Shown: positions 1 to 64,000, counted from the stretch's first letter. The stretch is DNA of 64,000 nucleotides from Polyangiaceae bacterium (GCA_947475525.1 CANJMI010000001.1:62001-126000), one strand, 5' to 3'. Made by a program: numbers and translations. Notes: a model not told the origin generated them from the letters alone.

Positions 1-13
1 GTTGGAACCGAGC

Positions 14-499
14 CTACTCAGGCTTGTGCTCGGATTCTGGCGTGGCAGGTACCAGGTTCCCGTCCGGAAGGCCAGCAACATTGACGTCCGTGTCCGCAGG
101 AGGCTCGACGTCGTATCCGCTTCGCAGAAGCGAACCGATCATGATGCCGAGAGGCAGCGCGCCGTAGCCGACCGCGAGCGTCAATGGCGAGGTGAGCCCC
201 GACTTCATGAGAAGCCAGGCGCCCCCGAAGAGCAGGAGGATCTTCAGCACCGCGATCATCGCCCAGTAACGCGAGCCGGGTCCGCCCGACAGGACGCCGC
301 GACCGACGTACGCGAAGAACCACAAGTTCAACGTGGCGACGAGTCCACCGACCGCAACGCCGAGACCAGCTGCCGGACCACCGATCGCGAGAGCGGCAAC
401 GGCGAACACCACCGCGACAGCGCCGACGGCGGTCAGCGAAAAAATGATGTCCGCTTCGAACGGTTTGACCGGACTCGCTTTGGTCGGCAGCTTAAGCAT
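14..499 (-). CDS. atpI: ATP synthase subunit I (AtpI)-like membrane protein
   Basis: A protein of 161 residues with four predicted membrane segments (about 17-38, 43-66, 78-99 and 103-122) and a hydrophilic tail, the size and layout of AtpI-type accessory subunits that help assemble the c-ring of F-type ATP synthase. I chose the ATG at 499 because it overlaps the stop of the upstream AtpZ-like gene by 8 bases, which suggests translational coupling; longer upstream starts would run into that gene. It ends at a TAG near the window edge. Family knowledge predicts atpB/atpE next on this strand, outside the window. The name rests on topology and context more than on a sequence signature. Confidence 0.7.
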   Translation of the reverse strand: MLKLPTKASPVKPFEADIIFSLTAVGAVAVVFAVAALAIGGPAAGLGVAVGGLVATLNLWFFAYVGRGVLSGGPGSRYWAMIAVLKILLLFGGAWLLMKSGLTSPLTLAVGYGALPLGIMIGSLLRSGYDVEPPADTDVNVAGLPDGNLVPATPESEHKPE

Positions 500-878
500 C
501 GGGCTCCTCGCGTGGCGTCTGAGTCGCCCCAGGAGCCGGTCCGCTCGCGGGCTTGGGAAGGCTCTCTTCCCGAATCGCGGAGCGCTCACGGCTCGCCGCC
601 ATCCGTTCGCTCATCGCGAAGCGTGCGCTGCGGCCGACGTCCGCGGCGCGAAAGCCGTCAGTCTCGGTCTCGTGCTTCATGCGCATCGTCGCGCGGTAAA
701 GCGAGCGAAAGCCTGCTGCGACGCCGAACGCGAGCCCGAGGATCGCCAAGACGGGCTCCGTTGCGAATTTGGCGTCGAGCCAACGACCACCGAAAAAGCC
801 AAACAGCACCGAGAGGGTGAGCTCAATGCCGACGGTCGAATAACTCACGGCCCTCAGCGATTTCCGGTCGAACGCCAC
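492..878 (-). CDS. atpZ: AtpZ-like F0F1 ATPase-associated small membrane protein
   Basis: A 128-residue protein with two membrane helices (about 13-32 and 40-60; the first contains LFGFFGGRWLD) and a charged C-terminal tail. The pattern of a Gly-rich first hairpin and a short 'D..F.T.P' loop matches the AtpZ / 'F0F1-ATPase subunit (Ca2+/Mg2+ transporter)' family that pairs with AtpI. The start is a GTG at 878, 32 bases after the stop of rdgB; no in-frame ATG exists nearby, and the longer reading frame would overlap rdgB extensively. It overlaps atpI by 8 bases. AtpZ and AtpI are known in other bacteria to form a Mg/Ca channel supplying ATP synthase; that role here is inferred. Confidence 0.75.
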   Translation of the reverse strand: MAFDRKSLRAVSYSTVGIELTLSVLFGFFGGRWLDAKFATEPVLAILGLAFGVAAGFRSLYRATMRMKHETETDGFRAADVGRSARFAMSERMAASRERSAIREESLPKPASGPAPGATQTPREEPDA

Positions 879-910
879 GATCGACCGCTTACTCGCGATC
901 CCCGATCCGG

Positions 911-1606
911 TCAAACCGTGCGGCCCAGTTGGAGCGCTTCCCGGGACGTCGCGAGGCGCGCCAAGACGAGGCTCTCGAGGATCGGGCGCAGCGCGGCGAG
1001 GGCTTGGCCGCGATGGCTGATGGCGTTTTTGGCTTCGTCCGAAAGCTCCGCCATCGTGCACGGAGCGCCACCGTCACCCGCGCCCGCGACGACGAACAGC
1101 GGGTCGTAGCCGAACCCGCACGAGCCGCTTGGGGCCATCGCGATGCGGCCCTCGCACGTCCCTTCGACAACGTGCTCGTTGCTGCCGGCGACGCCCCACG
1201 GATCGACGAGAACGAGGGCGCAGCGAAACCGCGCCGCACGACCGAGCTCGCCGACCTCACGGAGCTCACCGAGGAGGTGCGCGCAGTTGTCGGCATCGGA
1301 CGCGCGCTCGCCTGCATAACGGGCGGAGCGGACACCGGGCCTGCCACCCAGCGCATCGACCTCGAGTCCGGAGTCGTCCGCGAGGGTGAGGTGCCGAGAA
1401 GCCGTGGCGATCGTGCGGGCCTTTTTCTGAGCGTTGGCGACGAAGGTGTCACCATCCTCTTCGACGTGCGGCGGCGCGAGCACCTCCGAGACACCGAGGA
1501 CCTCTAGGGGCAGCCCACGCAAAATTGCCCGTATTTCAATGAGTTTGTGCCGATTTCCCGTCGCAACGACGAGAGTCAACACGGGCGCCACGCCTCCCTC
1601 GTGCAC
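911..1606 (-). CDS. rdgB: XTP/dITP diphosphatase RdgB (HAM1 family)
   Basis: Hydrolyses non-canonical purine triphosphates (XTP, dITP, ITP) to monophosphates, cleaning the nucleotide pool. Visible family signatures are the N-terminal nucleotide-binding strand VVATGNRHKLIEI, the EEDGDTFVANAQKKA segment, LADDSGLEVDALGG, the PGVRSARYAGE loop, and the GFGYDPLF motif, all in canonical order. Length (231) is slightly above the usual ~200 because of a C-terminal extension after 'SHRGQALAAL'. The GTG at 1606 lies 3 bases after the rph stop; GTG/TTG codons at 1591, 1582 and 1579 are also possible starts. Third gene of the leucine dehydrogenase-rph-rdgB-atpZ-atpI operon; rph-rdgB linkage is common in proteobacteria. 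Confidence 0.95.
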   Translation of the reverse strand: MHEGGVAPVLTLVVATGNRHKLIEIRAILRGLPLEVLGVSEVLAPPHVEEDGDTFVANAQKKARTIATASRHLTLADDSGLEVDALGGRPGVRSARYAGERASDADNCAHLLGELREVGELGRAARFRCALVLVDPWGVAGSNEHVVEGTCEGRIAMAPSGSCGFGYDPLFVVAGAGDGGAPCTMAELSDEAKNAISHRGQALAALRPILESLVLARLATSREALQLGRTV

Positions 1607-1609
1607 GGT

Positions 1610-2365
1610 TCAGCGCTCCGCCTTTTTCATCAAAATACGCAAGTCCGCGCCAGCGCCGTCGAGCGCGCTTTTCTGCACGTCGCCGAGGCCGCGAATTGCA
1701 ACGAGCGCCGCATCGAGCATCCGATCGAAATCGCTTCGCGGAAGCGCCCGCCCCTCGGCGGTGCCTTGAACCTCGATAAGCTCACCTTCGAGAGTCGCCA
1801 CGACGTTGAGATCGACGCGCGCGCGGCTGTCTTCGGAGTAATCGAGGTCGACCAGCACCTCGCCATCGACGAAACCCACGCTGACCGCGGCAACCTGATC
1901 GCGAATGACACGTGCGAGCCCGCGCGAATGAAGTGCGAGCGCCGTCGCAATAAAGCCCGCCGTCACCGAAGCGGTGCGCGTGCCGCCATCGGCCTCGAGC
2001 ACATCGCAATCGATCGTGAGGGTGCGAGGCCCGAGCGCCTTCAGGTCGAGTGACGAGCGCAAGGCCCGCCCGACGAGGCGCTGGATCTCGAGGGTGCGGC
2101 CCTTCGGCGGTTTGTTGCGACCCTCGCGTTCTTCGCGCCGTTTCGGGTTTGCGCGCGGGTGCATTTGGTACTCCGCGGTGAGCCAACCTCCCTCTTTGTC
2201 ATCCAGCCACTTCGGGATGGAGTCCTCGAGGGACGCGGTCACGAGCACGAGCGTTCCGCCGGACCGATAGAGGGCGGAGCCTTCGCTCATCGTGTGAAAA
2301 CCGGTCACGACGGTGACGGGACGAAGGTCGGAGGCGGGGCGGCCCGCGTGGCGCGTGATGCTCAT
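1610..2365 (-). CDS. rph: Ribonuclease PH
   Basis: A phosphorolytic 3'-5' exoribonuclease that trims tRNA 3' ends. The 251-residue product has the full RNase PH fold with the typical blocks: an N-terminal R-H-x-G-R-x-x-D-L-R-P, a 'GSALYRSGGTLVLVTASLED' region, the EYQMHPRANPKRREREGR-like segment with conserved Arg residues that bind tRNA, the SLDLKALGPRTLTIDCDVL block and 'ADGGTRTASVTAGF'. Length matches the family (about 240). Its ATG overlaps the TGA of the upstream leucine dehydrogenase by 4 bases (ATGA), so the two are probably translated together. Confidence 0.96.
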   Translation of the reverse strand: MSITRHAGRPASDLRPVTVVTGFHTMSEGSALYRSGGTLVLVTASLEDSIPKWLDDKEGGWLTAEYQMHPRANPKRREEREGRNKPPKGRTLEIQRLVGRALRSSLDLKALGPRTLTIDCDVLEADGGTRTASVTAGFIATALALHSRGLARVIRDQVAAVSVGFVDGEVLVDLDYSEDSRARVDLNVVATLEGELIEVQGTAEGRALPRSDFDRMLDAALVAIRGLGDVQKSALDGAGADLRILMKKAER

Positions 2366-3414
2366 CGCGCCTCCGGGGTGCTCGCCACGTGACCGAGCCT
2401 CTCTTCAACCATCAAGTCGGCCACGCGATAGGTGGGCGTGAACGAACTCTTCGAGCGCTCCGAAATTTCGAGGATCGTATCGAACACCTTCATCGTCTTC
2501 TCCCTAGCTTTGAGCGCATCGTAGCCTTGAAGCTCGAGCGCGACATTGATGAGACCGCCCGCGTTGATCGCGTAGTCGGGGGCGTAGAGGATGCCGCGCG
2601 AGTGAAGATCGTCCCCGTGGCGCGGCTCCGCAAGCTGGTTGTTCGCCGCGCCGGCAACGACCCGGGCCTTCAATCGCGGGATCGTTTCATCGTTGAGCGC
2701 CGAACCGAGCGCACACGGCGCGAGCACGTCGCACACGACATCAAAGATCGCCGTGTTCGGGACGATCGTGGCTTTGAATTCCCGCTCGGCACGCTCGGCT
2801 TTCAACGGATCGACGTCCGATACGGAGAGCACCGCACCTTGCTCGAACAGCTCTTTGCAGAGGTGATAGCCAACGTGTCCGACACCCTGCACCGCAACGT
2901 GCAGTCCCTCGAGGGAGGTGCGGCCGAGCTGGATGGCCACGCACGCTTCAATCCCCCGGCGAACGCCGAGCGCCGTAAACGGCGACGGATCCCCCGAGCC
3001 CCCGCCCGTGCCTACGACTTGCTTGGTGACGCCGCGCAAGACCTCCATGTCTTCGACGCCGGTGCCGGAATCCTCCGCGGTAAAGTACTGGCCCCCGAGG
3101 CCGTCGATGAAGCGCCCGAAAGCCCGGAAGAGGGCCGCGCGATCGAACAGTTTGTTCGGACGAATCATCACCGTTTTTCCCCCGCCGTGCGGCAAACCCG
3201 CGAGCGCGGCCTTGTAGGTCATGCCCCGTGCGAGCCGCAGAGCATCGACGAGGGCGTCTCGCTCTTCGGTGTAGTGCAAGAAGCGGCAACCACCGATGGC
3301 CGGGCCGAGCCGCGTGTCGTGAATTGCGACGAAGCAATGCATGCCACTGGCGGCATCGCGGCCGACGTGAACGGCACCGAAGTCGTGCTTCTCGAGGAGT
3401 GGAAAGAGGTCCAT
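2362..3414 (-). CDS. Leucine dehydrogenase (Glu/Leu/Phe/Val dehydrogenase family)
   Basis: NAD-dependent oxidative deamination of branched-chain amino acids to 2-oxo acids, here 350 residues. The catalytic Lys residues fall at K68 (MTYKAALAG) and K80 (HGGGKTV), the same numbers as in characterised Bacillus leucine dehydrogenases, and a Rossmann fingerprint VQGVGHVGYHL lies in the second half. The start is the ATG at 3414 giving MDLFPLLEKHDFG; the longer open frame upstream would cross the divergent kinase promoter. Divergent from the Ser/Thr kinase with 55 bases between starts. In myxobacteria this enzyme can feed isovaleryl-CoA into branched fatty acids; that link is inference. Phenylalanine or valine dehydrogenase cannot be excluded. 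Confidence 0.88.
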   Translation of the reverse strand: MDLFPLLEKHDFGAVHVGRDAASGMHCFVAIHDTRLGPAIGGCRFLHYTEERDALVDALRLARGMTYKAALAGLPHGGGKTVMIRPNKLFDRAALFRAFGRFIDGLGGQYFTAEDSGTGVEDMEVLRGVTKQVVGTGGGSGDPSPFTALGVRRGIEACVAIQLGRTSLEGLHVAVQGVGHVGYHLCKELFEQGAVLSVSDVDPLKAERAEREFKATIVPNTAIFDVVCDVLAPCALGSALNDETIPRLKARVVAGAANNQLAEPRHGDDLHSRGILYAPDYAINAGGLINVALELQGYDALKAREKTMKVFDTILEISERSKSSFTPTYRVADLMVEERLGHVASTPEAR

Positions 3415-3469
3415 GGGTGCGCGCGTCTTACCTCGACACGCGCCCCCGCAAAACGAGTAAAGTCTCCGA

Positions 3470-4408
3470 ATGGATGGGCCCGGCACGATGCTCGCCGGGA
3501 AGTACCAGCTCGTCGACATCGCGGGCACCGGAGGAATGGCCACCGTCTGGCGGGCCGTGCAGCGTGGACCCGCGGCGTTCGAGCGCTTCGTCGCGGTAAA
3601 GCTTATCCACGCGCGGCTGGCGCACGACCCGGCGTTTGTCGCGATGTTCGTCGAGGAGGCTCGCGTATCGGCGCAGCTCGTCCACCCGAACATCGTCCAG
3701 GTCTATGACTTCGGACAAGGCGAGGACCGTTACTTCCTCGTGATGGAATGGGTAGACGGGATGTCGCTAAGCCAGTTCTTGCGCCTCGGCTCCGAGCATG
3801 GCGTACGCATCCCCTGGCCTTTTGTCGCGATGCTCGGCCTCGACACGTTGCGCGGACTTCAGGCGGCCCACGAACGGAAAGACCCTCACGGGCGCGTGTC
3901 GCCAATTTTTCACCGCGACGTGACGCCACAGAACATCCTGCTCGGGACCAATGGCATCGTAAAATTGGCTGATTTCGGACTCGCACGGGCAACGGATCGC
4001 GCGCGCATGACCGCTCCCGACATCGTCAAAGGCAAGGTCGGCTACCTCGCCCCAGAGCTGACGAAAGTTCCCGAAGCGACAACGCAATCCGATCTCTACT
4101 CACTCGGCATCGTGCTCTGGCAAGCGCTCGCCGGACGCACGCTTTTCGAGGGCCAAGACGACATCGAGATTTTCGCCGCGGCGAGTCGAGGCGAAACCCC
4201 ACCGATACGCGCCCTCCGTGATGACGTCCCAGACGAGCTCGCCAACGTCATCGAGCGCGCCCTCGCCTTCGATCCGAAAGACCGTTTCGAGAGTGCTCAC
4301 CAGATGGCTCGCGTACTCATCCGCGCCCTCCGCTCGCTGAATTGCGACCCCGATCCGCGGCTCGTCACGGAGCCGCTTCGGGAGCTGCGTCAGCTCGGCT
4401 CACGGTGA
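3470..4408 (+). CDS. Hanks-type serine/threonine protein kinase, kinase domain only
   Basis: A 312-residue kinase with no membrane segment or sensory domain. Visible elements: Gly-rich loop GTGGMATVW (about 19-27), invariant Lys K44 (VAVKLIH), helix C Glu near 62-63, catalytic loop HRDVTPQN at 148-155, DFG at 168-170, and LAPE at 193-196. The catalytic-loop Lys of the usual HRDLKPEN is Thr here, a substitution I know from many myxobacterial kinases, so activity is plausible but not certain. Being stand-alone and cytosolic, it probably relies on partner proteins for input. Transcribed divergently from leucine dehydrogenase. Confidence 0.93.
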   Translation: MDGPGTMLAGKYQLVDIAGTGGMATVWRAVQRGPAAFERFVAVKLIHARLAHDPAFVAMFVEEARVSAQLVHPNIVQVYDFGQGEDRYFLVMEWVDGMSLSQFLRLGSEHGVRIPWPFVAMLGLDTLRGLQAAHERKDPHGRVSPIFHRDVTPQNILLGTNGIVKLADFGLARATDRARMTAPDIVKGKVGYLAPELTKVPEATTQSDLYSLGIVLWQALAGRTLFEGQDDIEIFAAASRGETPPIRALRDDVPDELANVIERALAFDPKDRFESAHQMARVLIRALRSLNCDPDPRLVTEPLRELRQLGSR

Positions 4409-4447
4409 GCGCCGCGAAGACCTACCGCGACGTTGATGCGAGCCGAC

Positions 4448-5437
4448 TCAAGGCAACGTGAAGCGCGCGCCGAGGTGAAGACGCGCGGCGTAGTAGGAAG
4501 CGACATCGGCCCGAAGAGGCGTCGAGATCGGCAGAAGCAAGCTTAGGGTCGGCGTGACAACTCGAAACTGCAGCCGCACGCTTGGCGCGAGGGTGAGCTG
4601 GATGCGATACCGATCGCAGGGCGGAGCGCAGGAAGGAGCCGTGACCTCTTCGGTGAGCGAGTACACCTCGTGGAACTCGAGCCCGAGGGTCACCGGCTGA
4701 GCCACGCGCACGCCGGCGTACACGCTGACCAGCGCCGTCATGTCGATGCGATTTTCGCTCGCTTCCGGGTCGCGGATTCGAAAGGCGACATCGAGTCCCT
4801 GGCGCACTTGCAGCACGACCGGACCTGTCACGTGACGGAGGTCCACAAACGGGCGCACGGTCAGCGAGAGATCGTCGAAGAGAGGCAGGGCCCACGGTCG
4901 CACGACGCGCGACGCTCGCACGGCTTCGAGCTCAGCCGAATCAAACGCTCGCGGGAGCGGGAGCACGAGGCCAAGCCCTCCCCCCGCCGCCAAGCCCACG
5001 CGGCTCGTCCAGAGAGCACGCGCCCAAATCTCGGGGTTACCGAACACCGCGGCCACACCACCACTCGCGGGCGTCGTTCCTGCGGGCACTCTCGCGGCGC
5101 CAAGCTCGCTCGCCGCGCCGACGAAAAAGCGGCGAGGTGCGACGGCCCATTCGACGGCCACTCGCGCAGCGTACGAGTAGGCGCGGCCCGCCGTAATCGT
5201 TTCGCGGGAGGTAACGTCGGTCGGCTCCGCGGAGGCGAGCGTGTACTCGGTGTCCACGGCGATGCCACGATGCGAGAGCCCGGGCAAAGGCGGCGGTCCT
5301 TCGACGTCACTTCCGGGGGTCGGCCGATCGTCCGCGAGCGCACGCGTCGGCAGCAGAACCGCGAGGCAAAACGCAGCACACAAGAAGGCTGGCGCCGAGA
5401 ATGCCCTCAAGCGCGCGCGTCGCTTCGCCCGCACCAT
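4448..5437 (-). CDS. Putative outer-membrane beta-barrel protein, uncharacterised
   Basis: A 329-residue protein with a clear N-terminal signal peptide: Arg-rich start, hydrophobic core about 13-32, and a cleavage-like ALAD. After a Pro-rich linker come alternating hydrophobic/polar strands such as LRVVTPTLSLLLPIST near the C terminus, ending in ...HLGARFTLP, a beta-signal-like end. This supports an outer-membrane barrel or a periplasmic beta-rich protein; I do not recognise a specific family. The ATG at 5437 begins 8 bases after the rseP stop, so it is probably co-transcribed with that envelope-stress protease. It converges on the kinase gene. Confidence 0.75.
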   Translation of the reverse strand: MVRAKRRARLRAFSAPAFLCAAFCLAVLLPTRALADDRPTPGSDVEGPPPLPGLSHRGIAVDTEYTLASAEPTDVTSRETITAGRAYSYAARVAVEWAVAPRRFFVGAASELGAARVPAGTTPASGGVAAVFGNPEIWARALWTSRVGLAAGGGLGLVLPLPRAFDSAELEAVRASRVVRPWALPLFDDLSLTVRPFVDLRHVTGPVVLQVRQGLDVAFRIRDPEASENRIDMTALVSVYAGVRVAQPVTLGLEFHEVYSLTEEVTAPSCAPPCDRYRIQLTLAPSVRLQFRVVTPTLSLLLPISTPLRADVASYYAARLHLGARFTLP

Positions 5438-5445
5438 CGCGTACG

Positions 5446-6582
5446 TCAGCGACCGAGCTTCAGGTCGTTAAAAATCGTCACGTAGAGCATCACGCCGAGC
5501 AGCATCATCAGGCCGACCACGTGAATGTGCGCCTCGACGCGCGCGTTTGGTTTGCGCCGGGTCGTCAGCTCATAGCCGAGGAACACGAGCCTGCCGCCAT
5601 CGAGCGCCGGGAACGGAATCAAGTTGAAGGCCCCGAGGTAAGCGGAGAGCACGCCCATCAAGTTCAGCCAGTCGGTAAACGAGCGGCGCACCATCTTCGC
5701 GCCCTCCGTAATGATCGTGACCGGGCCGTGGACTTCTGGCTTCACTCTGCCGGTCAGCATATCGCCGAGCCCAAGGACGAGGTTTTTCACGACGACGGGT
5801 GGACTCGTGATCGCAAGCTTGACGGCTTGGCCCGCCGTCACGGGCTCATGCCGGCCGCGAGGTCTCACGCCGATGATGCCCCGCTTCTCGTTTCGCTCAT
5901 CACGGCGCGGGGTCATCGTCAACGCGACGCGTTCATCCTGGCGATTGACGACGATGACGATCGGTTCGCCCGGGTGGGCCGAGACGTTCTTGGCCATCGC
6001 CTCCCACGAGTCGACCGCTTGCCCTGAAACCTCGACGACCCGATCACCGTCCCGAAGGCCGGCCTGCTCCGCGGGCTCGCCTACCATCACCTCGACCGCG
6101 TTGCTCCCGACCTCACTGGGCGACGGGAAGGTCGTCAATCCACCATAAAAATAGCTGAAAAAGAAAAACACCGATGCGAAGAGATAATTGGCGAGTGGGC
6201 CGCCAAAGATGGTGACGACCCGACCGAGCAAGCTCGCATTCGCGTAACTGCCTTTGTCTTTCGGGTCATTTTCCTCGAAAGGGTTCATCCCGGCGATTTG
6301 CACGTACGCGAGAAACGGGATCATCGCGGCTTGGTACACCGTCGGACCGTGCTTCTCCGCGTCGTGCTTGCCGAGGCGCAGCCGCACCTTGCCCGCGAGC
6401 GTCGTAAACCAGAAGTAACCGTCTTGCGGTTCGATCTTGAAGAAGGTCGGTCCAAAACCGATCGAGAACGTGGTCACGCGCATCCCGAAGGACCGCGCCG
6501 CGAAGAAGTGCCCCGCTTCGTGCACGATCATCAATACGGCCAAGCCGAGGATCGCGATCAGGATATCGAACACCTTTCCCAT
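5446..6582 (-). CDS. rseP: RseP/RIP-type site-2 zinc metalloprotease
   Basis: Intramembrane protease of family M50B that releases membrane-tethered regulators, typically anti-sigma factors. The 378-residue model starts at the ATG at 6582 and places the zinc motif HEAGH at 21-25 inside the first membrane helix, and the third ligand in FPALDGG (Asp328) near the C terminus. A single PDZ domain lies around 155-235 (VMVGEPAEQAGLRDGDRVV), whereas E. coli RseP has two. A longer GTG start at 6615 is possible but adds a charged stretch before the membrane helix. Downstream lies an outer-membrane protein gene, fitting an envelope role. Confidence 0.95.
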   Translation of the reverse strand: MGKVFDILIAILGLAVLMIVHEAGHFFAARSFGMRVTTFSIGFGPTFFKIEPQDGYFWFTTLAGKVRLRLGKHDAEKHGPTVYQAAMIPFLAYVQIAGMNPFEENDPKDKGSYANASLLGRVVTIFGGPLANYLFASVFFFFSYFYGGLTTFPSPSEVGSNAVEVMVGEPAEQAGLRDGDRVVEVSGQAVDSWEAMAKNVSAHPGEPIVIVVNRQDERVALTMTPRRDERNEKRGIIGVRPRGRHEPVTAGQAVKLAITSPPVVVKNLVLGLGDMLTGRVKPEVHGPVTIITEGAKMVRRSFTDWLNLMGVLSAYLGAFNLIPFPALDGGRLVFLGYELTTRRKPNARVEAHIHVVGLMMLLGVMLYVTIFNDLKLGR

Positions 6583-6712
6583 CGGGTTTGAGTCTAGCGG
6601 CAGTCGCTCGCGCACGCACGTTCACGGCTCACCCCAGCGCCACAATCGCGTCAAAAACGAGGGAAATGACGGCCTTCGATGGCGAGCCGTCGCCCAGGCT
6701 ATAGTGGCCCGG

Positions 6713-7747
6713 ATGTCCAGATCGTGGCTCGCCCTTGCCCTCGCTGCCCCCTTGCTCGGAGGATGCCTCGAGGTGTGTTACCTCGGTCAAGCCGCGGCGG
6801 GCCAGGAGGACATCGGCTTTCGGTCGCGGCCGATCGAAGAAGCGCTCGCCGATCCAAACGTCCCGCCCGCGACCCGCGACATGCTCGCGATGATCGAAGA
6901 CGTGAAGCGCTACGGCGAGAGCCTTGGCCTGACGCGCACGGACAGCTACCGCGACTACGCCGACCTCGAACGCGAGGCCGTCGTTTGGGTGGTGACCGCG
7001 TCCCATCCGCTGCGCTTCGAGGCCGTGACGTGGCGCTTCCCCATTGTCGGCGCGGTGCCCTACCTCGGCTGGTTCGACCGCGACGACGCCCTGCGACACG
7101 CACGCGCGCTCGCGACGGCTGGGCACGACGTCTACATGCGTGAGGCCCGGGCCTATTCGACCCTCGGTTGGTTCCGCGATCCGGTGCTCTCCACGATGTT
7201 GAAGGACGGACCCGAGGAGCTTGTCGAGGTCGTGCTCCACGAGTCGATGCACGCGACCCATTTCGTGGCGAGCCAGACGGTCTACAACGAGAGCCTCGCG
7301 AACTTCGTGGGCAACGGAATGGCGACCGCGTACGTGCGGGATCGCCTGCGCGCCGATCCGTGGAGGCTCTTCGAGCACCGCGAACGAACGCACGAACACG
7401 AGCGCCGAGTGACGCGCCTCGGCGAGACGCACGCGGCCCTGGCGACGCTCTACGCGACGTCACTCCCAACTTCGGAAAAGCTCGCGCGGAAGCGAGCGAC
7501 CATCGATGCCGTCAAACGCGAGCTCGGGATCACGGCAGACTTGAACAACGCGGCGCTCTCGCAGGCCCAAGCTTACAACTCCGGCGCCGACGGATTCGCG
7601 GCGCTCTTCCAGGCGTGCGACCGAAGTTGGCCGCGCTTCATCGCGGCCGTGCGAACGATCGGGCCCGAGTCCTTTCACGAGTCCGACCAGCGCGCGATCG
7701 ATGCGCTCCTCATCACCCGCGCCCGTGCAGGCTGCCCGGTGGAGTGA
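6713..7747 (+). CDS. Predicted lipoprotein aminopeptidase (zinc metallopeptidase, DUF/PF10023-like)
   Basis: A 344-residue lipoprotein; the signal sequence ends in LGGC (Cys18). The zinc motif HESMH falls at 176-180 and is followed by 'ATHF' and a YNESLANFVG block that could carry the third ligand; this combination is typical of the putative aminopeptidase family often annotated as 'predicted aminopeptidase' in proteobacteria. The ATG at 6713 was chosen over far-upstream starts because it begins the signal peptide. Divergent from rseP. A Tyr/Trp-rich middle (VPYLGWF) is also family-typical. The substrate is unknown; the anchor suggests it acts at the periplasmic face of a membrane. Confidence 0.85.
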   Translation: MSRSWLALALAAPLLGGCLEVCYLGQAAAGQEDIGFRSRPIEEALADPNVPPATRDMLAMIEDVKRYGESLGLTRTDSYRDYADLEREAVVWVVTASHPLRFEAVTWRFPIVGAVPYLGWFDRDDALRHARALATAGHDVYMREARAYSTLGWFRDPVLSTMLKDGPEELVEVVLHESMHATHFVASQTVYNESLANFVGNGMATAYVRDRLRADPWRLFEHRERTHEHERRVTRLGETHAALATLYATSLPTSEKLARKRATIDAVKRELGITADLNNAALSQAQAYNSGADGFAALFQACDRSWPRFIAAVRTIGPESFHESDQRAIDALLITRARAGCPVE

Positions 7748-7842
7748 GCGCGCGCGCCGGCAGCGGGGCCACAATCGAAGGTTGCCTGCCGAGGGGCAAT
7801 CGAGCCATACAGCGAACCCGGCACTCGAGACCCACCGTGGCG

Positions 7843-9756
7843 ATGACCGCACCTCCAACGACCCGCGCGGCCACTCACCACACCTGGCTCCGCGAGCTCG
7901 CGCGGCGACCGCGGCTGCGTAGAGCGGTCGTGCTCGCTGCCCCTGCGCTCTTCGTGGTGTTGGTGGACGTCGCGCTGCGCGGCGAACGAATCGCCGCATT
8001 CTCAGCAAAACACCTCGCAAGTTACGCTTTCGCGGTCGTCCAAGGCGGCGTGATGTGGGGGCTTCTCCTGGCGCTTGCGTCGGCGCGGAGAGGGCTCGGG
8101 CGATGGCTTGGTGCGGCGGCATTCATCGGCCTCGCCACAGCGTCGCTCGGGGGCCAGATCTATTTTTACCAACAGTATTCGACCTACCTGAACCTGGACG
8201 CGACCCTCTTTGGCACGACGATGGCCGACAGCGTCGTTGACCAGATCGATGCGGACCGGCGCCATTTTCTATGGGTCATGCTGCCGACGGCCCTCGCCGC
8301 GACGACGCTCGTCTCGCTCGGCCGCTCGCTTGTTCGCACGCCGCGCAAGGCTGCGCGCTACGGGAGCTTTGCGGCGCCGTTCGCGGTCGGCGGCGCCCTG
8401 CTGCTGCCGTGCTCGTACCGCGCGGTCCAGGGCTCCACACCCGACATCCTCTACTTTCACGCGATGGGTGGGCTCTTCAAAAACATGACCGGCGTGTCGA
8501 AGCAGCCCGACATCCGGCCCGCGCGCCGCAGCCCCAAACCCGTGCCGAAACTCGACGCGAAGCCGAGCCTCCCACGCAACGTGCTCTTCATCCTGACCGA
8601 GAGCGTTCGCGCCGACGTCGGTTGCCCCTCGTTCCGCGAGGAGTGCCCGGCGATGCCTTTCACGAATCGCGCAGCACCGAAACGCTTGCCACTCGCCGAG
8701 CTCCGCTCGAACGCCGCGACGACGGCGATCGAGCTTGCGGTGCTGTGGTCGGGACTCGAACCCAACGCGGGGCGCGAACCGCTCCACTCGGCCCCCGTGC
8801 TGTTCGACTTTGCGCACGCCGCAGGGCTCACGACCGCCTATTGGACGAGCCACCACATGATGTTCGCAAACTCGCGGCATTGGGTCCAAGACCTACCGCT
8901 GGATTTTCATTGTCACGCGACCACCCTCGATCCGGTCGCCGACATCGACAACGGCGCGGACGATGCGCGGCTCGCCGAGCGCGTGCTGGCGGAATTGCCG
9001 AGGCTAAAGGAGCCATTTTTCGCGCTCGCGCAGTTCGGAAACACCCACGTACCTTACAAAATCGATCCAAACGACGCGCCGTTCCAACCCTCGCTCGCAA
9101 GCAAATCCGAAGCGGACAACGCGGCGTACAAAAACTACTACACCAACGCCGTCTACTTGCAGGATCGCTCGATCGCCAAGCTTATCGAGGGACTGCGGAA
9201 CACGCCCTTCGGCGAGCGCACGGTGATCGTCTACACTTCCGATCACGGCGAACAGTTCCGCGAGCACGGGCAGCTCGGCCATACCGCGTCCGTCTACGAC
9301 ACGGAGCTGCACGTGCCGGGCTGGGTCGACGCCCCCGCAGGCACACTCTCACATGACGAAGTGTCCGCGCTCGAGAGCTACGCTGCGGCCCCGACATTCC
9401 ACACCGACCTCGCCCCCACCATGCTCGATCTGATGGGTCTCTGGGACGCGCCCGGTCTCGCGCCGTTCCGCGCAAAAATGGTCGGTGGCTCGCTCCTAAG
9501 AAAAGACCGCGCGCTCACGACGATCGCGCTTACAAATTGCTCTGGCGTATGGGGCTGCGCCTTCGAAAACTGGGGCGTCATGCGCGGCTTTCGAAAGGTT
9601 CACGCGCGTGAATGGGACCGAGAGTGGCTCTGCTACGACGTGCAAGCCGACCCCGGCGAAGTGCATCCGCTAGCCAGCGACGCACCCGAATGCGCCGAGC
9701 TCGCGCGCCACGCGACGACCCTTTTTGGCACCCTCCCCGGTCGCGGGTCCCGCTGA
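7843..9756 (+). CDS. Membrane sulfatase-fold enzyme (alkaline phosphatase superfamily), copy 1
   Basis: A 637-residue protein: N-terminal membrane region with about five helices (residues ~20-180), then a periplasmic alkaline-phosphatase-superfamily domain. Metal and catalytic signatures: FILTESVRAD (Glu253), a nucleophile block NAATTAIEL with Thr293/Thr294, and SDHGEQF (Asp467, His468, Glu470). The layout resembles lipoteichoic-acid synthases and lipid A phosphoethanolamine transferases, which use a Thr nucleophile and a membrane lipid donor. The Cys/Ser-x-Pro-x-Arg signature of true sulfatases is absent. Likely role: transfer of a phospho-alcohol to a lipid, glycan or protein at the cell surface; the substrate is unknown. 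A GTG six bases upstream is an alternative start. Paralogue of the next gene. Confidence 0.85.
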   Translation: MTAPPTTRAATHHTWLRELARRPRLRRAVVLAAPALFVVLVDVALRGERIAAFSAKHLASYAFAVVQGGVMWGLLLALASARRGLGRWLGAAAFIGLATASLGGQIYFYQQYSTYLNLDATLFGTTMADSVVDQIDADRRHFLWVMLPTALAATTLVSLGRSLVRTPRKAARYGSFAAPFAVGGALLLPCSYRAVQGSTPDILYFHAMGGLFKNMTGVSKQPDIRPARRSPKPVPKLDAKPSLPRNVLFILTESVRADVGCPSFREECPAMPFTNRAAPKRLPLAELRSNAATTAIELAVLWSGLEPNAGREPLHSAPVLFDFAHAAGLTTAYWTSHHMMFANSRHWVQDLPLDFHCHATTLDPVADIDNGADDARLAERVLAELPRLKEPFFALAQFGNTHVPYKIDPNDAPFQPSLASKSEADNAAYKNYYTNAVYLQDRSIAKLIEGLRNTPFGERTVIVYTSDHGEQFREHGQLGHTASVYDTELHVPGWVDAPAGTLSHDEVSALESYAAAPTFHTDLAPTMLDLMGLWDAPGLAPFRAKMVGGSLLRKDRALTTIALTNCSGVWGCAFENWGVMRGFRKVHAREWDREWLCYDVQADPGEVHPLASDAPECAELARHATTLFGTLPGRGSR

Positions 9757-9805
9757 CGTACGCTCGCTCCTCCCGCCACCCGCAATTTGCTACCGTCCTT
9801 GGCCC

Positions 9806-11791
9806 GTGACCGAAAAACCCGCTCCTACTGCACGGCCGCGTCGGCGCGCACGGCGCCTACGACGGCGACTCGCAGGGTTCGGCCTGCTCCTCGCACCCGC
9901 CTTGGCGATCGTGCTCAGCGATGCCGCTCGCCGCTCGGCCCATCTCCGCGCGTTCGACCGCTTGCACGTCAACGCGTACCTAGGCACCATCCTCGCGAGC
10001 GCGATTTTGTGGGGCGTATTGCTCTACAACGCGTCGCGCAACCGGGGGCTCATACGCGAGGTCGCCGCGGGTCTCTTCATCACCGGGTTCACGCTAGCGA
10101 ACGGCGTCCAGAGCGGTTTTTTCTCGCTCTACGACATCTATTTTTCACATGACGCCGCGATCTTCGCGCGCTCGTTCCCGCGCCTCATCTGGGGTTACCT
10201 GCCCCTCTGGCGACCCGCGATTGCGGTGCGTTTCTTGTTCGCGTTCGCGCTCTCCGTCGCGCTGGTGGCGGCCGCTCGACACACGATCCGACCACGGCCG
10301 TGGGCACGCCGACTCGCTCCACTGCTGATCCCGATGGTGCTCTACGGAGTGACTCGCATTCCGGCGAGCTTCCGCGTCTGGCAGTCGACCACGCCGGATC
10401 TGATCTACTTCGACGGACTCGTGGACCACGTAAAAGAACGCTTCTACGTCGCGAATGACGCGCCCGATCTCCGCGTCCAGGTGCGAACGCCGCTCTCCGT
10501 GCCGACGCTGACACCGCAACCCGCACGCCGACGCAACGTGCTCTTCGTCCTTCAAGAGAGCCTCCGCCGCGACGTCGTCTGCAATGACTACGATCCCGAC
10601 GCCGCCCCAGAAGGAGAACCACCGCACTGCGCGACCCCGTTCTCGAACGCCGCGGTGCCGAAGCGTCATGCGTTCAATCAGCTGCGCGCCAACGCATCGA
10701 CGACCGCCATCAGCATCTCGAACTTGTGGAGCGGCATCGCGGCGAATGAGCCCTTCGAGGTCCTGATGAGCGCGCCGCTTTTGTGGGAGTTTGCCGACGC
10801 CGCGGGCTACCACGGCGCCTACTGGACGAGTCAGCACGTCATGTTCGGGAGCATGCGACTCTATGTGCAAGACGTTCCCACGGTGCGCTTCACCGTCGCG
10901 ACCCAGCTCGACCAGAACGCAAACTTCGACGCCGGCGCAAACGACGCTTTGCTCACGGACAAAGTAATTGCCGACTGGGAGGAGCTTCCCGAACCATTCT
11001 TTGGCGTCGTGCACTACTCCAACGTGCATTTTCCTTATGTTTATGACCCCGCGCACGCGCCGTTCCAGCCGTCAGAGTTCACGAAAGCCGCCGACCGGAA
11101 TGACTCGTTTTTCAATTATTACAAGAACGTCGCGTACCTCTCCGACCGCGCCGTCGGGCGACTGCTCGAGCACGTCCGCGCGAGCGACAAAGGGGAGCGC
11201 ACGGTCATCGTGTTTACGTCCGACCACGGCGAGTCGTTCCGCGAACACTGGGAGATGGGCCACACGAGCGCGCTCTACGACGAAGAGATCAAAGTGCCAG
11301 GATGGATCGACGCGCCTGAGGGAACTTTGTCCGACGAGGAGAGAGGCTCGCTCCGCACGGCGAAGACGCAGTTTGTGTGGCACTACGATCTGCACGCCAC
11401 CATGCTCGATCTTCTCGGCCTCTGGGACGCCCCCGAGCTCGTACCCTTTCGCCGTCGGATGCTCGGGCATCCCATCACGCGCGCCGAAAGAACCACGACG
11501 CCGGTACCGCTCTCGAATTGCTCTTGGCTCTGGGAGTGCGGGTTCCGCAACTGGGGAATGATGCAAGGCTCAAAGAAGCTCGAGGCACGGCAGTGGGATC
11601 ACGAATTCCATTGTTTTGACGTGGTAGACGATCCGGAAGAGCAGACCGATCTCGGAGAACGCGCGTGCGCACCGATGCCCGAGCTCGCGCGCCAGTGGTT
11701 TGCCGAGATGCCCGCCGGTCGCTGGCCACGGGGCAAGGAGCTCTTGTACGGACCAGCCCCGAGCGCTTCGGGCACCGCCGCTTCGGAGTAG
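9806..11791 (+). CDS. Membrane sulfatase-fold enzyme (alkaline phosphatase superfamily), copy 2
   Basis: A 661-residue paralogue of the preceding gene, with the same membrane-helix block, then VLFVLQESLRRD (Glu251), NASTTAISI (Thr299/Thr300), and SDHGESF (Asp473, His474, Glu476). Shared details also include TAYWTSHHMMF versus GAYWTSQHVMF and a C-terminal NCS..WECGFRNWG block with paired Cys. This suggests tandem duplication followed by strong divergence. The start is a GTG at 9806 (V-T-E-K-P) after an Arg-rich cytosolic leader. The hutF-like gene begins one base after its stop. Same functional inference as copy 1; two enzymes may have different acceptors. Confidence 0.85.
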   Translation: MTEKPAPTARPRRRARRLRRRLAGFGLLLAPALAIVLSDAARRSAHLRAFDRLHVNAYLGTILASAILWGVLLYNASRNRGLIREVAAGLFITGFTLANGVQSGFFSLYDIYFSHDAAIFARSFPRLIWGYLPLWRPAIAVRFLFAFALSVALVAAARHTIRPRPWARRLAPLLIPMVLYGVTRIPASFRVWQSTTPDLIYFDGLVDHVKERFYVANDAPDLRVQVRTPLSVPTLTPQPARRRNVLFVLQESLRRDVVCNDYDPDAAPEGEPPHCATPFSNAAVPKRHAFNQLRANASTTAISISNLWSGIAANEPFEVLMSAPLLWEFADAAGYHGAYWTSQHVMFGSMRLYVQDVPTVRFTVATQLDQNANFDAGANDALLTDKVIADWEELPEPFFGVVHYSNVHFPYVYDPAHAPFQPSEFTKAADRNDSFFNYYKNVAYLSDRAVGRLLEHVRASDKGERTVIVFTSDHGESFREHWEMGHTSALYDEEIKVPGWIDAPEGTLSDEERGSLRTAKTQFVWHYDLHATMLDLLGLWDAPELVPFRRRMLGHPITRAERTTTPVPLSNCSWLWECGFRNWGMMQGSKKLEARQWDHEFHCFDVVDDPEEQTDLGERACAPMPELARQWFAEMPAGRWPRGKELLYGPAPSASGTAASE

Positions 11792-11792
11792 A

Positions 11793-12944
11793 ATGACGCG
11801 CATGATCGTAGACGCAACGGGGAGAGCGACGCTTCCCGCTCTGACCACCGCGCACTCGCACGCATTCCAGCGAGCGATGCGAGGGACGGCGCAGCGCGCA
11901 GCCGCGACGGGCACCGTGGACGATTTTTGGAGCTGGCGGGCCGCGATGTACGGGGTCGCCGAGGGCCTGACGCCGGAGTCTATCCACGCCATCTCGCGCG
12001 TTGCCTACCGCGAGCTCTTCCGCGCGGGCGTGCGCACCGTAGGGGAGTTCCATTACGTGCATCATCAGCCGGACGGCACGCCGTACGCCGATCGGTTGGC
12101 GATGGCCGAGGCCGTGATCAGGGCCGCGCTCGACGAAGGGTTGCGCATCTGCCTTTTGCGGGTCGTGTACGCGCGGGGCGGAGCCGGGCTTGCCCCCGAA
12201 GGCGTGCAGCGACGCTTCGCCGACGCTTCGCTCGACGCTGCACTCGGCGACACCGAGGGCCTCGCCGCTCGCTACGCGCACCATCCAAAAGTCCGCGTGG
12301 GACTCGCGCCTCACAGCGTTCGCGCAGTGCCACCCGATTGGCTGAGTGAGCTCGCCGCGTTTGCGACGACGCACGCGATGCCGCTCCACATGCACGTCGC
12401 GGAACAACCCGCCGAGGTCGCCGCGTGCCTCGCGGAAACCGGTCTGCGCCCGGTCGAGCTCCTCGCGGAACGGGGCGTGCTTGGCAGCCGCTTCGTCGCC
12501 GTCCATGCGACGCACCTCGCCGAACACGAGCCGCGTCTTCTCGGGGACGCTGGGGCGCGAGTGTGCCTCTGCCCGACGACGGAGCGCGACCTCGGCGACG
12601 GCCTTCCGAACGTGACGGCGCTCATCGAGGCAGGTGTGCGGTTGTGCGTCGGCATCGACAGCCACGTCGTGACGGCGCCGCTCGAGGATTTGCGCGGCAT
12701 CGAGCTCGGCGAACGGCTGCGAACCGGCCGCCGCACCGTCGTGCCATTCCAAGGTGGTTCGCCCGCTGAAGCGCTGTGGCAGATAGGTTCCACCCTCGGC
12801 GCCGAGGCGTGCGGCTTCGACGATGACGGCGAGCGGCTGCAGCTCGATAGGAACGCGGCGTCACTTGCGTTGGTTCGCGAGGATCGCCTGCTCGATGCGG
12901 TGGTGTTTGGCGGTGCCGAACGAGAGCTCTTCGTCTCGGGCTGA
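11793..12944 (+). CDS. hutF: Formimidoylglutamate deiminase-like amidohydrolase (HutF family), short N terminus
   Basis: Amidohydrolase-fold protein of 383 residues resembling HutF, which deiminates N-formimino-L-glutamate in histidine breakdown. Diagnostic elements: HSHAFQRAMRG (zinc ligands His21/His23), DDFWSWR, GEFHYVHH, MHVAEQ (His199/His201, Glu204), AVHATH (His238 or 241) and GIDSHV (Asp289). The usual HutF is about 450 residues and has a 40-50 residue beta-sandwich segment before the first His motif; here only 20 residues precede it. The ATG at 11793 follows the upstream stop by one base, leaving no room for more without overlap. No other hut genes are nearby. A guanine/cytosine-deaminase-like activity is an alternative. 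Confidence 0.8.
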   Translation: MTRMIVDATGRATLPALTTAHSHAFQRAMRGTAQRAAATGTVDDFWSWRAAMYGVAEGLTPESIHAISRVAYRELFRAGVRTVGEFHYVHHQPDGTPYADRLAMAEAVIRAALDEGLRICLLRVVYARGGAGLAPEGVQRRFADASLDAALGDTEGLAARYAHHPKVRVGLAPHSVRAVPPDWLSELAAFATTHAMPLHMHVAEQPAEVAACLAETGLRPVELLAERGVLGSRFVAVHATHLAEHEPRLLGDAGARVCLCPTTERDLGDGLPNVTALIEAGVRLCVGIDSHVVTAPLEDLRGIELGERLRTGRRTVVPFQGGSPAEALWQIGSTLGAEACGFDDDGERLQLDRNAASLALVREDRLLDAVVFGGAERELFVSG

Positions 12945-12996
12945 GCCGGTTCGCGGCACTGGCGCTCAGCGCGTCGTTGAGTAAGAGTCGCGGCTG

Positions 12997-15900
12997 ATGC
13001 GCAATCGCAGGCGTTTTGCTGGGATCTTCGGGGTTTTGGTGCTGGCCTCATGTCGGCCCCATACGGCCGAGAGGCCGAGCGTCAGTCACGCGGCGCTCCC
13101 CATGATGTTCGACTCGGCGCTGTCCGCGGAAGCGCACGATCCATTGGCCGCAAGCGGCTACCTCGACGCCATCGATGCGACCCTCGAGCGGTGGAATGAC
13201 CCTTGGGCCGCGCCCGTCCTGGCAGCATCGCTCGATGCGCTCGTGTGGCGGCGCACCGCCGAGCTCCCGAGAAACGTCGACCACGCCATCGTTCACCGTT
13301 CGCGCGCGGCATTCATCGACGTCACCGCGCGACTTCGCGCGGCCCACTCGCGGGCCGTGGACCACCCGATTCTCGGGCCAATGCTCGCCTTCTCGCTGCA
13401 CGAGCTCGCGTTGCGCACCGGGGCAATCCCCGAAGCCGCCGCGTTTCGCCGCCAAGCCGGATGCGTCGAGCAGGCGGTCGTCATCGGGCCGCTCGCGTGG
13501 CCAGCCCTCTCCTCGCTGGATGCGCCGCTCGCCATCCCAACCGTCGGGCCGCTGCCCGCGCGCTTGCCGGGCGTCGGCCCCTTCGGGAATGAAGTCGCCT
13601 TCGAACCGAGTCTTGCCGACGCCTGCGCACTCGAGCTCGGGGCGACCGGCTCGAACGGCGGGCTGCGCGCCATCGTCGTCGACGTGCTGCAACCGAAGGC
13701 CGGTTGGGTTTACGCGGCGGTCGGCGCGCGCTCGCCCATTCGACTCGATCTAGGCGGAGAAACGCTGGTTAAACGCACACTCGACACCACCGAAGGAACG
13801 GCGCTCGGCTTCGGACGGGCATGGGTCGAAGCCGGCCGCGCACGCCTGGTTCTACGCATCGCCCCAATCGAAGTCGGAGAACGCGTCTCCCTCCAGCTCG
13901 TCGACGAACACGGCGTGCCCATCGCGACGGTCGCACCGGTGGCAGGCGAACAAGCGGGCACACGAGCCAGCCGCGCGAGCACAATCGAGCTCGTACCGGA
14001 ACCTCACTCGCGAGAAGAGCTCATCACTGCCGCGAGCGCCGACCTCGCACTCGGCCTCGACCGTCGCGCGGGCCGCCGCCTCGACCAACCGGGCGCGCTC
14101 TCCGCCGAGCCGCCGACGCACGTTCAGCTGCTACGGATGCGCAGTTGGCGCGCGGCCGACGAGCTGACCGGCGTGACCCTCGACAACATCCTGCGGAGCA
14201 CAGCCGAGCGCGCACAGACGCAATGCCCCGACTGTTGGGAAGCGCGACTCGCCGCAGCGCAATCGAGCCTCGAGCGAGCGGGGGCCGGATCCGGAACCTT
14301 CGCCGCACTGGTGGGACTCGGCGTCACGCGTCCTCGGGACTCACTCCGCGAAACGAAGCACTCGGCCCCTGAGCTCGCTTACCTCGCCCTCACGGCACAT
14401 GCCGCCAACCTGAAGGATGTCGCGCGGAACGCCTACGAGGAGCTCGCGGTCGTTTCGCCAGGTTCGGCCCTTACGGCGGACGTCGATGCCGTCATCCATA
14501 CGCGGGTCGGCCGCGAGCTTATCGAGGCCGCGTGTCGGGGCGGCACGTCGCGAAGCGCCCCGAGTTGCCTGATGGCGCTCCTCGAGACCGACAACCTCGA
14601 TGGCGCCGTAGCTGAACTCGAACGGCTGCGACGCCTGCGAGGATCCCCGGCGTTATTTCGCAAGCTCGAACTCGGTCAATGGTTGGCCCACGGCCACGTG
14701 GAGCGCGCGGCGCGACTCTACGACGCGCTCCCGTTGGCCGAACGTGACACGGCGCTCTTGGCCTTACTCGCGCCCACCGATGCCAGACAGCGACTCGAGC
14801 GCGATCTCTTGAACCTCGGGGACGCGCCCTACGGTTACGAGCCACTTGCGCGCATGCTCGGTGTTGTCGCCGATCCCGCACCCGCCCTCGAGGCCGAAGG
14901 TGTGGTGCTCGTCGCGAAAGATCGCGCTGACGCCTTCTTGCCTGGAGCAGGCACGGCCGTGCTCCGACACATTGAACGTTACGACGTGAACGCACGCGGC
15001 CTCTTGTTCTATTGGACCTACGATCTGAGGCGCCTGAGCGACACCGAAGACGTCGCGAGCGGCGCCGAGGCCGACGATCCGCGCGTGATGGGAAAATGGG
15101 CATCGCGCGTGTTGCGACGTCGAATCCACAAGCGCGATGGCCGCGTGCTCGACCCCGATCCGAACGCGCACGGCACGCAGGGTCACACCGATTTGTCGCA
15201 GCTCGAAAAAGGCGACTACGTCGAACGGATCGCAATCGGCTGGGCGCTCCCAGAAGAGCACGGGCAGCTCGTCGTCGACGGTCCCGACTCGATGCCCCCT
15301 CGAACAAGCGTGCGTGAAGGACGCATCGAATTACGTCGTCCGACGAGCGTACCGATGAAGGTGTGGGCACACGCGCTCCTCGGCGAGCCCGTCACCGAAG
15401 AGCGAGACGGCATCGTCACCTCGACTTGGCGCCTCGCCAACCTTGCGCCGCGCCGCCTCGAGCTCGACGTGCCGCCACTCGAGGCCCACGTCGCGGTGAG
15501 CTTCGGGACCGACGACTACAGCCGCATCGGTCGCGCCCTCGGCGAACACCTGCGCATGCGAGACGAGGCGGATCCGTTCGTTGCACGATTCACGGCCGCG
15601 GCCCTCGGACCCGACGCAACCGCGCTCGACCAGGAAGCCCGCGTTCTGCGCATCACCGCAGCGGTCGGCAAGGCGGTTCGTATCGCGGATCCGCGTGCCC
15701 TAAGCGATCATGTGGCCGCCTTCTCCGGTGACCGCGGCGAACTCGCACGCGAGATCCTGGAACGCGGCGACGGGAGCCGCACCTGGGTCGTACACCGTGC
15801 ACTGCGCGAAGCGGGGATCGAGAGTCGCATCGCAGTCGCAGAGACCCGGCCCTGGAGCGTGGCTCCAAATTTTCCGCCGCACATCGGCCGCTTCACGCAC

Positions 15901-16743
15901 CCGCTCGTCCTCGTTCGCATCGGCGAACGGCACCTTTGGATAGACGCCGATGTCGAAGGGCCACCACTGCCACCAGGCCGTGTGAGCCCGGAGCTCCGTG
16001 GACGGATGAGTCTGCTTGGCGACGGGAGCCTCGTGCGGGTCGATGGCACCAGCGACGAGGACGCCGACGCCATCGACATCGCTCTCGAGCTCGACGAGCA
16101 AGGCCTCGCCAAAGGAACGTTTCGCGCCGTGATTCATGGGCGCGCAGCTCAGCGGATCGCCGGCGCGCTCGAAACCTTGGTCGGCGAACAACGCACCAAT
16201 TTGCTGCGCAGCATCGCTCTCGGCTGGGTCCCCTGGGCCGACGTCCGTGACGTCGCGCTGTCATCGGACGTGGGCTCTTGGCAGATCGCGATTTCAGCCG
16301 AAATCGCCCCGTCGAGCTTTGCCGAAGCCGACGACCGCAAACAGAGCTCCTGGACGCTACCGGGGATCGAACCCTTCCACAGCGTGCTGCCCCGTCCGCG
16401 GTCGAGCAGTCTCGCCGCGCGCTACACCGCTCAAGCCGATCGAGCGAGCACCCTCGCCGTCGATGCGCCGCTCTACTACCGCGTCCATCGCACCGTAACG
16501 CTTCCGAGCGGAGCGAAACTCGGTCGCCCCGCTCCTGCGCTCGACGTGACCGCGAGCGGCAGCTCTCCATTCTCCGCGCGTCGGAGCGTCACCGAGAAGG
16601 GGCGAGTCCTCGACGAGAGCTTCGAGGTAAACCTTCCGGTGCACGTCGTCGACCCAGCTGAGTTCGAAGCTTTTGCGAGTCGCATTCGGCAAGTCGACGA
16701 AGGGTTCGCGTTCTCGACGCGCGCGATTTTGGTAAAAAAATGA
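12997..16743 (+). CDS. Giant lipoprotein with DUF3857-like and Cys-less transglutaminase-like domains
   Basis: A 1248-residue protein with a lipoprotein signal (hydrophobic core ending in LASC, Cys19). Residues ~40-600 look like an alpha-helical repeat region. A DUF3857-type beta domain begins near 640 (AFLPGAGTAVLRHIERYDV), and a transglutaminase-like core follows around 880-990. In that core the normal G-D-C-K-D active-site loop reads GDGSRT near residue 925, so the nucleophilic Cys is missing, while the His (FTHPLVLVRI) and Asp (LWIDAD) are kept. It is therefore probably a non-catalytic binding or scaffold domain. The C-terminal ~200 residues are beta-rich. Its stop overlaps murB by ATGA, following a run of seven A. 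Exact function unknown. Confidence 0.8.
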   Translation: MRNRRRFAGIFGVLVLASCRPHTAERPSVSHAALPMMFDSALSAEAHDPLAASGYLDAIDATLERWNDPWAAPVLAASLDALVWRRTAELPRNVDHAIVHRSRAAFIDVTARLRAAHSRAVDHPILGPMLAFSLHELALRTGAIPEAAAFRRQAGCVEQAVVIGPLAWPALSSLDAPLAIPTVGPLPARLPGVGPFGNEVAFEPSLADACALELGATGSNGGLRAIVVDVLQPKAGWVYAAVGARSPIRLDLGGETLVKRTLDTTEGTALGFGRAWVEAGRARLVLRIAPIEVGERVSLQLVDEHGVPIATVAPVAGEQAGTRASRASTIELVPEPHSREELITAASADLALGLDRRAGRRLDQPGALSAEPPTHVQLLRMRSWRAADELTGVTLDNILRSTAERAQTQCPDCWEARLAAAQSSLERAGAGSGTFAALVGLGVTRPRDSLRETKHSAPELAYLALTAHAANLKDVARNAYEELAVVSPGSALTADVDAVIHTRVGRELIEAACRGGTSRSAPSCLMALLETDNLDGAVAELERLRRLRGSPALFRKLELGQWLAHGHVERAARLYDALPLAERDTALLALLAPTDARQRLERDLLNLGDAPYGYEPLARMLGVVADPAPALEAEGVVLVAKDRADAFLPGAGTAVLRHIERYDVNARGLLFYWTYDLRRLSDTEDVASGAEADDPRVMGKWASRVLRRRIHKRDGRVLDPDPNAHGTQGHTDLSQLEKGDYVERIAIGWALPEEHGQLVVDGPDSMPPRTSVREGRIELRRPTSVPMKVWAHALLGEPVTEERDGIVTSTWRLANLAPRRLELDVPPLEAHVAVSFGTDDYSRIGRALGEHLRMRDEADPFVARFTAAALGPDATALDQEARVLRITAAVGKAVRIADPRALSDHVAAFSGDRGELAREILERGDGSRTWVVHRALREAGIESRIAVAETRPWSVAPNFPPHIGRFTHPLVLVRIGERHLWIDADVEGPPLPPGRVSPELRGRMSLLGDGSLVRVDGTSDEDADAIDIALELDEQGLAKGTFRAVIHGRAAQRIAGALETLVGEQRTNLLRSIALGWVPWADVRDVALSSDVGSWQIAISAEIAPSSFAEADDRKQSSWTLPGIEPFHSVLPRPRSSSLAARYTAQADRASTLAVDAPLYYRVHRTVTLPSGAKLGRPAPALDVTASGSSPFSARRSVTEKGRVLDESFEVNLPVHVVDPAEFEAFASRIRQVDEGFAFSTRAILVKK

Positions 16744-17813
16744 ATGTTTCTGTTGGTGTTTCGCTCGCGGAGCACACAACCCTTGGCGTAGGAGGGCCGG
16801 CCGCACACTGGTGCGAAGCGCGGAGCCGCGAACAGATCCTGCAGGCCCTCGCATGGGCAGACGAACGCGGTCTGCCTACGGTCGTCCTCGGTGGAGGCTC
16901 GAACGTGCTCGTCGCCGATCGCGGCATCGAGGGGCTTGTCCTGCGGGTGCGCAACGAGGCGATCGACGCCACGACTCATGAAGACCGCGCGCGGGTCACC
17001 GTAGCGGCCGGCACGAATTGGGACGCGCTCGTCCGGTGGTCGGTGGCCGAAGGCTACGCGGGGCTCGAGTGTCTCTCGGGGATCCCCGGCGAGGTCGGAG
17101 CCGCACCGATGCAGAACATCGGCGCCTATGGCCAAGAGGTTGGACAGGTCATTCGACGCGTCGAGCTCATGAGCCGGGCGGATGGTCAAACCGTCGAGTT
17201 TGCTCAGGCCGCCTGCGAGTTCGGCTACCGCGACAGCGTGTTCAAGACGAAGCTCGCCGACCGTTACGTCGTGGTTGGGGTCGAGTTTGAGCTCACGCGG
17301 TGCCGACCCACCCTCGCGTACGCCGAGCTTGCCCGAGCCCTCGCAAACGAAGCCGAGCCGACGGTCGCGCACGTTCGAGACACCGTCCTCAGCCTGCGCC
17401 GCGCGAAATCGATGCTGCTCGACGCTCACGATGCAAACGGCAAGAGCGCGGGCTCGTTTTTCGTCAACCCCACGCTGTCACCGGAGCAAGCCCAGGCCGT
17501 CGAGGTGCGTGCGCTCTCTCGCGGCGTCGATGCACCGATGCCGCGATTTTCTCATGGCTCACAGGTCAAGCTCAGCGCGGCGTGGTTGATCGAGCGGGCA
17601 GGCTTCGCAAAAGGGACGCGCAGCGGCGAAGTCGGCCTCTCGACGAAACACAGCCTCGCGGTCGTCAATCATGGGCGCGCGACCGCGGCCGACATCGTCG
17701 CCTTCGCGACGGACGTGAGAAACCGTGTACGTGACGCCTTCGGTATCTCCCTCTCACCGGAGCCAAGGCCGATGGGCTTTTATCCCGAAGAGCTCGCGGG
17801 GCTCTACGACTGA
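16740..17813 (+). CDS. murB: UDP-N-acetylmuramate dehydrogenase MurB (type I-like)
   Basis: NADPH/FAD-dependent reduction of UDP-GlcNAc-enolpyruvate to UDP-MurNAc, the second committed step of peptidoglycan synthesis. The 357-residue protein shows the FAD-binding LGGGSNVLV (50-58) and SGIPGEVGAAPMQNIGAYG, the substrate-binding YRDS (163-166), the catalytic Ser in AGSFFVNP (Ser239), and a C-terminal Glu in SPEPRPMG. YRDS with the long loop is type I. It is translationally coupled to the giant lipoprotein gene (ATGA) and overlaps the convergent rlmE by 10 bases at its 3' end. Confidence 0.96.
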   Translation: MNVSVGVSLAEHTTLGVGGPAAHWCEARSREQILQALAWADERGLPTVVLGGGSNVLVADRGIEGLVLRVRNEAIDATTHEDRARVTVAAGTNWDALVRWSVAEGYAGLECLSGIPGEVGAAPMQNIGAYGQEVGQVIRRVELMSRADGQTVEFAQAACEFGYRDSVFKTKLADRYVVVGVEFELTRCRPTLAYAELARALANEAEPTVAHVRDTVLSLRRAKSMLLDAHDANGKSAGSFFVNPTLSPEQAQAVEVRALSRGVDAPMPRFSHGSQVKLSAAWLIERAGFAKGTRSGEVGLSTKHSLAVVNHGRATAADIVAFATDVRNRVRDAFGISLSPEPRPMGFYPEELAGLYD

Positions 17814-18493
17814 TCGTCGCCGTCGTCGTCGTCGTCGTCCGCGTCGGTCGCCATGCCCGGCGAGCCTGGCGCGGTAGGCACGGCGCGCTTGTCGAGCCCC
17901 ACGAGGAAAACTTCGTAGCTTATCCCGCGCACCGCCTCGGGGCGGAGCGTGCGCACCTTCGCGTAGTGTTGCCTCAAGAGAGAGCGCGCTTCGACGAACT
18001 GCCGGCCCATGAAGATCTTGCCGACGAAGCTGCCTCCCGGCGCGCCGAGAGCGGCCGCCACGTTCACGGCGCGGCAGAAGAGCTCGAAGCTGCGAATCTT
18101 GTCCGTCTCTTTGTGGCCCATCGTTTCCGGAGCCATGTCGCTCAAGACGACATCGTAGGGCGCGAACAACTCGAGCTCCGGACCTAAGGTCAGCGCGTCT
18201 CCGACGAGGGTCTTCACCTGCGGGGGCAAAGGCGCTTCGATCGCCTTGCGGTCAACCGCGAGGAGGCGGCCGCTGCCGCTTATTTTTTTCGCGGCGTATT
18301 GCGACCACGAGCCTGGCGCGGCGCCGAGATCGAGTACCCGAAGGCCGCCTTTCAAGAGGTGTACGCGACGATCGATCTCCTCGAGCTTGAAGACACTGCG
18401 CGCGACATAACCCTGTTTTTTCGCCGCCTCCGCATAGCGGTCGGGCTTGCGGTAGGCGTTGAAGCCTCCGCCAGGTCGTCCTCGCTTCGTCAT
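17804..18493 (-). CDS. rlmE: 23S rRNA (uridine-2'-O-)-methyltransferase RlmE/FtsJ
   Basis: SAM-dependent methyltransferase that modifies U2552 of 23S rRNA late in 50S assembly. The 229-residue model starts at the ATG at 18493. The SAM loop DLGAAPGSWSQ is at 55-65 and the catalytic tetrad is complete: Lys36 (ARSVFKLEE), Asp119 (LSDMAPE), Lys159 (FVGKIFMG) and Glu194 (SYEVFLV). The C terminus carries an unusual acidic tail rich in Asp encoded by a GTC/GAC-type triplet run near 17819-17842. Divided from rplC by a ~120-base gap on the same strand, giving a small ribosome-biogenesis pair. Confidence 0.95.
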   Translation of the reverse strand: MTKRGRPGGGFNAYRKPDRYAEAAKKQGYVARSVFKLEEIDRRVHLLKGGLRVLDLGAAPGSWSQYAAKKISGSGRLLAVDRKAIEAPLPPQVKTLVGDALTLGPELELFAPYDVVLSDMAPETMGHKETDKIRSFELFCRAVNVAAALGAPGGSFVGKIFMGRQFVEARSLLRQHYAKVRTLRPEAVRGISYEVFLVGLDKRAVPTAPGSPGMATDADDDDDDGDDQS

Positions 18494-18611
18494 GCTCGTC
18501 TCAACTCTTAGTCTCAAAATGAAACGAAGGCGCGAACCGGATTGGCCCACGCCTTCGATCGACGCGGAGCACACGACCCACACTCGGCCCGTGCGCTCAC
18601 ACGCTCTACGG

Positions 18612-19274
18612 CTACTTCTTGCCGCCGTTCTTCTTCTTGACCGCTCCCTGGATGCGCACCATCGCGTTGGCTGCGCCCGGGACGTTGCCCTCGAGGAGGA
18701 TGAGCTGCTGCTCCGGGAGGAGCCTCACGATGCGCTGGTTCAGAACGGACACCGTGGCGTTGCCCATCTGGCCCGGCATCTTCTTGCCGAGCATGACGCG
18801 ACCCGGGGTCATGTTGGTACCGATCGAGCCGCCGTGACGGCGCCACTCATGCGTACCGTGGGTCGCGGGGAGACCCGAGAAGTGGTAGCGACGGAAGACG
18901 CCTTGGAAACCGCGACCGCGCGACTTCGACTGGACATCGACCTTCTGGCCCTCTTCGAAGATCTCTTCGATCTTGAGGATCTGGCCGAGCTCGTACTTCG
19001 CGGCGTGCTCCGCGCTGCAGCGAAGCTCGCGCATGACCTGCGGGATCGCGACGCCCGCTTTTTCCATCGCAACGATCTCCGACTTGTTGGAGCGCCTCGC
19101 CGTCTTCTCGCCGAAACCGACGATCAAAGCGTCGTAGCCGTCTCGCTCGAGAGTGCGCTTGCCAACGACCGTGCTGCCGGCCTGCACGACGGTGCAAGCG
19201 ACAACGGTGCCGTCATCAAGGAAGATCTGGGTGGCCCCGAGCTTCTTGCCGATGATGCCTGGATGCTGATTCAT
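18612..19274 (-). CDS. rplC: 50S ribosomal protein L3, outside the S10 operon
   Basis: A 220-residue L3, the early-assembling protein at the entrance of the peptidyl-transferase region. Recognisable blocks are the N-terminal GIIGKKLGATQIF, the long extension with HGTHEWRRHGGSIG and the KKMPGQMGN loop, whose Gln is the PrmB methylation site in other bacteria, then QQLILLEGNVPGAANA. All are complete, so it is not a pseudogene. In most bacteria rplC sits between rpsJ and rplD; here neither neighbour is ribosomal, apart from the rRNA methylase gene rlmE downstream. It may be the relocated sole copy or a second copy. A long structured upstream region (19275-19697) could regulate it. Confidence 0.95.
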   Translation of the reverse strand: MNQHPGIIGKKLGATQIFLDDGTVVACTVVQAGSTVVGKRTLERDGYDALIVGFGEKTARRSNKSEIVAMEKAGVAIPQVMRELRCSAEHAAKYELGQILKIEEIFEEGQKVDVQSKSRGRGFQGVFRRYHFSGLPATHGTHEWRRHGGSIGTNMTPGRVMLGKKMPGQMGNATVSVLNQRIVRLLPEQQLILLEGNVPGAANAMVRIQGAVKKKNGGKK

Positions 19275-19486
19275 GATAGGTGCCGTTTTCCCGCGCTCAC
19301 GGGTGTCGATTCGATGGGCCCAGGGCCCGGATTCGCTTTTCGCGATGAAGTGCCAAGCGAAATGCCGGGCGCCTCACTCCGCTGCGTCAGGACAGTCCTT
19401 GCCGGTTCGAGCGCGTGGAACCGGGCGGGGGTACGAAACCACCCGCAGACGCTTTGGAGGGGCGGAACCCTACCTCGATCCGATGA

Positions 19487-19522
19487 AAAAGGAAGCGAAA
19501 TGGCCGTCCTTGGGCCATTTCG
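19487..19522 (-). terminator. Hairpin with T-rich tail on the rplC strand (attenuator or terminator)
   Basis: Perfect 10-bp stem CGAAATGGCC/GGCCATTTCG at 19496-19522 with a 7-base loop. On the minus strand it is followed after four bases by CCTTTTTC, the arrangement of an intrinsic terminator. No minus-strand gene lies immediately upstream, so it could terminate transcripts starting in the intergenic region, i.e. act as an attenuator about 220 bases before rplC. Not proven; a single stem in a high-GC genome can arise by chance. Confidence 0.4.
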
Positions 19523-19610
19523 TGCTTTCAATTGTGAGCGCCAGCGCAGCGGGGTTACGCCTAGAACCACTGGCGCGCTGCGTCAGCCGTTTGCTTGACC
19601 TTGCCCTTGG

Positions 19611-19627
19611 CGGTATGGAATATACCG
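19611..19627. promoter_or_regulatory. Inverted repeat CGGTAT-N5-ATACCG, possible operator
   Basis: A perfect 6-bp inverted repeat with a 5-base spacer, 11 bases downstream of a -35-like TTGACC (19595-19600) and about 70 bases before the lipoprotein start at 19698. Its A/T-containing centre overlaps where a -10 element for the lipoprotein gene could sit, so a dimeric repressor or activator site is plausible. No regulator is identified. Confidence 0.35.
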
Positions 19628-19697
19628 GCACGGGGCCGGCTCGGCAGCGCCGAGGTGGGGTCGTTCGGGCGTGCACACTATTTTGGAGGGACAAACA

Positions 19698-20135
19698 ATG
19701 AATAACAAATCGATTTGGCTTCTTGGGGCTGTTTCCGCGAGCGCGATGGTCGCCAGCACGGCGTGCATCATCGTCGATGACACGGATGGCACGGGCGGCG
19801 CGGGCGGCGCGAGCAGCAGCGCGAACGTGTCGACGGACGCGAGCACGGACGCGAGCACGGACGCGAGCACAGACGCGAGCTCCGGCGCGAACGTGAGCAC
19901 CGGTACGGGCCCGTGCGTCAGCTGTTCCGAGTACTACTCGAACGGCGGCATGGGCGAGCTCTGCCCGGCGAGCCAGACGCTGGCGGAGTCTCTGGACAGC
20001 TGCGTCTGCGGCGCATGCGAGGCCGACTGCGGCGCGATGTGCGACTCGACCGCGATGGCCTGCGAGGACTGCCTCAAGGCGGCGGCGCAGGACACATGCA
20101 AGGCCCAGACCGCGGCCTGCTCGAACGACACCTGA
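19698..20135 (+). CDS. Small Cys-rich lipoprotein with Thr-Asp-Ala-Ser repeat linker
   Basis: A 145-residue protein with a strong Shine-Dalgarno GGAGG at 19685-19689, eight bases before its ATG. The signal sequence ends in a lipobox-like STAC (Cys23). A flexible linker includes four T-D-A-S repeats, followed by a compact C-terminal domain with about ten Cys (CVSCSEYY, CVCGACEADCGAMC, CEDCLKAA, CKAQTAAC), probably disulfide-bonded or metal-binding. Such linker-plus-Cys-domain lipoproteins are common in Polyangia, and their function is unknown. A strong terminator follows. Monocistronic, with its own promoter region. Confidence 0.85.
   Translation: MNNKSIWLLGAVSASAMVASTACIIVDDTDGTGGAGGASSSANVSTDASTDASTDASTDASSGANVSTGTGPCVSCSEYYSNGGMGELCPASQTLAESLDSCVCGACEADCGAMCDSTAMACEDCLKAAAQDTCKAQTAACSNDT
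19833..19880 (+). repeat. Four 12-bp tandem repeats coding T-D-A-S
   Basis: Three identical ACGGACGCGAGC units followed by one with a single change (ACAGACGCGAGC), in frame in the lipoprotein linker. Such a near-perfect array is prone to slippage, so linker length may vary between strains. Confidence 0.9.
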
Positions 20136-20194
20136 GCGTTTCACGCGTCGGGACCGGGACCTCCCATCGGAGGCTGTCGACCCGACCGCGTCTC

Positions 20195-20234
20195 GAAGGG
20201 CCGTAGCCATGCGCTGCGGCCCTTCTTCATTTTG
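20195..20234 (+). terminator. Rho-independent terminator after the Cys-rich lipoprotein gene
   Basis: A long stem, GAAGGGCCGTAGC pairing with GCTGCGGCCCTTC (13 pairs with one G-T) around a 5-base loop CATGC, immediately followed by TTCATTTTG on the plus strand. It lies 60 bases after the lipoprotein stop and is the clearest intrinsic terminator in the window. Confidence 0.85.
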
Positions 20235-20274
20235 TCGGCCGAAAGGGCGCCGAGGAGTGCTACGCGGTAGCCCC

Positions 20275-21045
20275 GTGAAAGCGATCATCATCGGGGCGGG
20301 TCGCGGAAGGCGCTTGGAGCATCTCACCGACGAGCTCCCGAAGACACTGGTGCCGGTGCTCGGTCGCCCGATGCTCGAGAGCATCCTCGACGCCTTCGAC
20401 GCCGGAGGCTTCGCGCGGTCGGAGATTGTGTTCATCTGCGGCTACCGTGCCGACGTCATCCAGGCCCGCTACCCCGAGTTTCGCTACGTCAAAAACGAGG
20501 ATTGGGAAAACAACAACATCCTCTTATCCCTGCTCTGCGCGCGCGAACATTTTGAGGATGGATTTCTTTCGAGCTACAGCGACATCGTCTACCGACCGGA
20601 GGCGATCGCCCTCGCGTTGGCCTCGACCCACGACATCACCCTCGTCTGCGACACGGACTGGCGGAGCCGCTACCACGGGCGCAGCCAGCACCCCGAGACC
20701 GACGCGGAGAAGCTCGTCGCGGAAGGTGATCGCGTCGTCGAGCTCTCACGGCGCATCGCCTCCGAGCGCGCGACCGGCGAGTTCATCGGAGTGATGAAAC
20801 TCACGGCGGCCGGGGCTCGGCGTTTTCTCGCCGCGTTCGACGAGACCGCCCGACAATTCGGTGACGCGGCCGAATTCCGCGAAGGGCGCAGCTTCAAAAA
20901 GGCCTACGTGATCGATCTCTTGCAGCACATGCTCGAGCGCGGCGAACCCATCCACTGCGCGACGATGCACGGCGGTTACATGGAGATCGACACGACCGAA
21001 GATGCCGCGATGGCCGCAGGCTGGCGCGAGCGCTGGGGAAGCTGA
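20275..21045 (+). CDS. Nucleotidyltransferase, LicC/sugar-phosphate type
   Basis: A 256-residue Rossmann-like NTP transferase. It opens with KAIIIGAGRGRRLEHLT and ELPKTLVPVLGRPMLE, the nucleotide-binding loop and metal/phosphate Lys23 of this superfamily. The KNEDWENNNILLSLLCARE block resembles choline-phosphate cytidylyltransferases (LicC) more than RmlA-type enzymes, and YSDIVY plus MEIDTTED provide the acidic metal ligands. It could therefore activate phosphocholine, a sugar-1-phosphate or an aminophosphonate for surface or lipid decoration; the substrate cannot be read from sequence. The GTG at 20275 begins exactly at the first beta strand; a GTG at 20257 is an alternative. It stands alone after a terminator and converges on an esterase gene. 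Confidence 0.85.
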   Translation: MKAIIIGAGRGRRLEHLTDELPKTLVPVLGRPMLESILDAFDAGGFARSEIVFICGYRADVIQARYPEFRYVKNEDWENNNILLSLLCAREHFEDGFLSSYSDIVYRPEAIALALASTHDITLVCDTDWRSRYHGRSQHPETDAEKLVAEGDRVVELSRRIASERATGEFIGVMKLTAAGARRFLAAFDETARQFGDAAEFREGRSFKKAYVIDLLQHMLERGEPIHCATMHGGYMEIDTTEDAAMAAGWRERWGS

Positions 21046-21072
21046 GTTTTTCCTCGCGCTCCGCTCGACGCG

Positions 21073-22002
21073 TCACACGGCCGGTCGACCGCGCAAGACG
21101 CGATCGTGCCACAGCAGCATCTCGATGCTGCCGGGGCCGCGATTCCAGGCGTAGTCGTGGGGACCAGGCGTGACGAGCAAACGATGTTCGATGCCGCGCC
21201 GCGTGAGGCCTTCCGACAAGACGTGAATGGCGTCGCGAAACGCATCGGCCTCGGAGGTGACGAGCCGCAACGGGCGGGGGCGCTCACGCTGCGCGGCCGC
21301 CGCGAGGTCGCAAAAGAAACCGGCTTCATCGACCGCAAGTGCGGGCTGGAGCGCACCCACGGCGTCGAAGAGGTCGGGGCGCCCAAGTCCGAGTAGCAGC
21401 GCGAGACGACCACCCATGCTGACGCCGTCGATTCCGATCCGCGCGTTCGGGGCGAGGCCCGCGTCTTTTCGCGCCCGCGGCAACAGCGTGCGCTCGAGCC
21501 AGGTCGCCCAGCGTTTTGCCCCTTCGAGCGTTTGGATGCGCGGCGTGTACGGGCAGGCAACAGCGAGGCCCTCGAACGGCACGTTCACAAGCGACGTGTT
21601 GAGCTCGGCGAGGCGCCCGGGCTGGACGAACGACTCGAAATCTTCGCGCGTCAGCGGCGGAGCGTGAAGCCTCCGGTCCCCGCGCTCGAGCGCGTAGTCG
21701 TCGCGCCAGCCGAGTGAGCCGGCAACGAGGCCGCGCGCTTGTTCCCCCGCGCCGTGCAACGCGACAAGGAGCGGCATGCCCGCGGCCACACGCACGGCGC
21801 TCCTTCCGGGTTCAGGCCAATCGGCATCGGCAGCGAACTCGACTTCACGCCATGCCGGAGGCCCCGAAAAAGCGCGACTCGTCGGCAACGCAGGCAGCGG
21901 AGCGTCACTCCGTGGTGAGCACCCTTCACAGCCGACGAGGGTCGAACCCGCGGCCACAACGCACGACGCCGAAGCCCACGAGAGAAGCTCGCGGCGGCGC
22001 AT
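21073..22002 (-). CDS. Exported alpha/beta-hydrolase (putative esterase)
   Basis: A 309-residue protein starting MRRRELLS, with a signal ending in LVGC (Cys25), so probably a lipoprotein. The alpha/beta-hydrolase features are an oxyanion strand LVALHGAGE, a nucleophile elbow GVSMGG (Ser195) and a C-terminal PHDYAW (His282), with Asp253 a candidate acid. The fold resembles feruloyl/acetyl esterases (poly(3-hydroxybutyrate) depolymerase-like). Its ATG shares one base with the stop of the upstream DUF2254-like gene (TGATG), indicating coupling. Substrate unknown. Confidence 0.82.
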   Translation of the reverse strand: MRRRELLSWASASCVVAAGSTLVGCEGCSPRSDAPLPALPTSRAFSGPPAWREVEFAADADWPEPGRSAVRVAAGMPLLVALHGAGEQARGLVAGSLGWRDDYALERGDRRLHAPPLTREDFESFVQPGRLAELNTSLVNVPFEGLAVACPYTPRIQTLEGAKRWATWLERTLLPRARKDAGLAPNARIGIDGVSMGGRLALLLGLGRPDLFDAVGALQPALAVDEAGFFCDLAAAAQRERPRPLRLVTSEADAFRDAIHVLSEGLTRRGIEHRLLVTPGPHDYAWNRGPGSIEMLLWHDRVLRGRPAV

Positions 22003-23603
22003 CAGCCATCCGTCCCAGTGGACGTGCCCGCGGTTGAATCCACACCGTCAAACCAGGAAAAAAACCGCATCATCGCGGCCTTCTCGTCAGGGGGCATAAA
22101 ATCGAAGTTGCGCCCGCGGTCGACGATCTCCCAAAAATCCTTGGTCTCGATCCGCGCCAGCTCATCGCGAATCGCGAGCAATTTTTCGATCGGATCGCAC
22201 TCCATGTCCCGCTGAATTCGGCGCGCGCGGTCACGATCCTCAACGGTAAGGAAGTACGCCGCGAGCTTGATCTGCGCCTTGCGAACACCGCGAAGCGACT
22301 GCTCCTCCGCGAGACCTTTCGTCTCGCGATCAAGCTTGAGAAGCGACTCGAGGAGGCTGTCCTGCTCGGGGAGCTTCAGCCGGTGCGCCGTCGCGCAGAG
22401 GCTGCTTATGTCGTAGGCGATGGTCTCGGTGACGAACGGAAGCTTCATGTCGTAGCTAACGAACCCGTAGTACTTGAGGTGCTCGACCGCCCCCGCGGCC
22501 ACCTTGCCTTGGCCCGCGCGCATCACGCCTTCAACGAGGTAGCGGTACTGGTTCAAGACGTTGTACGCCGTGCGCACATTGCGGGCGTTGAGCGTCGCTC
22601 GCAGGTAGGAATTCATATAGCGGAACGTGAGCTGGAGGCATTCGGTATCACCGAGCTTCACTGCCGCTTCGCCGATGTAGCGTGTATCGATCGCGATGAG
22701 ATAGTTGATGTCCGGCATCGTCTCCAAGGCCTCGTTGTAGACACCGAGGAGCTGCCGCATCGCCTTCCACTCGACCCACGTGCGTCGCAGCACGAGCTCC
22801 TCGCGCGCCTCGGGATCGAGCGCAACGACATCCGGGTTCTTCAAGATCTGCGGGCCGAACTCGAACCATCCGGTCGGGGTCGTGGGCTTGTGATGGAGAT
22901 AGCCGACCGTAAACTCCGTGATCGCGTCGACCGCGCCGCTCGCGATCATCTTGTCTTTTCCCTGGATCGAGTGCGAGATGATGTCCGTCAGCTCCTCCAT
23001 CGCCTGCAGCACATGCGCCTGCGCCGCAGAGAGGACCTCGGGGCGATCGCTTTGCGCTGCGTCACGGAAGCCGCGGAGCGCGAGAAGGTGAATGCGCGAG
23101 ACGATATGCGACGGCTCTAAGAACCAAAAAACGTAAGCGAAGTAGGGCGCCATCAGCAGCAGGCCGAACATCGTCGCGAGCATCATGGCCACGAGGGTGG
23201 CGCGCGGAACGAAGTCCGCGTGAACGGACAGGCTCACCATCACGCCGCAACAGCAGGCCACGACGTAGTACCCCATCACGCCCATGTTGATGCGGTCGCG
23301 AAGGAACATCCGCGCGACACCGGTGTAGCGCTCGGCGGACAGCTGAACCACGAGGCTCACCACGGTGATGACGATGCCGAGGACGCCGGCGATCATCGCG
23401 CCGAGAGAAGCCACCGCGTCGGTGATGTGGTCTTGGTCGAAAGCGAAGTACCTCGACACTGGACCTGATCCGCCGCTGCCCGGGCCGCCGGCGACGAAGT
23501 GATCCACCGCGAACAACGTCGCGAACAAGACGACCGCCATCCCGCCGGTCACGAGGATAGGAGTGACCCAGCGGTTGCCCGTGGAGGAGGGAGGGCTCGA
23601 CAT
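22002..23603 (-). CDS. DUF2254-like predicted membrane protein
   Basis: A 533-residue protein with four N-terminal membrane helices (about 13-33, 63-88, 108-127 and 134-165), then a ~360-residue soluble helical region. The loop after the second helix reads SLVVQLSAERYTGVARMFLRD, which resembles the conserved 'Q.as..fsPR....f..D' of DUF2254 membrane proteins. The cytosolic portion has repeated helical pairs (for example RNVRTAYNVLNQYRYLVEG). I cannot name a function; distant relatives are simply 'predicted membrane protein'. Its stop shares a base with the esterase start. Confidence 0.78.
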   Translation of the reverse strand: MSSPPSSTGNRWVTPILVTGGMAVVLFATLFAVDHFVAGGPGSGGSGPVSRYFAFDQDHITDAVASLGAMIAGVLGIVITVVSLVVQLSAERYTGVARMFLRDRINMGVMGYYVVACCCGVMVSLSVHADFVPRATLVAMMLATMFGLLLMAPYFAYVFWFLEPSHIVSRIHLLALRGFRDAAQSDRPEVLSAAQAHVLQAMEELTDIISHSIQGKDKMIASGAVDAITEFTVGYLHHKPTTPTGWFEFGPQILKNPDVVALDPEAREELVLRRTWVEWKAMRQLLGVYNEALETMPDINYLIAIDTRYIGEAAVKLGDTECLQLTFRYMNSYLRATLNARNVRTAYNVLNQYRYLVEGVMRAGQGKVAAGAVEHLKYYGFVSYDMKLPFVTETIAYDISSLCATAHRLKLPEQDSLLESLLKLDRETKGLAEEQSLRGVRKAQIKLAAYFLTVEDRDRARRIQRDMECDPIEKLLAIRDELARIETKDFWEIVDRGRNFDFMPPDEKAAMMRFFSWFDGVDSTAGTSTGTDG

Positions 23604-23672
23604 GAGGGCGAGGTTACCCGAGACGGACGCGTCGTGTCATGGTCGTGCGCGTCAGCGGATCGAGCACCCGAC

Positions 23673-24851
23673 TCAGAACGCGTTGATCCCCGTGAGGGCG
23701 TGGCCGAGAATGAGCTCGTGCACCTCGTTTGTGCCCTCGTAGGTGTAGACGCTCTCGAGGTTCAGCATATGGCGGATCGCCGGGTACTCGAGGAGGATGC
23801 CGTTGCCGCCGAGGATGCTGCGTGAGACGCGTGCGGCCTCGAGCGCCACCTTGCAATTGTTGCGCTTGCAGACCGAGACCTGCACCGGCGTGATGTGGCC
23901 CTTCGCGTCCTTCAACCGCGCGAAGTGCATCCACATCAACATGCCGGAAGCGATGTCGGTCGCCATATCCGCGAGTTGCTTCTGGATGAGCTGCTTGCCC
24001 GCGATCGGCTTGCCAAACATCATTCGCTCGCAGGCGTAGTCGATCGACGAGTCGAGGCACGCCCGCGCAGCGCCGAGTGCGCCACACGCAATGCCGAAGC
24101 GCGCCGTCGAGAGGCACGAGAGCGGACCGCGAAGGCCTTGCACTTCGGGAAGCATGTTGCGCGAGGGAACGCGCACGTCGGTGAGGACGATCTCGCCCGT
24201 CGAGCTCGCGCGCAGGCTCATCTTCCCGTGAATGGTAGGGGTCTCGAAGCCAGGCATGCCGCGCTCGACGATGAAGCCGCGGACAGACTCGGCGCCGCCC
24301 GCATCGACTTTTGCCCACACGATCGCGAGGTGCGCGATCGGCGAGTTGGTGATCCACATCTTCGTGCCATTCAACACGTAGTCGTCTCCGTCGGTCCGCG
24401 CGCGCGTCACCATCGCGGACGGATCGGAACCGGCATCGGGCTCGGTGAGACCGAAGCAGCCGATAAGCTCGCCTGTCGCCATCCTCGGCAAAAAGCGGTT
24501 CTTCTGCTCCTCGGAGCCGAAGGCAGAAATCGGCCACATCGCAAGCGAGCCCTGGACACTCGCAAAGCTGCGCAGGCCACTGTCTCCGTACTCGAGCTCC
24601 TGCATCGCCAACCCGTACATCACCTGACTCATGCCGGCGCAGCCGTAACCCTGGATGCTGCCGCCCAGCAGGCCGAGCTCGCCTAAGGCGGGGATGAGAT
24701 CCATCGGGAACTCTTCTTTCGCGAAGAGGTCACCCGCCCGAGGCAGGTAGCGCTCTCGCACGAAGCGGCGCACCTCACCGCGTACGAGACGCTCCTCTTC
24801 AGAGAGAATTTCGTCGATGGCGATGAGCTTCTCGAACGACGTACGGTCCAT
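23673..24851 (-). CDS. gcdH: Glutaryl-CoA dehydrogenase (acyl-CoA dehydrogenase family)
   Basis: FAD enzyme converting glutaryl-CoA to crotonyl-CoA during lysine/tryptophan breakdown; 392 residues, the family length. GCFGLTEPDAGSDPS and MWITNSPIAHLAIVWAK are flavin/substrate signatures that match glutaryl-CoA dehydrogenases rather than other acyl-CoA dehydrogenases, and the catalytic Glu lies in YEGTNEVHELILG (Glu372), equivalent to the human enzyme's Glu370. The ATG at 24851 (MDRTSFEKL) was chosen; longer frames run into the transpeptidase gene. It is on the same strand as the DUF2254-like gene with a 69-base gap. Confidence 0.92.
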   Translation of the reverse strand: MDRTSFEKLIAIDEILSEEERLVRGEVRRFVRERYLPRAGDLFAKEEFPMDLIPALGELGLLGGSIQGYGCAGMSQVMYGLAMQELEYGDSGLRSFASVQGSLAMWPISAFGSEEQKNRFLPRMATGELIGCFGLTEPDAGSDPSAMVTRARTDGDDYVLNGTKMWITNSPIAHLAIVWAKVDAGGAESVRGFIVERGMPGFETPTIHGKMSLRASSTGEIVLTDVRVPSRNMLPEVQGLRGPLSCLSTARFGIACGALGAARACLDSSIDYACERMMFGKPIAGKQLIQKQLADMATDIASGMLMWMHFARLKDAKGHITPVQVSVCKRNNCKVALEAARVSRSILGGNGILLEYPAIRHMLNLESVYTYEGTNEVHELILGHALTGINAF

Positions 24852-24882
24852 GACGAGATATGGCCTCGGCGACCGCCCCAAA

Positions 24883-26595
24883 TCAAGGATGAATGTGCAC
24901 GATCGTCCCATCCTTGAGCGACATCGCCGCGTGCCAGCCTTCAGGAACGCCCGGAGTCGTCCAGTCGAAGAGCCACGAGGCGTCGAGCGGCGCGAGGTTG
25001 ACGCAGCCGTGGCTACGCGGATTGCCGAAGTCGTCATGCCAATAGGCGGCGTGGAGCGCATATCCTTCGGTGAAATACTGAACGTACGGCACGTCACGAA
25101 GATCGAACTCGTCCTTGTCGTCGTCGCTGTCCATCGTCACGCTGAGGTGCTTTGTGTGCACGAGGAACGTGCCCTGAATCGTGGCGTGGCTGTCTTTGTG
25201 GTCGGCGGTTCCGTCTTTGCCGGTGGAGACGAGCGTCGCGTAGACCGGCCGGGCACCTTCGTACGCGACAAGCGACTGGCGGAGGATCGAGACGTCGATC
25301 CATTTGGTGCTGTTGCGAGCGAAGCGGGGCAGCTCGTCGTCGCGCTCGATGACGGTGACCTGGTCGGCGCGAAGCCATGAGCCGTCGCGCGCTTCGAGCA
25401 GCAAACCCTCGCGTGAACGGTGTTCACGACCGGTCAGCGAAACGGTGGAGCGGTACTCAAGGGAGGGGCCGACGGTGACGCCGCCCGCCGAATCGATGGC
25501 GTAGCTCTTCGCAGACTTGGCGCGCGTAAAAGCGATAGGCAGGCTCAGCTCGTCCGAGAGCTCCAGGCCGCGGAACGACGACGGCTTGACGATGCGGGTG
25601 CGGTCGAGCGGAACCAGCGCAAGCTCGGTCGTCAGCCCGAAGGTGCGACCGTGCGCCTCGTACGTGGCGAGGAACGCCCAGCCCGAATGCTTCTTGGCGT
25701 GACCGACGAGGAGGTCGTCGTGGCGCCGCGGATCTCCGCTAACCGAGGGTAAAAGCTCGCCGTGCGAGAGCAACTCTGGCAGCGGATCGGCCGCCGGAGG
25801 CGCGACATAATCGGCCTTTTTGGCTGTCGCGGCGGCCTGCCGCAGTTGGCCCGTCAGGTTCCGTTCGACGCCCTCTTGCTCCTCCGGCGTCGGGAGGCGC
25901 GCGTAAAGTGGAGGAGGCGGGTAACGCGTGAGCGCGTAGAGGTACGGCAGGCCCGTGCGATCGGGTCGCTTGGCGGACAGAGCCGCCGCAGGGTTGTCGA
26001 ACGCGAGCGTCGCGCGCGAGCCTACGCACACGTAACCTCGAGGCTGAATGCGGTACCACCCGCCGCGGCAGTCGCGGCGCGAGGCGGGCTTCTCGTCGCG
26101 GCGCGCGCTCGCTCCAGCTCGCAGATAACCAAGCTTTTTACTCTCCCATCGCGGTTCGGCGAGTACCCACGTCTCGCGACCGATGCTGAGCAAGACGGGG
26201 CCCGGTGCCTCCTCCTCCTCGGCGTCGGCGACGAGCACGGGGGCCGTGTCCTCAGGCGGCGGGGCGGGCTCGACCGCTGCGTCGCGTGCCAAGGCAGCGG
26301 CCTCGTTCGCGGTGTCGGCATCCTCAACAGGCGCGCGCGCCGCGTCTTTGCCGAGATCGCCCAAGGCGACGCCCAAGAAGGCCTCGGACGGCACCGTGGC
26401 CACGAGCGCCGCGGCAACGGCGCCGATGCGCGCGCTCATCGGTCGGGCTGTCTCCACCCGCGTGCGCGCCCCGAGCCGAGCGGCGAGAGCGTACCCGCGG
26501 TCGATGACCTGGCGCTCGTCGGCAGCCACGCCCCCCACGGTGATGACGACGGTTAGAAACGCGCGGAGCAAGCGATTCGCGGGCATTGACGGCAC
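24883..26595 (-). CDS. L,D-transpeptidase (YkuD domain) with SH3-like N-terminal region
   Basis: Forms 3-3 cross-links in peptidoglycan or attaches proteins to it. In this 570-residue model the YkuD core lies at the C terminus with the active-site motif SHGCVN (Cys531, His529) preceded by AYWHDDFGNPR. Upstream are beta-rich segments with Gly/Trp (GWYRIQPRGYVCVG; GWAFLATYEAHG) that look like SH3-like wall-binding repeats. The first ~26 residues form a signal-like hydrophobic stretch; an internal ATG at 26439 also begins a hydrophobic segment and is an alternative start. It follows katG on the same strand. Confidence 0.88.
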   Translation of the reverse strand: MPSMPANRLLRAFLTVVITVGGVAADERQVIDRGYALAARLGARTRVETARPMSARIGAVAAALVATVPSEAFLGVALGDLGKDAARAPVEDADTANEAAALARDAAVEPAPPPEDTAPVLVADAEEEEAPGPVLLSIGRETWVLAEPRWESKKLGYLRAGASARRDEKPASRRDCRGGWYRIQPRGYVCVGSRATLAFDNPAAALSAKRPDRTGLPYLYALTRYPPPPLYARLPTPEEQEGVERNLTGQLRQAAATAKKADYVAPPAADPLPELLSHGELLPSVSGDPRRHDDLLVGHAKKHSGWAFLATYEAHGRTFGLTTELALVPLDRTRIVKPSSFRGLELSDELSLPIAFTRAKSAKSYAIDSAGGVTVGPSLEYRSTVSLTGREHRSREGLLLEARDGSWLRADQVTVIERDDELPRFARNSTKWIDVSILRQSLVAYEGARPVYATLVSTGKDGTADHKDSHATIQGTFLVHTKHLSVTMDSDDDKDEFDLRDVPYVQYFTEGYALHAAYWHDDFGNPRSHGCVNLAPLDASWLFDWTTPGVPEGWHAAMSLKDGTIVHIHP

Positions 26596-26644
26596 TCGGC
26601 CGATATCAACCGCCCGCGCCTGCGGCCAACTTCACCGTTGCCTA

Positions 26645-26670
26645 AACAACAAAGCAAAGCGGCCTGCCGC
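26645..26670 (-). terminator. Weak hairpin with T-rich tail after katG
   Basis: On the minus strand a short GCGG/CCGC stem with a four-base loop lies about nine bases after the katG stop and is followed by TTTGCTTTGTTGTTT. The stem is only four pairs, so this is a weak terminator candidate. Confidence 0.3.
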
Positions 26671-26678
26671 CGTGTCTG

Positions 26679-29000
26679 TCAGCGCTTCGTCGTCAGCTCG
26701 AAGCGGCCCTGGTCCATTACTTTGTTCCAGACGGCGGCGAAGTCCTTGGCGAACTTCTCTTTGCCGTCATCCGAGGCGTACACCTCCGAGATGGCGCGCA
26801 GCTGCGAGTTCGAGCCGAAGACGAGGTCGACGGTGGTCGCCGTCCACTTAACGGCATTCGTCTTCGGATCGCGGCCTTCGTAGATCGACTCGCTCGTTGC
26901 CGACTTCTTCCAGTCGACGTTCATGTCGAGCAGGTTCACGAAGAAGTCATTGCTCAGCGTGCCAGGCTTGTCGGTGAAGACGCCGAGCTTGGAGCCGTCG
27001 AAGTTGGCGTCGAGCACACGCAACCCAGCCACGAGGACGGTCATCTCGGGCGCGCTCAGCGAGAGCAAATCGGCCTTATCGACCAAGAGCTCAGGCGCCG
27101 TTCGCGTGTTGCCCAAACCGAAGTAATTTCGAAAGCCGTCGGCCGTCGGCTTCAGGTTTTGGAACGAGCTCACTTCGGTCATCTCTTGCGTCGCGTCGGT
27201 GCGCCCAGGCAAAAACGGAACCTTGAGTTCGGTGCCGGCGCTCTTGGCTGCCGCTTCCACAGCCGAGTTGCCGGCGAGGACGATCAGATCTGCGAGGGAG
27301 ATCTTTTTTCCACCGGGCGCGGCTTTGTTAAACTTCGCCTGGATCGCTTCGAGCTTGGCGATGACCTTGCCGAGGTCTGCCGGCAGATTGACCTCCCAGT
27401 CTTTCTGCGGAGCGAGACGAACGCGGGCCCCATTGGCGCCACCACGCAGGTCGGTGTCGCGGTAAGTCGAGGCCGAGGCCCAGGCGAGCTTGACCAACTG
27501 CGAGGTCGTCAGCCCCGACTCGAGGACCTCTTTCTTGAGCGACGCAATCTCCGCGTCGGCCACGAGCTTGAAGTCAACCGCCGGAACCGGGTCTTGCCAC
27601 AGCTGCGCATCCGGCACGGTCGAGCCCAGCAGGCGAACACGTGGGCCCATGTCACGGTGAGTCAGCTTGAACCACGCGCGGCCGAAGGCATCTTCGAACT
27701 CCTTGGGGTTCTTGTAGAACCGCTCGGAGACCTTGCGAAATTCGGGATCCTCCTTCAATGCGAGGTCGGTCGTGAACATGATGGGCTTGTGGAATTTGCC
27801 CGCCGTGTGCGCGTCCGGCACCGTCTCTTTGCCGTTCTTGGGGACCCACTGCTGCGCGCCGGCGGGGCTCTTGGTCAGCTCCCACTCGTTCTCGAAGAGG
27901 TTCTTGAAATAGCTGTGCGACCATCGCGCGGGCGTATTGGTCCACGCGCCTTCCAGGCCACTCGTGATCGTGTCTGCGCCCTTGCCAGACTTGCACTTGT
28001 TCTTCCAACCGAGGCCCTGCTCTTCGATACCGGCGCGCTCCGGCTCGGCACCGACGCACGCTTCCGGTTTGGCCGCGCCGTGGGCTTTGCCGAGGGTGTG
28101 CCCACCGGCAATCAGCGCGATGGTCTCCTCGTCGTTCATGGCCATGCGACTGAACGCGAGACGGATGTGTTTCGCGGCTTCAAGCGGGTCGGCCTTGCCG
28201 TTGGGCCCTTCGGGGTTGACGTAGATGAGACCCATTTGCACCGCGCCGAGAGGGTGCGCCAGAGCTTTGCCGTCTTTGGTAAAACGATCGCTCGCCAGCC
28301 ACTCGGTCTCCGGTCCCCAGTTGATGTCCGTCGGCTCGAAGACGTCTTCGCGGCCGCCGGCGAAACCGAACGTCTTGAAGCCCATCGACTCGAGCGCGAC
28401 GTTCCCCGTGAGCACCATCAAGTCGGCCCACGACAAGCTGCGCCCGTACTTCTTCTTCAGCGGCCAAAGCAGGCGACGTGCCTTGTCGAGGTTGGCGTTG
28501 TCGGGCCAGCTGTTCAACGGCGCGAAGCGAATCGTGCCGGAGCCTGCGCCGCCGCGGCCGTCGGTGACCCGATAGGTGCCGGCGCTGTGCCACGCCAAGC
28601 GGATCATCAGTCCGCCGTAAGTTCCGTAGTCCGCTGGCCACCAGTCTTGCGAGGTGGTGAGGACACTCTGGATGTCCTTCTTCACGGCAGCCATGTCGAG
28701 TTTCTTGAACGCGGCGCTGTAGTCGAACGTCGGATCGATCGGGTCGTTCTTCAGCGCGTTCGCTTTGAGGGCTCGCAGGTCGAGTTGATTGGGCCACCAA
28801 TCGGCGTTGTCATAGGGCCTTTTTGCAATCTTTGCCGCGGGCGTGGCGGGCGTGGCGAGCTCCGCTCTCGGAGTGACAGGCACCGGCACCGGCGTCGCCG
28901 CCCCGCCGCAGCCGCTGGCGCCAACGGCCCAACCGAGGACGAGCGCGGCCGACCAAAATTTGCGAGGTCCTCGGATGCCGACGGAGAAGATGCGTTTCAT
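26679..29000 (-). CDS. katG: Catalase-peroxidase with lipoprotein signal sequence
   Basis: Haem enzyme removing H2O2; 773 residues with both catalase-peroxidase halves. The distal Arg134-Trp137-His138 ([13 protein letters not shown]), Tyr260 (GLIYVNPEG) and Met286 (RMAMND) needed for the Met-Tyr-Trp adduct, and the proximal His301 ([10 protein letters not shown]), are present with the spacing of M. tuberculosis KatG. Unusually, the N terminus is a lipoprotein signal: KR, a hydrophobic core, then ASGC (Cys31) and a Pro/Val-rich linker. The enzyme is thus predicted to be exported and membrane-anchored. ATG 29000 begins the signal; an in-frame ATG at 29012 is possible. Divergent from a Fur-family regulator. 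Confidence 0.95.
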
Positions 29001-29059
29001 GCTGCTGCCCATAGCAGCGGCCGAATCAAATCTCAAGGCGACCACCTCGCGCCAGCGCG

Positions 29060-29077
29060 CCTAACGCGGCCTAACGC
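29060..29077. promoter_or_regulatory. Direct repeat CCTAACGC x2, 10 bases apart, between katG and the Fur-family gene
   Basis: Two identical CCTAACGC copies start exactly one helical turn apart in the 134-base divergent intergenic region. This could be a binding site for the adjacent regulator, although it is not a classical Fur/PerR box. On the minus strand a -35-like TTGAGA (29031-29036) and a TATGGG (29008-29013) with 17 bases between them could form a katG promoter, but this would place transcription start almost at the ATG. Confidence 0.35.
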
Positions 29078-29134
29078 TACAAACTTCGCCGCTTGACCGG
29101 CGGCCACGGCGCCCGCACCCTCCCGGCAAGAATC

Positions 29135-29608
29135 ATGGGGGAGGCTTCCGCACACGACTCGCTCAACGCGCGCCTGAACGCGTACATGGACAAGAAAGGC
29201 CTGCGCTCGACGGGCCAGCGCCGGACGATCGCGGACACTTTTTTCAACGGGCCAAGGCACATCACGATCGAGGAGTTGTTGTCGCGCGCGCGCCAAGCGG
29301 ATCCGCGGATCGGCTACGCCACCGTCTACCGAACGCTCAAGCTCTTCAGCGAGAGCGGCATCGCGAACGAACACAACTTCGGCGACGGGCCGACCCGTTA
29401 CGAGCTCGCGGATGAAGGCGATGACCACCACCACGACCACCTGATTTGCCTCGAGTGTCGCCGCATCATCGAGTTCCACGACGAGGCGATCGAGGAGCTG
29501 CAGGCGAAGCTCGCGGCGCGCCTCGGCTTCGAGATGGCCTCGCACAAGCACGAGATCTACGGGGTCTGCGATACCTGCCAAAAGGCTCGCGCCAAAAAAA
29601 AGCGCTAA
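29135..29608 (+). CDS. Fur-family transcriptional regulator (PerR/Fur type)
   Basis: A 157-residue metal-dependent regulator: N-terminal winged helix (LRSTGQRRTIADTFF; IGYATVYRTLKLF) and C-terminal dimerisation domain. The metal-binding segment is His-rich (DDHHHDHLICLEC), and two CxxC pairs (CLEC, CDTC) form the structural zinc site. The ATG at 29135 was preferred over a TTG at 29093. Because it diverges from katG, a PerR-like peroxide-sensing role is a reasonable inference, but sequence alone does not separate Fur from PerR. Confidence 0.92.
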   Translation: MGEASAHDSLNARLNAYMDKKGLRSTGQRRTIADTFFNGPRHITIEELLSRARQADPRIGYATVYRTLKLFSESGIANEHNFGDGPTRYELADEGDDHHHDHLICLECRRIIEFHDEAIEELQAKLAARLGFEMASHKHEIYGVCDTCQKARAKKKR

Positions 29609-29640
29609 GCGGTCACCCTAAACGCTGACGAGCGCCGCGC

Positions 29641-30120
29641 TCACAGTTCACAGGTCATCTCGACCATCGTGCGGCGGAACCCGAGCCTCGCAAACAACGC
29701 CTGCGCGGATTGATTGGCGGCTGCCGCATGGAGGACGAGCCGCGGCGCGCCCTTCTCTCGAAGCGCCTCGACCACGGCAAGAACGAGCGCTTCGGCCACG
29801 CCGTCGCGGCGAGCTTCCGGTTCAATCCACAGGTCGTGCAGCGCCCCGCACGCGTCGAGCAGTTGATTCCAGTCTCGCTCTTCGAGGCGACCGTAAGCGT
29901 AACCGAGGAGCAGGCCTTCGCGCTCGGCGACGAGCAACACGACCTCGGTGCGCTCGAGCTCCTGGGCGAACCAGCCCGCGTAGCCCTCCGCCGCGCTCTC
30001 CGGCATGAAGAAGCGCTGCCCGTCGAAAGCGTGATGCAGCGCGAGCAGCTTCTCGGCCATGCGAGCGACGACGCCGAGGTCCTCGAGGCGCGCAGGGCGA
30101 AGAACGATTGCGTTATCCAC
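29641..30120 (-). CDS. GNAT-family N-acetyltransferase
   Basis: A 159-residue single-domain acetyltransferase. The acetyl-CoA loop appears as LWIEPEARRDGVAEALV (a variant of Q/RxxGxG/A with Arg-Arg-Asp-Gly-Val-Ala), and the C-terminal strand pair LVLHAAAANQSAQALFARLGF is typical of the fold. The start is a GTG at 30120. It converges on the Fur-family gene and lies 10 bases after the stop of the next minus-strand gene. The acceptor is unknown. Confidence 0.88.
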   Translation of the reverse strand: MDNAIVLRPARLEDLGVVARMAEKLLALHHAFDGQRFFMPESAAEGYAGWFAQELERTEVVLLVAEREGLLLGYAYGRLEERDWNQLLDACGALHDLWIEPEARRDGVAEALVLAVVEALREKGAPRLVLHAAAANQSAQALFARLGFRRTMVEMTCEL

Positions 30121-30130
30121 CCTGGCCTCG

Positions 30131-31216
30131 TCAACGATCGGCGAGCTGGGCCGTGTAGCTTACGCGAGCAACCGACGCGATGCCGAGCGGATCCAAGAGC
30201 GAAGGAGCGGGCGGCGCGACACTGCCCGCGTAAGCGGTGTTGTCGATGACGACGTAATACGCGCCCGGCGGCAATTGGTACGCAGTCTGAACGGCAAGCC
30301 CCGGATGCAGCGGCGCCCCGGCGAGAACCGGACCCGGTGGCGGACCGAGCGGCGCGCCGAGCTGGTAACCCTCACGCCACGCATCGCCAACGGTCTTCGG
30401 CACCACCATCACGTCCACAGCGGGGCCTTGGAGTTGCAGCTTCAAGATCAACTGCTGCGTTCCCTCGACGACATCGAAGGGCCCCAAAAAGTCACGCTGG
30501 TTCGCCTGCACCTCGGTGGCCTCGTTGGCGAACGTGTAGCGCGCGTCCTGACTGACGTCGAACGGGCTCGTTGGCTTCTGCGGCGGCATCAAAATGCCGA
30601 GGGCGAAGCTGTTGCTCCCGGTGTCCCAGTTCTGAAGCACGGTGAACCCTCGGGTGAGCTCGCCGGCAACGATTTGATTGCCGAAACTGGTGGCGAGCCC
30701 CCCAAGCGGCGTCAGGCTCGTGGCGACGTCGGCCACCTTGTTCTCGACGTAACCGAGCTCGAAGTTGGGCCCGCTGACGATGCGGTTCACTTTGCCCCAA
30801 ACATAAATATCGTCGTCGTCGAGGTAAAAGTCGGCGCGGTATTGGACGGCCGCGCTGCAGCGAAAGCCGATGCGACGGCTGAGCGGGGTGTAAGCGTAAC
30901 CCGTGCCGGTAAAGTGCACGGTGACGAGCTGGTTCTGGTTGTCGACATCAACGTTGCACCCGTTCGGGAAGAAGCGCCCGACGGTGGCCCCGCGGTCTTG
31001 CAACTTGAGACCGACGCCGCGCTTCACCATTTCGGGGCAGATCTTGCTCGCGCCGAAATTCGAGAAAAGCCACCAGCGTAACCCCGGGCTCGCGTTCACC
31101 GGACCGCGGGCGCACGGGCACCCGACTCCGGCGATGGCGAAGATCAAAGCGATGACGCCGAGCCCCAAACGGGACGCCGGAGTTGCTGTGGGGTATTTTC
31201 TCACGAGCGAAACCAT
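30131..31216 (-). CDS. Exported protein of unknown function
   Basis: A 361-residue protein with an N-terminal hydrophobic stretch (LGVIALIFAIAGVG) followed by Cys-Pro-Cys; the lipobox is poor, so a cleaved signal peptide or anchor is also possible. The remainder is beta-rich with several Trp/Tyr-containing strands, a short acidic LDDDDIYVWG, and a Pro-rich stretch (GPPPGPVLAGAP) before a final strand ...AYYVVIDNTAY. I do not recognise a family. The ATG at 31216 starts the signal; longer frames are Arg-rich and unlikely. Confidence 0.75.
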   Translation of the reverse strand: MVSLVRKYPTATPASRLGLGVIALIFAIAGVGCPCARGPVNASPGLRWWLFSNFGASKICPEMVKRGVGLKLQDRGATVGRFFPNGCNVDVDNQNQLVTVHFTGTGYAYTPLSRRIGFRCSAAVQYRADFYLDDDDIYVWGKVNRIVSGPNFELGYVENKVADVATSLTPLGGLATSFGNQIVAGELTRGFTVLQNWDTGSNSFALGILMPPQKPTSPFDVSQDARYTFANEATEVQANQRDFLGPFDVVEGTQQLILKLQLQGPAVDVMVVPKTVGDAWREGYQLGAPLGPPPGPVLAGAPLHPGLAVQTAYQLPPGAYYVVIDNTAYAGSVAPPAPSLLDPLGIASVARVSYTAQLADR

Positions 31217-31361
31217 ACAAGCGATGCCTCGCGGATAGAAGAAGCGGCGCCTTCGTGGCGTGTGGCGGCACGAAGGCAACGGCCCGCCGTTGCGCGGTGG
31301 CGACGCGGATGGTAATCATCGATCCATTGCGCGCTTCGTTTTTGGGCGCCCACGGAGTCTC

Positions 31362-31595
31362 ATGGGTGGTCGATTCGGTCCATTTGAAATTATCCTGATC
31401 CTGGTCGTTGCGCTGTTGTTCTTCGGCGGGGGAAAGATCGCGGACATCGGCAAAGGCCTCGGGCAAGGTATCCGCAATTTCAAGAAAGGCCTTCGCGACG
31501 AAGACGAACCGGAGAAACTTCCGGACGGAACCGCCGTGCCGCCTGAGAAGCTGACCGAAGGCGTGAGCGTCAAGAAGGAAGGCGACGCCGCCTGA
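31362..31595 (+). CDS. tatA: Twin-arginine translocase subunit TatA/E
   Basis: A 77-residue protein with the standard TatA layout: one N-terminal membrane helix (EIILILVVALLFFGGGKI), then an amphipathic helix (GLGQGIRNFKKGL) and a charged, unstructured tail. An upstream GGAG at 31354-31357 supports the ATG at 31362. The helix-breaking FGGGK replaces the usual FGxxK. TatB/TatC are not seen in the window. It precedes the large S41 protease gene by 123 bases. Confidence 0.9.
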   Translation: MGGRFGPFEIILILVVALLFFGGGKIADIGKGLGQGIRNFKKGLRDEDEPEKLPDGTAVPPEKLTEGVSVKKEGDAA

Positions 31596-31718
31596 GGTTG
31601 CGAGGTCTCTCTGGCACGCGCCTTGAGGCGGGAGAGCCCGCCGGCCTTCGTTCGCCTTCGCCGTAAGGACGTGCCACACTCGCCGAACGACGACGACGGC
31701 GTTCGTCGTTCAGACACC

Positions 31719-34700
31719 ATGCGAACCGTCGAGCGTGTAGGCAAGCTCCTCATCGTCACGGGAGCCTTAGGACTCTCGGGATTTCTGGCTCACTCGTTCG
31801 GGTCCGGTGGACTCTGGTACGGGTTTCGGTCCCAGATCGCGCCGGCGAAACCGGGCTCCGCGCGCGCGTACGATTTGACGCGCCTCGAAGCCGTCAACGA
31901 GACGCTGAAGTACATCCGCGATCGCTACGTCGATCCGGATCGCGTCCGCCCGAAGGACATGCTTCTCAGCGCGCTCAACCAGATTCAGCGCGACGTGGCC
32001 CAGGTCATCGTGCTGCCGAGCGCCGAGAAGCCCGGCATCGTCACGGTGCGCGTCGACACCGAGCAGATCGAGCTGCGCGTCGACGATGTGCTCGGGCCGT
32101 GGGACGTGGCCGCAAAGCTGCGTGAGGTGTTCGTTTTCATGCAGAAGCACCTCGCGTCCGCGGAAGGCGTCGAGCTGCGCGACGTCGAGTACGCCGCCTG
32201 CAACGGGATCCTCCGCACCCTCGATCCGCACAGCGTCTTCATGAGCCCTGACGCGTACAGGGAGATGAACCTCTCGACGTCGGGCCATTTCGGCGGCCTC
32301 GGCATCGTCATCTCGCTCCGCGATCAGCTGCTCACGGTGATCCGCCCGATGCCAGACACGCCGGCGGGGCGCGCGGGTCTTCGGAAGTACGATCGAATCC
32401 TGAAGATCAACAACGAGTCGACGCTCAACATGCCGCTCGACGACGCGGTGAGGCGCTTGCGCGGCAAACCGGGCTCGAAGGTCTCCGTGTGGGTTCAGCG
32501 ACCGGACGAATGGGAAGGCACGAAGGAGTTCGTCCTCACCCGCGAGAACATTCGAGTGCCGAGTGTGATCGCAAAAAAACTCCCAGGCGACGTCGTCTAC
32601 GTGCGCCTAAAGCAGTTCCAGCAGAGCTCCTCCGACGAGATAAAAGAGCTCCTCGCGCGGCACCGTCCAGCCTCGGCGAATGAAGGCGGCGCGATCAAGG
32701 GCGTCGTGCTCGATATGCGCGGAAACCCTGGCGGATTGCTCGACCAAGCGGCAAAGGTCGCCGATATTTGGATCAAGAGCGGCACTCTTGTGGCCACGGT
32801 CGGCGCTTCCGAAGGCCGCGAAGAGAAGAACGCGACCGCAAACGAAAACGAGCCGGACTATCCGCTGGTCGTGCTCGTCAACCAATCGAGCGCCAGTGCC
32901 AGCGAGATCGTCGCGGGCGCGCTGAAAAACTTGAAGCGCGCGGTGATCGTCGGTGAGACGACCTTCGGCAAAGGCAGCGTGCAGCTCGTCTTCCCCGACG
33001 TCACACCAGACAAGGCCGCACTGAAGCTTACGATCGCGCAGTACCTGACACCGGGAGATCAATCGATCCAAGGGGTCGGCGTGACGCCACACATCGAGCT
33101 CGATCCGATGACCGTGGATCCGCTCGAAATGGACCTGACGCTGCAGCACACCGGGGTGCGAGAACGCGATCTCGAGCACCGCTTGTCGAACGAGCGCGCC
33201 GCGAAGCCGACCTCGCCGGGGCAGGTCGTGCGGTACTACCTGCCGCAGCGCGAACGCGAGACAATGCGTGAGCTCGGCGGCGAGCTGGACGAAGAATTCC
33301 AGGTCGATTTTCCGATCGAGTTCGCTCGCGAGCTGGCACTGCAGCTGCCGGCAGGCAAGGAAGCCGAAGCGCAACTCAGCGCCGCGACAGGCTTCATCGA
33401 ATCGACGCGACAGAAGGAACTCAACAAGGTCTCCGACGAGCTGAAGAAGATCGACGTCGATTGGTCATTGCCCGGACAGAAGCCGACGGCCGGACCGACG
33501 AAGGATGACTTCGAGGTCGTGGTGTCGACCGATCACGCAGGCGACGTCGTGAAAGCCGGCGATCCGCTGAACCTCACCGTCAAGGTAACGAACAACGGCA
33601 AGGCCCCGGTCTACCGATTGCGTGCGGTCACCGACAGCGACAACCCGTTCTTCAACGAGAAGGAGCTCGTCTTCGGCAAGCTCGCCGGCGGCGACACGAA
33701 GACCGTCACGGTGCCGCTTTCGTGGTGCGAGATTGAAGGCCGCAAAATCGCGACGACCGCGCCGCTTCCGAAAGATCCGAAGCGCGTGTGCCATTTGCCA
33801 AAAGAATCGCTCGATCGCAGCGACGGGGTGAAGATCCACTTTGACGCGGCAGGCGGTCACACCCCGGCCACCGCCGAGCTGCGCCCGAGCATCGAGTCGC
33901 TGCCGCGGCCGCAGTTCCAATACAGCTACCAGATCGCCGATAACCTCGAAGGTTCCAACGGTGATGGCCTGATTCAGCGCGGCGAGATGGTGACGATTTT
34001 CCTCACCGTCAAGAACGTGGGCAAAGGCCGGTCGCTCGATACGCAGGCGAACCTGTCGAACCGTTCAGGCGATGGCGTGCTCTTGAAGAACGGTCGCTAC
34101 CAACTCGACGGCATGGACCCGGGCGACGTGCGGCAGGTGGCGTTCACGTTCGAAGTGCAACCGCAACTCGCGGAAAACGAAGTCGTGCTCGGCCTGTCGG
34201 TGGGCGACCGCGATCTGCGCGAGTACGCGAACGAGAAGCTTCGTATTCCAGTGCGCGCAGCTGCCACGATCGAGTCGGCGGAGGGCGGCGTCACCGCGAA
34301 AGAAGGCGCACAGCTCTACGGCGACGCGACCCTCGAACGCGCACCCTTCGGCGTGCTGAGCGCGGGGACGAACCTGCAGATCGTCGGTCACCACAAGGGC
34401 CCGAAGGGCATGACGACCAAGGTCCTGCTCGGCCCGAATCGCTTCGCGTTCCTGAAGGAAGGCTCTTTCGATGCCGGAGGCCAAGCGAAGAAAGACGAGG
34501 ACGTTCCCTACTCGCCGCTCTTTTCACACGCGCCACCCGTGGTCACGTTGAAAGCCGCCGACAAGGCCACTCGTGGCGAAAAAATCCGCATCGACGTCGA
34601 GGCGTACGACAGCGAGCGCCTGCTCGACCTCTACCTGTTCGTCGGGAGCCGAAAGCTTCACTACGTCTCGAACCGCAACGGCGCGGATCCCAAACGCGCG

Positions 34701-34880
34701 ACGTTCAGCTTCGACGCGCCACTTGCGCCGGGCGTGAACATGATCAGCGTCATTGCCCGCGAATCGCCGGACACGACGACGGCTCGCACCGTGGTCGTGC
34801 GTCGCGACGCGCCGGACGGCTCGATCCTCAAGACGCCAAAGCATCAAGACGATGACTTTTTCGTCGATGGCTCGGAGTGA
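31719..34880 (+). CDS. Very large S41 (C-terminal processing) peptidase with extra beta domains
   Basis: A 1053-residue protein with an N-terminal signal/anchor (LLIVTGALGLSGFLA). The peptidase unit fills ~60-480: a DPHSVFM strand, a PDZ domain (DTPAGRAGLRKYDRILKINN), catalytic Ser391 in NQSSASASEI and Lys418 in TTFGKGSVQ. The remaining ~550 residues are several beta-sandwich-like modules (LNLTVKVTNNGKAPVYRL; FLTVKNVGKGRSL; APPVVTLKAAD), resembling CARDB/Ig-like modules absent from ordinary CtpA (about 400-450 residues). Likely a periplasmic or outer-membrane-facing protease whose tail binds other surface components. Followed after 12 bases by a small cytosolic gene. Confidence 0.92.
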   Translation: MRTVERVGKLLIVTGALGLSGFLAHSFGSGGLWYGFRSQIAPAKPGSARAYDLTRLEAVNETLKYIRDRYVDPDRVRPKDMLLSALNQIQRDVAQVIVLPSAEKPGIVTVRVDTEQIELRVDDVLGPWDVAAKLREVFVFMQKHLASAEGVELRDVEYAACNGILRTLDPHSVFMSPDAYREMNLSTSGHFGGLGIVISLRDQLLTVIRPMPDTPAGRAGLRKYDRILKINNESTLNMPLDDAVRRLRGKPGSKVSVWVQRPDEWEGTKEFVLTRENIRVPSVIAKKLPGDVVYVRLKQFQQSSSDEIKELLARHRPASANEGGAIKGVVLDMRGNPGGLLDQAAKVADIWIKSGTLVATVGASEGREEKNATANENEPDYPLVVLVNQSSASASEIVAGALKNLKRAVIVGETTFGKGSVQLVFPDVTPDKAALKLTIAQYLTPGDQSIQGVGVTPHIELDPMTVDPLEMDLTLQHTGVRERDLEHRLSNERAAKPTSPGQVVRYYLPQRERETMRELGGELDEEFQVDFPIEFARELALQLPAGKEAEAQLSAATGFIESTRQKELNKVSDELKKIDVDWSLPGQKPTAGPTKDDFEVVVSTDHAGDVVKAGDPLNLTVKVTNNGKAPVYRLRAVTDSDNPFFNEKELVFGKLAGGDTKTVTVPLSWCEIEGRKIATTAPLPKDPKRVCHLPKESLDRSDGVKIHFDAAGGHTPATAELRPSIESLPRPQFQYSYQIADNLEGSNGDGLIQRGEMVTIFLTVKNVGKGRSLDTQANLSNRSGDGVLLKNGRYQLDGMDPGDVRQVAFTFEVQPQLAENEVVLGLSVGDRDLREYANEKLRIPVRAAATIESAEGGVTAKEGAQLYGDATLERAPFGVLSAGTNLQIVGHHKGPKGMTTKVLLGPNRFAFLKEGSFDAGGQAKKDEDVPYSPLFSHAPPVVTLKAADKATRGEKIRIDVEAYDSERLLDLYLFVGSRKLHYVSNRNGADPKRATFSFDAPLAPGVNMISVIARESPDTTTARTVVVRRDAPDGSILKTPKHQDDDFFVDGSE

Positions 34881-34892
34881 CAGGGACGCGCA

Positions 34893-35579
34893 ATGAGCTG
34901 GCTCGATAAACTCAAGGTGAAGCTCGGCGTTCTCGACGCCGACGACGCGGCGACGCTCGAAGAAGATGCCCCTCGTGCCGCGCGCCGTGCTCACGACAAC
35001 GACCGCGGCGGACGCCCCGCGCTGGACGGCATCGAGCCTGCCTCGCAACAAGGCTTGGACGACGTCCTCGCAGCAAAAGAACGAGGCGACACGACCGAAA
35101 TGCGGCGCCTCTTGAAGGAGCTCGACCGCGGAAAGGGCCTGCGCCTCGTGCTGCGTGCCGCCGCCGCCCTTGAGGCCGGTGACGACGCCGAGCTTGAAGA
35201 GCTCTTGCCAAAGGTTGGCGCGGAAACAACCACGTGGCGCCTCGCTTTGCAGCTTGCCTCGGTACTGGACGATCCGGCGCGGGCGGAGGCGTTCCGCCAA
35301 CGCGCCGAGAAGGCTGGCGCACCAACGTGGGCTCTCGCGTGGAGCCGGGCGCTCTCGAACGACGCCGACGTGCAGCGCCGCGGGCTCGTCGAGCTACTCG
35401 TGATTGATCCCGCGCTCGCGCGCACGGTCGCCGCGCGGGATTTGCACATCGAAGGGGCAGTGGCCGATGGTGATGCGTCCGATCGCTACGCCGGTTTCGC
35501 CCACGGCCGCCAATGCATTCGACGCTTCGGGCCGAGCGCGGTCGCGGCGGTCGTCGAGCGCGCGGGAGGCTTCTTATGA
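34893..35579 (+). CDS. Alpha-helical repeat protein, unknown function
   Basis: A 228-residue acidic, soluble protein starting MSWLDKLKVKLG. From about 55 on it consists of paired helices (EMRRLLKELDRGKGLRLVL; LALQLASVLDDPARAEAF) resembling TPR/HEAT-like repeats, with no catalytic motif visible. It follows the S41 protease by 12 bases and overlaps the next gene by ATGA, so it is probably co-expressed with both. Confidence 0.75.
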   Translation: MSWLDKLKVKLGVLDADDAATLEEDAPRAARRAHDNDRGGRPALDGIEPASQQGLDDVLAAKERGDTTEMRRLLKELDRGKGLRLVLRAAAALEAGDDAELEELLPKVGAETTTWRLALQLASVLDDPARAEAFRQRAEKAGAPTWALAWSRALSNDADVQRRGLVELLVIDPALARTVAARDLHIEGAVADGDASDRYAGFAHGRQCIRRFGPSAVAAVVERAGGFL

Positions 35580-36109
35580 GCCGCTCGAAGCTGGTCCTCT
35601 ACCAACTTGACCGCCCGGCACTGAAGGCTCTGTCGGCAGACATCGAAGGCCTGCTCGTTCGGAACGACCATGCCGCCTTCGCTGAACGGTTGAAGCTCGA
35701 CGCCGCGCTTCTCCGCGGGCGAGCGCGCCTGGTCGATTATTTTCTCGTGCCGGAGAACGACTCGACGAAGGAACTTCACGCAGCCTTACGGCGACTCGCG
35801 AAACGTGACGCTCTCACGCCGGCGTTTGCGAGCGACAGCCTCGCGCTCGAAGGACGCCTGCGAGCGTTTGAGCCACTTCGAGAGAACGCCGGCACGAGCG
35901 CGGCCATCGATCGCCTGCTCAATCCGAAGCGCGTCCCCTGGTACCTGAGGGCCACGGGCGCAACGGCCGGATGGCTTGACGGGAAAGATCGAGCCGACCT
36001 CTCCCAAAAGATGGATCGGCTGATGTCGCAATTGACGCCCGAATTGCAGGCATTTGCGCGTGGCCTCGGTGAGATCGACGGCGACGTGATCGCCCACGAT
36101 TCGCTGTAA
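35576..36109 (+). CDS. Hypothetical soluble protein coupled to the repeat protein
   Basis: A 177-residue helical protein (MSRSKLVLYQLDRPALKALSAD...) with no signal peptide or membrane segment. The ATG overlaps the previous stop as ATGA. I recognise no family. Codon use matches neighbouring real genes, and the antisense frames do not have a better case. Confidence 0.72.
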   Translation: MSRSKLVLYQLDRPALKALSADIEGLLVRNDHAAFAERLKLDAALLRGRARLVDYFLVPENDSTKELHAALRRLAKRDALTPAFASDSLALEGRLRAFEPLRENAGTSAAIDRLLNPKRVPWYLRATGATAGWLDGKDRADLSQKMDRLMSQLTPELQAFARGLGEIDGDVIAHDSL

Positions 36110-36161
36110 CTTCGGGAAGGGCTCAAGATCGGCGCCGCTCGTCCGTTCAGTCGGGTGCGCC

Positions 36162-36332
36162 ATGTTGTCTTTCGGATTGCCCCTCGCCCTCCCCGGAATC
36201 GTCGATTCCGAGGTCCCGGCAGAGTCGCGGCAAAACGCAAAGCCGCGCACGGCGACGCAGCTCTACCGCGAAGTCGACCGACTGATGACGACCGTCGTCC
36301 GCGGCACCGAAGTCCGCACGCAGCAACGCTGA
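36162..36332 (+). CDS. Small hypothetical ORF (56 residues)
   Basis: A short frame from ATG 36162 to TGA 36332. Roughly four fifths of third positions are G or C, like neighbouring genes, and the translation (ending ...TQLYREVDRLMTTVV plus a basic tail) forms a plausible amphipathic helix. It sits 52 bases after the hypothetical gene upstream and just before the convergent sulfatase-like gene. No clear ribosome-binding site is seen, so it may be non-functional. Confidence 0.45.
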   Translation: MLSFGLPLALPGIVDSEVPAESRQNAKPRTATQLYREVDRLMTTVVRGTEVRTQQR

Positions 36333-36360
36333 GCTGTCGGGCAGGACGCGCGACGCGACG

Positions 36361-38643
36361 CTAGTAGAGGCCCCAGACCTTGAAGGCCGCAGCGGTCTCC
36401 GAATCGAGGGAGGAGGGCTCGCGTTCAGGCGCCTTCGGAAGCGCGGCGTCGAGGGCCGAGAAGCGGCGGAAGAGGGCATGCGTGACGAACGGTGCACGAT
36501 GCGAGCGATCGTAAGCGCAGGTCGGATCGCGCGACGTGTCGCAGAGCATCGGGCGACGGCCGTCGAGTTTGCCAGAGAGAACGTAGTTGCCCCAGCGCGC
36601 CGAGTACGTGTCCTCCGCGTACGCGACACGGATGCCGTAGGGATCGTCGTCTTTGCCTGCCGCAACCGCCGCGAGGTCGTAGCCGCCGAGCTCGGGCGGA
36701 GCCTTCAAGCCGAGAGATGCGAGGATGGTGCGCGTCACGTCGGGCGGGCTCGTAGGCAGCGCCACGCGCGAGGGTACGGACGGGCTTCCGGGGAAGTGAA
36801 CGTAGAGCGGCAAAGAGAGCGGGCCTTCGGACAGGGGCAATCCATCGGCAAAGAGCGTGCGCATCGCCGAGGAGACGTCCGCCGTCACGATGAGGAGGGT
36901 CGAGTCCCAACGGCCGGTCTCGTGGAGCTTTCGGATGAGACGCCCGAGAGCGGCATCTTGGCCGTAAAACGCGGCAAAATGCATTGCGCGAAGGCGCTCC
37001 TCGTCGACCTGAGCGAGCTTGGCGAAATTTCCATGAAGGCTTGCGATCGATTGCGCGGCATCGCGCGCCCGAAGCGCGCCCGCGTACTTTTGCGGGGGCA
37101 ACTTGGCGGTCTCGGCTGGCGTCAGGTCCCACGGCGGATGACCCCCGCGAGCGTGGATGACGGCGAGCATGGGACGCGCCTCGTTCTCCTTGGTGCCGAC
37201 GTCGCTGAGCCACGCGGTCGCGTCGTCGATCGCGGCCGTCCCGGCTTTTCCTTCGTTGGGCGGATACGAGAAAAATGACTCCCAGTGTCGCTCGAAACCA
37301 AACGCCGCCGAGGTGGTGGGTACTGCGGTGAACATTGCCGCGCGCACGCTGCCCTGCCGTGCGAAGTCACCGAGCGTCGTCACCACTTTCGGGAGACGTG
37401 CAGCGGCATCGACGAACGCGAGCGCTCGTGGCGGCAGGCCGGTGAGGAGCGCCGCGAGGGAGGCATTGGCAAGCGTGCTCGTCCCGCGGTGATCGTCGAA
37501 CACCGTGCCGGTCGCCACAAGATGCGCAAGGTTCGGTGCGTGCGGAGCGTCGTCGAGCCAAGGGGGAAGATCGGCCCGCGCGACCCCATCGAACACGACG
37601 AGCACGGCCGTTTTCGCTCGCGGCACCGTCTCACCGAGGCGCTCGGGAACGAAGACGGCAGGATCGCCGAACATCAGCCGGCCCGTGCCGCTCGTCTCCA
37701 ATGCGCTGACCTCGATCCGCAAGATGCGCCCAGCGTACGAAGCGAGCGAGACATCAACGTCCGTCCATGCGGCGGCGTCACCGCCCTCGACCTCGATGCG
37801 CCTAAGCTCAACCGGTTCGGCGCCGTCCTCGCGGACCGCGATCGCGGCGGTCGCTTTTCCGCCTCCCATCATGCCCACGCCCGCGCGAAACGTCGCGTTC
37901 GACGGCACCCGCAGCGTGCACGCGACCGTCGTCGGAGCTCGAAGCGCAAGTGCACGACGAGGGACTCCGCCGAGCTGGGCGGCCGGCGCCCTTACGTCGT
38001 ACAAGGTCGGCGCTCCGTAGCTGCGCGACAGCTCATCGGGAACCGCTACGCGGATCCAATCGACTTCCGCGTAGGGCACGTCATCGGCGCCTCGCGAGCC
38101 GCGAAAACGCAGCGTCAGCTCGTGAAGGCCGGCGTCGATTGGCAACCGCGTCGCCGAGGTCGAGACGATTTTGTCTTCGCGCGACAGCGAGACCTGACCT
38201 ATCGGCAAATCATCGATGCTGATGTCGGCGCGGCGAGCGTCTTGCCCTGCGGCGCGCAGCGACACGAACACACGGGCGGCGTACGGCTGGACGAACGTGA
38301 GCGAAAGCTTACCGTCGTAGACTCGCGCCCACGTCGCCCCCTCGTGCTCGGTCGCCACAACACCCTGAGGCGTAACGAGCGCGCCTGCGTAGCGACCCGC
38401 GACGGCGTCCGTCCCGAGATCGAGAAGGATCCCCCGATGGTCGATGTCGCACCATCCCAGGTCATCGACGATCGAGAGCACCTTGCGGAGCCCGGGCGGC
38501 TCGAGCGGCGGCTCGGCCGAGCGCGCAGCAGACGTAGCGCCACCGACGCCCTCGCGTTCACCGCACGCGACGAGCGGCAGCAAGAGGGCCACCGAAAGCC
38601 CAACCGCGCGGCCCCAACGCCAACATGCCATCACGCGGTGCAT
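36361..38643 (-). CDS. Degenerate sulfatase-like lipoprotein
   Basis: A 760-residue protein with a lipoprotein signal (LPLVAC). The first ~320 residues are beta-rich, carbohydrate-binding-like modules (LTFVQPYAARVFVSLRA; VSLASYAGRILRIEV). The C-terminal half follows the sulfatase/phosphodiesterase fold: VLVVFDGVARADLPPWLDDA, PNLAHLVATGTVFDDHRG, ASLAALLTGLPPR. The usual S-D-H-G-E metal motif reads TADVSSAM, so the His/Gly ligand pair is gone, and no Cys/Ser-x-Pro-x-Arg nucleophile is present. It is thus probably catalytically dead or altered. ATG 38643 chosen; ATG 38631 is also possible. Function unknown. Confidence 0.78.
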   Translation of the reverse strand: MHRVMACWRWGRAVGLSVALLLPLVACGEREGVGGATSAARSAEPPLEPPGLRKVLSIVDDLGWCDIDHRGILLDLGTDAVAGRYAGALVTPQGVVATEHEGATWARVYDGKLSLTFVQPYAARVFVSLRAAGQDARRADISIDDLPIGQVSLSREDKIVSTSATRLPIDAGLHELTLRFRGSRGADDVPYAEVDWIRVAVPDELSRSYGAPTLYDVRAPAAQLGGVPRRALALRAPTTVACTLRVPSNATFRAGVGMMGGGKATAAIAVREDGAEPVELRRIEVEGGDAAAWTDVDVSLASYAGRILRIEVSALETSGTGRLMFGDPAVFVPERLGETVPRAKTAVLVVFDGVARADLPPWLDDAPHAPNLAHLVATGTVFDDHRGTSTLANASLAALLTGLPPRALAFVDAAARLPKVVTTLGDFARQGSVRAAMFTAVPTTSAAFGFERHWESFFSYPPNEGKAGTAAIDDATAWLSDVGTKENEARPMLAVIHARGGHPPWDLTPAETAKLPPQKYAGALRARDAAQSIASLHGNFAKLAQVDEERLRAMHFAAFYGQDAALGRLIRKLHETGRWDSTLLIVTADVSSAMRTLFADGLPLSEGPLSLPLYVHFPGSPSVPSRVALPTSPPDVTRTILASLGLKAPPELGGYDLAAVAAGKDDDPYGIRVAYAEDTYSARWGNYVLSGKLDGRRPMLCDTSRDPTCAYDRSHRAPFVTHALFRRFSALDAALPKAPEREPSSLDSETAAAFKVWGLY

Positions 38644-38689
38644 ACCGCGGATCCGGTGTGGAGTCGTCTCGCGTCGCAAGCGCCGAAGC

Positions 38690-41600
38690 TCAGTGCGACC
38701 AAGGCGGAGCGATGCGGAAACGCAGCTTCACGCCAGCTTTTGCCGTGACGTAGCGCACGCGCTCCTCGCCACGCATCTTCACGCGGATCTCGTGTCGCTC
38801 GCCGCCAGCCGGCAGCGCGAGCCGTTGCGTCGGACCGGTGCCGAGGCGCTTTCCATCGACGAAAATCTCATCTTTGCGACCAGCGACGATCTCGACAATG
38901 CCATGTTCGGCATCCACTTTTCGTCGCTCCTTGGCACTAAGCGGCGATTCGACGGGGGCCTCTTCAGGCTCGGCCGGGACCGCCGCGGGTGGGGTCTCCG
39001 ACGCCACCTTCGCCACCTCGACGTCCGTCGCGGGAGGCTCGTCCACCACCGAGGCGGCGCCTCGAGGCGTTCGCGCGTTCGCACCTCGGGCGGCAGCATC
39101 GGTCGCTGCAACGGCTACGCCCTCGGGGGACGTCGCGAGCTCCGCTAGCCCCGGAGCTTGCACGACGCCGACCGGAGCGGACTGCGGCGCGTGATCCTGA
39201 TAGCGCCACCAACGGGCACCGACAGCGAGCGTCACGCCGACCACCGCGAAAACGACGGGAGCGACAAAACGGAACGACGAGGGCTTCGGCGCGACGGCGA
39301 TCGTCGAGCGAGGCAAATAACTCGAAGGCATCGCAGACTTCGGCAAGGGGACCTCCTGCGCGTCGGCCTCCTGCTGCGCCGCAAGGGCCGAAGGGGCGCT
39401 CGGCACCGGCGCGGCCACAACAGGCACGGGCGCGGCCACAACAGGCACCGGCGCGGCCACAACAGGCACCGGCGCGGCCACAACAGGCACGGGCGCGGCC
39501 ACAACAGGCACGGGCGCGGCCAGCTCGCGCGTAGGGGTTGCCGGTCGATCGAGCGAGGCAAGCTCGGTGCGCTGACCTTCACGCACCGCCGAGGTCAAGA
39601 TCGGCGTGGTGGAACGGCGGAGCGCTTCCTGACTCACGGCGAGCCGCGACACCAAAATCGGAGTGTGCGCGCCACGGATCGGACGCTCGAACGAAGGCTG
39701 GACGGAAGGCGCCGACGGGCGCGCACGAGGCGGCGTCGACGCGGTCAGGCGCGACGGACTCGACGGACTCGACGGGCGCGTGATCACGGGTTCAGGACCG
39801 GCGGCGGGCGAAAGTTCGTCGTCCTCGACGGGTTCGAACACGACCTCGGCCCCGACGCTCGAGTGCCGCACGTCCGCGGTGGAAACACGCGCGACAGGTG
39901 AAACCCAAGACGGGTCGTCCGCCATCGGAAGGTCGAAAGCTTCGGTCGACGTCTCGAAACCGAACTCAAGCGGCGCGGGCCCAGAGGGCGCCAACGAGGC
40001 AACAGGCACGAACACGCGTGCGAGCTCGAATGCCAGCGGAGGCAGAGGCGGAGGCAGCAGCGGAGCCATGGCGGCACGCACGAGCTCGACCGAAGGAGCC
40101 ACGACGCGGTGGGCAACCCGCTCGGCCGTCGGCATGACATGCCCGGGCACGGGCGTCACATCGACGAGCACGGGAAGCGAGCGCACGGCGCTTGGGCCTT
40201 CGCCACGCTCGAGATCAACAATCGCGTTGCGGCGCGCCACGTCGACGAGCACGCGCTCGACCAGATTGAGGGAGGCGACACCCGTCTCCACGAGCGACCA
40301 TGGCGACCGCCCCGACATCATCGCGGCGAGCGCCGTTCGAGCGGGCTCGGGGGTCATCACCACGAGCCCCGCGAGGGCCTCCGCGTCGAAGCCTACTCGC
40401 TCAATACGCAAGAGTTCGGCTCCCGAAACTGCCCGCTGCATGCCGCGGACTCGCTCCACCGTGCCGGCGAGAACCTCCAAGAGCGAACCCGATAGCTCGC
40501 TCACCACGGGCTGTTCCGACGCCTCGACGAGGAAGCGACCGGCACCGAGCGCGAGGACGGCCGCGAGCGCATCAACACCGTGCCTCAAGTTGCCATCGGC
40601 CGTCGTGCGGCACGCTCGCACAGGCTTTCCGTCACGAACCTCGACTTCCACCACCGCGTCACCACCGTGCAAGGTCACCCGCGAATTCGGGGTCGTCTGG
40701 CACACGAGACGCAAGAGCGACGTGGGCGCGAGATCGTCGAGACGACCTTGGATTCGAACGCCATCCGAGAGACGCGCGGCAAGGCTGCGTCGCGCTCGCG
40801 TGACTTCACGCACGCGTTGCAAGACGACCTCCGACGATGCGCCCTTCAAGATCGCGCCGGCCCCGCATTCGTCCAGCTCCTCGGCGCGGCGGACTTGGGC
40901 GTTGTCGGCACCGAGCACAATAACGGGCACGTCGCGCAACAGGACGTCCTCGCGCACCGCACGAGCGAGCGAAACTCCGCCGACCGTACCTACGCTGAGA
41001 CCGGCGATAACCGCATCCGGCGGCGTCTCGCGGGCGCAGTCGAGCGCCTCTTGCGCCGAGAACGCGTCGATGACGGTGGCCCCAGCGTCGCGGAGAACTC
41101 CGCTCAAAAACCAGTTGGTGGTGAGGTCATCCTCGGCCACGAGTACGGTCATGGCGGCGAGGGACGCCGATTCGGCGCGCCGGTCGAGTCCAATGGAACG
41201 CTCGCTTTTGTCGCGCGACGTCGAGCGGACAAGCGCGACCCCGGCCGGCAACGCTTCCTCGCACCGGCGTGCCGCGAAGCGGAGTTCGCCCGCCGATTGC
41301 GCGCTGACGAGCTCACGGATCCGCGCCACGGCATCCCACATCACGGTGAGCACGGCGCTGCCCTCGCCGAGGTCGACGAGCTTACGGCGCATTCGGTCAT
41401 CAATCGCGGAGTCACATAGACTCGAGTGGAGCTCACTTGCGAGGCGAGCACCGAGATCGTCGAGCGTCATGCGTCCGAGCGGCTCGTAGCGGGTGCTCGG
41501 CACCCCTGGGGACACCTGCGCGCAGGCACGCCGAAGCTCCCCGGCGGCGAGGGGTTTTGGCAGGCAACGAGCTGCGCCAAGAGCGACGAAGCGAGCCGCG

Positions 41601-42316
41601 TGTTCGGGCGCGGACCACGTTCCGACGACGACGATCGGCACCGCATCGGTTCGCGAATCACCGAGGAGATCCTCGACGAGCTGTTCGGCACCGGGCTCAT
41701 CACCGTCGACGAGAATCACGTCTGGACGAGGATCCGCTGCCCGAACGGCGGCGTAAGCGGTGTCGAGCCGCGGAAGATGACGCACGGCGAACACGTAGCC
41801 GTCACCCTCGGCGGCGCCGCGCGCACGGAGGGTATCGGCGATGGCACGGCTCCCCGCGACGAACACCGGTACGCTGAGCAGTTGCGTCTGGCGGCCTGGG
41901 GTTACCCCCGGCGAGGCTGCACGCAGCGGCCCCGAGGTAGGCGTCGGCTCGCGATCGCCGTCGTCATGCAGCGCGTCGGCAAACCGGTCGACCGCGGCCT
42001 CGAGAGTCTCCTGCTCATCGTCATCGAGCGAGCCGAGCACGCCGGCACTCTTCACGAGGGCCTCGGCCCGCGAGAGAGCGGCCGCCACAATCGGCCAGTC
42101 AAGGACGGTCGTGCCGGCGGCAACCTTTCGAAGGTCCTCGGCGAAACGACCGCGCGGCCCCGCGTCACGGGGATCGGCGACGAACGTCGTCAACCCGAGC
42201 CGTAGGCGAACAAGGTCCCCCTCGAGCTCGAGGAGCATCGCCTCGCGTGCGGGACCGCCGCTGGAACGAGTCGCGGGCGACGAAGGGGAGACGGTGAGCG
42301 CGGCAGTAGCGGCCAT
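38690..42316 (-). CDS. Multi-domain receiver / DUF4388 / membrane / PEGA protein
   Basis: A 1208-residue protein combining signalling and envelope modules. After a helical N-terminal region come a receiver-like domain (~145-265, PDVILVDGDEPG, CLPKPL) and a second receiver (~389-505, MTVLVAEDDL) whose phospho-acceptor Asp is Gly439. A DUF4388/PatA-like domain follows (~520-650, GRLDDLAPTSLLRLVCQT). A long Pro/Ser-rich, low-complexity region includes about five APVPVVA heptads. One membrane helix lies at ~1017-1037 (FAVVGVTLAVGARWW), and a C-terminal PEGA domain at ~1143-1208 (IFVDGKRLGTGP) is placed on the far side. It may carry information between cytosol and envelope; its partners are unknown. 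Confidence 0.82.
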   Translation of the reverse strand: MAATAALTVSPSSPATRSSGGPAREAMLLELEGDLVRLRLGLTTFVADPRDAGPRGRFAEDLRKVAAGTTVLDWPIVAAALSRAEALVKSAGVLGSLDDDEQETLEAAVDRFADALHDDGDREPTPTSGPLRAASPGVTPGRQTQLLSVPVFVAGSRAIADTLRARGAAEGDGYVFAVRHLPRLDTAYAAVRAADPRPDVILVDGDEPGAEQLVEDLLGDSRTDAVPIVVVGTWSAPEHAARFVALGAARCLPKPLAAGELRRACAQVSPGVPSTRYEPLGRMTLDDLGARLASELHSSLCDSAIDDRMRRKLVDLGEGSAVLTVMWDAVARIRELVSAQSAGELRFAARRCEEALPAGVALVRSTSRDKSERSIGLDRRAESASLAAMTVLVAEDDLTTNWFLSGVLRDAGATVIDAFSAQEALDCARETPPDAVIAGLSVGTVGGVSLARAVREDVLLRDVPVIVLGADNAQVRRAEELDECGAGAILKGASSEVVLQRVREVTRARRSLAARLSDGVRIQGRLDDLAPTSLLRLVCQTTPNSRVTLHGGDAVVEVEVRDGKPVRACRTTADGNLRHGVDALAAVLALGAGRFLVEASEQPVVSELSGSLLEVLAGTVERVRGMQRAVSGAELLRIERVGFDAEALAGLVVMTPEPARTALAAMMSGRSPWSLVETGVASLNLVERVLVDVARRNAIVDLERGEGPSAVRSLPVLVDVTPVPGHVMPTAERVAHRVVAPSVELVRAAMAPLLPPPLPPLAFELARVFVPVASLAPSGPAPLEFGFETSTEAFDLPMADDPSWVSPVARVSTADVRHSSVGAEVVFEPVEDDELSPAAGPEPVITRPSSPSSPSRLTASTPPRARPSAPSVQPSFERPIRGAHTPILVSRLAVSQEALRRSTTPILTSAVREGQRTELASLDRPATPTRELAAPVPVVAAPVPVVAAPVPVVAAPVPVVAAPVPVVAAPVPSAPSALAAQQEADAQEVPLPKSAMPSSYLPRSTIAVAPKPSSFRFVAPVVFAVVGVTLAVGARWWRYQDHAPQSAPVGVVQAPGLAELATSPEGVAVAATDAAARGANARTPRGAASVVDEPPATDVEVAKVASETPPAAVPAEPEEAPVESPLSAKERRKVDAEHGIVEIVAGRKDEIFVDGKRLGTGPTQRLALPAGGERHEIRVKMRGEERVRYVTAKAGVKLRFRIAPPWSH
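39400..39522. repeat. 21-bp tandem repeats (about six units) coding APVPVVA
   Basis: Six near-identical copies of a 21-base unit (CAGGCACSGGCGCGGCCACAA, S being G or C) lie in frame within the receiver/PEGA gene, with the first and last copies partial. They produce a flexible Ala-Pro-Val linker. Near-identity suggests recent expansion and possible length variation. Confidence 0.92.
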
Positions 42317-42400
42317 GCTGCGGCCGTACCACGGAGGCCAAAGTTGGCTAACTTTCCGGGGGACGCCGGAAGACGCCAAGGCCCACGCTTTGCCCTCCGC

Positions 42401-44440
42401 TCACGCCGCGGACAAGCCCAACCGCTCGAGTAACGGCCCGAGTTCGGGGTCGCGCCCCATAAAGGCGCGGAAAAGCTCGGCGGGATCGGCCTCGTCACCG
42501 CGCTCGAGAACCTCGCGACGGAAGGCCCCGCCCACCTCGGACGAGAGCAATCCCTCCTTGCGAAAGCGCGTGAAGGCGTCCGCGTCGAGCACCTCGGCCC
42601 ACTTGTACGAGTAGTAACCAGCGGCGTAACCGACCGCGTCGGAGAAGATATGGCCGAACGACGCAAAGACCGCGTGTTCAGGCGGCAATACGCTCGGACT
42701 CATGCTCTCGAGGATCGCTCGTGAGTACGCGATGGGGTCACCGTCACGAGCCACATCGAACTCCGTGTGGAGGCGTAAATCGGTCAACGCGAAGCTCAAC
42801 TGGCGCATCTGCGCGCTCGCGGCCCGGAAGGTTCGCGCGCGGCACATGGCCTGGAAGAGCGCCTCCGGAATCGGCTCATCTGTCTCGACATGGCGAGCAA
42901 ATCTGTCGAGGGCTTCGCGCTCCCAGCACCAATTCTCCAGGATCTGCGAAGGCAGCTCGACGAAATCCCAAGCCACGTTGGTACCAGCCTGACTGCGAAG
43001 CTCGGTGCGACTCAAGCAATGGTGCATCAAGTGCCCGAGCTCATGGAACAGGGTCTCGACCTCTTGATGGGTGAGGAGCGCATCCCGGCCGCCGACCGAA
43101 GGCGTGCAGTTCGTCGCCAGCAAGCCGATGTGGCGGCGGTCGGACTCGAGCGCCCCGCGAGCGAGCAGCCCGTCCATCCACGCGCCACCGTGTTTGCTCT
43201 CGCGCGGGTAAGGATCGACGTAAATGCCCGCGAGCCACTCGCCGTCGGCCGCGTTGATAACCTTGTAGGCGCTCACGGTCGGGTCCCACGTCGGCACGTC
43301 CGACCACGGCTCGAAACGTACGCCATAAATAGTTCCTGCGAGCTCAAACGCGCCATCGAGCACCCGGCTGAACGAGAAGTACGGGCGCAAGGCCTCCTCA
43401 TCGAATTGGAAGCGGGCGCGGCGAAGCTTCTCCGCGTAGTAGCCGACATCCCACGCTGCGAGCGTCCGCGCGTCGGGCCCCTCGAGCTCACGGCGAAATT
43501 CAGCAAGCTCGGCTTTTTCCTGCTCGAACGCGCGCTCGGTGCGCACACGCAAATCATCGACGAAGGCGCGAGCACGGGCGCCCGTCTTCGCCATGCGGTC
43601 CTCGAGCACGAGGTCGGCGAAGGTCGCGTAACCGAGAAGCTTCGCCTTCTCCGCACGGAGAAAAACGATCCGGGCGACGTGGGCGCGGTTGTCGAAAGGC
43701 TCGGCGGCGCCGCGCGCGACGTGAGCTCGGTAGATGGTTTCACGCAGCCCCGCGTCATCGAGGTACGTCAGTGCCGGAATCAGACTTGGCGCCTGCAACG
43801 TGAAGCGGAAGCCGGCCTTGCCTTTCGCGTCCGCACTCTCGCGGGCCGCCGCGAGCGCACTCTCCGGTAAGCCCGACAGCCGCGACTTCTCGGCCACGAT
43901 GAGCTCGAACGCGTTGGTCGCATCGAGCGTATTTTGTCCGAATTTAAGCGTAATCGTGGCGAGCTCGACGTCGATCGTCGCAAGACGCTCCTTGCCCTCA
44001 GCCGAGAGCTCCGCGCCGTGCCGCCGGAAGGCCTCGATGGTCTTGTCGAGCAAGCGCCGCTTGTGCCCTGTGAGCGCACGCGCCTCATCGGTCTCGGAAA
44101 ACGCTCGCAAAACTCGCCATACGCCTGCATGCAGCGGGACGCGGCTCGAGAACTCGCTCACCCGTGGCTGCGCTTCGGCGTAGGCCTCACGCAGGGCAGG
44201 CGTAGTCGCAACGTGTTCGAGGTGCCCGACGATGTGCATCGCGTGCTCGAGCCCCTCCGTCGCGCGCTCGAGAGCGCCCAGCGTGCCGTCAAACGTGTAC
44301 GGCGGTGGGGCCGCGCCGATCACGTCGAGAGCTCGCGTCGCGCCAACCAGGAGCTCGGTCACCGCAGGCCCGATTTGGTCCACCGAGACGCGGTCGAAAG
44401 GGATAGGAAAAGCTCGGACCGTCAGCGACTCGTTGGACAT
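42401..44440 (-). CDS. prlC: M3-family zinc oligopeptidase (oligopeptidase A/PrlC type)
   Basis: Cytosolic oligopeptidase of 679 residues, matching PrlC/OpdA length. The thermolysin-like zinc motif HELGH is at 466-470 (TLFHELGHLMHH) and the third ligand region DFVELPSQILENW follows, as in all M3 enzymes. The C-terminal block with GYAAGYYSYKWAEVLDADAF is a family signature. The product probably recycles signal-peptide and other short peptides. The ATG at 44440 is well supported; the neighbouring minus-strand aminotransferase ends 88 bases upstream. Confidence 0.94.
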   Translation of the reverse strand: MSNESLTVRAFPIPFDRVSVDQIGPAVTELLVGATRALDVIGAAPPPYTFDGTLGALERATEGLEHAMHIVGHLEHVATTPALREAYAEAQPRVSEFSSRVPLHAGVWRVLRAFSETDEARALTGHKRRLLDKTIEAFRRHGAELSAEGKERLATIDVELATITLKFGQNTLDATNAFELIVAEKSRLSGLPESALAAARESADAKGKAGFRFTLQAPSLIPALTYLDDAGLRETIYRAHVARGAAEPFDNRAHVARIVFLRAEKAKLLGYATFADLVLEDRMAKTGARARAFVDDLRVRTERAFEQEKAELAEFRRELEGPDARTLAAWDVGYYAEKLRRARFQFDEEALRPYFSFSRVLDGAFELAGTIYGVRFEPWSDVPTWDPTVSAYKVINAADGEWLAGIYVDPYPRESKHGGAWMDGLLARGALESDRRHIGLLATNCTPSVGGRDALLTHQEVETLFHELGHLMHHCLSRTELRSQAGTNVAWDFVELPSQILENWCWEREALDRFARHVETDEPIPEALFQAMCRARTFRAASAQMRQLSFALTDLRLHTEFDVARDGDPIAYSRAILESMSPSVLPPEHAVFASFGHIFSDAVGYAAGYYSYKWAEVLDADAFTRFRKEGLLSSEVGGAFRREVLERGDEADPAELFRAFMGRDPELGPLLERLGLSAA

Positions 44441-44528
44441 TGCCCGTAGGCTACTGCCGCACGGACGCCGCGACCACTCGCCGACGCATCACCCGTCCTT
44501 TCGACTTTTTGCATGATGTCCGGGGACG

Positions 44529-45764
44529 TCATCGCCGCCCTACGTCTTTCTGCGCGCGGTAAGCCGCGAACGCCGAGCCTAGGATCGTCACGCAACGCTC
44601 GAGGCGGGGCACGTCGAGCACGTACGCAATCCGAGCCTCGGTTCTCCCGAGTCCTTCGGTCGCGTAAAACCCCGACGCGGGCGCGAGCATCACCGTCTCG
44701 CCGTCGAGGTCGAACTGCTCGAGCAAGAACCGACAAAAGCGATCGGCGTCATCGATTGGCAGCGGCGCCACGAGGTAAAATGCTCCCGCGGGCAAGGCGC
44801 AGTCGACCCCGATGCCTCGCAGCCCCGCGACGAGCGCATCGCGACGCGCGCGGTACTCGCTCACGACCTCGCGGAAGTAAGACGGCGGCGTATCGAGAGC
44901 CGCCATTGCGGCGTACTGGTCCACGGTCGCGGGCGACAGGCGAGCTTGACCGAACCGAAGCGCCGCTTCGCGGAGCGCCTTGTTGCGCGTGACGAGCGCG
45001 CCAATGCGGGCACCGCAGGCGCTGTAACGCTTCGACACGGAGTCGATGATGATCGCGTGCTCATCGAAGTCAGCGAGCGAAAGCAGGGACGCCGCGCGCG
45101 AGCCCTCGGGGCCGTCATAGACGAACTCGCGGTAGACCTCATCGCAGATGAAATAGAGGTTCCGCCTGCGGCAAATCGCCGCGAGCGCCTCGAGGTCCGC
45201 TCGCGACAACACGACGCCGGTAGGGTTGCCCGGCGTCGGCAGGCACAAGGCGCGCGTCTTGGGACCGATCGCCGCTTCGACGCGCTCCGGATCGATGCGA
45301 AAACCATCCTTCGCGAAGGTCGTCACCGCTCGAACGTTGACACCCAGCATGTGAGAAAAACCAGCGTAATTTGTGTAAAACGGCTCACAGACGAGCAACT
45401 CGTCGCCAGGCTCACAGACCGCCGCGATGGCGAACAACAACGCCTCGGAGCCGCCGACGGTGACGACGATATCGGCCGCGGAAACCGTCGCACCGCCGCC
45501 GTCCTGCGACAGCTCGGTGTAGTAGGTCGCGAGGCGCTCACGGTACGCGCGGAAACCGTCGCTCGGTGCGTACGCGAGCACACGCTCGTCGTAGCTGCGG
45601 TAAGCCGCGATCATCGCGGGGGGCGTCGCGATGTCGGGCTGGCCGATGTTCAATTGATGGACGACGAGCCCTCGCTCGCGGGCAGCGTCGGCAAGCGGCG
45701 TCAGGCGGCGAATAGGCGAGGCCGGAGCGAGTGCCCCACGTTGCGACAAGTGGAGAGCGGACAT
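44529..45764 (-). CDS. PLP-dependent class I aminotransferase
   Basis: A 411-residue fold-type I aminotransferase. Expected cofactor residues are present: NPTG (180-183), CDEVYREF (Asp208, Tyr211), the Schiff-base Lys245 in SVSKRYSACG, and a C-terminal Arg. The N-terminal LNIGQPDI is typical of the broad aspartate/alanine aminotransferase group. It begins 33 bases after dapF on the same strand, so a role in diaminopimelate/lysine synthesis, such as N-succinyl- or LL-DAP aminotransferase, is plausible but not shown by the motifs. Confidence 0.9.
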   Translation of the reverse strand: MSALHLSQRGALAPASPIRRLTPLADAARERGLVVHQLNIGQPDIATPPAMIAAYRSYDERVLAYAPSDGFRAYRERLATYYTELSQDGGGATVSAADIVVTVGGSEALLFAIAAVCEPGDELLVCEPFYTNYAGFSHMLGVNVRAVTTFAKDGFRIDPERVEAAIGPKTRALCLPTPGNPTGVVLSRADLEALAAICRRRNLYFICDEVYREFVYDGPEGSRAASLLSLADFDEHAIIIDSVSKRYSACGARIGALVTRNKALREAALRFGQARLSPATVDQYAAMAALDTPPSYFREVVSEYRARRDALVAGLRGIGVDCALPAGAFYLVAPLPIDDADRFCRFLLEQFDLDGETVMLAPASGFYATEGLGRTEARIAYVLDVPRLERCVTILGSAFAAYRAQKDVGRR

Positions 45765-45797
45765 CGGGAAAACGTATACCGCGTCCGCGAAGATGCG

Positions 45798-46583
45798 TCA
45801 GTCGAGGTTCGTTGTCCCGCGAAACGCAAGCTCCGCGGGTCCGCGCATCGTTGCGATTCCGGTGTGGGCGTCGATGGTGATCGCGAGTGCGCCGCCCGGC
45901 AGCACGACCTCGATGGCCTCCTTCGCGGATGCGAGCCCCGCCGCGACGGCCGCAGCCGCCACCGCGCACGCGCCTGTGCCACACGCCTCGGTTCGGCCGC
46001 AGCCACGCTCCCATACGATGACCTCGATTCGAGTCGAATGGACCACCCGGCAAAGTTCGACGTTGATGCCGCCCGGCGTGCCCGCCTCGAGCAGGGGGCC
46101 GATGCGATCGAGGTCCGCGTCGAGGTGCGGATCGAAGCTGACCGCGTGAGGATTGCCTAGGTCGACGCGCACAAACGCATGCCCCTCAAAAGCGGGCGTC
46201 AGCACCGGCCCTTCGAGGCGCGCTCGCCCCATCGCCACCGTCACACGATAGCTCCCGGCGCCGTCGCCTTCGAAGCTGCAGTGGCGCGGGCCCGCGTCGG
46301 CGATGACGACGAGCTCGCCGCGGACGAGCCCGCCGCGCACAGCCACGCTACCGACAACGCAGCGCACGCCGTTGCCGCACATCTCGGGGCGTGAGCCGTC
46401 GGCGTTGCGCACGATCATGCGCACACCCGTTGCGTCTTCGGCGATGGCAATCACGCCGTCCGCTCCAATACCGCGTCGCCGATCGCATAGCCGCGCCGCG
46501 AGCTCCGCTCCGGGATCTCCGCCGCGCACGACCACGAAATCGTTGCCGAGACCCTGCCACTTCTCGAACTCGAGCCCGCTCAT
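45798..46583 (-). CDS. dapF: Diaminopimelate epimerase
   Basis: Converts LL- to meso-diaminopimelate for peptidoglycan and lysine. The 261-residue protein has the two catalytic Cys in canonical motifs: Cys69 in MCGNGVRC and Cys201 in ACGTGACA, plus the N-terminal GLGNDFVV. The first half and second half are the related epimerase lobes. Followed by an aminotransferase gene and preceded by an outer-membrane protein gene. Confidence 0.97.
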   Translation of the reverse strand: MSGLEFEKWQGLGNDFVVVRGGDPGAELAARLCDRRRGIGADGVIAIAEDATGVRMIVRNADGSRPEMCGNGVRCVVGSVAVRGGLVRGELVVIADAGPRHCSFEGDGAGSYRVTVAMGRARLEGPVLTPAFEGHAFVRVDLGNPHAVSFDPHLDADLDRIGPLLEAGTPGGINVELCRVVHSTRIEVIVWERGCGRTEACGTGACAVAAAAVAAGLASAKEAIEVVLPGGALAITIDAHTGIATMRGPAELAFRGTTNLD

Positions 46584-46617
46584 CGGTTCACCAGATTGGT
46601 TTGGGGTAACCGTGTCC

Positions 46618-47295
46618 TCACGGCTTGTTCGCGAAATTCATGCGCCAGCCGAGCCATACCGTCGGGCGCACCGCCGAGGCGCTCCACATCATGTCGGCCT
46701 CGACAAACGGGCCCGTCGCGAGCTTCCAGACACGGAACCCCTCGTAGAACGCGCCGAGTGCAAAGCGCGATGCCGAACCCGAGTCGATAGGCCGAATGGC
46801 GTCATCGGCTCGAAGCGTTGATGAGACCACGCCGAGGCCGGACTCGAGCGATACGCCGAGGTCGCGGAAGGGCCCGCCCGCGACGTAGGCCGGGAACGCT
46901 TCGACACGAAATGCAAACGCTTGGTAGGTCGTCCGGTGTTGAGCCCCGACCAGCGCCCCGGCGTACCCCGCAAGGTTGAACGAGAGGTAGTCATTGAAGG
47001 TGATGCCCACCCACGCGCTCCCCGCCCCGCCGATCGAGTAGCCCGTGTCGGTGAGATACGCGCTCCGCCCGATTTGCCGCGCGTCATTCGGGTAACCGCG
47101 TGCCGAGCCAACCTGGGGGCCAAGCTGCATGCCGAACGTAAAGCCTCCACGACGAGCCGAGGGCCCCGGCGCGAAGTTCGAGTCGTCGGCGCGAGCGTCA
47201 GCGCTGGAAAAAACAAGCCCCGCGGCGACGACGCCCGACCCGAGCCACCTTGTGGAGAATCTGCGCGCAACAGCCTCTCGCCCCAGGTTTTCCAC
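46618..47295 (-). CDS. Putative outer-membrane beta-barrel protein
   Basis: A 225-residue protein with a signal peptide (about 1-33; LGSGVVAAGLVFSSADARAD) followed by alternating aromatic strands (FRVEAFPAYVAGGPF; WLGWRMNFANKP at the C-terminal end), consistent with a small outer-membrane barrel. The GTG at 47295 gives a normal signal length; longer frames would add ~80 atypical residues. A good promoter candidate lies about 95 bases upstream. No family recognised. It ends 34 bases before the dapF start codon. Confidence 0.68.
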   Translation of the reverse strand: MENLGREAVARRFSTRWLGSGVVAAGLVFSSADARADDSNFAPGPSARRGGFTFGMQLGPQVGSARGYPNDARQIGRSAYLTDTGYSIGGAGSAWVGITFNDYLSFNLAGYAGALVGAQHRTTYQAFAFRVEAFPAYVAGGPFRDLGVSLESGLGVVSSTLRADDAIRPIDSGSASRFALGAFYEGFRVWKLATGPFVEADMMWSASAVRPTVWLGWRMNFANKP

Positions 47296-47629
47296 AGGGG
47301 TGAAGCCCGATCGAGCCCCAACCCCTGAGCACAGGCGCAGGCTTGACAACATTTTCAGACGAGAGGCTTGACGACTCGAAAAACATCGAAAATAACCAAA
47401 AACATTAGTTAATTCAATCACTTGGCAACCATCCTTCGAGCAAGACCAAAGCTTAATGACGGCTTCGGCGGGTGCGCCCGCAATCGAAGCGAGCGGCGGG
47501 CACAGAGCGACTCCTGTGGAGAGGGGAGGGGGTCTGGACATCCTGTGGGAAACCCATCCCGGAGCGGCATTCAGCTACACCGAACCGCCGACGAGCGTCA
47601 AAGCGTCGATGCTGAAATTTTGCAAGAAA
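47296..47629. other. Intergenic AT-rich island with DnaA-box-like 9-mers
   Basis: Between two minus-strand genes this 334-base gap contains an unusually AT-rich stretch (about 47371-47425) in a very GC-rich genome. Near-consensus DnaA-box-like words flank it: TTTTCCACA (47288-47296), TGTGGAGAA (47251-47259, one mismatch each), TGTGGAGAG (47515-47523) and TGTGGGAAA (47544-47552). It also carries a 9-base direct repeat AGGCTTGAC (47339 and 47364) and the promoter listed separately. Confidence 0.35.
47389..47417 (-). promoter_or_regulatory. Sigma70-like promoter for the outer-membrane protein gene
   Basis: On the minus strand, TTGAAT (47412-47417) and TATTTT (47389-47394) are separated by exactly 17 bases, each matching 4 of 6 consensus positions. 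It lies in the only AT-rich stretch of the area, about 95 bases upstream of the GTG at 47295. Confidence 0.5.
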
Positions 47630-48226
47630 TCACGGCTCGGCGGGGGGGCGAAGCAGCCCGAAGAGCGAGTCGAGCATACGGTGGGTAAGTCCCCAAACGG
47701 TGTGCTCCCCAACACGCCAGGCTGGGAAGCTCAGGTCCTGCCCTTCGTGACGGTAGGAGTGCGTCGCCCGGCTCTCGCCTCGCAGCATCGGCGTAAGGGG
47801 GGCCCAGAGCACCTGCTCGACTTCAGCCGGATCGGGCTCGAGCACGACCTCGCTCTCGAGGACGAACACGTGCGGAACGATGACCATGTCGATGTGCTGC
47901 GTGCGCCACAGAGCCTGAACGTCATCGAGCGCGCCGAGGTAGCGGGCCGTTCGGGCAAGCTCGAGCCCGACCTCCTCCTGGGCCTCGCGGATCGCGGTCG
48001 CGAGGGAGTCCTGGTCGGCGGGATCGTGACGGCCCCCAGGAAGGGCGATGTGCCCGGACCACGGATCGGCGGCGTGCTCCGCGCGCTTGATAAGCAAGAC
48101 CTCGGGAGCATCGAGCCGCCGCATCACGACGGCCACCGCGGCCTCACGGGTGTCCGGACCGCGCGGCACCTCCGTGCGCAACGCGGCGCGAAAACGCGCG
48201 TCGAGTTCCACCAACGAGAGTTGCAC
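47630..48226 (-). CDS. Nudix hydrolase, CoA-pyrophosphatase-like
   Basis: A 198-residue hydrolase with a Nudix box beginning at [11 protein letters not shown] and ending [10 protein letters not shown], preceded by [20 protein letters not shown], which resembles the NUDT7/NudL CoA-pyrophosphatase group. It hydrolyses nucleoside-diphosphate-linked compounds; CoA as substrate is inferred from the flanking motif. GTG 48226 chosen, because the longer frame overlaps the divergent hpt gene. Divergent from hpt with 78 bases between starts. Confidence 0.82.
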
Positions 48227-48304
48227 GGGGCGTCGTGTAGCACGTCTGCACGGAGCGCGCGGAGACGCTTGACCGCAAAGGATGCTGCCCGTAGCACTCT
48301 CGCC

Positions 48305-48829
48305 GTGAGCGAACGATTCAGCGTCTTTTTTTCCGCCGACCAGATCGCGGCACGCGTCCGGGAGCTCGGCGCGGAAATCACCCGGGACTACGCCGGCAAG
48401 CCGATCGTCCTCGTGTGCGTGCTCAAAGGCAGCTTCGTCCTCACAGCCGATCTCGCGCGCGCCATCGAAGGCGATGTCCGCATCGAATTCCTCGGCGTAC
48501 AGAGCTACGGCGAGGGCACCGAGACGACCGGGCAAGTCCAGATCACCCAGGACCTGACGAAGCCCATCGAAGGCGAACACGTCCTCGTCGTCGAAGACAT
48601 CGTCGATACGGGCCTCACCATCGCGCATCTCCTCGATCTCTTCCGCGCGCGCAAGCCGGCGAGCCTGAAGGTGTGCGCGCTCTTGCACAAACCGTCGCGC
48701 ACGCGCGTTGAGGTTCCGGTGGACTATTTGGGCTTCACGATCGAAGACAAGTTCGTCGTCGGGTACGGCCTGGACTTCGCGCAGCGTTACCGCAACCTGC
48801 CGTTCATCGGCGTCGTGGAGGCGAGCTGA
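48305..48829 (+). CDS. hpt: Hypoxanthine phosphoribosyltransferase
   Basis: Purine-salvage enzyme making IMP/GMP from hypoxanthine/guanine and PRPP; 174 residues. The PRPP-binding motif [13 protein letters not shown], the catalytic VCVLKGSF loop and the purine-binding [10 protein letters not shown] segment are all present. The start is a GTG at 48305; an upstream extension in the same frame is opposite the Nudix gene and is not credible. Its stop shares a base with the next gene (TGATG). Confidence 0.93.
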
Positions 48830-49149
48830 TGGCCAGCGAAAAGCGCCTCGCGGTGCTCGAGAAAATGGTGGCCGGCGGCTCGAGCGACTCGTTCGTACTG
48901 TATGGCCTTGCGCTGGAATACGTAGGCTTCGATCGGACCGACGATGCCGTCGCCGCATTCGCGAAACTCCGCGAGCAAGACCCGAACTACGTTCCAGCGT
49001 ACCTGATGTGCGGCCAACTGCTCGGCAAGGTGAACCGCACGAGCGAGGCGCGCGAGTGGCTCACCGTGGGCTTAGAAAAAGCCCGCGCGAACCACAACGA
49101 GCATGCGGCCAGCGAGATTGAGTCGGCCTTGGCGTCACTCCCCGCGTAG
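48829..49149 (+). CDS. Small tetratricopeptide-repeat protein
   Basis: A 106-residue soluble protein built of two to three TPR-like helix pairs (VLYGLALEYVGFDRTDDAVAAF; VPAYLMCGQLLGKVNRTSEA). It is translationally coupled to hpt by TGATG, and its 3' end overlaps the convergent rarA by 15 bases. Small TPR proteins of this type are common in deltaproteobacteria; partner and function are unknown. Confidence 0.82.
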   Translation: MASEKRLAVLEKMVAGGSSDSFVLYGLALEYVGFDRTDDAVAAFAKLREQDPNYVPAYLMCGQLLGKVNRTSEAREWLTVGLEKARANHNEHAASEIESALASLPA

Positions 49150-50469
49150 CTTTTTCAGCCACTCGCCAATCTTGCCTTCGAGCCCGCGACTCGTCGGCTC
49201 GTAGTAGCGCTCGCCCGCAAGAGCCTCGGGCAGATAGGCCGCCCCACGCGCGAAGCCGTCCTGTTCATCGTGCGCGTAGCGGTACCCGTCGCCGTACCCG
49301 TGCTCCTTCATCAGCGTGGTCGGCGCATTGCGTAGGTGAAGCGGCACGGGCAGCGCTCCGGTCGCTTCGATGCGTTCTTTTGCCCGGTGCCAGGCGACGT
49401 TCGCCGCGTTCGATTTCGGCGCGCAGGCCAAGTAGATCGCGGTCTGCGCCATCGGGTAGATGCCCTCGGGCAATCCGAGTCGGCGGAAAGCCGCGTCGGC
49501 CGCGACGGTGAGCTCGAGCGCCCGCGGATCGGCGTTACCGACGTCCTCGCTCGCGAAGATGATCATGCGTCGCAGGATGAAGAGCGGATCGTCGCCGGCC
49601 TCGACCATGCGCATCATCCAGTAGACGGCGGCATCCGGATCGGAGCCACGCATTGACTTGATGAACGCGCTCGTGACGTTGTGATGCTCCTCCCCCGCCT
49701 TGTCGTACAAGAGAGTGCGGTGCCCAGCGACCGCGGCAACCTGCGCAACATCGACCGAGGGCAGGCCCGCGCGCTCGGCCTGCTCGGACGCGACCTCGAG
49801 CAGATTCAGTGAACGGCGACCGTCGCCGCGCGCAAGCTCGGCGATCGCGAAGAGCGCGTCCTCGTCAACCGCAAGCCTTCCGCCCAGCCCTTCGGGGTGC
49901 GCGAGGGCTCGACGCATCATCTGCACGAGGTCCTCTTTGTCGATCGCCTCGAGGCGAAAAACGGTGCATCGCGAGAGCAGCGGAGCGTTGAGCGCGAACG
50001 ATGGATTTTCGGTCGTCGCGCCGATCAACGTGACCGTGCCGTCCTCGACGTGGGGCAAGAACGCGTCCTGCTGCGCCTTGTTGAAGCGGTGGATTTCGTC
50101 GACGAACAAGATCGTGCGGCCCGCGCCTATCGCCCGTCGCTCGCGCGCATGTTCGACGATCACACGGACCTCGGCCACGCCGCCGAGCACGGCGCTGAAA
50201 GCCACGAACGTCGCGCGGGTAGACGCCGCGATCACCTGTGCGAGCGTGGTTTTTCCGGCGCCGGGTGGGCCCCAGAGAATGACGCTGGGCAGGCGGTCGG
50301 CCGCAATCGCTCGCGCGAGGGGACCGTTCGCGCAGATGAGCTCGCGGTGCCCGACGACGTCGGCAAGCGAGCTTGGCCGCATGCGTTCAGCGAGCGGAGC
50401 CGAGGCGCGCGCACGATGATCGAAAAGCCCGACGGCACTCTCGGGGAGACCTCGCCGCCGCACCGCCAT
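49135..50469 (-). CDS. rarA: Replication-associated recombination protein A (RarA/MgsA)
   Basis: AAA+ ATPase of the clamp-loader superfamily acting at stalled forks. The 444-residue protein shows Walker A GPPGAGKTT, Walker B VDEIHRFNKAQQD, sensor GATTENPSF, and the C-terminal DPDAAVYWMMRMVEAGDDP signature of RarA. ATG 50469 preferred; a GTG six bases upstream is possible. It converges on the TPR gene and is next to a small lipoprotein gene on the same strand. Confidence 0.94.
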   Translation of the reverse strand: MAVRRRGLPESAVGLFDHRARASAPLAERMRPSSLADVVGHRELICANGPLARAIAADRLPSVILWGPPGAGKTTLAQVIAASTRATFVAFSAVLGGVAEVRVIVEHARERRAIGAGRTILFVDEIHRFNKAQQDAFLPHVEDGTVTLIGATTENPSFALNAPLLSRCTVFRLEAIDKEDLVQMMRRALAHPEGLGGRLAVDEDALFAIAELARGDGRRSLNLLEVASEQAERAGLPSVDVAQVAAVAGHRTLLYDKAGEEHHNVTSAFIKSMRGSDPDAAVYWMMRMVEAGDDPLFILRRMIIFASEDVGNADPRALELTVAADAAFRRLGLPEGIYPMAQTAIYLACAPKSNAANVAWHRAKERIEATGALPVPLHLRNAPTTLMKEHGYGDGYRYAHDEQDGFARGAAYLPEALAGERYYEPTSRGLEGKIGEWLKKLRGE

Positions 50470-50521
50470 GCCCACCCGTGTAAGTCAGCCCGCCGCTGCG
50501 AGCAACGGTCGCCGACGACGC

Positions 50522-50911
50522 TCAGTTGGTGGATTTACGGAGGAGCACGCTGCGGCCGTCGCCGAGCTGCCAACGCAGGTGGCCGTCGTCTTCGATGCGA
50601 AAGTCAGCGGTCTCGCGCACGCCGTCCGAACGCAAAAAAGCGAGCGACAACGTGCCCTCGGTAACCTTCATCACTTCGAAGGTTCCTTCGCGGGGGGTCT
50701 CCGCCGGGATCGCAATGGACACGCGCGACCCCTCGAACTCGAACGAAGTACCGATGACCCAACCGGCCGCGCGCGTCGCTTGCGCGGGGGAGAAGTGCTC
50801 GACACGTTCGCCCACCCACTTGCCCTGAAGCTGGCGCTTCGGGCTCGTGCTGCACGCCAGCGTCGACGGAACGAGCGCGAGAGCGACCAGCCAGGCGAGA
50901 GGACGATGCAT
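50522..50911 (-). CDS. Small lipoprotein, uncharacterised
   Basis: A 129-residue protein with a lipoprotein signal (ALALVPSTLAC, Cys20). The body is beta-rich with a GKWVGERVEHF start and a final LRWQLGDGRSVLLRKS, compatible with a lipocalin-like or small barrel fold. No family recognised. Same strand as rarA. Confidence 0.75.
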   Translation of the reverse strand: MHRPLAWLVALALVPSTLACSTSPKRQLQGKWVGERVEHFSPAQATRAAGWVIGTSFEFEGSRVSIAIPAETPREGTFEVMKVTEGTLSLAFLRSDGVRETADFRIEDDGHLRWQLGDGRSVLLRKSTN

Positions 50912-51022
50912 CGCCCAATTCTAACGTCCGCGGCCCAAAAGGTACAACCTTGTCGCACAAATGCCTACATAGCCGCGTGCGCGGACTTCCGCAAAACGCG
51001 CGCCTAAGGTAGAGCCTCTCAC

Positions 51023-51775
51023 GTGCAGTCGCGTTTTTTCCCATTGAGGTTGTCCGCAGGCGCTCGGCGAGAACTTCTCGAAGGCCTAGTCGCTCGCTCC
51101 GCCGAGCGGATTGGAGGGCGCGCGCCGCTTATCGTGTTCGATCTGGACGGCACGCTCCTCGACAACCGCCCGCGCGTCGTCGCCATCTTGCACGAGCTCG
51201 CTGACCACTGGCGAGACACGCATCCCGTCGCCTCGGCTGCCGTTGGTAAGGCCGAAAACAACGACATCCGTTACGGCCTCATCGACAACCTGAAACACCT
51301 CGGAGTCGTCGAGCCCGAGCTCCTCGCGGCAGGCCAGCGCTTCTGGTTCGAGCGCTTTTTCATCGACGATTACCTGCGCCACGACGTCGCGCTCGCGGGG
51401 GCCGTCTCGTTCGCCAACCGTTGCTACGACGCTGGCGCCAACCTGATGTACCTCACCGGCCGCGACACGCCGAAGATGTCCCTCGGTACCCTGGCGAGTC
51501 TTCGAGATTGTGGCTTCCCTATCGCCACGGTCGGCACGAGCCTGGTGACGAAACCCGCTTTTGACATTCCCGATGACCGCTTCAAGCGCGAGACCGGGGC
51601 GCTGCTCGAGCGGGTCGGTCCGGTGCTCGCGGTGTTCGACAACGAGCCGGGGAACTGCAATGCGCTCCTCGAGAGCCATCGCGCGTGCGTCTCCATCCTG
51701 CTCGATACCCACCACGCGCCGAACCCGCCCGAGCTCTTGTCGGGCATCGCGGTGATCGACACGTTCGAAACATGA
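51023..51775 (+). CDS. HAD-superfamily phosphatase
   Basis: A 250-residue HAD hydrolase: DLDGTLLDNR (Asp40/Asp42, motif I), motif II in YLTGRD, a motif III Lys later, and motif IV as VFDNEPGNCNA. The last, with FDNEPGN, is unusual compared with the normal DD or GDxxxD and suggests a distinct subfamily. A cap helix separates motifs I and II. The GTG at 51023 is the likely start. It is translationally coupled (ATGA) to a lipoprotein gene and heads a four-gene run with two propeller proteins. Substrate unknown. Confidence 0.88.
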   Translation: MQSRFFPLRLSAGARRELLEGLVARSAERIGGRAPLIVFDLDGTLLDNRPRVVAILHELADHWRDTHPVASAAVGKAENNDIRYGLIDNLKHLGVVEPELLAAGQRFWFERFFIDDYLRHDVALAGAVSFANRCYDAGANLMYLTGRDTPKMSLGTLASLRDCGFPIATVGTSLVTKPAFDIPDDRFKRETGALLERVGPVLAVFDNEPGNCNALLESHRACVSILLDTHHAPNPPELLSGIAVIDTFET

Positions 51776-53043
51776 AGCGACTCGCCGTGCTCGCCGTGCT
51801 CTTGGGCTGCGATCCTGCCGGCCAATCGGCGCTCCGGGCTCCGCCTTTGGAGGGGAGCGAGACTGCGGCTTCCAGCGTCGTTCCGCAGCCGAAATCGCTC
51901 GCGATCGCAGACGCCTCGTCGTCGGCCGGTGGGCGTGACCTCGGTACGCCACCCCCCGTGGTGTTGCCACCGGAGCCGCTCTCGTTAGGCGAGCCCGTCG
52001 CGCCTGAGCTCCCCGCTGCGGCCAAGGTCGAGCTCGCAGGGGTGGCGCTCGAAGCGCGCTGGAGCTGGCCTCGGCCGAGTGAGAACGCGGGAGACGAGCC
52101 CGCCCCGTCACGCGCACGCGTCGCGGCCGACCACGCGATCCAGCTCACGTCGAACGGTCGGATGCGTTTCGGGTTTCAGTCGGCGCGACTGACGCTACCC
52201 GCCGGGACCGAGTTGCTCGCGCGGGCCGACCGCTACGGCGCCTTGCTGGTGTGGCCCGATCGCGGCGAGTACCGTGTGCTCGTACCAGGAATGCTGCGTG
52301 CCACCCTCGGCGATCGGCGGCTCGACGCAAGCCCGCTCTCGAAAGGCAAGGCGACCGAGCGCGGCGTAGGTACCCGCATCGGACTCGCGGTGCGGCGGGT
52401 CGAGTTGACGAGCAGTTTCGGCATGGTGACCCTCGAGCTTGCGCGCGTTCGAGAAGCCGGCCTCGGTGGCGCGGTGCTCTGCCGGACCCTGGTAGAGTGG
52501 GCCGGCATCGATCCTTCGGTCAGCCTTTGCCTCGGCGAGGCGGAAGGCGAACTCCCCCTCAGCGCAAGCTATGTCTGGGGCTCGAACACCAAGGCCGAAT
52601 CGGTGCGCTTCGAGGTGACGAGCCTCGTGGTCCACGAGAAAGACGCGTCACCCGTGTACGTTCCCCCGGCGGAAGCGAAACCACGCAGCGCGGGCGTGCC
52701 CGGTCCGAGCTCGGCCGTGCTCGTCACCGAAGAGGAGCAAGGCGCCCTCGGCTTAGGAAAAGACAGCGTCCCCGCGCCAAAGGGCTCGCCCTTGCACGCG
52801 ACACTGAGCACCGTGAACTGGAGCGATCGGACGATGATCGCGGTGCTCGACGGCTCGCCCGTGGCCTACCTCGCGCCAAACGGACACGCCCGGCTCGACC
52901 ACCTCAGACCGACGCGACATCGCTTGCACTGGCGCTCCTTCTTCGGCGAGGAAACCTCCACTCCGGAGGACGTCGAACCGCCCGCAACATCTCGATATCC
53001 ATTGGAATTCATCGGAGACGACGAGGGCGCCCCACGCCCTTGA
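51772..53043 (+). CDS. Lipoprotein with C-terminal PEGA-like strands
   Basis: A 423-residue lipoprotein; the signal is very short (MKRLAVLAVLLGC, Cys13). Pro/Ser-rich linker to ~75, then beta-rich segments (GALLVWPDRGEYRVLVPGM; LELARVREAGLGGA). Near the end VLDGSPVAYLAPNGHARLDHL and HRLHWRSFFGEE look like a PEGA-type surface-binding module. Coupled to the HAD gene by ATGA and followed after 66 bases by the first propeller gene. Function unknown. Confidence 0.75.
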   Translation: MKRLAVLAVLLGCDPAGQSALRAPPLEGSETAASSVVPQPKSLAIADASSSAGGRDLGTPPPVVLPPEPLSLGEPVAPELPAAAKVELAGVALEARWSWPRPSENAGDEPAPSRARVAADHAIQLTSNGRMRFGFQSARLTLPAGTELLARADRYGALLVWPDRGEYRVLVPGMLRATLGDRRLDASPLSKGKATERGVGTRIGLAVRRVELTSSFGMVTLELARVREAGLGGAVLCRTLVEWAGIDPSVSLCLGEAEGELPLSASYVWGSNTKAESVRFEVTSLVVHEKDASPVYVPPAEAKPRSAGVPGPSSAVLVTEEEQGALGLGKDSVPAPKGSPLHATLSTVNWSDRTMIAVLDGSPVAYLAPNGHARLDHLRPTRHRLHWRSFFGEETSTPEDVEPPATSRYPLEFIGDDEGAPRP

Positions 53044-53109
53044 GCCGCAGGCGGCGACCGATGTTGAGGATGGACGCGTAAGGGGCTTCGTTCTACGACC
53101 CTCGGTGCT

Positions 53110-54579
53110 GTGTTTGACCGCGTAGACCGAGGGCCCCGGAGCCCGATTGCGGAAGCGATCGTCGGCGACACCCGTCGCTGCAACGTGTGCCTCCACCAAA
53201 TCCCGGCGCGCGCGAAGCTCTGCCCCGATTGCGGTGAGCCTACGGGCATGGTCTCGCTGCGACCCGCGCCCCCGCCTCTCACGGTGCGAGGCTGGCTCGC
53301 CGCCCACTGGCGCCCGGTCGTCACTTTCGGCGTTGTCGGCGGCTTGATCGGTTTTGGGTTGGCCCTCCGATTCCTCGCGCCCGAAGCGTATCGACCGATC
53401 CGCGCCGCCTCGACACCGGGCATCACGGTCGCGGAGCCGGCGTGCGACGTCCCGTGCTGGAACGGCGAGGCCTGCGAACTCGGAAAATGCGTGTTTCGCC
53501 CGGGAAATGACGTCGGGCACTTGCCGACGACGCCAACGGTGGCCGGCCCGTTCCCGCTGCCCGGAGACGTCGTCGACGTGCTGGCCCTCGACGCGGAGCG
53601 CTACCTCGTGTCGTACTTGGGCGGCGTCCAAGTGACGAACGCACGCAGCGGCGAGGTGCTGAGCCTCGTCAGCGATGCACCGCAAGCGCAACAGCTCTAC
53701 CGCGTCGGTAACCGTGTTTACGCGACGTCACCCGAGCGTATTTACGTGATCGACGCTGCGACGACCACGGTCGAAAAGTCGATCGAAGTCGGCCGTGCGG
53801 TTGGCGATCTTGCGGTCGGGGGGGCGGGCGCGACCGTGGTCGTCTCGCTACCCGCGGCCCATGCGCTCGCGGTGATCGCCACGGACTACCACGCCGAAGT
53901 GGCGCGCTTCACGTTCGGTGATGACCAAGTCGGCGCCGTCGCCGTCGACGACGCAGGCAAACGCGCCATGACGAGCAACGGCAACATCCCGCTTCCGGGG
54001 CTGAAACCGCACGCGAACGCGCTCCAACTCGGGGCGACCTACGCGCTCGATCCGAGCCGGCTGCCCTCCCAGCAAGACCGCGTGCGAACGGGGCTGGAAG
54101 GCAACCCCGTCGACGTCATGATGGGTCCGGATGCCGCGACGAGCTTCGTCGTGCTGCGCGAGCGCAATGAAGTCGTCCCGCTCGAATACCCACCGGAAGA
54201 GGCCGTGCGCGAACAGCCGCCGATCGCCACGTGCCTGCAACCCGAGCAGATCGAGCTTATCCGCGACGGTCGTCGGGCGATCGTCCGCTGCAACGCCGGG
54301 CATGCGGTGGACGTCATCGATCTCGCGCGCCGCGCGCCACTCAAGCGCATCGAGCTGAACGCCCGCGTGAGCGACCTCGTGGTGACGCCCGACGGACGCC
54401 AGGCGGTGCTCGTGCTGCCGCGCGGTGGGCAAGGCGCGGTCGGGTTGCTCGATTTGAAGACCTACGAGCTCACGCTGATCGAGCTCGGAGCGGAAGGCCA
54501 TCGCGTGCGCCTCTCGCCCGACGGCAAGACGGCCATCGTGATCTCGGACCGCAACAAGACGGCGTGGGCCCTGCGATGA
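53110..54579 (+). CDS. Zinc-ribbon / single-membrane-helix / beta-propeller protein, copy 1
   Basis: A 489-residue protein. N-terminal zinc ribbon C24-x2-C27 ... C38-x2-C41 (RCNVCLHQI, LCPDCGEP), then one membrane helix at ~66-88, a short Cys-rich stretch (CDVPCWNGEACELGKC), and from about 150 a chain of beta-propeller blades (for example VYVIDAATTTVEKSIEV; YVTN/WD-like RRAPLKRIELNARV). Positive charges before the helix suggest the ribbon is cytosolic and the propeller external. The GTG at 53110 was chosen. Its end overlaps the next gene by ATGA. Confidence 0.82.
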   Translation: MFDRVDRGPRSPIAEAIVGDTRRCNVCLHQIPARAKLCPDCGEPTGMVSLRPAPPPLTVRGWLAAHWRPVVTFGVVGGLIGFGLALRFLAPEAYRPIRAASTPGITVAEPACDVPCWNGEACELGKCVFRPGNDVGHLPTTPTVAGPFPLPGDVVDVLALDAERYLVSYLGGVQVTNARSGEVLSLVSDAPQAQQLYRVGNRVYATSPERIYVIDAATTTVEKSIEVGRAVGDLAVGGAGATVVVSLPAAHALAVIATDYHAEVARFTFGDDQVGAVAVDDAGKRAMTSNGNIPLPGLKPHANALQLGATYALDPSRLPSQQDRVRTGLEGNPVDVMMGPDAATSFVVLRERNEVVPLEYPPEEAVREQPPIATCLQPEQIELIRDGRRAIVRCNAGHAVDVIDLARRAPLKRIELNARVSDLVVTPDGRQAVLVLPRGGQGAVGLLDLKTYELTLIELGAEGHRVRLSPDGKTAIVISDRNKTAWALR

Positions 54580-55994
54580 CCGACTCGTCGCCGTCGTCGG
54601 ACGAAGAGCCGCGGATCCCGTGCCCCGCGTGCCGAGCCCCGATCATCGTGGGCGCGCGAAAATGCCCCACGTGCCGTAAATGGCTCGACATCGTGAACCC
54701 GATGTCAACCCGCCGCAGGTGGGCCATCGCCGCCGTCGCCGGGCTCCTCGCAACAGGCGCCGTGCTCGCCATCGCTCGCCGCGGTCCATCTCCCGTCGGC
54801 GACGCGCCGCCTCTCACGCGCATGGCACCCGCTGGCAGCGCCGATCCGGCCGCAAGCGCGGAGCCTTCACCGGGCGCGATCGGCCCGACGCCCGAAGCTA
54901 CGAGCGGCGCGAAAGACGCTTCTCGACCCGAGGCGCGGAGCTTCTGGACTCACACCATTCGCGTCGACGTTCACCCTCTTGATTCCGTCTTCAGCAACGA
55001 CGGCAACACCGTCTACGTCAGCGGCGACGACGCGAAGATCCGCGCCTACGACGTCGCCTCCGGCAAGTTGACGCACATTCTCCCGGTGCCCGCGCAGGGG
55101 AACCGCTTGAAATTGCTGCATGGTCGGTATCTCGCCGTCATTCAACGGCATGACGCGCCACACATCCCGCTGCTCGACGTGCAGACATGGGACCGCGAGT
55201 TCGTGCTGCTCAATGTCGGCTCCGATCCGGCGGACGTCGTGCCGATGCCCGATGGCAAGACGGTGCTTAGCGCCTCGAGCAAAGCTCGCAAAGTCGGCTG
55301 GTATGACGCCGCGACCGGACGATCGCTCGCGGAGCTCCGCCTGCCCCACGACACCGAGCGGCTGTTCCTGTTGCACAGTCACGGTCGCTCGTTCGTCGGC
55401 GCGCTTGGCAACTCGCGCCAAGGCGATGCCCCGACGACGGCCTCACTCGAGCTGTTCGATCCTACAGAGAAGCCCTTCGGCGCGACGAGGCGCAGCGTCT
55501 CGCTCGGCCGCGATCCTCGTGGCGGCGCCGTATCGCCGGACGGCAAAATGCTCCTCGTCGCCGACCCGCTGTCGAACAGCGCATGGCTCTTCGAGACCGA
55601 AGCGAGCCATCGGCCCGTGTCGATTCCGGTCGGCCAAGCGCCGATCGACGCGTTCATTCTCGACGGACGCAACGGGGTCACGCTCGACAGCAAAGCGCGC
55701 ACCGCGACGGTGATCGATCTCGAGACCGCGAAACGCAGCAACACGTTGATGCTCCCCGGCACGCCAGGAGCGGGCGCGGCGAGTCCCGATGGAAAATGGC
55801 TCGCGGTGTCGCTCGGCGGTACGAACTGGCCGCCGACGGGCTCGGGTGTCGTCATCATCGCCGGCACGCCGCCACACGTCGTCGCGCGCCGCGATACGGG
55901 CGAAGGCGCAGGCCGGATCGCGATCGCGGCCGATGGCTCGCGGGCCGTCGTGACGTGCTACGGCGCTCGCGAGGTCATGATCATCGAGCGCTGA
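54576..55994 (+). CDS. Zinc-ribbon / single-membrane-helix / beta-propeller protein, copy 2
   Basis: A 472-residue paralogue of the preceding protein: zinc ribbon C16-x2-C19 ... C30-x2-C33 (PCPACRAPI, KCPTCRKW), membrane helix ~49-67 preceded by TRRR, Ala/Pro/Ser linker, then blades (DGNTVYVSGDDAKIRAYDV; ASGKLTHILPV; SPDGKMLLVADP). The propeller is WD40/YVTN-like and probably forms a ligand-binding or scaffolding platform outside. Translated with copy 1 via ATGA. Its stop is only three bases from the convergent Gly/Ala-rich lipoprotein's stop. Confidence 0.84.
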   Translation: MTDSSPSSDEEPRIPCPACRAPIIVGARKCPTCRKWLDIVNPMSTRRRWAIAAVAGLLATGAVLAIARRGPSPVGDAPPLTRMAPAGSADPAASAEPSPGAIGPTPEATSGAKDASRPEARSFWTHTIRVDVHPLDSVFSNDGNTVYVSGDDAKIRAYDVASGKLTHILPVPAQGNRLKLLHGRYLAVIQRHDAPHIPLLDVQTWDREFVLLNVGSDPADVVPMPDGKTVLSASSKARKVGWYDAATGRSLAELRLPHDTERLFLLHSHGRSFVGALGNSRQGDAPTTASLELFDPTEKPFGATRRSVSLGRDPRGGAVSPDGKMLLVADPLSNSAWLFETEASHRPVSIPVGQAPIDAFILDGRNGVTLDSKARTATVIDLETAKRSNTLMLPGTPGAGAASPDGKWLAVSLGGTNWPPTGSGVVIIAGTPPHVVARRDTGEGAGRIAIAADGSRAVVTCYGAREVMIIER

Positions 55995-55997
55995 GCG

Positions 55998-56282
55998 TCA
56001 GGAGCCACCCGCGCCACCCGCGCCAGTCGCGCCAGTCGCGCCACCCGCGCCACCCGCGCCAGTCGCGCCACCCGCGCCACCCGCGCCACCCGCGCCAGTC
56101 GCGCTTCCCGTGTTTTCCATAACGCCGGAGGCTCCGGTGGTAGTCTCGGTTGAGTTGGCATCAGGACCAGTTGACCCCAACTCCTCGCCTGGCGTTTCGG
56201 GCTGTGGGTTGAAGCCACAGCCCGCATGCGCCGCGAGCAGGAGCAGACTGAAGCCAATGCGAACAAAAAGATTGGTGGTCAT
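55998..56282 (-). CDS. Small lipoprotein with Gly-Ala-rich repeats
   Basis: A 94-residue protein with a lipoprotein signal (LLLLAAHAGC) and a mature part that is first Pro/Thr/Glu-rich, then an array of tripeptides of the type Ala-Gly-Gly and Ala-Thr-Gly. It matches the 9-base DNA repeats at its 3' end. Likely a surface-exposed flexible tail or adhesive filler. ATG 56282 chosen because it begins the signal; a longer frame adds an unlikely leader. Confidence 0.62.
   Translation of the reverse strand: MTTNLFVRIGFSLLLLAAHAGCGFNPQPETPGEELGSTGPDANSTETTTGASGVMENTGSATGAGGAGGAGGATGAGGAGGATGATGAGGAGGS
56004..56102. repeat. 9-bp tandem repeats coding Ala-(Gly/Thr)-Gly
   Basis: Eleven 9-base units, GCCACCCGC or GCCAGTCGC on the plus strand, lie in frame in the lipoprotein gene. 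The two unit types are interspersed, which is typical of an expansion by slippage or unequal crossing-over. Confidence 0.92.
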
Positions 56283-56455
56283 GCGTCGGATCCCCAGGCA
56301 GAAGAGTTGCTCTCTCGCGACGAGTCGACCGTCCGACTCCGTGACGGCGACCGCCATCACGAGCGAGTACAGCACGAAGGATGCCACAGGTAAGCTATGG
56401 ATTGCACGTTCCGGTGCCCGCGTGACCCGGCACAGACTGGCACACGAGGGAGACC

Positions 56456-56472
56456 GCGTTGTCGTACAACGC
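56456..56472. promoter_or_regulatory. Inverted repeat GCGTTG-N5-CAACGC upstream of the epimerase gene
   Basis: A perfect 6-bp inverted repeat with a 5-base spacer (TCGTA), about 44 bases before the epimerase start at 56516. Spacing and position fit a dimeric regulator's operator, but no regulator is nearby. Confidence 0.3.
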
Positions 56473-56515
56473 CGGAGATTCTGCCGTAGCCGGGCGCTGA
56501 TGGTACCCTCCCGCC

Positions 56516-57856
56516 ATGGGTCTCGGCACGGTCCGTCGTACGGTGCTCGTCACGGGTGCAGCGGGGTTTCTCGGCTCCCACCTGTGTGATCGGCTGCTCG
56601 CCGAAGGCTTCGAGGTCGTCGGCCTCGACAACCTGATGACCGGCGATCTTATCAACCTCGACGCCGCCGGGCGCCACCCCCATTTCCACTTCGAGATCGG
56701 CGATGTGCGCGAGAAGCTGCCCGTCTACGCGGAGCTCGTCTTCAATTTCGCGTGCCCCGCGTCACCGATCCACTACCAACACGATCCGTACGCGACGCTC
56801 ACGACCAGCGTCCTCGGCGCGCAACGGCTGATCGAGATGGCGCGCGGGCGCAACTGCACGATCGTGCACGCCTCGACATCCGAGGTGTACGGCGATCCGC
56901 TCGTGCATCCGCAACCGGAGAGCTACTGGGGCAACGTAAACCCAATAGGCGAGCGCTCCTGTTACGACGAAGGCAAGCGCTGCGCAGAGACGCTGCTGCA
57001 CGATGCCTACCGCCGCTGGCGTGTCGACGCGCGCATCGTGCGCATCTTCAATACCTACGGGCCGCGGATGGCCTTCGACGACGGCCGCGTGGTGTCGAGT
57101 TTCATCACCCAAGCGCTGATGGGCCAACCGCTGACGGTGTTCGGCGACGGCGCGCAGAGCCGCTCGTTTTGCTACGTCGACGATCTGGTCGAAGGCCTGC
57201 TGCGGGTCGCAACCGTCAGCCCGTTCGAAGGGCCGGTCAACCTCGGCAACCCCGGCGAGCTCACGATCAAAGATCTCGCGACGCTCGTGCTCGAGCTGAC
57301 GGGTGCGACCACGCCGATCGCTTGGCGCGGTCTGCCCGTCGACGATCCGCGAAAGCGCAAACCCGACATCACGAAGGCTCGGCGGCTCTTGAAGTTCGAA
57401 CCGGAAGTCGACATTCGGGACGGGCTCGTTCGAACCATCACGAATTTTCGGGAGCGGCTTGCCGCGATGGCAAACCAGCGCCAGCGCGGGGTTCAGTTCG
57501 CCCCTGCCATCTCGCTCGACCGACAGCCCTTGCGCGACCTGGCCTCGGTGCTGCCCGAGTACGTCGAGCACGTCCGATCGTGCGGCGACGCCTACCGCAC
57601 AGGCGAGCGGATGACGGCGGCCGAACGGATGATCGTCGTCAGCGAGTCGTTAGGCAACCTGCACAACACGCTGGTGCTCGCGTTAAACGACGCACCGACG
57701 AACGCCGAGCTGCGCGCCGTCGATGACCAACTCTGCGCCCTTCTCGCCGAGCTAGGCCAAGCCCAAGCCGACCAAGATGGCGTGCGCATCGCCGATCTCC
57801 TCGAACACGAGACCTTGCCGCTGCTCGCGCGCTGCCGCGCCGAATGCCCTGCCTGA
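56516..57856 (+). CDS. UDP-glucuronate decarboxylase-like NAD-dependent epimerase with extra C-terminal domain
   Basis: A 446-residue protein whose first ~315 residues form an extended SDR sugar-nucleotide enzyme: GAAGFLGSHL (14-23), catalytic S-T-S-E (120-123, HASTSEVYG), and Tyr150/Lys154 (CYDEGKRC). The SFCYVDDLV and PRKRKPDITKA motifs are characteristic of UDP-glucuronate decarboxylases (UXS), which make UDP-xylose. The last ~125 residues are a helical domain (LPEYVEHVRSCGDAYRTGE...; NLHNTLVLALNDAP) not found in normal UXS. This suggests a fusion that may tie the enzyme to a partner. Converges on a glycosyltransferase gene. Confidence 0.86.
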   Translation: MGLGTVRRTVLVTGAAGFLGSHLCDRLLAEGFEVVGLDNLMTGDLINLDAAGRHPHFHFEIGDVREKLPVYAELVFNFACPASPIHYQHDPYATLTTSVLGAQRLIEMARGRNCTIVHASTSEVYGDPLVHPQPESYWGNVNPIGERSCYDEGKRCAETLLHDAYRRWRVDARIVRIFNTYGPRMAFDDGRVVSSFITQALMGQPLTVFGDGAQSRSFCYVDDLVEGLLRVATVSPFEGPVNLGNPGELTIKDLATLVLELTGATTPIAWRGLPVDDPRKRKPDITKARRLLKFEPEVDIRDGLVRTITNFRERLAAMANQRQRGVQFAPAISLDRQPLRDLASVLPEYVEHVRSCGDAYRTGERMTAAERMIVVSESLGNLHNTLVLALNDAPTNAELRAVDDQLCALLAELGQAQADQDGVRIADLLEHETLPLLARCRAECPA

Positions 57857-57877
57857 TTTCGGACAGGCACGAGGCTC

Positions 57878-59608
57878 TTACAAAGCGACGGACGGCGGAC
57901 CGATAAGCCCGCGAGCCTCGGCCTCGCCAACGATCCGCGCCACGCGATGCGACAGGAGGTGCTCGCGCAACACGAGCTGCCGACCGCGCTCGGCGACGAG
58001 CCGTGATGATTCTGGATCTGCGGTAATTTGCTGCACGCGCAGCACGAGTTCCGCATCCGTTCGGTACGTGTAGAGGTGCTCGCCGTCGCGGAAAAACTCG
58101 AGGAGCTGCGGGGTCGGCTCGGTGAGAAGAACGCCCCCGCACGCGAGGATGTCGAAGACGCGCAGAGTGGCGATGTCGCGCTGGTAGAGGCGCGGGATGT
58201 CGAGATTCACGGCGCTCGCGTTGTAGATCGCGGTGAGCTGCTCGCCATGCGCCGCGCGCCCGCGGTACGTCTCGCCGAGCGCCTGCCAACCTTCGTCACC
58301 CCAAACGTGAATGCCGTGCGGCACGAGCAACCGCACGCGATGAAGGCGCAGCAGGTGCGACAAGGTGCCGTTGATGCGGTCGGTCAGCTCGATGCGATCG
58401 GCCCGTGGCAGCGCGAGCACAAGCCAATCAGGCAACGCCGAGCCGTCCTCCGGGAGCCCCGTGTAACTCGCCGCTTGGCCGTGGGCGCCAAATTCCGCGG
58501 CGATCCAGGCTTCGAGTCGGGCCACGAGCACCTTGTCGGCACCGAGTTGTTCGAGGCGGCGAACGAGGCCCTCGCGCTCGACCGCGAGGGAGACGCCCGC
58601 GAAACTGACGGGTGCCCGCAGCGACGCCACGCTCGCGCGATCGGCGAGTGCGTGACGATGACGCCCCGCCGCGAGCGGCAAGTAGAACGCGTTCGGAAGA
58701 CCGGAGCGCCGGAGCTCGGCCACGAAATCATGACGGTGCGCGAACGACAAGCAGCGGGTGACGTCCGTCCCCGGGTGGACGTGGAGCCGCGAAGGCGGCA
58801 ACGGATCGATCGTCCAGGACACGTAGCCAATGCCTTGTCGGGTCGCGACGAGGGCTAGCTCTGGACTGTGGTTGATAGAGAAAAGCAGGTCTGGCCGAAC
58901 CGCCGCCGCAAGCTCGCGGAACGAGTCGACCGTCAGCTCCGAGGGCTCGACGACGCGCACCGCGAAGCCGAGGCTCTCGAGCTCCTCGACGATGTCCCCG
59001 ACCAAGAGCTTGTAGGCGACCGCGAGAATGCGACCGCGCTCGCCCCGGCGTCGGCGCAAAAAACGCAAGTGCCGCTGCCTGTCGGCATACACGTCGTGGA
59101 GCGCCGGCCAGCGAATCACGAACGGCTCCGCGGGGAGGTCAGCGAGCAGGGGCACGTCTTCTTCGTCGGAGCGCAAGACGACGAGGCCGCCCGAGCGGAG
59201 CGCCGTGCTGACATCGAACAACGCGAACATCGCGCGCAGGAACCGGAGCTCAGGCTCGACGACGATCACCTGGCGCGACGGAGCCTCCTTGATCAGCAAC
59301 GCCGGCAAGTAACCGAGGCCCGCGCCAACGACCATCACGGCCGTGGCGGTCGCGGGGACGGTCTTCGCTAGCCGGCGCGCCTCCGCCGAAGGATCGTAGG
59401 CGGAGTGAACCCATCGGCTGGTCGCACCAACCGTAAACATGGAGGTGGGCTCGCCATTTTTCGCAACCAACACCGGCGCCGCGGCAGCCCGACCAACGAG
59501 CTCGGCAAGCACCGGCTGCCGAACGGCGAGCGCCTCGAGATTCGCTCGCAACCGGGCCAGCGCAGGGGGAACGTCGAGATCGAAAAGCGTGGCCGTGGGA
59601 GGTTGCAC
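57878..59608 (-). CDS. CgeB-type glycosyltransferase with N-terminal Rossmann region
   Basis: A 576-residue protein. The C-terminal ~130 residues resemble the CgeB/Glyco_trans_1_2 donor-binding half (RVFDILACGGVLLTEPTPQLLEFF; HLYTYRTDAELVLRVQ). The N-terminal part has a Rossmann-like motif (VMVVGAGLGYLPALL; VIVVEPELRFLRAM) resembling SAM- or nucleotide-binding proteins, and a middle domain with SINHSPELALV / GYVSWTIDPLP typical of CgeB-family maturation glycosyltransferases. Donor and acceptor are unknown, but it lies next to a UDP-xylose-type enzyme. GTG 59608 chosen. Confidence 0.8.
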   Translation of the reverse strand: MQPPTATLFDLDVPPALARLRANLEALAVRQPVLAELVGRAAAAPVLVAKNGEPTSMFTVGATSRWVHSAYDPSAEARRLAKTVPATATAVMVVGAGLGYLPALLIKEAPSRQVIVVEPELRFLRAMFALFDVSTALRSGGLVVLRSDEEDVPLLADLPAEPFVIRWPALHDVYADRQRHLRFLRRRRGERGRILAVAYKLLVGDIVEELESLGFAVRVVEPSELTVDSFRELAAAVRPDLLFSINHSPELALVATRQGIGYVSWTIDPLPPSRLHVHPGTDVTRCLSFAHRHDFVAELRRSGLPNAFYLPLAAGRHRHALADRASVASLRAPVSFAGVSLAVEREGLVRRLEQLGADKVLVARLEAWIAAEFGAHGQAASYTGLPEDGSALPDWLVLALPRADRIELTDRINGTLSHLLRLHRVRLLVPHGIHVWGDEGWQALGETYRGRAAHGEQLTAIYNASAVNLDIPRLYQRDIATLRVFDILACGGVLLTEPTPQLLEFFRDGEHLYTYRTDAELVLRVQQITADPESSRLVAERGRQLVLREHLLSHRVARIVGEAEARGLIGPPSVAL

Positions 59609-59671
59609 TCTGCCCTGATCTATAGACGCTTCACCCGAAGCGCGGACCACCAAAGGACACGGAACCCAGCA

Positions 59672-60370
59672 ATGCACTCAATCGAAGAAAATCTTCGCAC
59701 CATTCGCGAACGCGTGTCCGAGGCCGCGCGCCGAGCGGGCCGAGCCCGAGACAGCGTGACGTTAATCGCGGTAAGCAAAAAGCAGCCGGAGGAAGCCCTC
59801 CGCGCAGCCTTCGCGGCCGGCTGCGGTGACTTCGGCGAGAACTACGCGCAAGAGCTCCAGCACAAGGCGGCCGCACTCGCCGGGCTCGACGTTCGGTTGC
59901 ATCACATCGGGCAGCTCCAGACAAACAAGGTGCGTGCGCTCGTGGGGAAGGTTGCGCTCTTTCACGCGGTCGATCGCGAGGAGCTGCTCCGGGAGCTCGA
60001 CAAGCGCGCCCGCGCCGCCGGGGTCCGCGCGGCGGTACTGCTGCAAGTCAATGTCGCCCGCGAAGCCCAGAAGGGCGGCTGCCCTCCCGAGGAGCTGCCG
60101 AAGCTCGTTGCTATCGCCCACGCGTGCGAAGGTCTCGAGGTCCGCGGATTGATGACGATGCCTCCGCCGGTGGACGATCCCGAAGAAGCGCGACCCTGGT
60201 TTCGTGAGCTCCGGCGCTTGCAGAGTGCACTCGGTGACGCGCGCATGTGCGAGCTCTCGATGGGCATGTCACACGATTTTGAAGTGGCGATCGAAGAAGG
60301 CGCAACGATGGTGCGCATCGGACAAGCGATCTTCGGCGAGCGGCCGCATGGCTTGCACGCAATGCCGTAA
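59672..60370 (+). CDS. yggS: PLP homeostasis protein YggS/PLPBP
   Basis: A 232-residue single-domain PLP-binding protein, lacking catalysis in relatives, that buffers pyridoxal phosphate and affects amino-acid balance. The Schiff-base Lys lies in LIAVSKKQP, and the GENYAQELQHK, HHIGQLQTNKV and SMGMSHDFEVAIEEG blocks are signatures. The ATG at 59672 was chosen over longer frames. It diverges from the glycosyltransferase and converges on the multi-beta-domain gene. Confidence 0.93.
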   Translation: MHSIEENLRTIRERVSEAARRAGRARDSVTLIAVSKKQPEEALRAAFAAGCGDFGENYAQELQHKAAALAGLDVRLHHIGQLQTNKVRALVGKVALFHAVDREELLRELDKRARAAGVRAAVLLQVNVAREAQKGGCPPEELPKLVAIAHACEGLEVRGLMTMPPPVDDPEEARPWFRELRRLQSALGDARMCELSMGMSHDFEVAIEEGATMVRIGQAIFGERPHGLHAMP

Positions 60371-60378
60371 AAACACTA

Positions 60379-63291
60379 TCAGGGCCGCAATTTCTCGCGT
60401 CGAACGCGCACGCGATACGTGCCCGTCTTCGGGCGGTAGAGTTCGAGCACCATGTCGTGGGCGAGTGGCCCATCGAGTCGCTGTCGAGCCTGCTCTAGCG
60501 TTGCGGCGGCGATCCCGTCGATGCGTGTGAGCTCATCGCCCGCGAGCAACCCCGCGCGCTGGGCTTCGCCGCCATACGGGACGTGATCGAGCAAAATAGC
60601 AACCCGCGACGCCGGTTGGTGCTCGCTCATCGTGACGGCAAGGGTCGCCGCCGAGGCCGACTCCACCATCGCATCGGGTTCCGGGGCGAGCTCGAGCCGA
60701 AGGTCACGGCGCGAGTCCCCGGCGCGCACCTCGAGGTCGACGAGCGACGCGCGGCCCGTCCCCGATTTGTAAGCTTCGACCGAAGCCTCGCCCGCCTCGA
60801 GGTCGACGAGCAAAAACCGCCCGGCGCCATCGGTCTCGGTCACACCCGGAGGAAGCGGCCCCGCGGGGAGGTACGTGGGGACACGCCCAAAGGCCACGCG
60901 CGCACCGGTGACGGGCACACCGTGATCATCGACGACGATGCCCTCGAGCGAGCCGCCTCGGGAGAGCTCAATGGTCGGCAACGCGACGCGGCCACGCGAG
61001 TCAGGCTCGAGCGAGACATCGTGCTCTTCGAACGCAAATCCGGGCTGCATGACCAGGATTCGCGCGCGCCCCGGTGCGAGCTCTCCTAAGTGAAAGCGGC
61101 CCGCTTCATCCGTCTTGGCGTGCCGATCACCGGAGGGCGTGAGCAACGTTATCGAGGCGCCCTTCTGCCAGCCCTCGCGTGCATGGACTTCGCCGTCGAG
61201 TGACACCTCGCTCGCGAGCGCCAAGGTGAGCTCGGCCGGCGCGCGCTCGATTTCCGTGACGAGTGGAGCGTGACCGCGTCGCCTCACGACCAGCCTCAGT
61301 GGCAAGCCGCGAGCCCCCGCCACCACAGCCTCTCCAGCCGAATCCGAAAACGCCGTGCGCGTGAGGGCCGTCTCGGGATCGAGCGAAGCCACCGCAAGCT
61401 CGACCCGATCGAGACGAAATCCGCGATCATCGAGAACGCGAATCGTGATGGCATCGCGCCGCTCGGGCAGCGCAAGCTCCACCACGCGACGCGCGTCGGG
61501 AGGCACCTCGAGATTCAGCTTCAAGATGATGGTCTCGGGCTCCTCCGTACGCGCGACCGCGAGCACGACATCTTGCGGCACAGCGGCGAACGCGAAGCCT
61601 CCGTCGTCCGCGCTGAAGGTGATCCGCTCGACCGCGCCATCGGGCGAGAGCAGCTCGATACGAGCCGCAGCCACAGGGCGACGGTTGCCTTCGAACACGC
61701 GACCTTCCAGCGTTCCGCCGCGCCGCATGACGATGGGCACATCGACCGACCCTCCCGGCCCAAGCGTGACCGCATCGGCCAGCGTGTCGACGTAATTGGG
61801 GTGACGCGCGAGGATTTGCACGCGACCCGGCGTCACGGGCCCAAGCTCAAAGGTGCCGTCGCGTCGGCTCGCCCACGGGAGGAGGCCGCCACCGAGCGAC
61901 GCGCCACTCGCCACCGTACGGTCGGGGGACGAGAGCGGCACGCCCGGAACGGCGCCCATCACACCGAGCTCGCCGCGTGGCACGAGCGCCGCGGATCCGG
62001 TGGCTCGAAACTGCGTGTAGTCGCTGCGCAAGCCAATCAATAGGGCGCTGTCCGCGATCGGCATGCCATCGACGCCCACGCCTAGAACCTCCAGCGCGAC
62101 CCCCTCGATCGGATAACCGCGCTCGTCGGTCACCCGACCCGCGAGCTTCCCGGCACGCGAGAGCGGCACGCGAACACCACCCTGCCCCTGCTCGATGAGA
62201 ACCGCGTGCCTCGGAACGAAACCCACCGCATCAGCCGAAGCGGTCGCGTCTCCGCCAACGATCGGCCCGAGTCGCACGAGGCCCTCCGCATCGGTCCGAC
62301 CAACGATCGGAAACGAGGAGAGGCCGCCTTCGACGAGCGCGACCTCCGCTTCGGCAACGGGCTTCGCGGGATCACCTGCGCCATCGGTGACGAACACGTC
62401 GATGAAGGTTCCCTCGACGAGATGGAGCTCGACCTCGCGCTGTTCGCCGGGCTCGAGCAACACGCCGTCGGAGACCTCACTCACCTCGGCGCCGCGGGTC
62501 GCGCGGAGCTCGTAGAAGCCACGCGGCAATCCGCCAAGCTCGCTCCTTCCGCCGCCATCGGAGAGCACCTGCTTGGCAGGCCAAAGCGTCGAGCCGGCGA
62601 CGAGCACCGTCGCATCCGAAGCAGGCGCGCCTTTCGAGTCGAGCACATGAACGATCAATTGCGCGTCACGCTCGAGCTTCACAAAAAGAGGAGACTCCGC
62701 CCCCTCGAGCTCGCGCAGTTGCACGCGAGCAAACCCAACCGCAACGACCTCCACCGCGTACGGTCCCAGCCCGAGCGCCTCGAACGCCGCAAGACCCGAA
62801 GGATCGGTGTAGGCGGCACTCGGAATCGGATCACCGGCGTGCACGTAAACCGCGGCGTTTCGTATCGGTCGCTGCGCAGCATCGACGACGACGACCTCGA
62901 AGCTCGAAGCCGCAGCGAGCACAAGCTCGGCCTCTTGCTCACCGGGCGCGAGCACGACGCGGCGACTCATCCGCGCGTGGCCAGCACCGAAGACCACCAA
63001 CCAGACCGGCCCCGCACTGAGCCCCTCGAAGCGCACGTTCCCGCTCGTCGTCTCGCCTCGCCCGAGCGCGACGGCCTGCCCATCACGTTCACCAAAGACG
63101 CGTACCTCGGCGCCATCGAAAGGGGCCTCATTCGCCAACACGCGCACGACCAAGCCGGCCGCGAGCGCAGGCCCTTCGCTCTTTTGCGCGAAGTGCGGGG
63201 ACGCGACGGGTAGATCCCGCAGGCTCCCAACCGTGAGGAGACACAAAAGGGCCGCGATCCAAATCGTCAGCCGCTCGACCGACGCACCCAT
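60379..63291 (-). CDS. Large exported protein with repeated carboxypeptidase-regulatory-like beta domains and C-terminal PDZ
   Basis: A 970-residue protein with an N-terminal signal/anchor (LTIWIAALLCLLTVGSL). About nine repeats of the carboxypeptidase-D-regulatory/TTR-like fold (for example GVRVPLSRAGKLAGRVTDER, SVDVPIVMRRGGTLEGRV) dominate, and the final ~95 residues are a PDZ-like domain (YGGEAQRAGLLAGDELTRID). No catalytic motif is visible, so it is probably a periplasmic scaffold or adhesin-like protein. It begins four bases after the stop of the upstream LeuA-family gene, suggesting co-transcription. Confidence 0.82.
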   Translation of the reverse strand: MGASVERLTIWIAALLCLLTVGSLRDLPVASPHFAQKSEGPALAAGLVVRVLANEAPFDGAEVRVFGERDGQAVALGRGETTSGNVRFEGLSAGPVWLVVFGAGHARMSRRVVLAPGEQEAELVLAAASSFEVVVVDAAQRPIRNAAVYVHAGDPIPSAAYTDPSGLAAFEALGLGPYAVEVVAVGFARVQLRELEGAESPLFVKLERDAQLIVHVLDSKGAPASDATVLVAGSTLWPAKQVLSDGGGRSELGGLPRGFYELRATRGAEVSEVSDGVLLEPGEQREVELHLVEGTFIDVFVTDGAGDPAKPVAEAEVALVEGGLSSFPIVGRTDAEGLVRLGPIVGGDATASADAVGFVPRHAVLIEQGQGGVRVPLSRAGKLAGRVTDERGYPIEGVALEVLGVGVDGMPIADSALLIGLRSDYTQFRATGSAALVPRGELGVMGAVPGVPLSSPDRTVASGASLGGGLLPWASRRDGTFELGPVTPGRVQILARHPNYVDTLADAVTLGPGGSVDVPIVMRRGGTLEGRVFEGNRRPVAAARIELLSPDGAVERITFSADDGGFAFAAVPQDVVLAVARTEEPETIILKLNLEVPPDARRVVELALPERRDAITIRVLDDRGFRLDRVELAVASLDPETALTRTAFSDSAGEAVVAGARGLPLRLVVRRRGHAPLVTEIERAPAELTLALASEVSLDGEVHAREGWQKGASITLLTPSGDRHAKTDEAGRFHLGELAPGRARILVMQPGFAFEEHDVSLEPDSRGRVALPTIELSRGGSLEGIVVDDHGVPVTGARVAFGRVPTYLPAGPLPPGVTETDGAGRFLLVDLEAGEASVEAYKSGTGRASLVDLEVRAGDSRRDLRLELAPEPDAMVESASAATLAVTMSEHQPASRVAILLDHVPYGGEAQRAGLLAGDELTRIDGIAAATLEQARQRLDGPLAHDMVLELYRPKTGTYRVRVRREKLRP

Positions 63292-63295
63292 CCGC

Positions 63296-64000
63296 TCAAT
63301 CCAGCGAAGCCAATGCCTCGTGGATCTCCTCGTCGGTCAGGTTGTGTTGCTGCCCTTTCGCGCGCTGCAAGACGGCCTCGACGCGCGCGGGCGTAGGCTC
63401 AATGCCTCGGTGCCGCAGCCAAAAATTCACATTCGATGCGCCCGACATGTAGCCGACGCCAATTTCCTGTTCGCGCCCGAACATCCCCGCCGGCACGCCC
63501 GAGTAGACGCGATCGGCGAGCCAAGCGTCCCCCTTGTTCTTCGCTTTGATGATGGCGGCGGCGTGCACGCCCGTCGACGTGCGGAAGGCGTCTCGTCCAA
63601 CGAGCGGGTAGTTTATCGGGATGGACCAACCGAGCGCATCAGCCGCCTTCGTGCAGTAGCTGAGCAGGCGCTTCAGGTCCTGGTCCTCGAGCAAGCCGAG
63701 CAACTTGAGGTTCAACAGAATGAGCTCCATCGCGGCGTTGCCGACGCGCTCGCCAATGCCAAGAGCCGTGCCGTGCACGCGATGCGCGCCGCACTCGAGC
63801 GCCCAGATCGCGTTGACGAGAGCGAGACCTCGATCGTTGTGACCATGCCAATCGATCTTCACGCTCGCGCCCGCGCCCGCGCCCGCAATGACGCTCTTGG
63901 TGAAAGCTATCAAGTTGCGGACGCCGTCGGGCGTCGAGTGGCCGACGGTATCGCACAAACAAAGACGCGACGCGCCGTGGTCGATCGCCATCTTGAAGAG
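63296..64000 (-). CDS. LeuA-family (isopropylmalate/homocitrate synthase-like) enzyme, 5' part beyond the window
   Basis: The C-terminal portion of a class of acyltransferases that condense an acyl-CoA with a 2-oxo acid. Visible are LCLCDTVGHSTPDGV, the metal-binding H-x-H in DWHGHNDRGLALVNAI, and HGTALGIGERVGNAAMELILL, plus INYPLVGRDAFRTSTGVHAAAI. These match 'LeuA family' proteins rather than classical two-domain isopropylmalate synthases, so citramalate or homocitrate synthase remain possible. The frame continues past 64000, so only about 235 residues are shown. Upstream of and close to the multi-beta-domain gene. Confidence 0.82.
   Translation of the reverse strand, partial: LFKMAIDHGASRLCLCDTVGHSTPDGVRNLIAFTKSVIAGAGAGASVKIDWHGHNDRGLALVNAIWALECGAHRVHGTALGIGERVGNAAMELILLNLKLLGLLEDQDLKRLLSYCTKAADALGWSIPINYPLVGRDAFRTSTGVHAAAIIKAKNKGDAWLADRVYSGVPAGMFGREQEIGVGYMSGASNVNFWLRHRGIEPTPARVEAVLQRAKGQQHNLTDEEIHEALASLD

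Follow-up and report, generated by a model that had tools for sequence, protein, structure and literature searches.

Two adjacent genes of a Polyangiaceae bacterium, P1 and P2, encode proteins that, on balance and with little more than even confidence, we read as an obligate pair: single-pass inner-membrane proteins with cytosolic zinc ribbons and periplasmic eight-bladed propellers, acting as a heteromeric trans-envelope adaptor or receptor. For the Sorangium/Polyangium branch of the myxobacteria, whose members have large genomes and a complex social and predatory life, the pair gives a trans-envelope module that is compact, strictly paired and open to testing. To our knowledge, envelope signalling of myxobacteria is poorly known outside Myxococcus.

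The window, i.e. the whole stretch of 64,000 nucleotides that was analysed, belongs to a genome of 5.15 Mb. An earlier note had placed four genes in it, and their coordinates and strand are borne out by the open reading frames. HAD (51023-51775, plus strand, GTG start), encoding a HAD-superfamily phosphatase-like protein, precedes LP (51772-53043, plus strand), which encodes a predicted lipoprotein with a lipobox-like LLGC from a family without a characterised member. After a spacing of 66 nt, the conserved pair begins with P1 (53110-54579, plus strand, GTG start; 489 aa), in which a zinc ribbon, a TM helix, a four-cysteine segment and a propeller follow one another, and continues with P2 (54576-55994, plus strand; 472 aa), built from a zinc ribbon, a TM helix, a Pro/Ala-rich linker and a propeller. 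The ATGA overlaps that had been described at the HAD-LP and P1-P2 junctions are both present. On the opposite strand, a small predicted lipoprotein gene (50522-50911) diverges from HAD and, in those genera that have HAD-LP next to P1-P2, is kept together with RarA. Another (55998-56387) ends 3 nt from the P2 stop, and a 9/36-nt tandem repeat (56004-56104) encodes its tail. Further along, a UXS-like epimerase (56516-57856) carries a C-terminal extension of ~100 aa; downstream of P2 in another locus (L031:12519-12803), only a part matching this extension was found. A scan for sigma-70 promoters, which is uninformative in such a GC-rich phylum, found none.

Each of the four proteins was searched in 108 genomes of one family, taken as Polyangiaceae from the named relatives carrying P1 (Sorangium, Polyangium, Minicystis, a Byssovorax MAG and Polyangiaceae MAGs). 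P1 is present in 29 of the 108 genomes and P2 in 28, where it directly follows P1 in every case (28/28); in the 29th genome, the contig stops after P1. A 4-nt NTGA is common to the P1 stop and the P2 start in 27/30 pairs, so that of the two couplings proposed from the ATGA overlaps it is this one that is conserved. The 27 include two copies of a distant paralogous pair in genus g17 (Polyangium) that is 26-29% identical to window P1/P2, and since the coupled overlap is kept even there, P1-P2 was duplicated as a unit. Beside this distant pair, three tandem genes encode large, Cys-rich, lipoprotein-like repeat proteins (L036:209-7807, L037:1529-7992). The genes around P1-P2 differ between genera while the pair persists. 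Across 377 genomes of the phylum, a P1 profile finds matches in this family only (E <= 1e-12), and on a HAD-LP tree of 60 rows the P1-P2 genomes form essentially one clade with two non-bearers (3 changes). Because of this confinement to essentially one clade of one family, co-occurrence has little power for inferring partners.

The claim that HAD, LP, P1 and P2 make up one translationally coupled system with phosphatase input draws on a contiguous, same-strand block with two ATGA overlaps and on an order that is kept in the window genus and neighbouring genera, yet it is largely refuted by distribution and now appears hardly credible. Of the 29 P1 genomes, just 10 have LP close by on the upstream side of P1, all of them in genera g1, g12 and g117, and these genera also keep the flanking and unrelated RarA, small lipoprotein, UXS and GT genes to varying extent. 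Since these flanking genes are syntenic as well, the contact between HAD-LP and P1-P2 is ordinary local synteny. Even there, HAD is absent near LP-P1-P2 in g117. In the other genomes, the two pairs are on different contigs, differ in strand or are separated by 0.8-10 Mb, the distances having been computed for three complete genomes with both pairs on the same strand. Most of the family has HAD-LP without P1-P2. A failure of the four genes to be conserved together had been named beforehand as evidence against a single system, and this is in part what was found, as they stand together in three genera only. On the grounds of this distribution and distance, a four-gene functional unit was rejected: HAD-LP was brought next to P1-P2 in one sub-lineage, and the real unit is the P1-P2 pair. 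The apparent operon of four genes resolves into two independent pairs, and experimental attention shifts to P1-P2 and, separately, to HAD-LP.

HAD-LP is a separate, near family-wide conserved unit in which LP partners HAD, not P1-P2. LP occurs in 105/108 and HAD in 72/108 family genomes, and HAD directly precedes LP in 67 of the 72 genomes with both (959 nt apart in one, on another contig in four), i.e. in 67 of the 68 that have both on one contig; draft genomes in the set can hide neighbouring genes. Apart from the window and one sister, HAD and LP hardly ever overlap, and the gaps elsewhere are mostly 20-463 nt, these and the LP-P1 gaps being measured between aligned ends rather than annotated codons. 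As the overlap is not conserved, it was rejected as a sign of coupling. HAD matches Pfam Hydrolase over the cut-off (2e-8), with weak similarity to Acid_phosphat_B, and carries the catalytic motifs of the HAD superfamily intact, with D40xD42GT, T145, K188 and D206 invariant in 11/11 sequences; no signal peptide is evident. Class C, e(P4)-type HAD acid phosphatases have these motifs and a weak profile match in common with it, but the window protein scores far under the cut-off of the family model TIGR01533 (22.6 bits against 216), lacks a lipoprotein signal of its own and is cytosolic-looking, paired with a separate lipoprotein. LP has no match in Pfam, NCBIfam or PDB sequences. This near-universal pair of HAD and lipoprotein is a target in its own right for separate experiments.

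For P1 and P2, alignments and AlphaFold models agree with the earlier description: both combine a CxxC...CxxC ribbon with a single predicted helix and, towards the C-terminus, a propeller. The models, built on the homologue alignments (24 P1, 24 P2), have a mean pLDDT of 84.8 for P1 and 84.2 for P2 and show in each case one N-proximal helix and a confident propeller, the propellers mostly reaching >90. The P1 ribbon (residues 24-41, CNVC-x10-CPDC; 53179-53232, plus strand) and the P2 ribbon (residues 16-33, CPAC-x10-CPTC; 54621-54674, plus strand) keep their four cysteines, C24, C27, C38 and C41 in P1 and C16, C19, C30 and C33 in P2, invariant in 24/24 sequences each, a pattern from which zinc binding may be expected. 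In Pfam, zinc-ribbon and propeller matches in both proteins are weak and under threshold, with DZR below its cut-off. Behind the ribbons follow the predicted TM helices, at residues 67-89 in P1 (53308-53376, plus strand), where the AlphaFold helix is of modest hydropathy (KD max 1.88), and at residues 43-67 in P2 (54702-54776, plus strand).

The P1 propeller spans residues 144-488 (53539-54573, plus strand), with PDB matches to its model and an invariant C375 and C394, and that of P2 residues 122-472 (54939-55991, plus strand; pLDDT mostly >90). According to Foldseek and VIA-align, the P2 model matches the eight-bladed propellers of Rsa4, ODA16 (Z 33.9) and the eight-bladed design Tako8 (Z 30.4) at Z 30-35, and the P1 model matches eight-bladed propellers at Z 28-33; both propellers are thus modelled as eight-bladed and of WD40/YVTN type. 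An hhalign comparison (98.5%, 305 columns, 18% identity) shows the two to be homologous, and sequence profiles of P1 and P2 reach the archaeal YVTN S-layer propeller 1l0q at ~1e-18. Very many propellers match the models about equally, and structure searches do not settle function.

With regard to topology, the flanks of the P2 helix are positive-inside in 24/24 sequences, whereas the flank charges of the P1 helix are ambiguous and do not set its orientation. An outward propeller of P1 is instead deduced from its cysteine pattern and its homology with P2. Its juxtamembrane segment C112-x3-C116-x5-C122-x4-C127 (53443-53490, plus strand) is nearly invariant in P1 orthologues and is probably disulphide-bonded, and this segment and the invariant propeller cysteine pair are as expected for an oxidising compartment. 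As two distant P1 paralogues lack the four-cysteine segment, it is not essential to the architecture. For both proteins, we infer an N-terminus in the cytosol and a C-terminus in the periplasm. The proposal of a related, translationally coupled single-pass pair with cytosolic-type ribbons and external propellers holds up for P1-P2.

P1 orthologues of several genera, and the distant paralogues, have long N-termini; the start sites of these long orthologues are uncertain, and genes outside the window were called with a home-made program. GYF_2 (Pfam) was found in 9/9 of those scanned (best 2.5e-9), and one of them (L082) has two separate stretches matching it; when its GYF region was searched against PDB sequences, no match came up. 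By Pfam, GYF is absent from window P1 and P2, and only 14 in-frame codons lie upstream of the window P1 start. The modules are likewise absent in the rest of the window genus, in g17, g138 and g111 and in one g12 genome. On the P1 tree, the trait requires three changes, and since GYF is present in the outgroup paralogues, its loss is the more parsimonious reading. GYF domains typically bind proline-rich peptides. Their presence suggests a cytosolic docking role, which in the window copy would be retained by the zinc ribbon alone.

Taken as a working model, P1 and P2 would be co-translated, with the overlap coupling keeping the two chains balanced, and would most probably act together as a single heteromeric adaptor or receptor across the envelope. 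The paired propellers may bind a periplasmic or cell-wall protein or ligand, and the ribbons, together with the GYF modules where present, may dock a cytosolic partner. The pairing of the genes, the conservation of their overlap, the invariant cysteines and the predicted fold are shown. Heteromer formation, ligand binding and a signalling or tethering function are what we infer from this architecture; against it speak the modest hydrophobicity of the P1 helix and the lack of GYF in the window genus and several others. Periplasmic propellers often act as assembly scaffolds, the P1 model matches BamB (Z ~26-27) and the P1 profile matches TolB weakly, all of which would suit passive structural or housekeeping envelope proteins that serve, BamB/TolB-like in role, as a scaffold for outer-membrane or cell-wall assembly and have no signalling role. 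We consider this unlikely: the invariant cytosolic zinc ribbons and the ancestral GYF modules imply a cytosolic partner, and the clade-restricted distribution speaks against a general assembly role.

The neighbours of P1-P2 point to possible partners. In g17, g111, g13, g130 and g139, a gene for a DsbA-like oxidoreductase (Pfam Thioredoxin_4/DSBA) lies divergent and close upstream of P1, which is consistent with disulphide maturation of the periplasmic part of P1-P2. As an obligate partner, this gene is not supported, since no copy stands beside P1-P2 in g1, g12 and g117; its counts are blurred by a family-wide core paralogue. Among the 108 genomes searched, a short stand-alone IcmF-N gene (E <= 1e-91) occurs in 29/29 P1-P2 genomes and in one other, and DotU adjoins it in 12/12 loci read, including the window genome, where both are on another contig. 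In g17 and g111, the two genes directly adjoin the block of DsbA-like gene and P1-P2 on its upstream side, and in g138, g13 and g133 they are no more than ~16 kb from P1-P2. Examples of the DotU and short IcmF-N pair, which within the family is seen only in the P1-P2 clade plus one genome, are found at L122:9084-10774 (G000:C3) and L034:6330-8065; the IcmF-N protein has ~360 aa, a Walker-A-like GDPGTGRS and one C-terminal hydrophobic segment, and lacks a periplasmic domain.

Might stand-alone DotU and short IcmF-N, then, form the base of an envelope complex that resembles the T6SS/T4bSS membrane complex but lacks the periplasmic domain of IcmF, with P1-P2 as its periplasmic and adaptor part? 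The shared presence and the proximity in these five genera point that way, but the 29/29 co-occurrence was discounted as strong evidence: because the bearers are essentially one clade, it could reflect one event of shared origin and is only a lead. DotU and IcmF-N are, moreover, unlinked to P1-P2 in the window genus and its neighbours, and their neighbourhood also contains enolase, an unrelated housekeeping gene. On this evidence, such an assembly seems decidedly unlikely. Its fuller form is very unlikely: a previously undescribed Polyangiaceae trans-envelope complex of P1-P2, the DsbA-like protein and stand-alone DotU/short IcmF-N, in which the coupled propellers would stand in for the periplasmic portion of the IcmF/TssM of secretion systems.

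The earlier note knew of no described system with this set of genes, and none was found in the literature searched, which likewise yielded no published description or function of the P1-P2 pair (including searches on GltJ, GYF and zinc ribbons). Like P1-P2, the beta-propeller MoxR-vWA and zinc-ribbon GTPase conflict systems of multicellular bacteria have propellers and zinc ribbons along with membrane segments, but they are defined by a MoxR ATPase and a vWA protein, or by a DO-GTPase and GAP1 (PMC7159879). Among the neighbours of P1-P2 in the loci read, fewer than half of which were scanned against a domain library, neither MoxR AAA+/vWA nor DO-GTPase/GAP1 was recognised. The periplasmic or extracytoplasmic propellers 1l0q, Lp49, YncE, TolB and BamB have fold and sequence repeats in common with P1-P2, but are soluble or lipid-anchored, and none of them is shown here with a cytosolic zinc ribbon and TM helix or as a co-translated pair.

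A further comparison is with GltJ (AgmX) of the Myxococcus gliding machinery, which combines a zinc ribbon and a GYF domain in the cytosol with a single membrane helix and a TonB-like region in the periplasm. P1 and P2 likewise are myxobacterial proteins in which a predicted cytosolic ribbon with four invariant cysteines precedes one N-proximal TM helix and a periplasmic part. GltJ, however, is not known to carry a propeller or to come as two tandem paralogues, whereas window P1 and P2 lack GYF, and in their models the part after the helix is a propeller in place of a TonB-like region. P1-P2 is a lineage-restricted combination of known parts that is similar to GltJ in working principle, rather than a member of its family.
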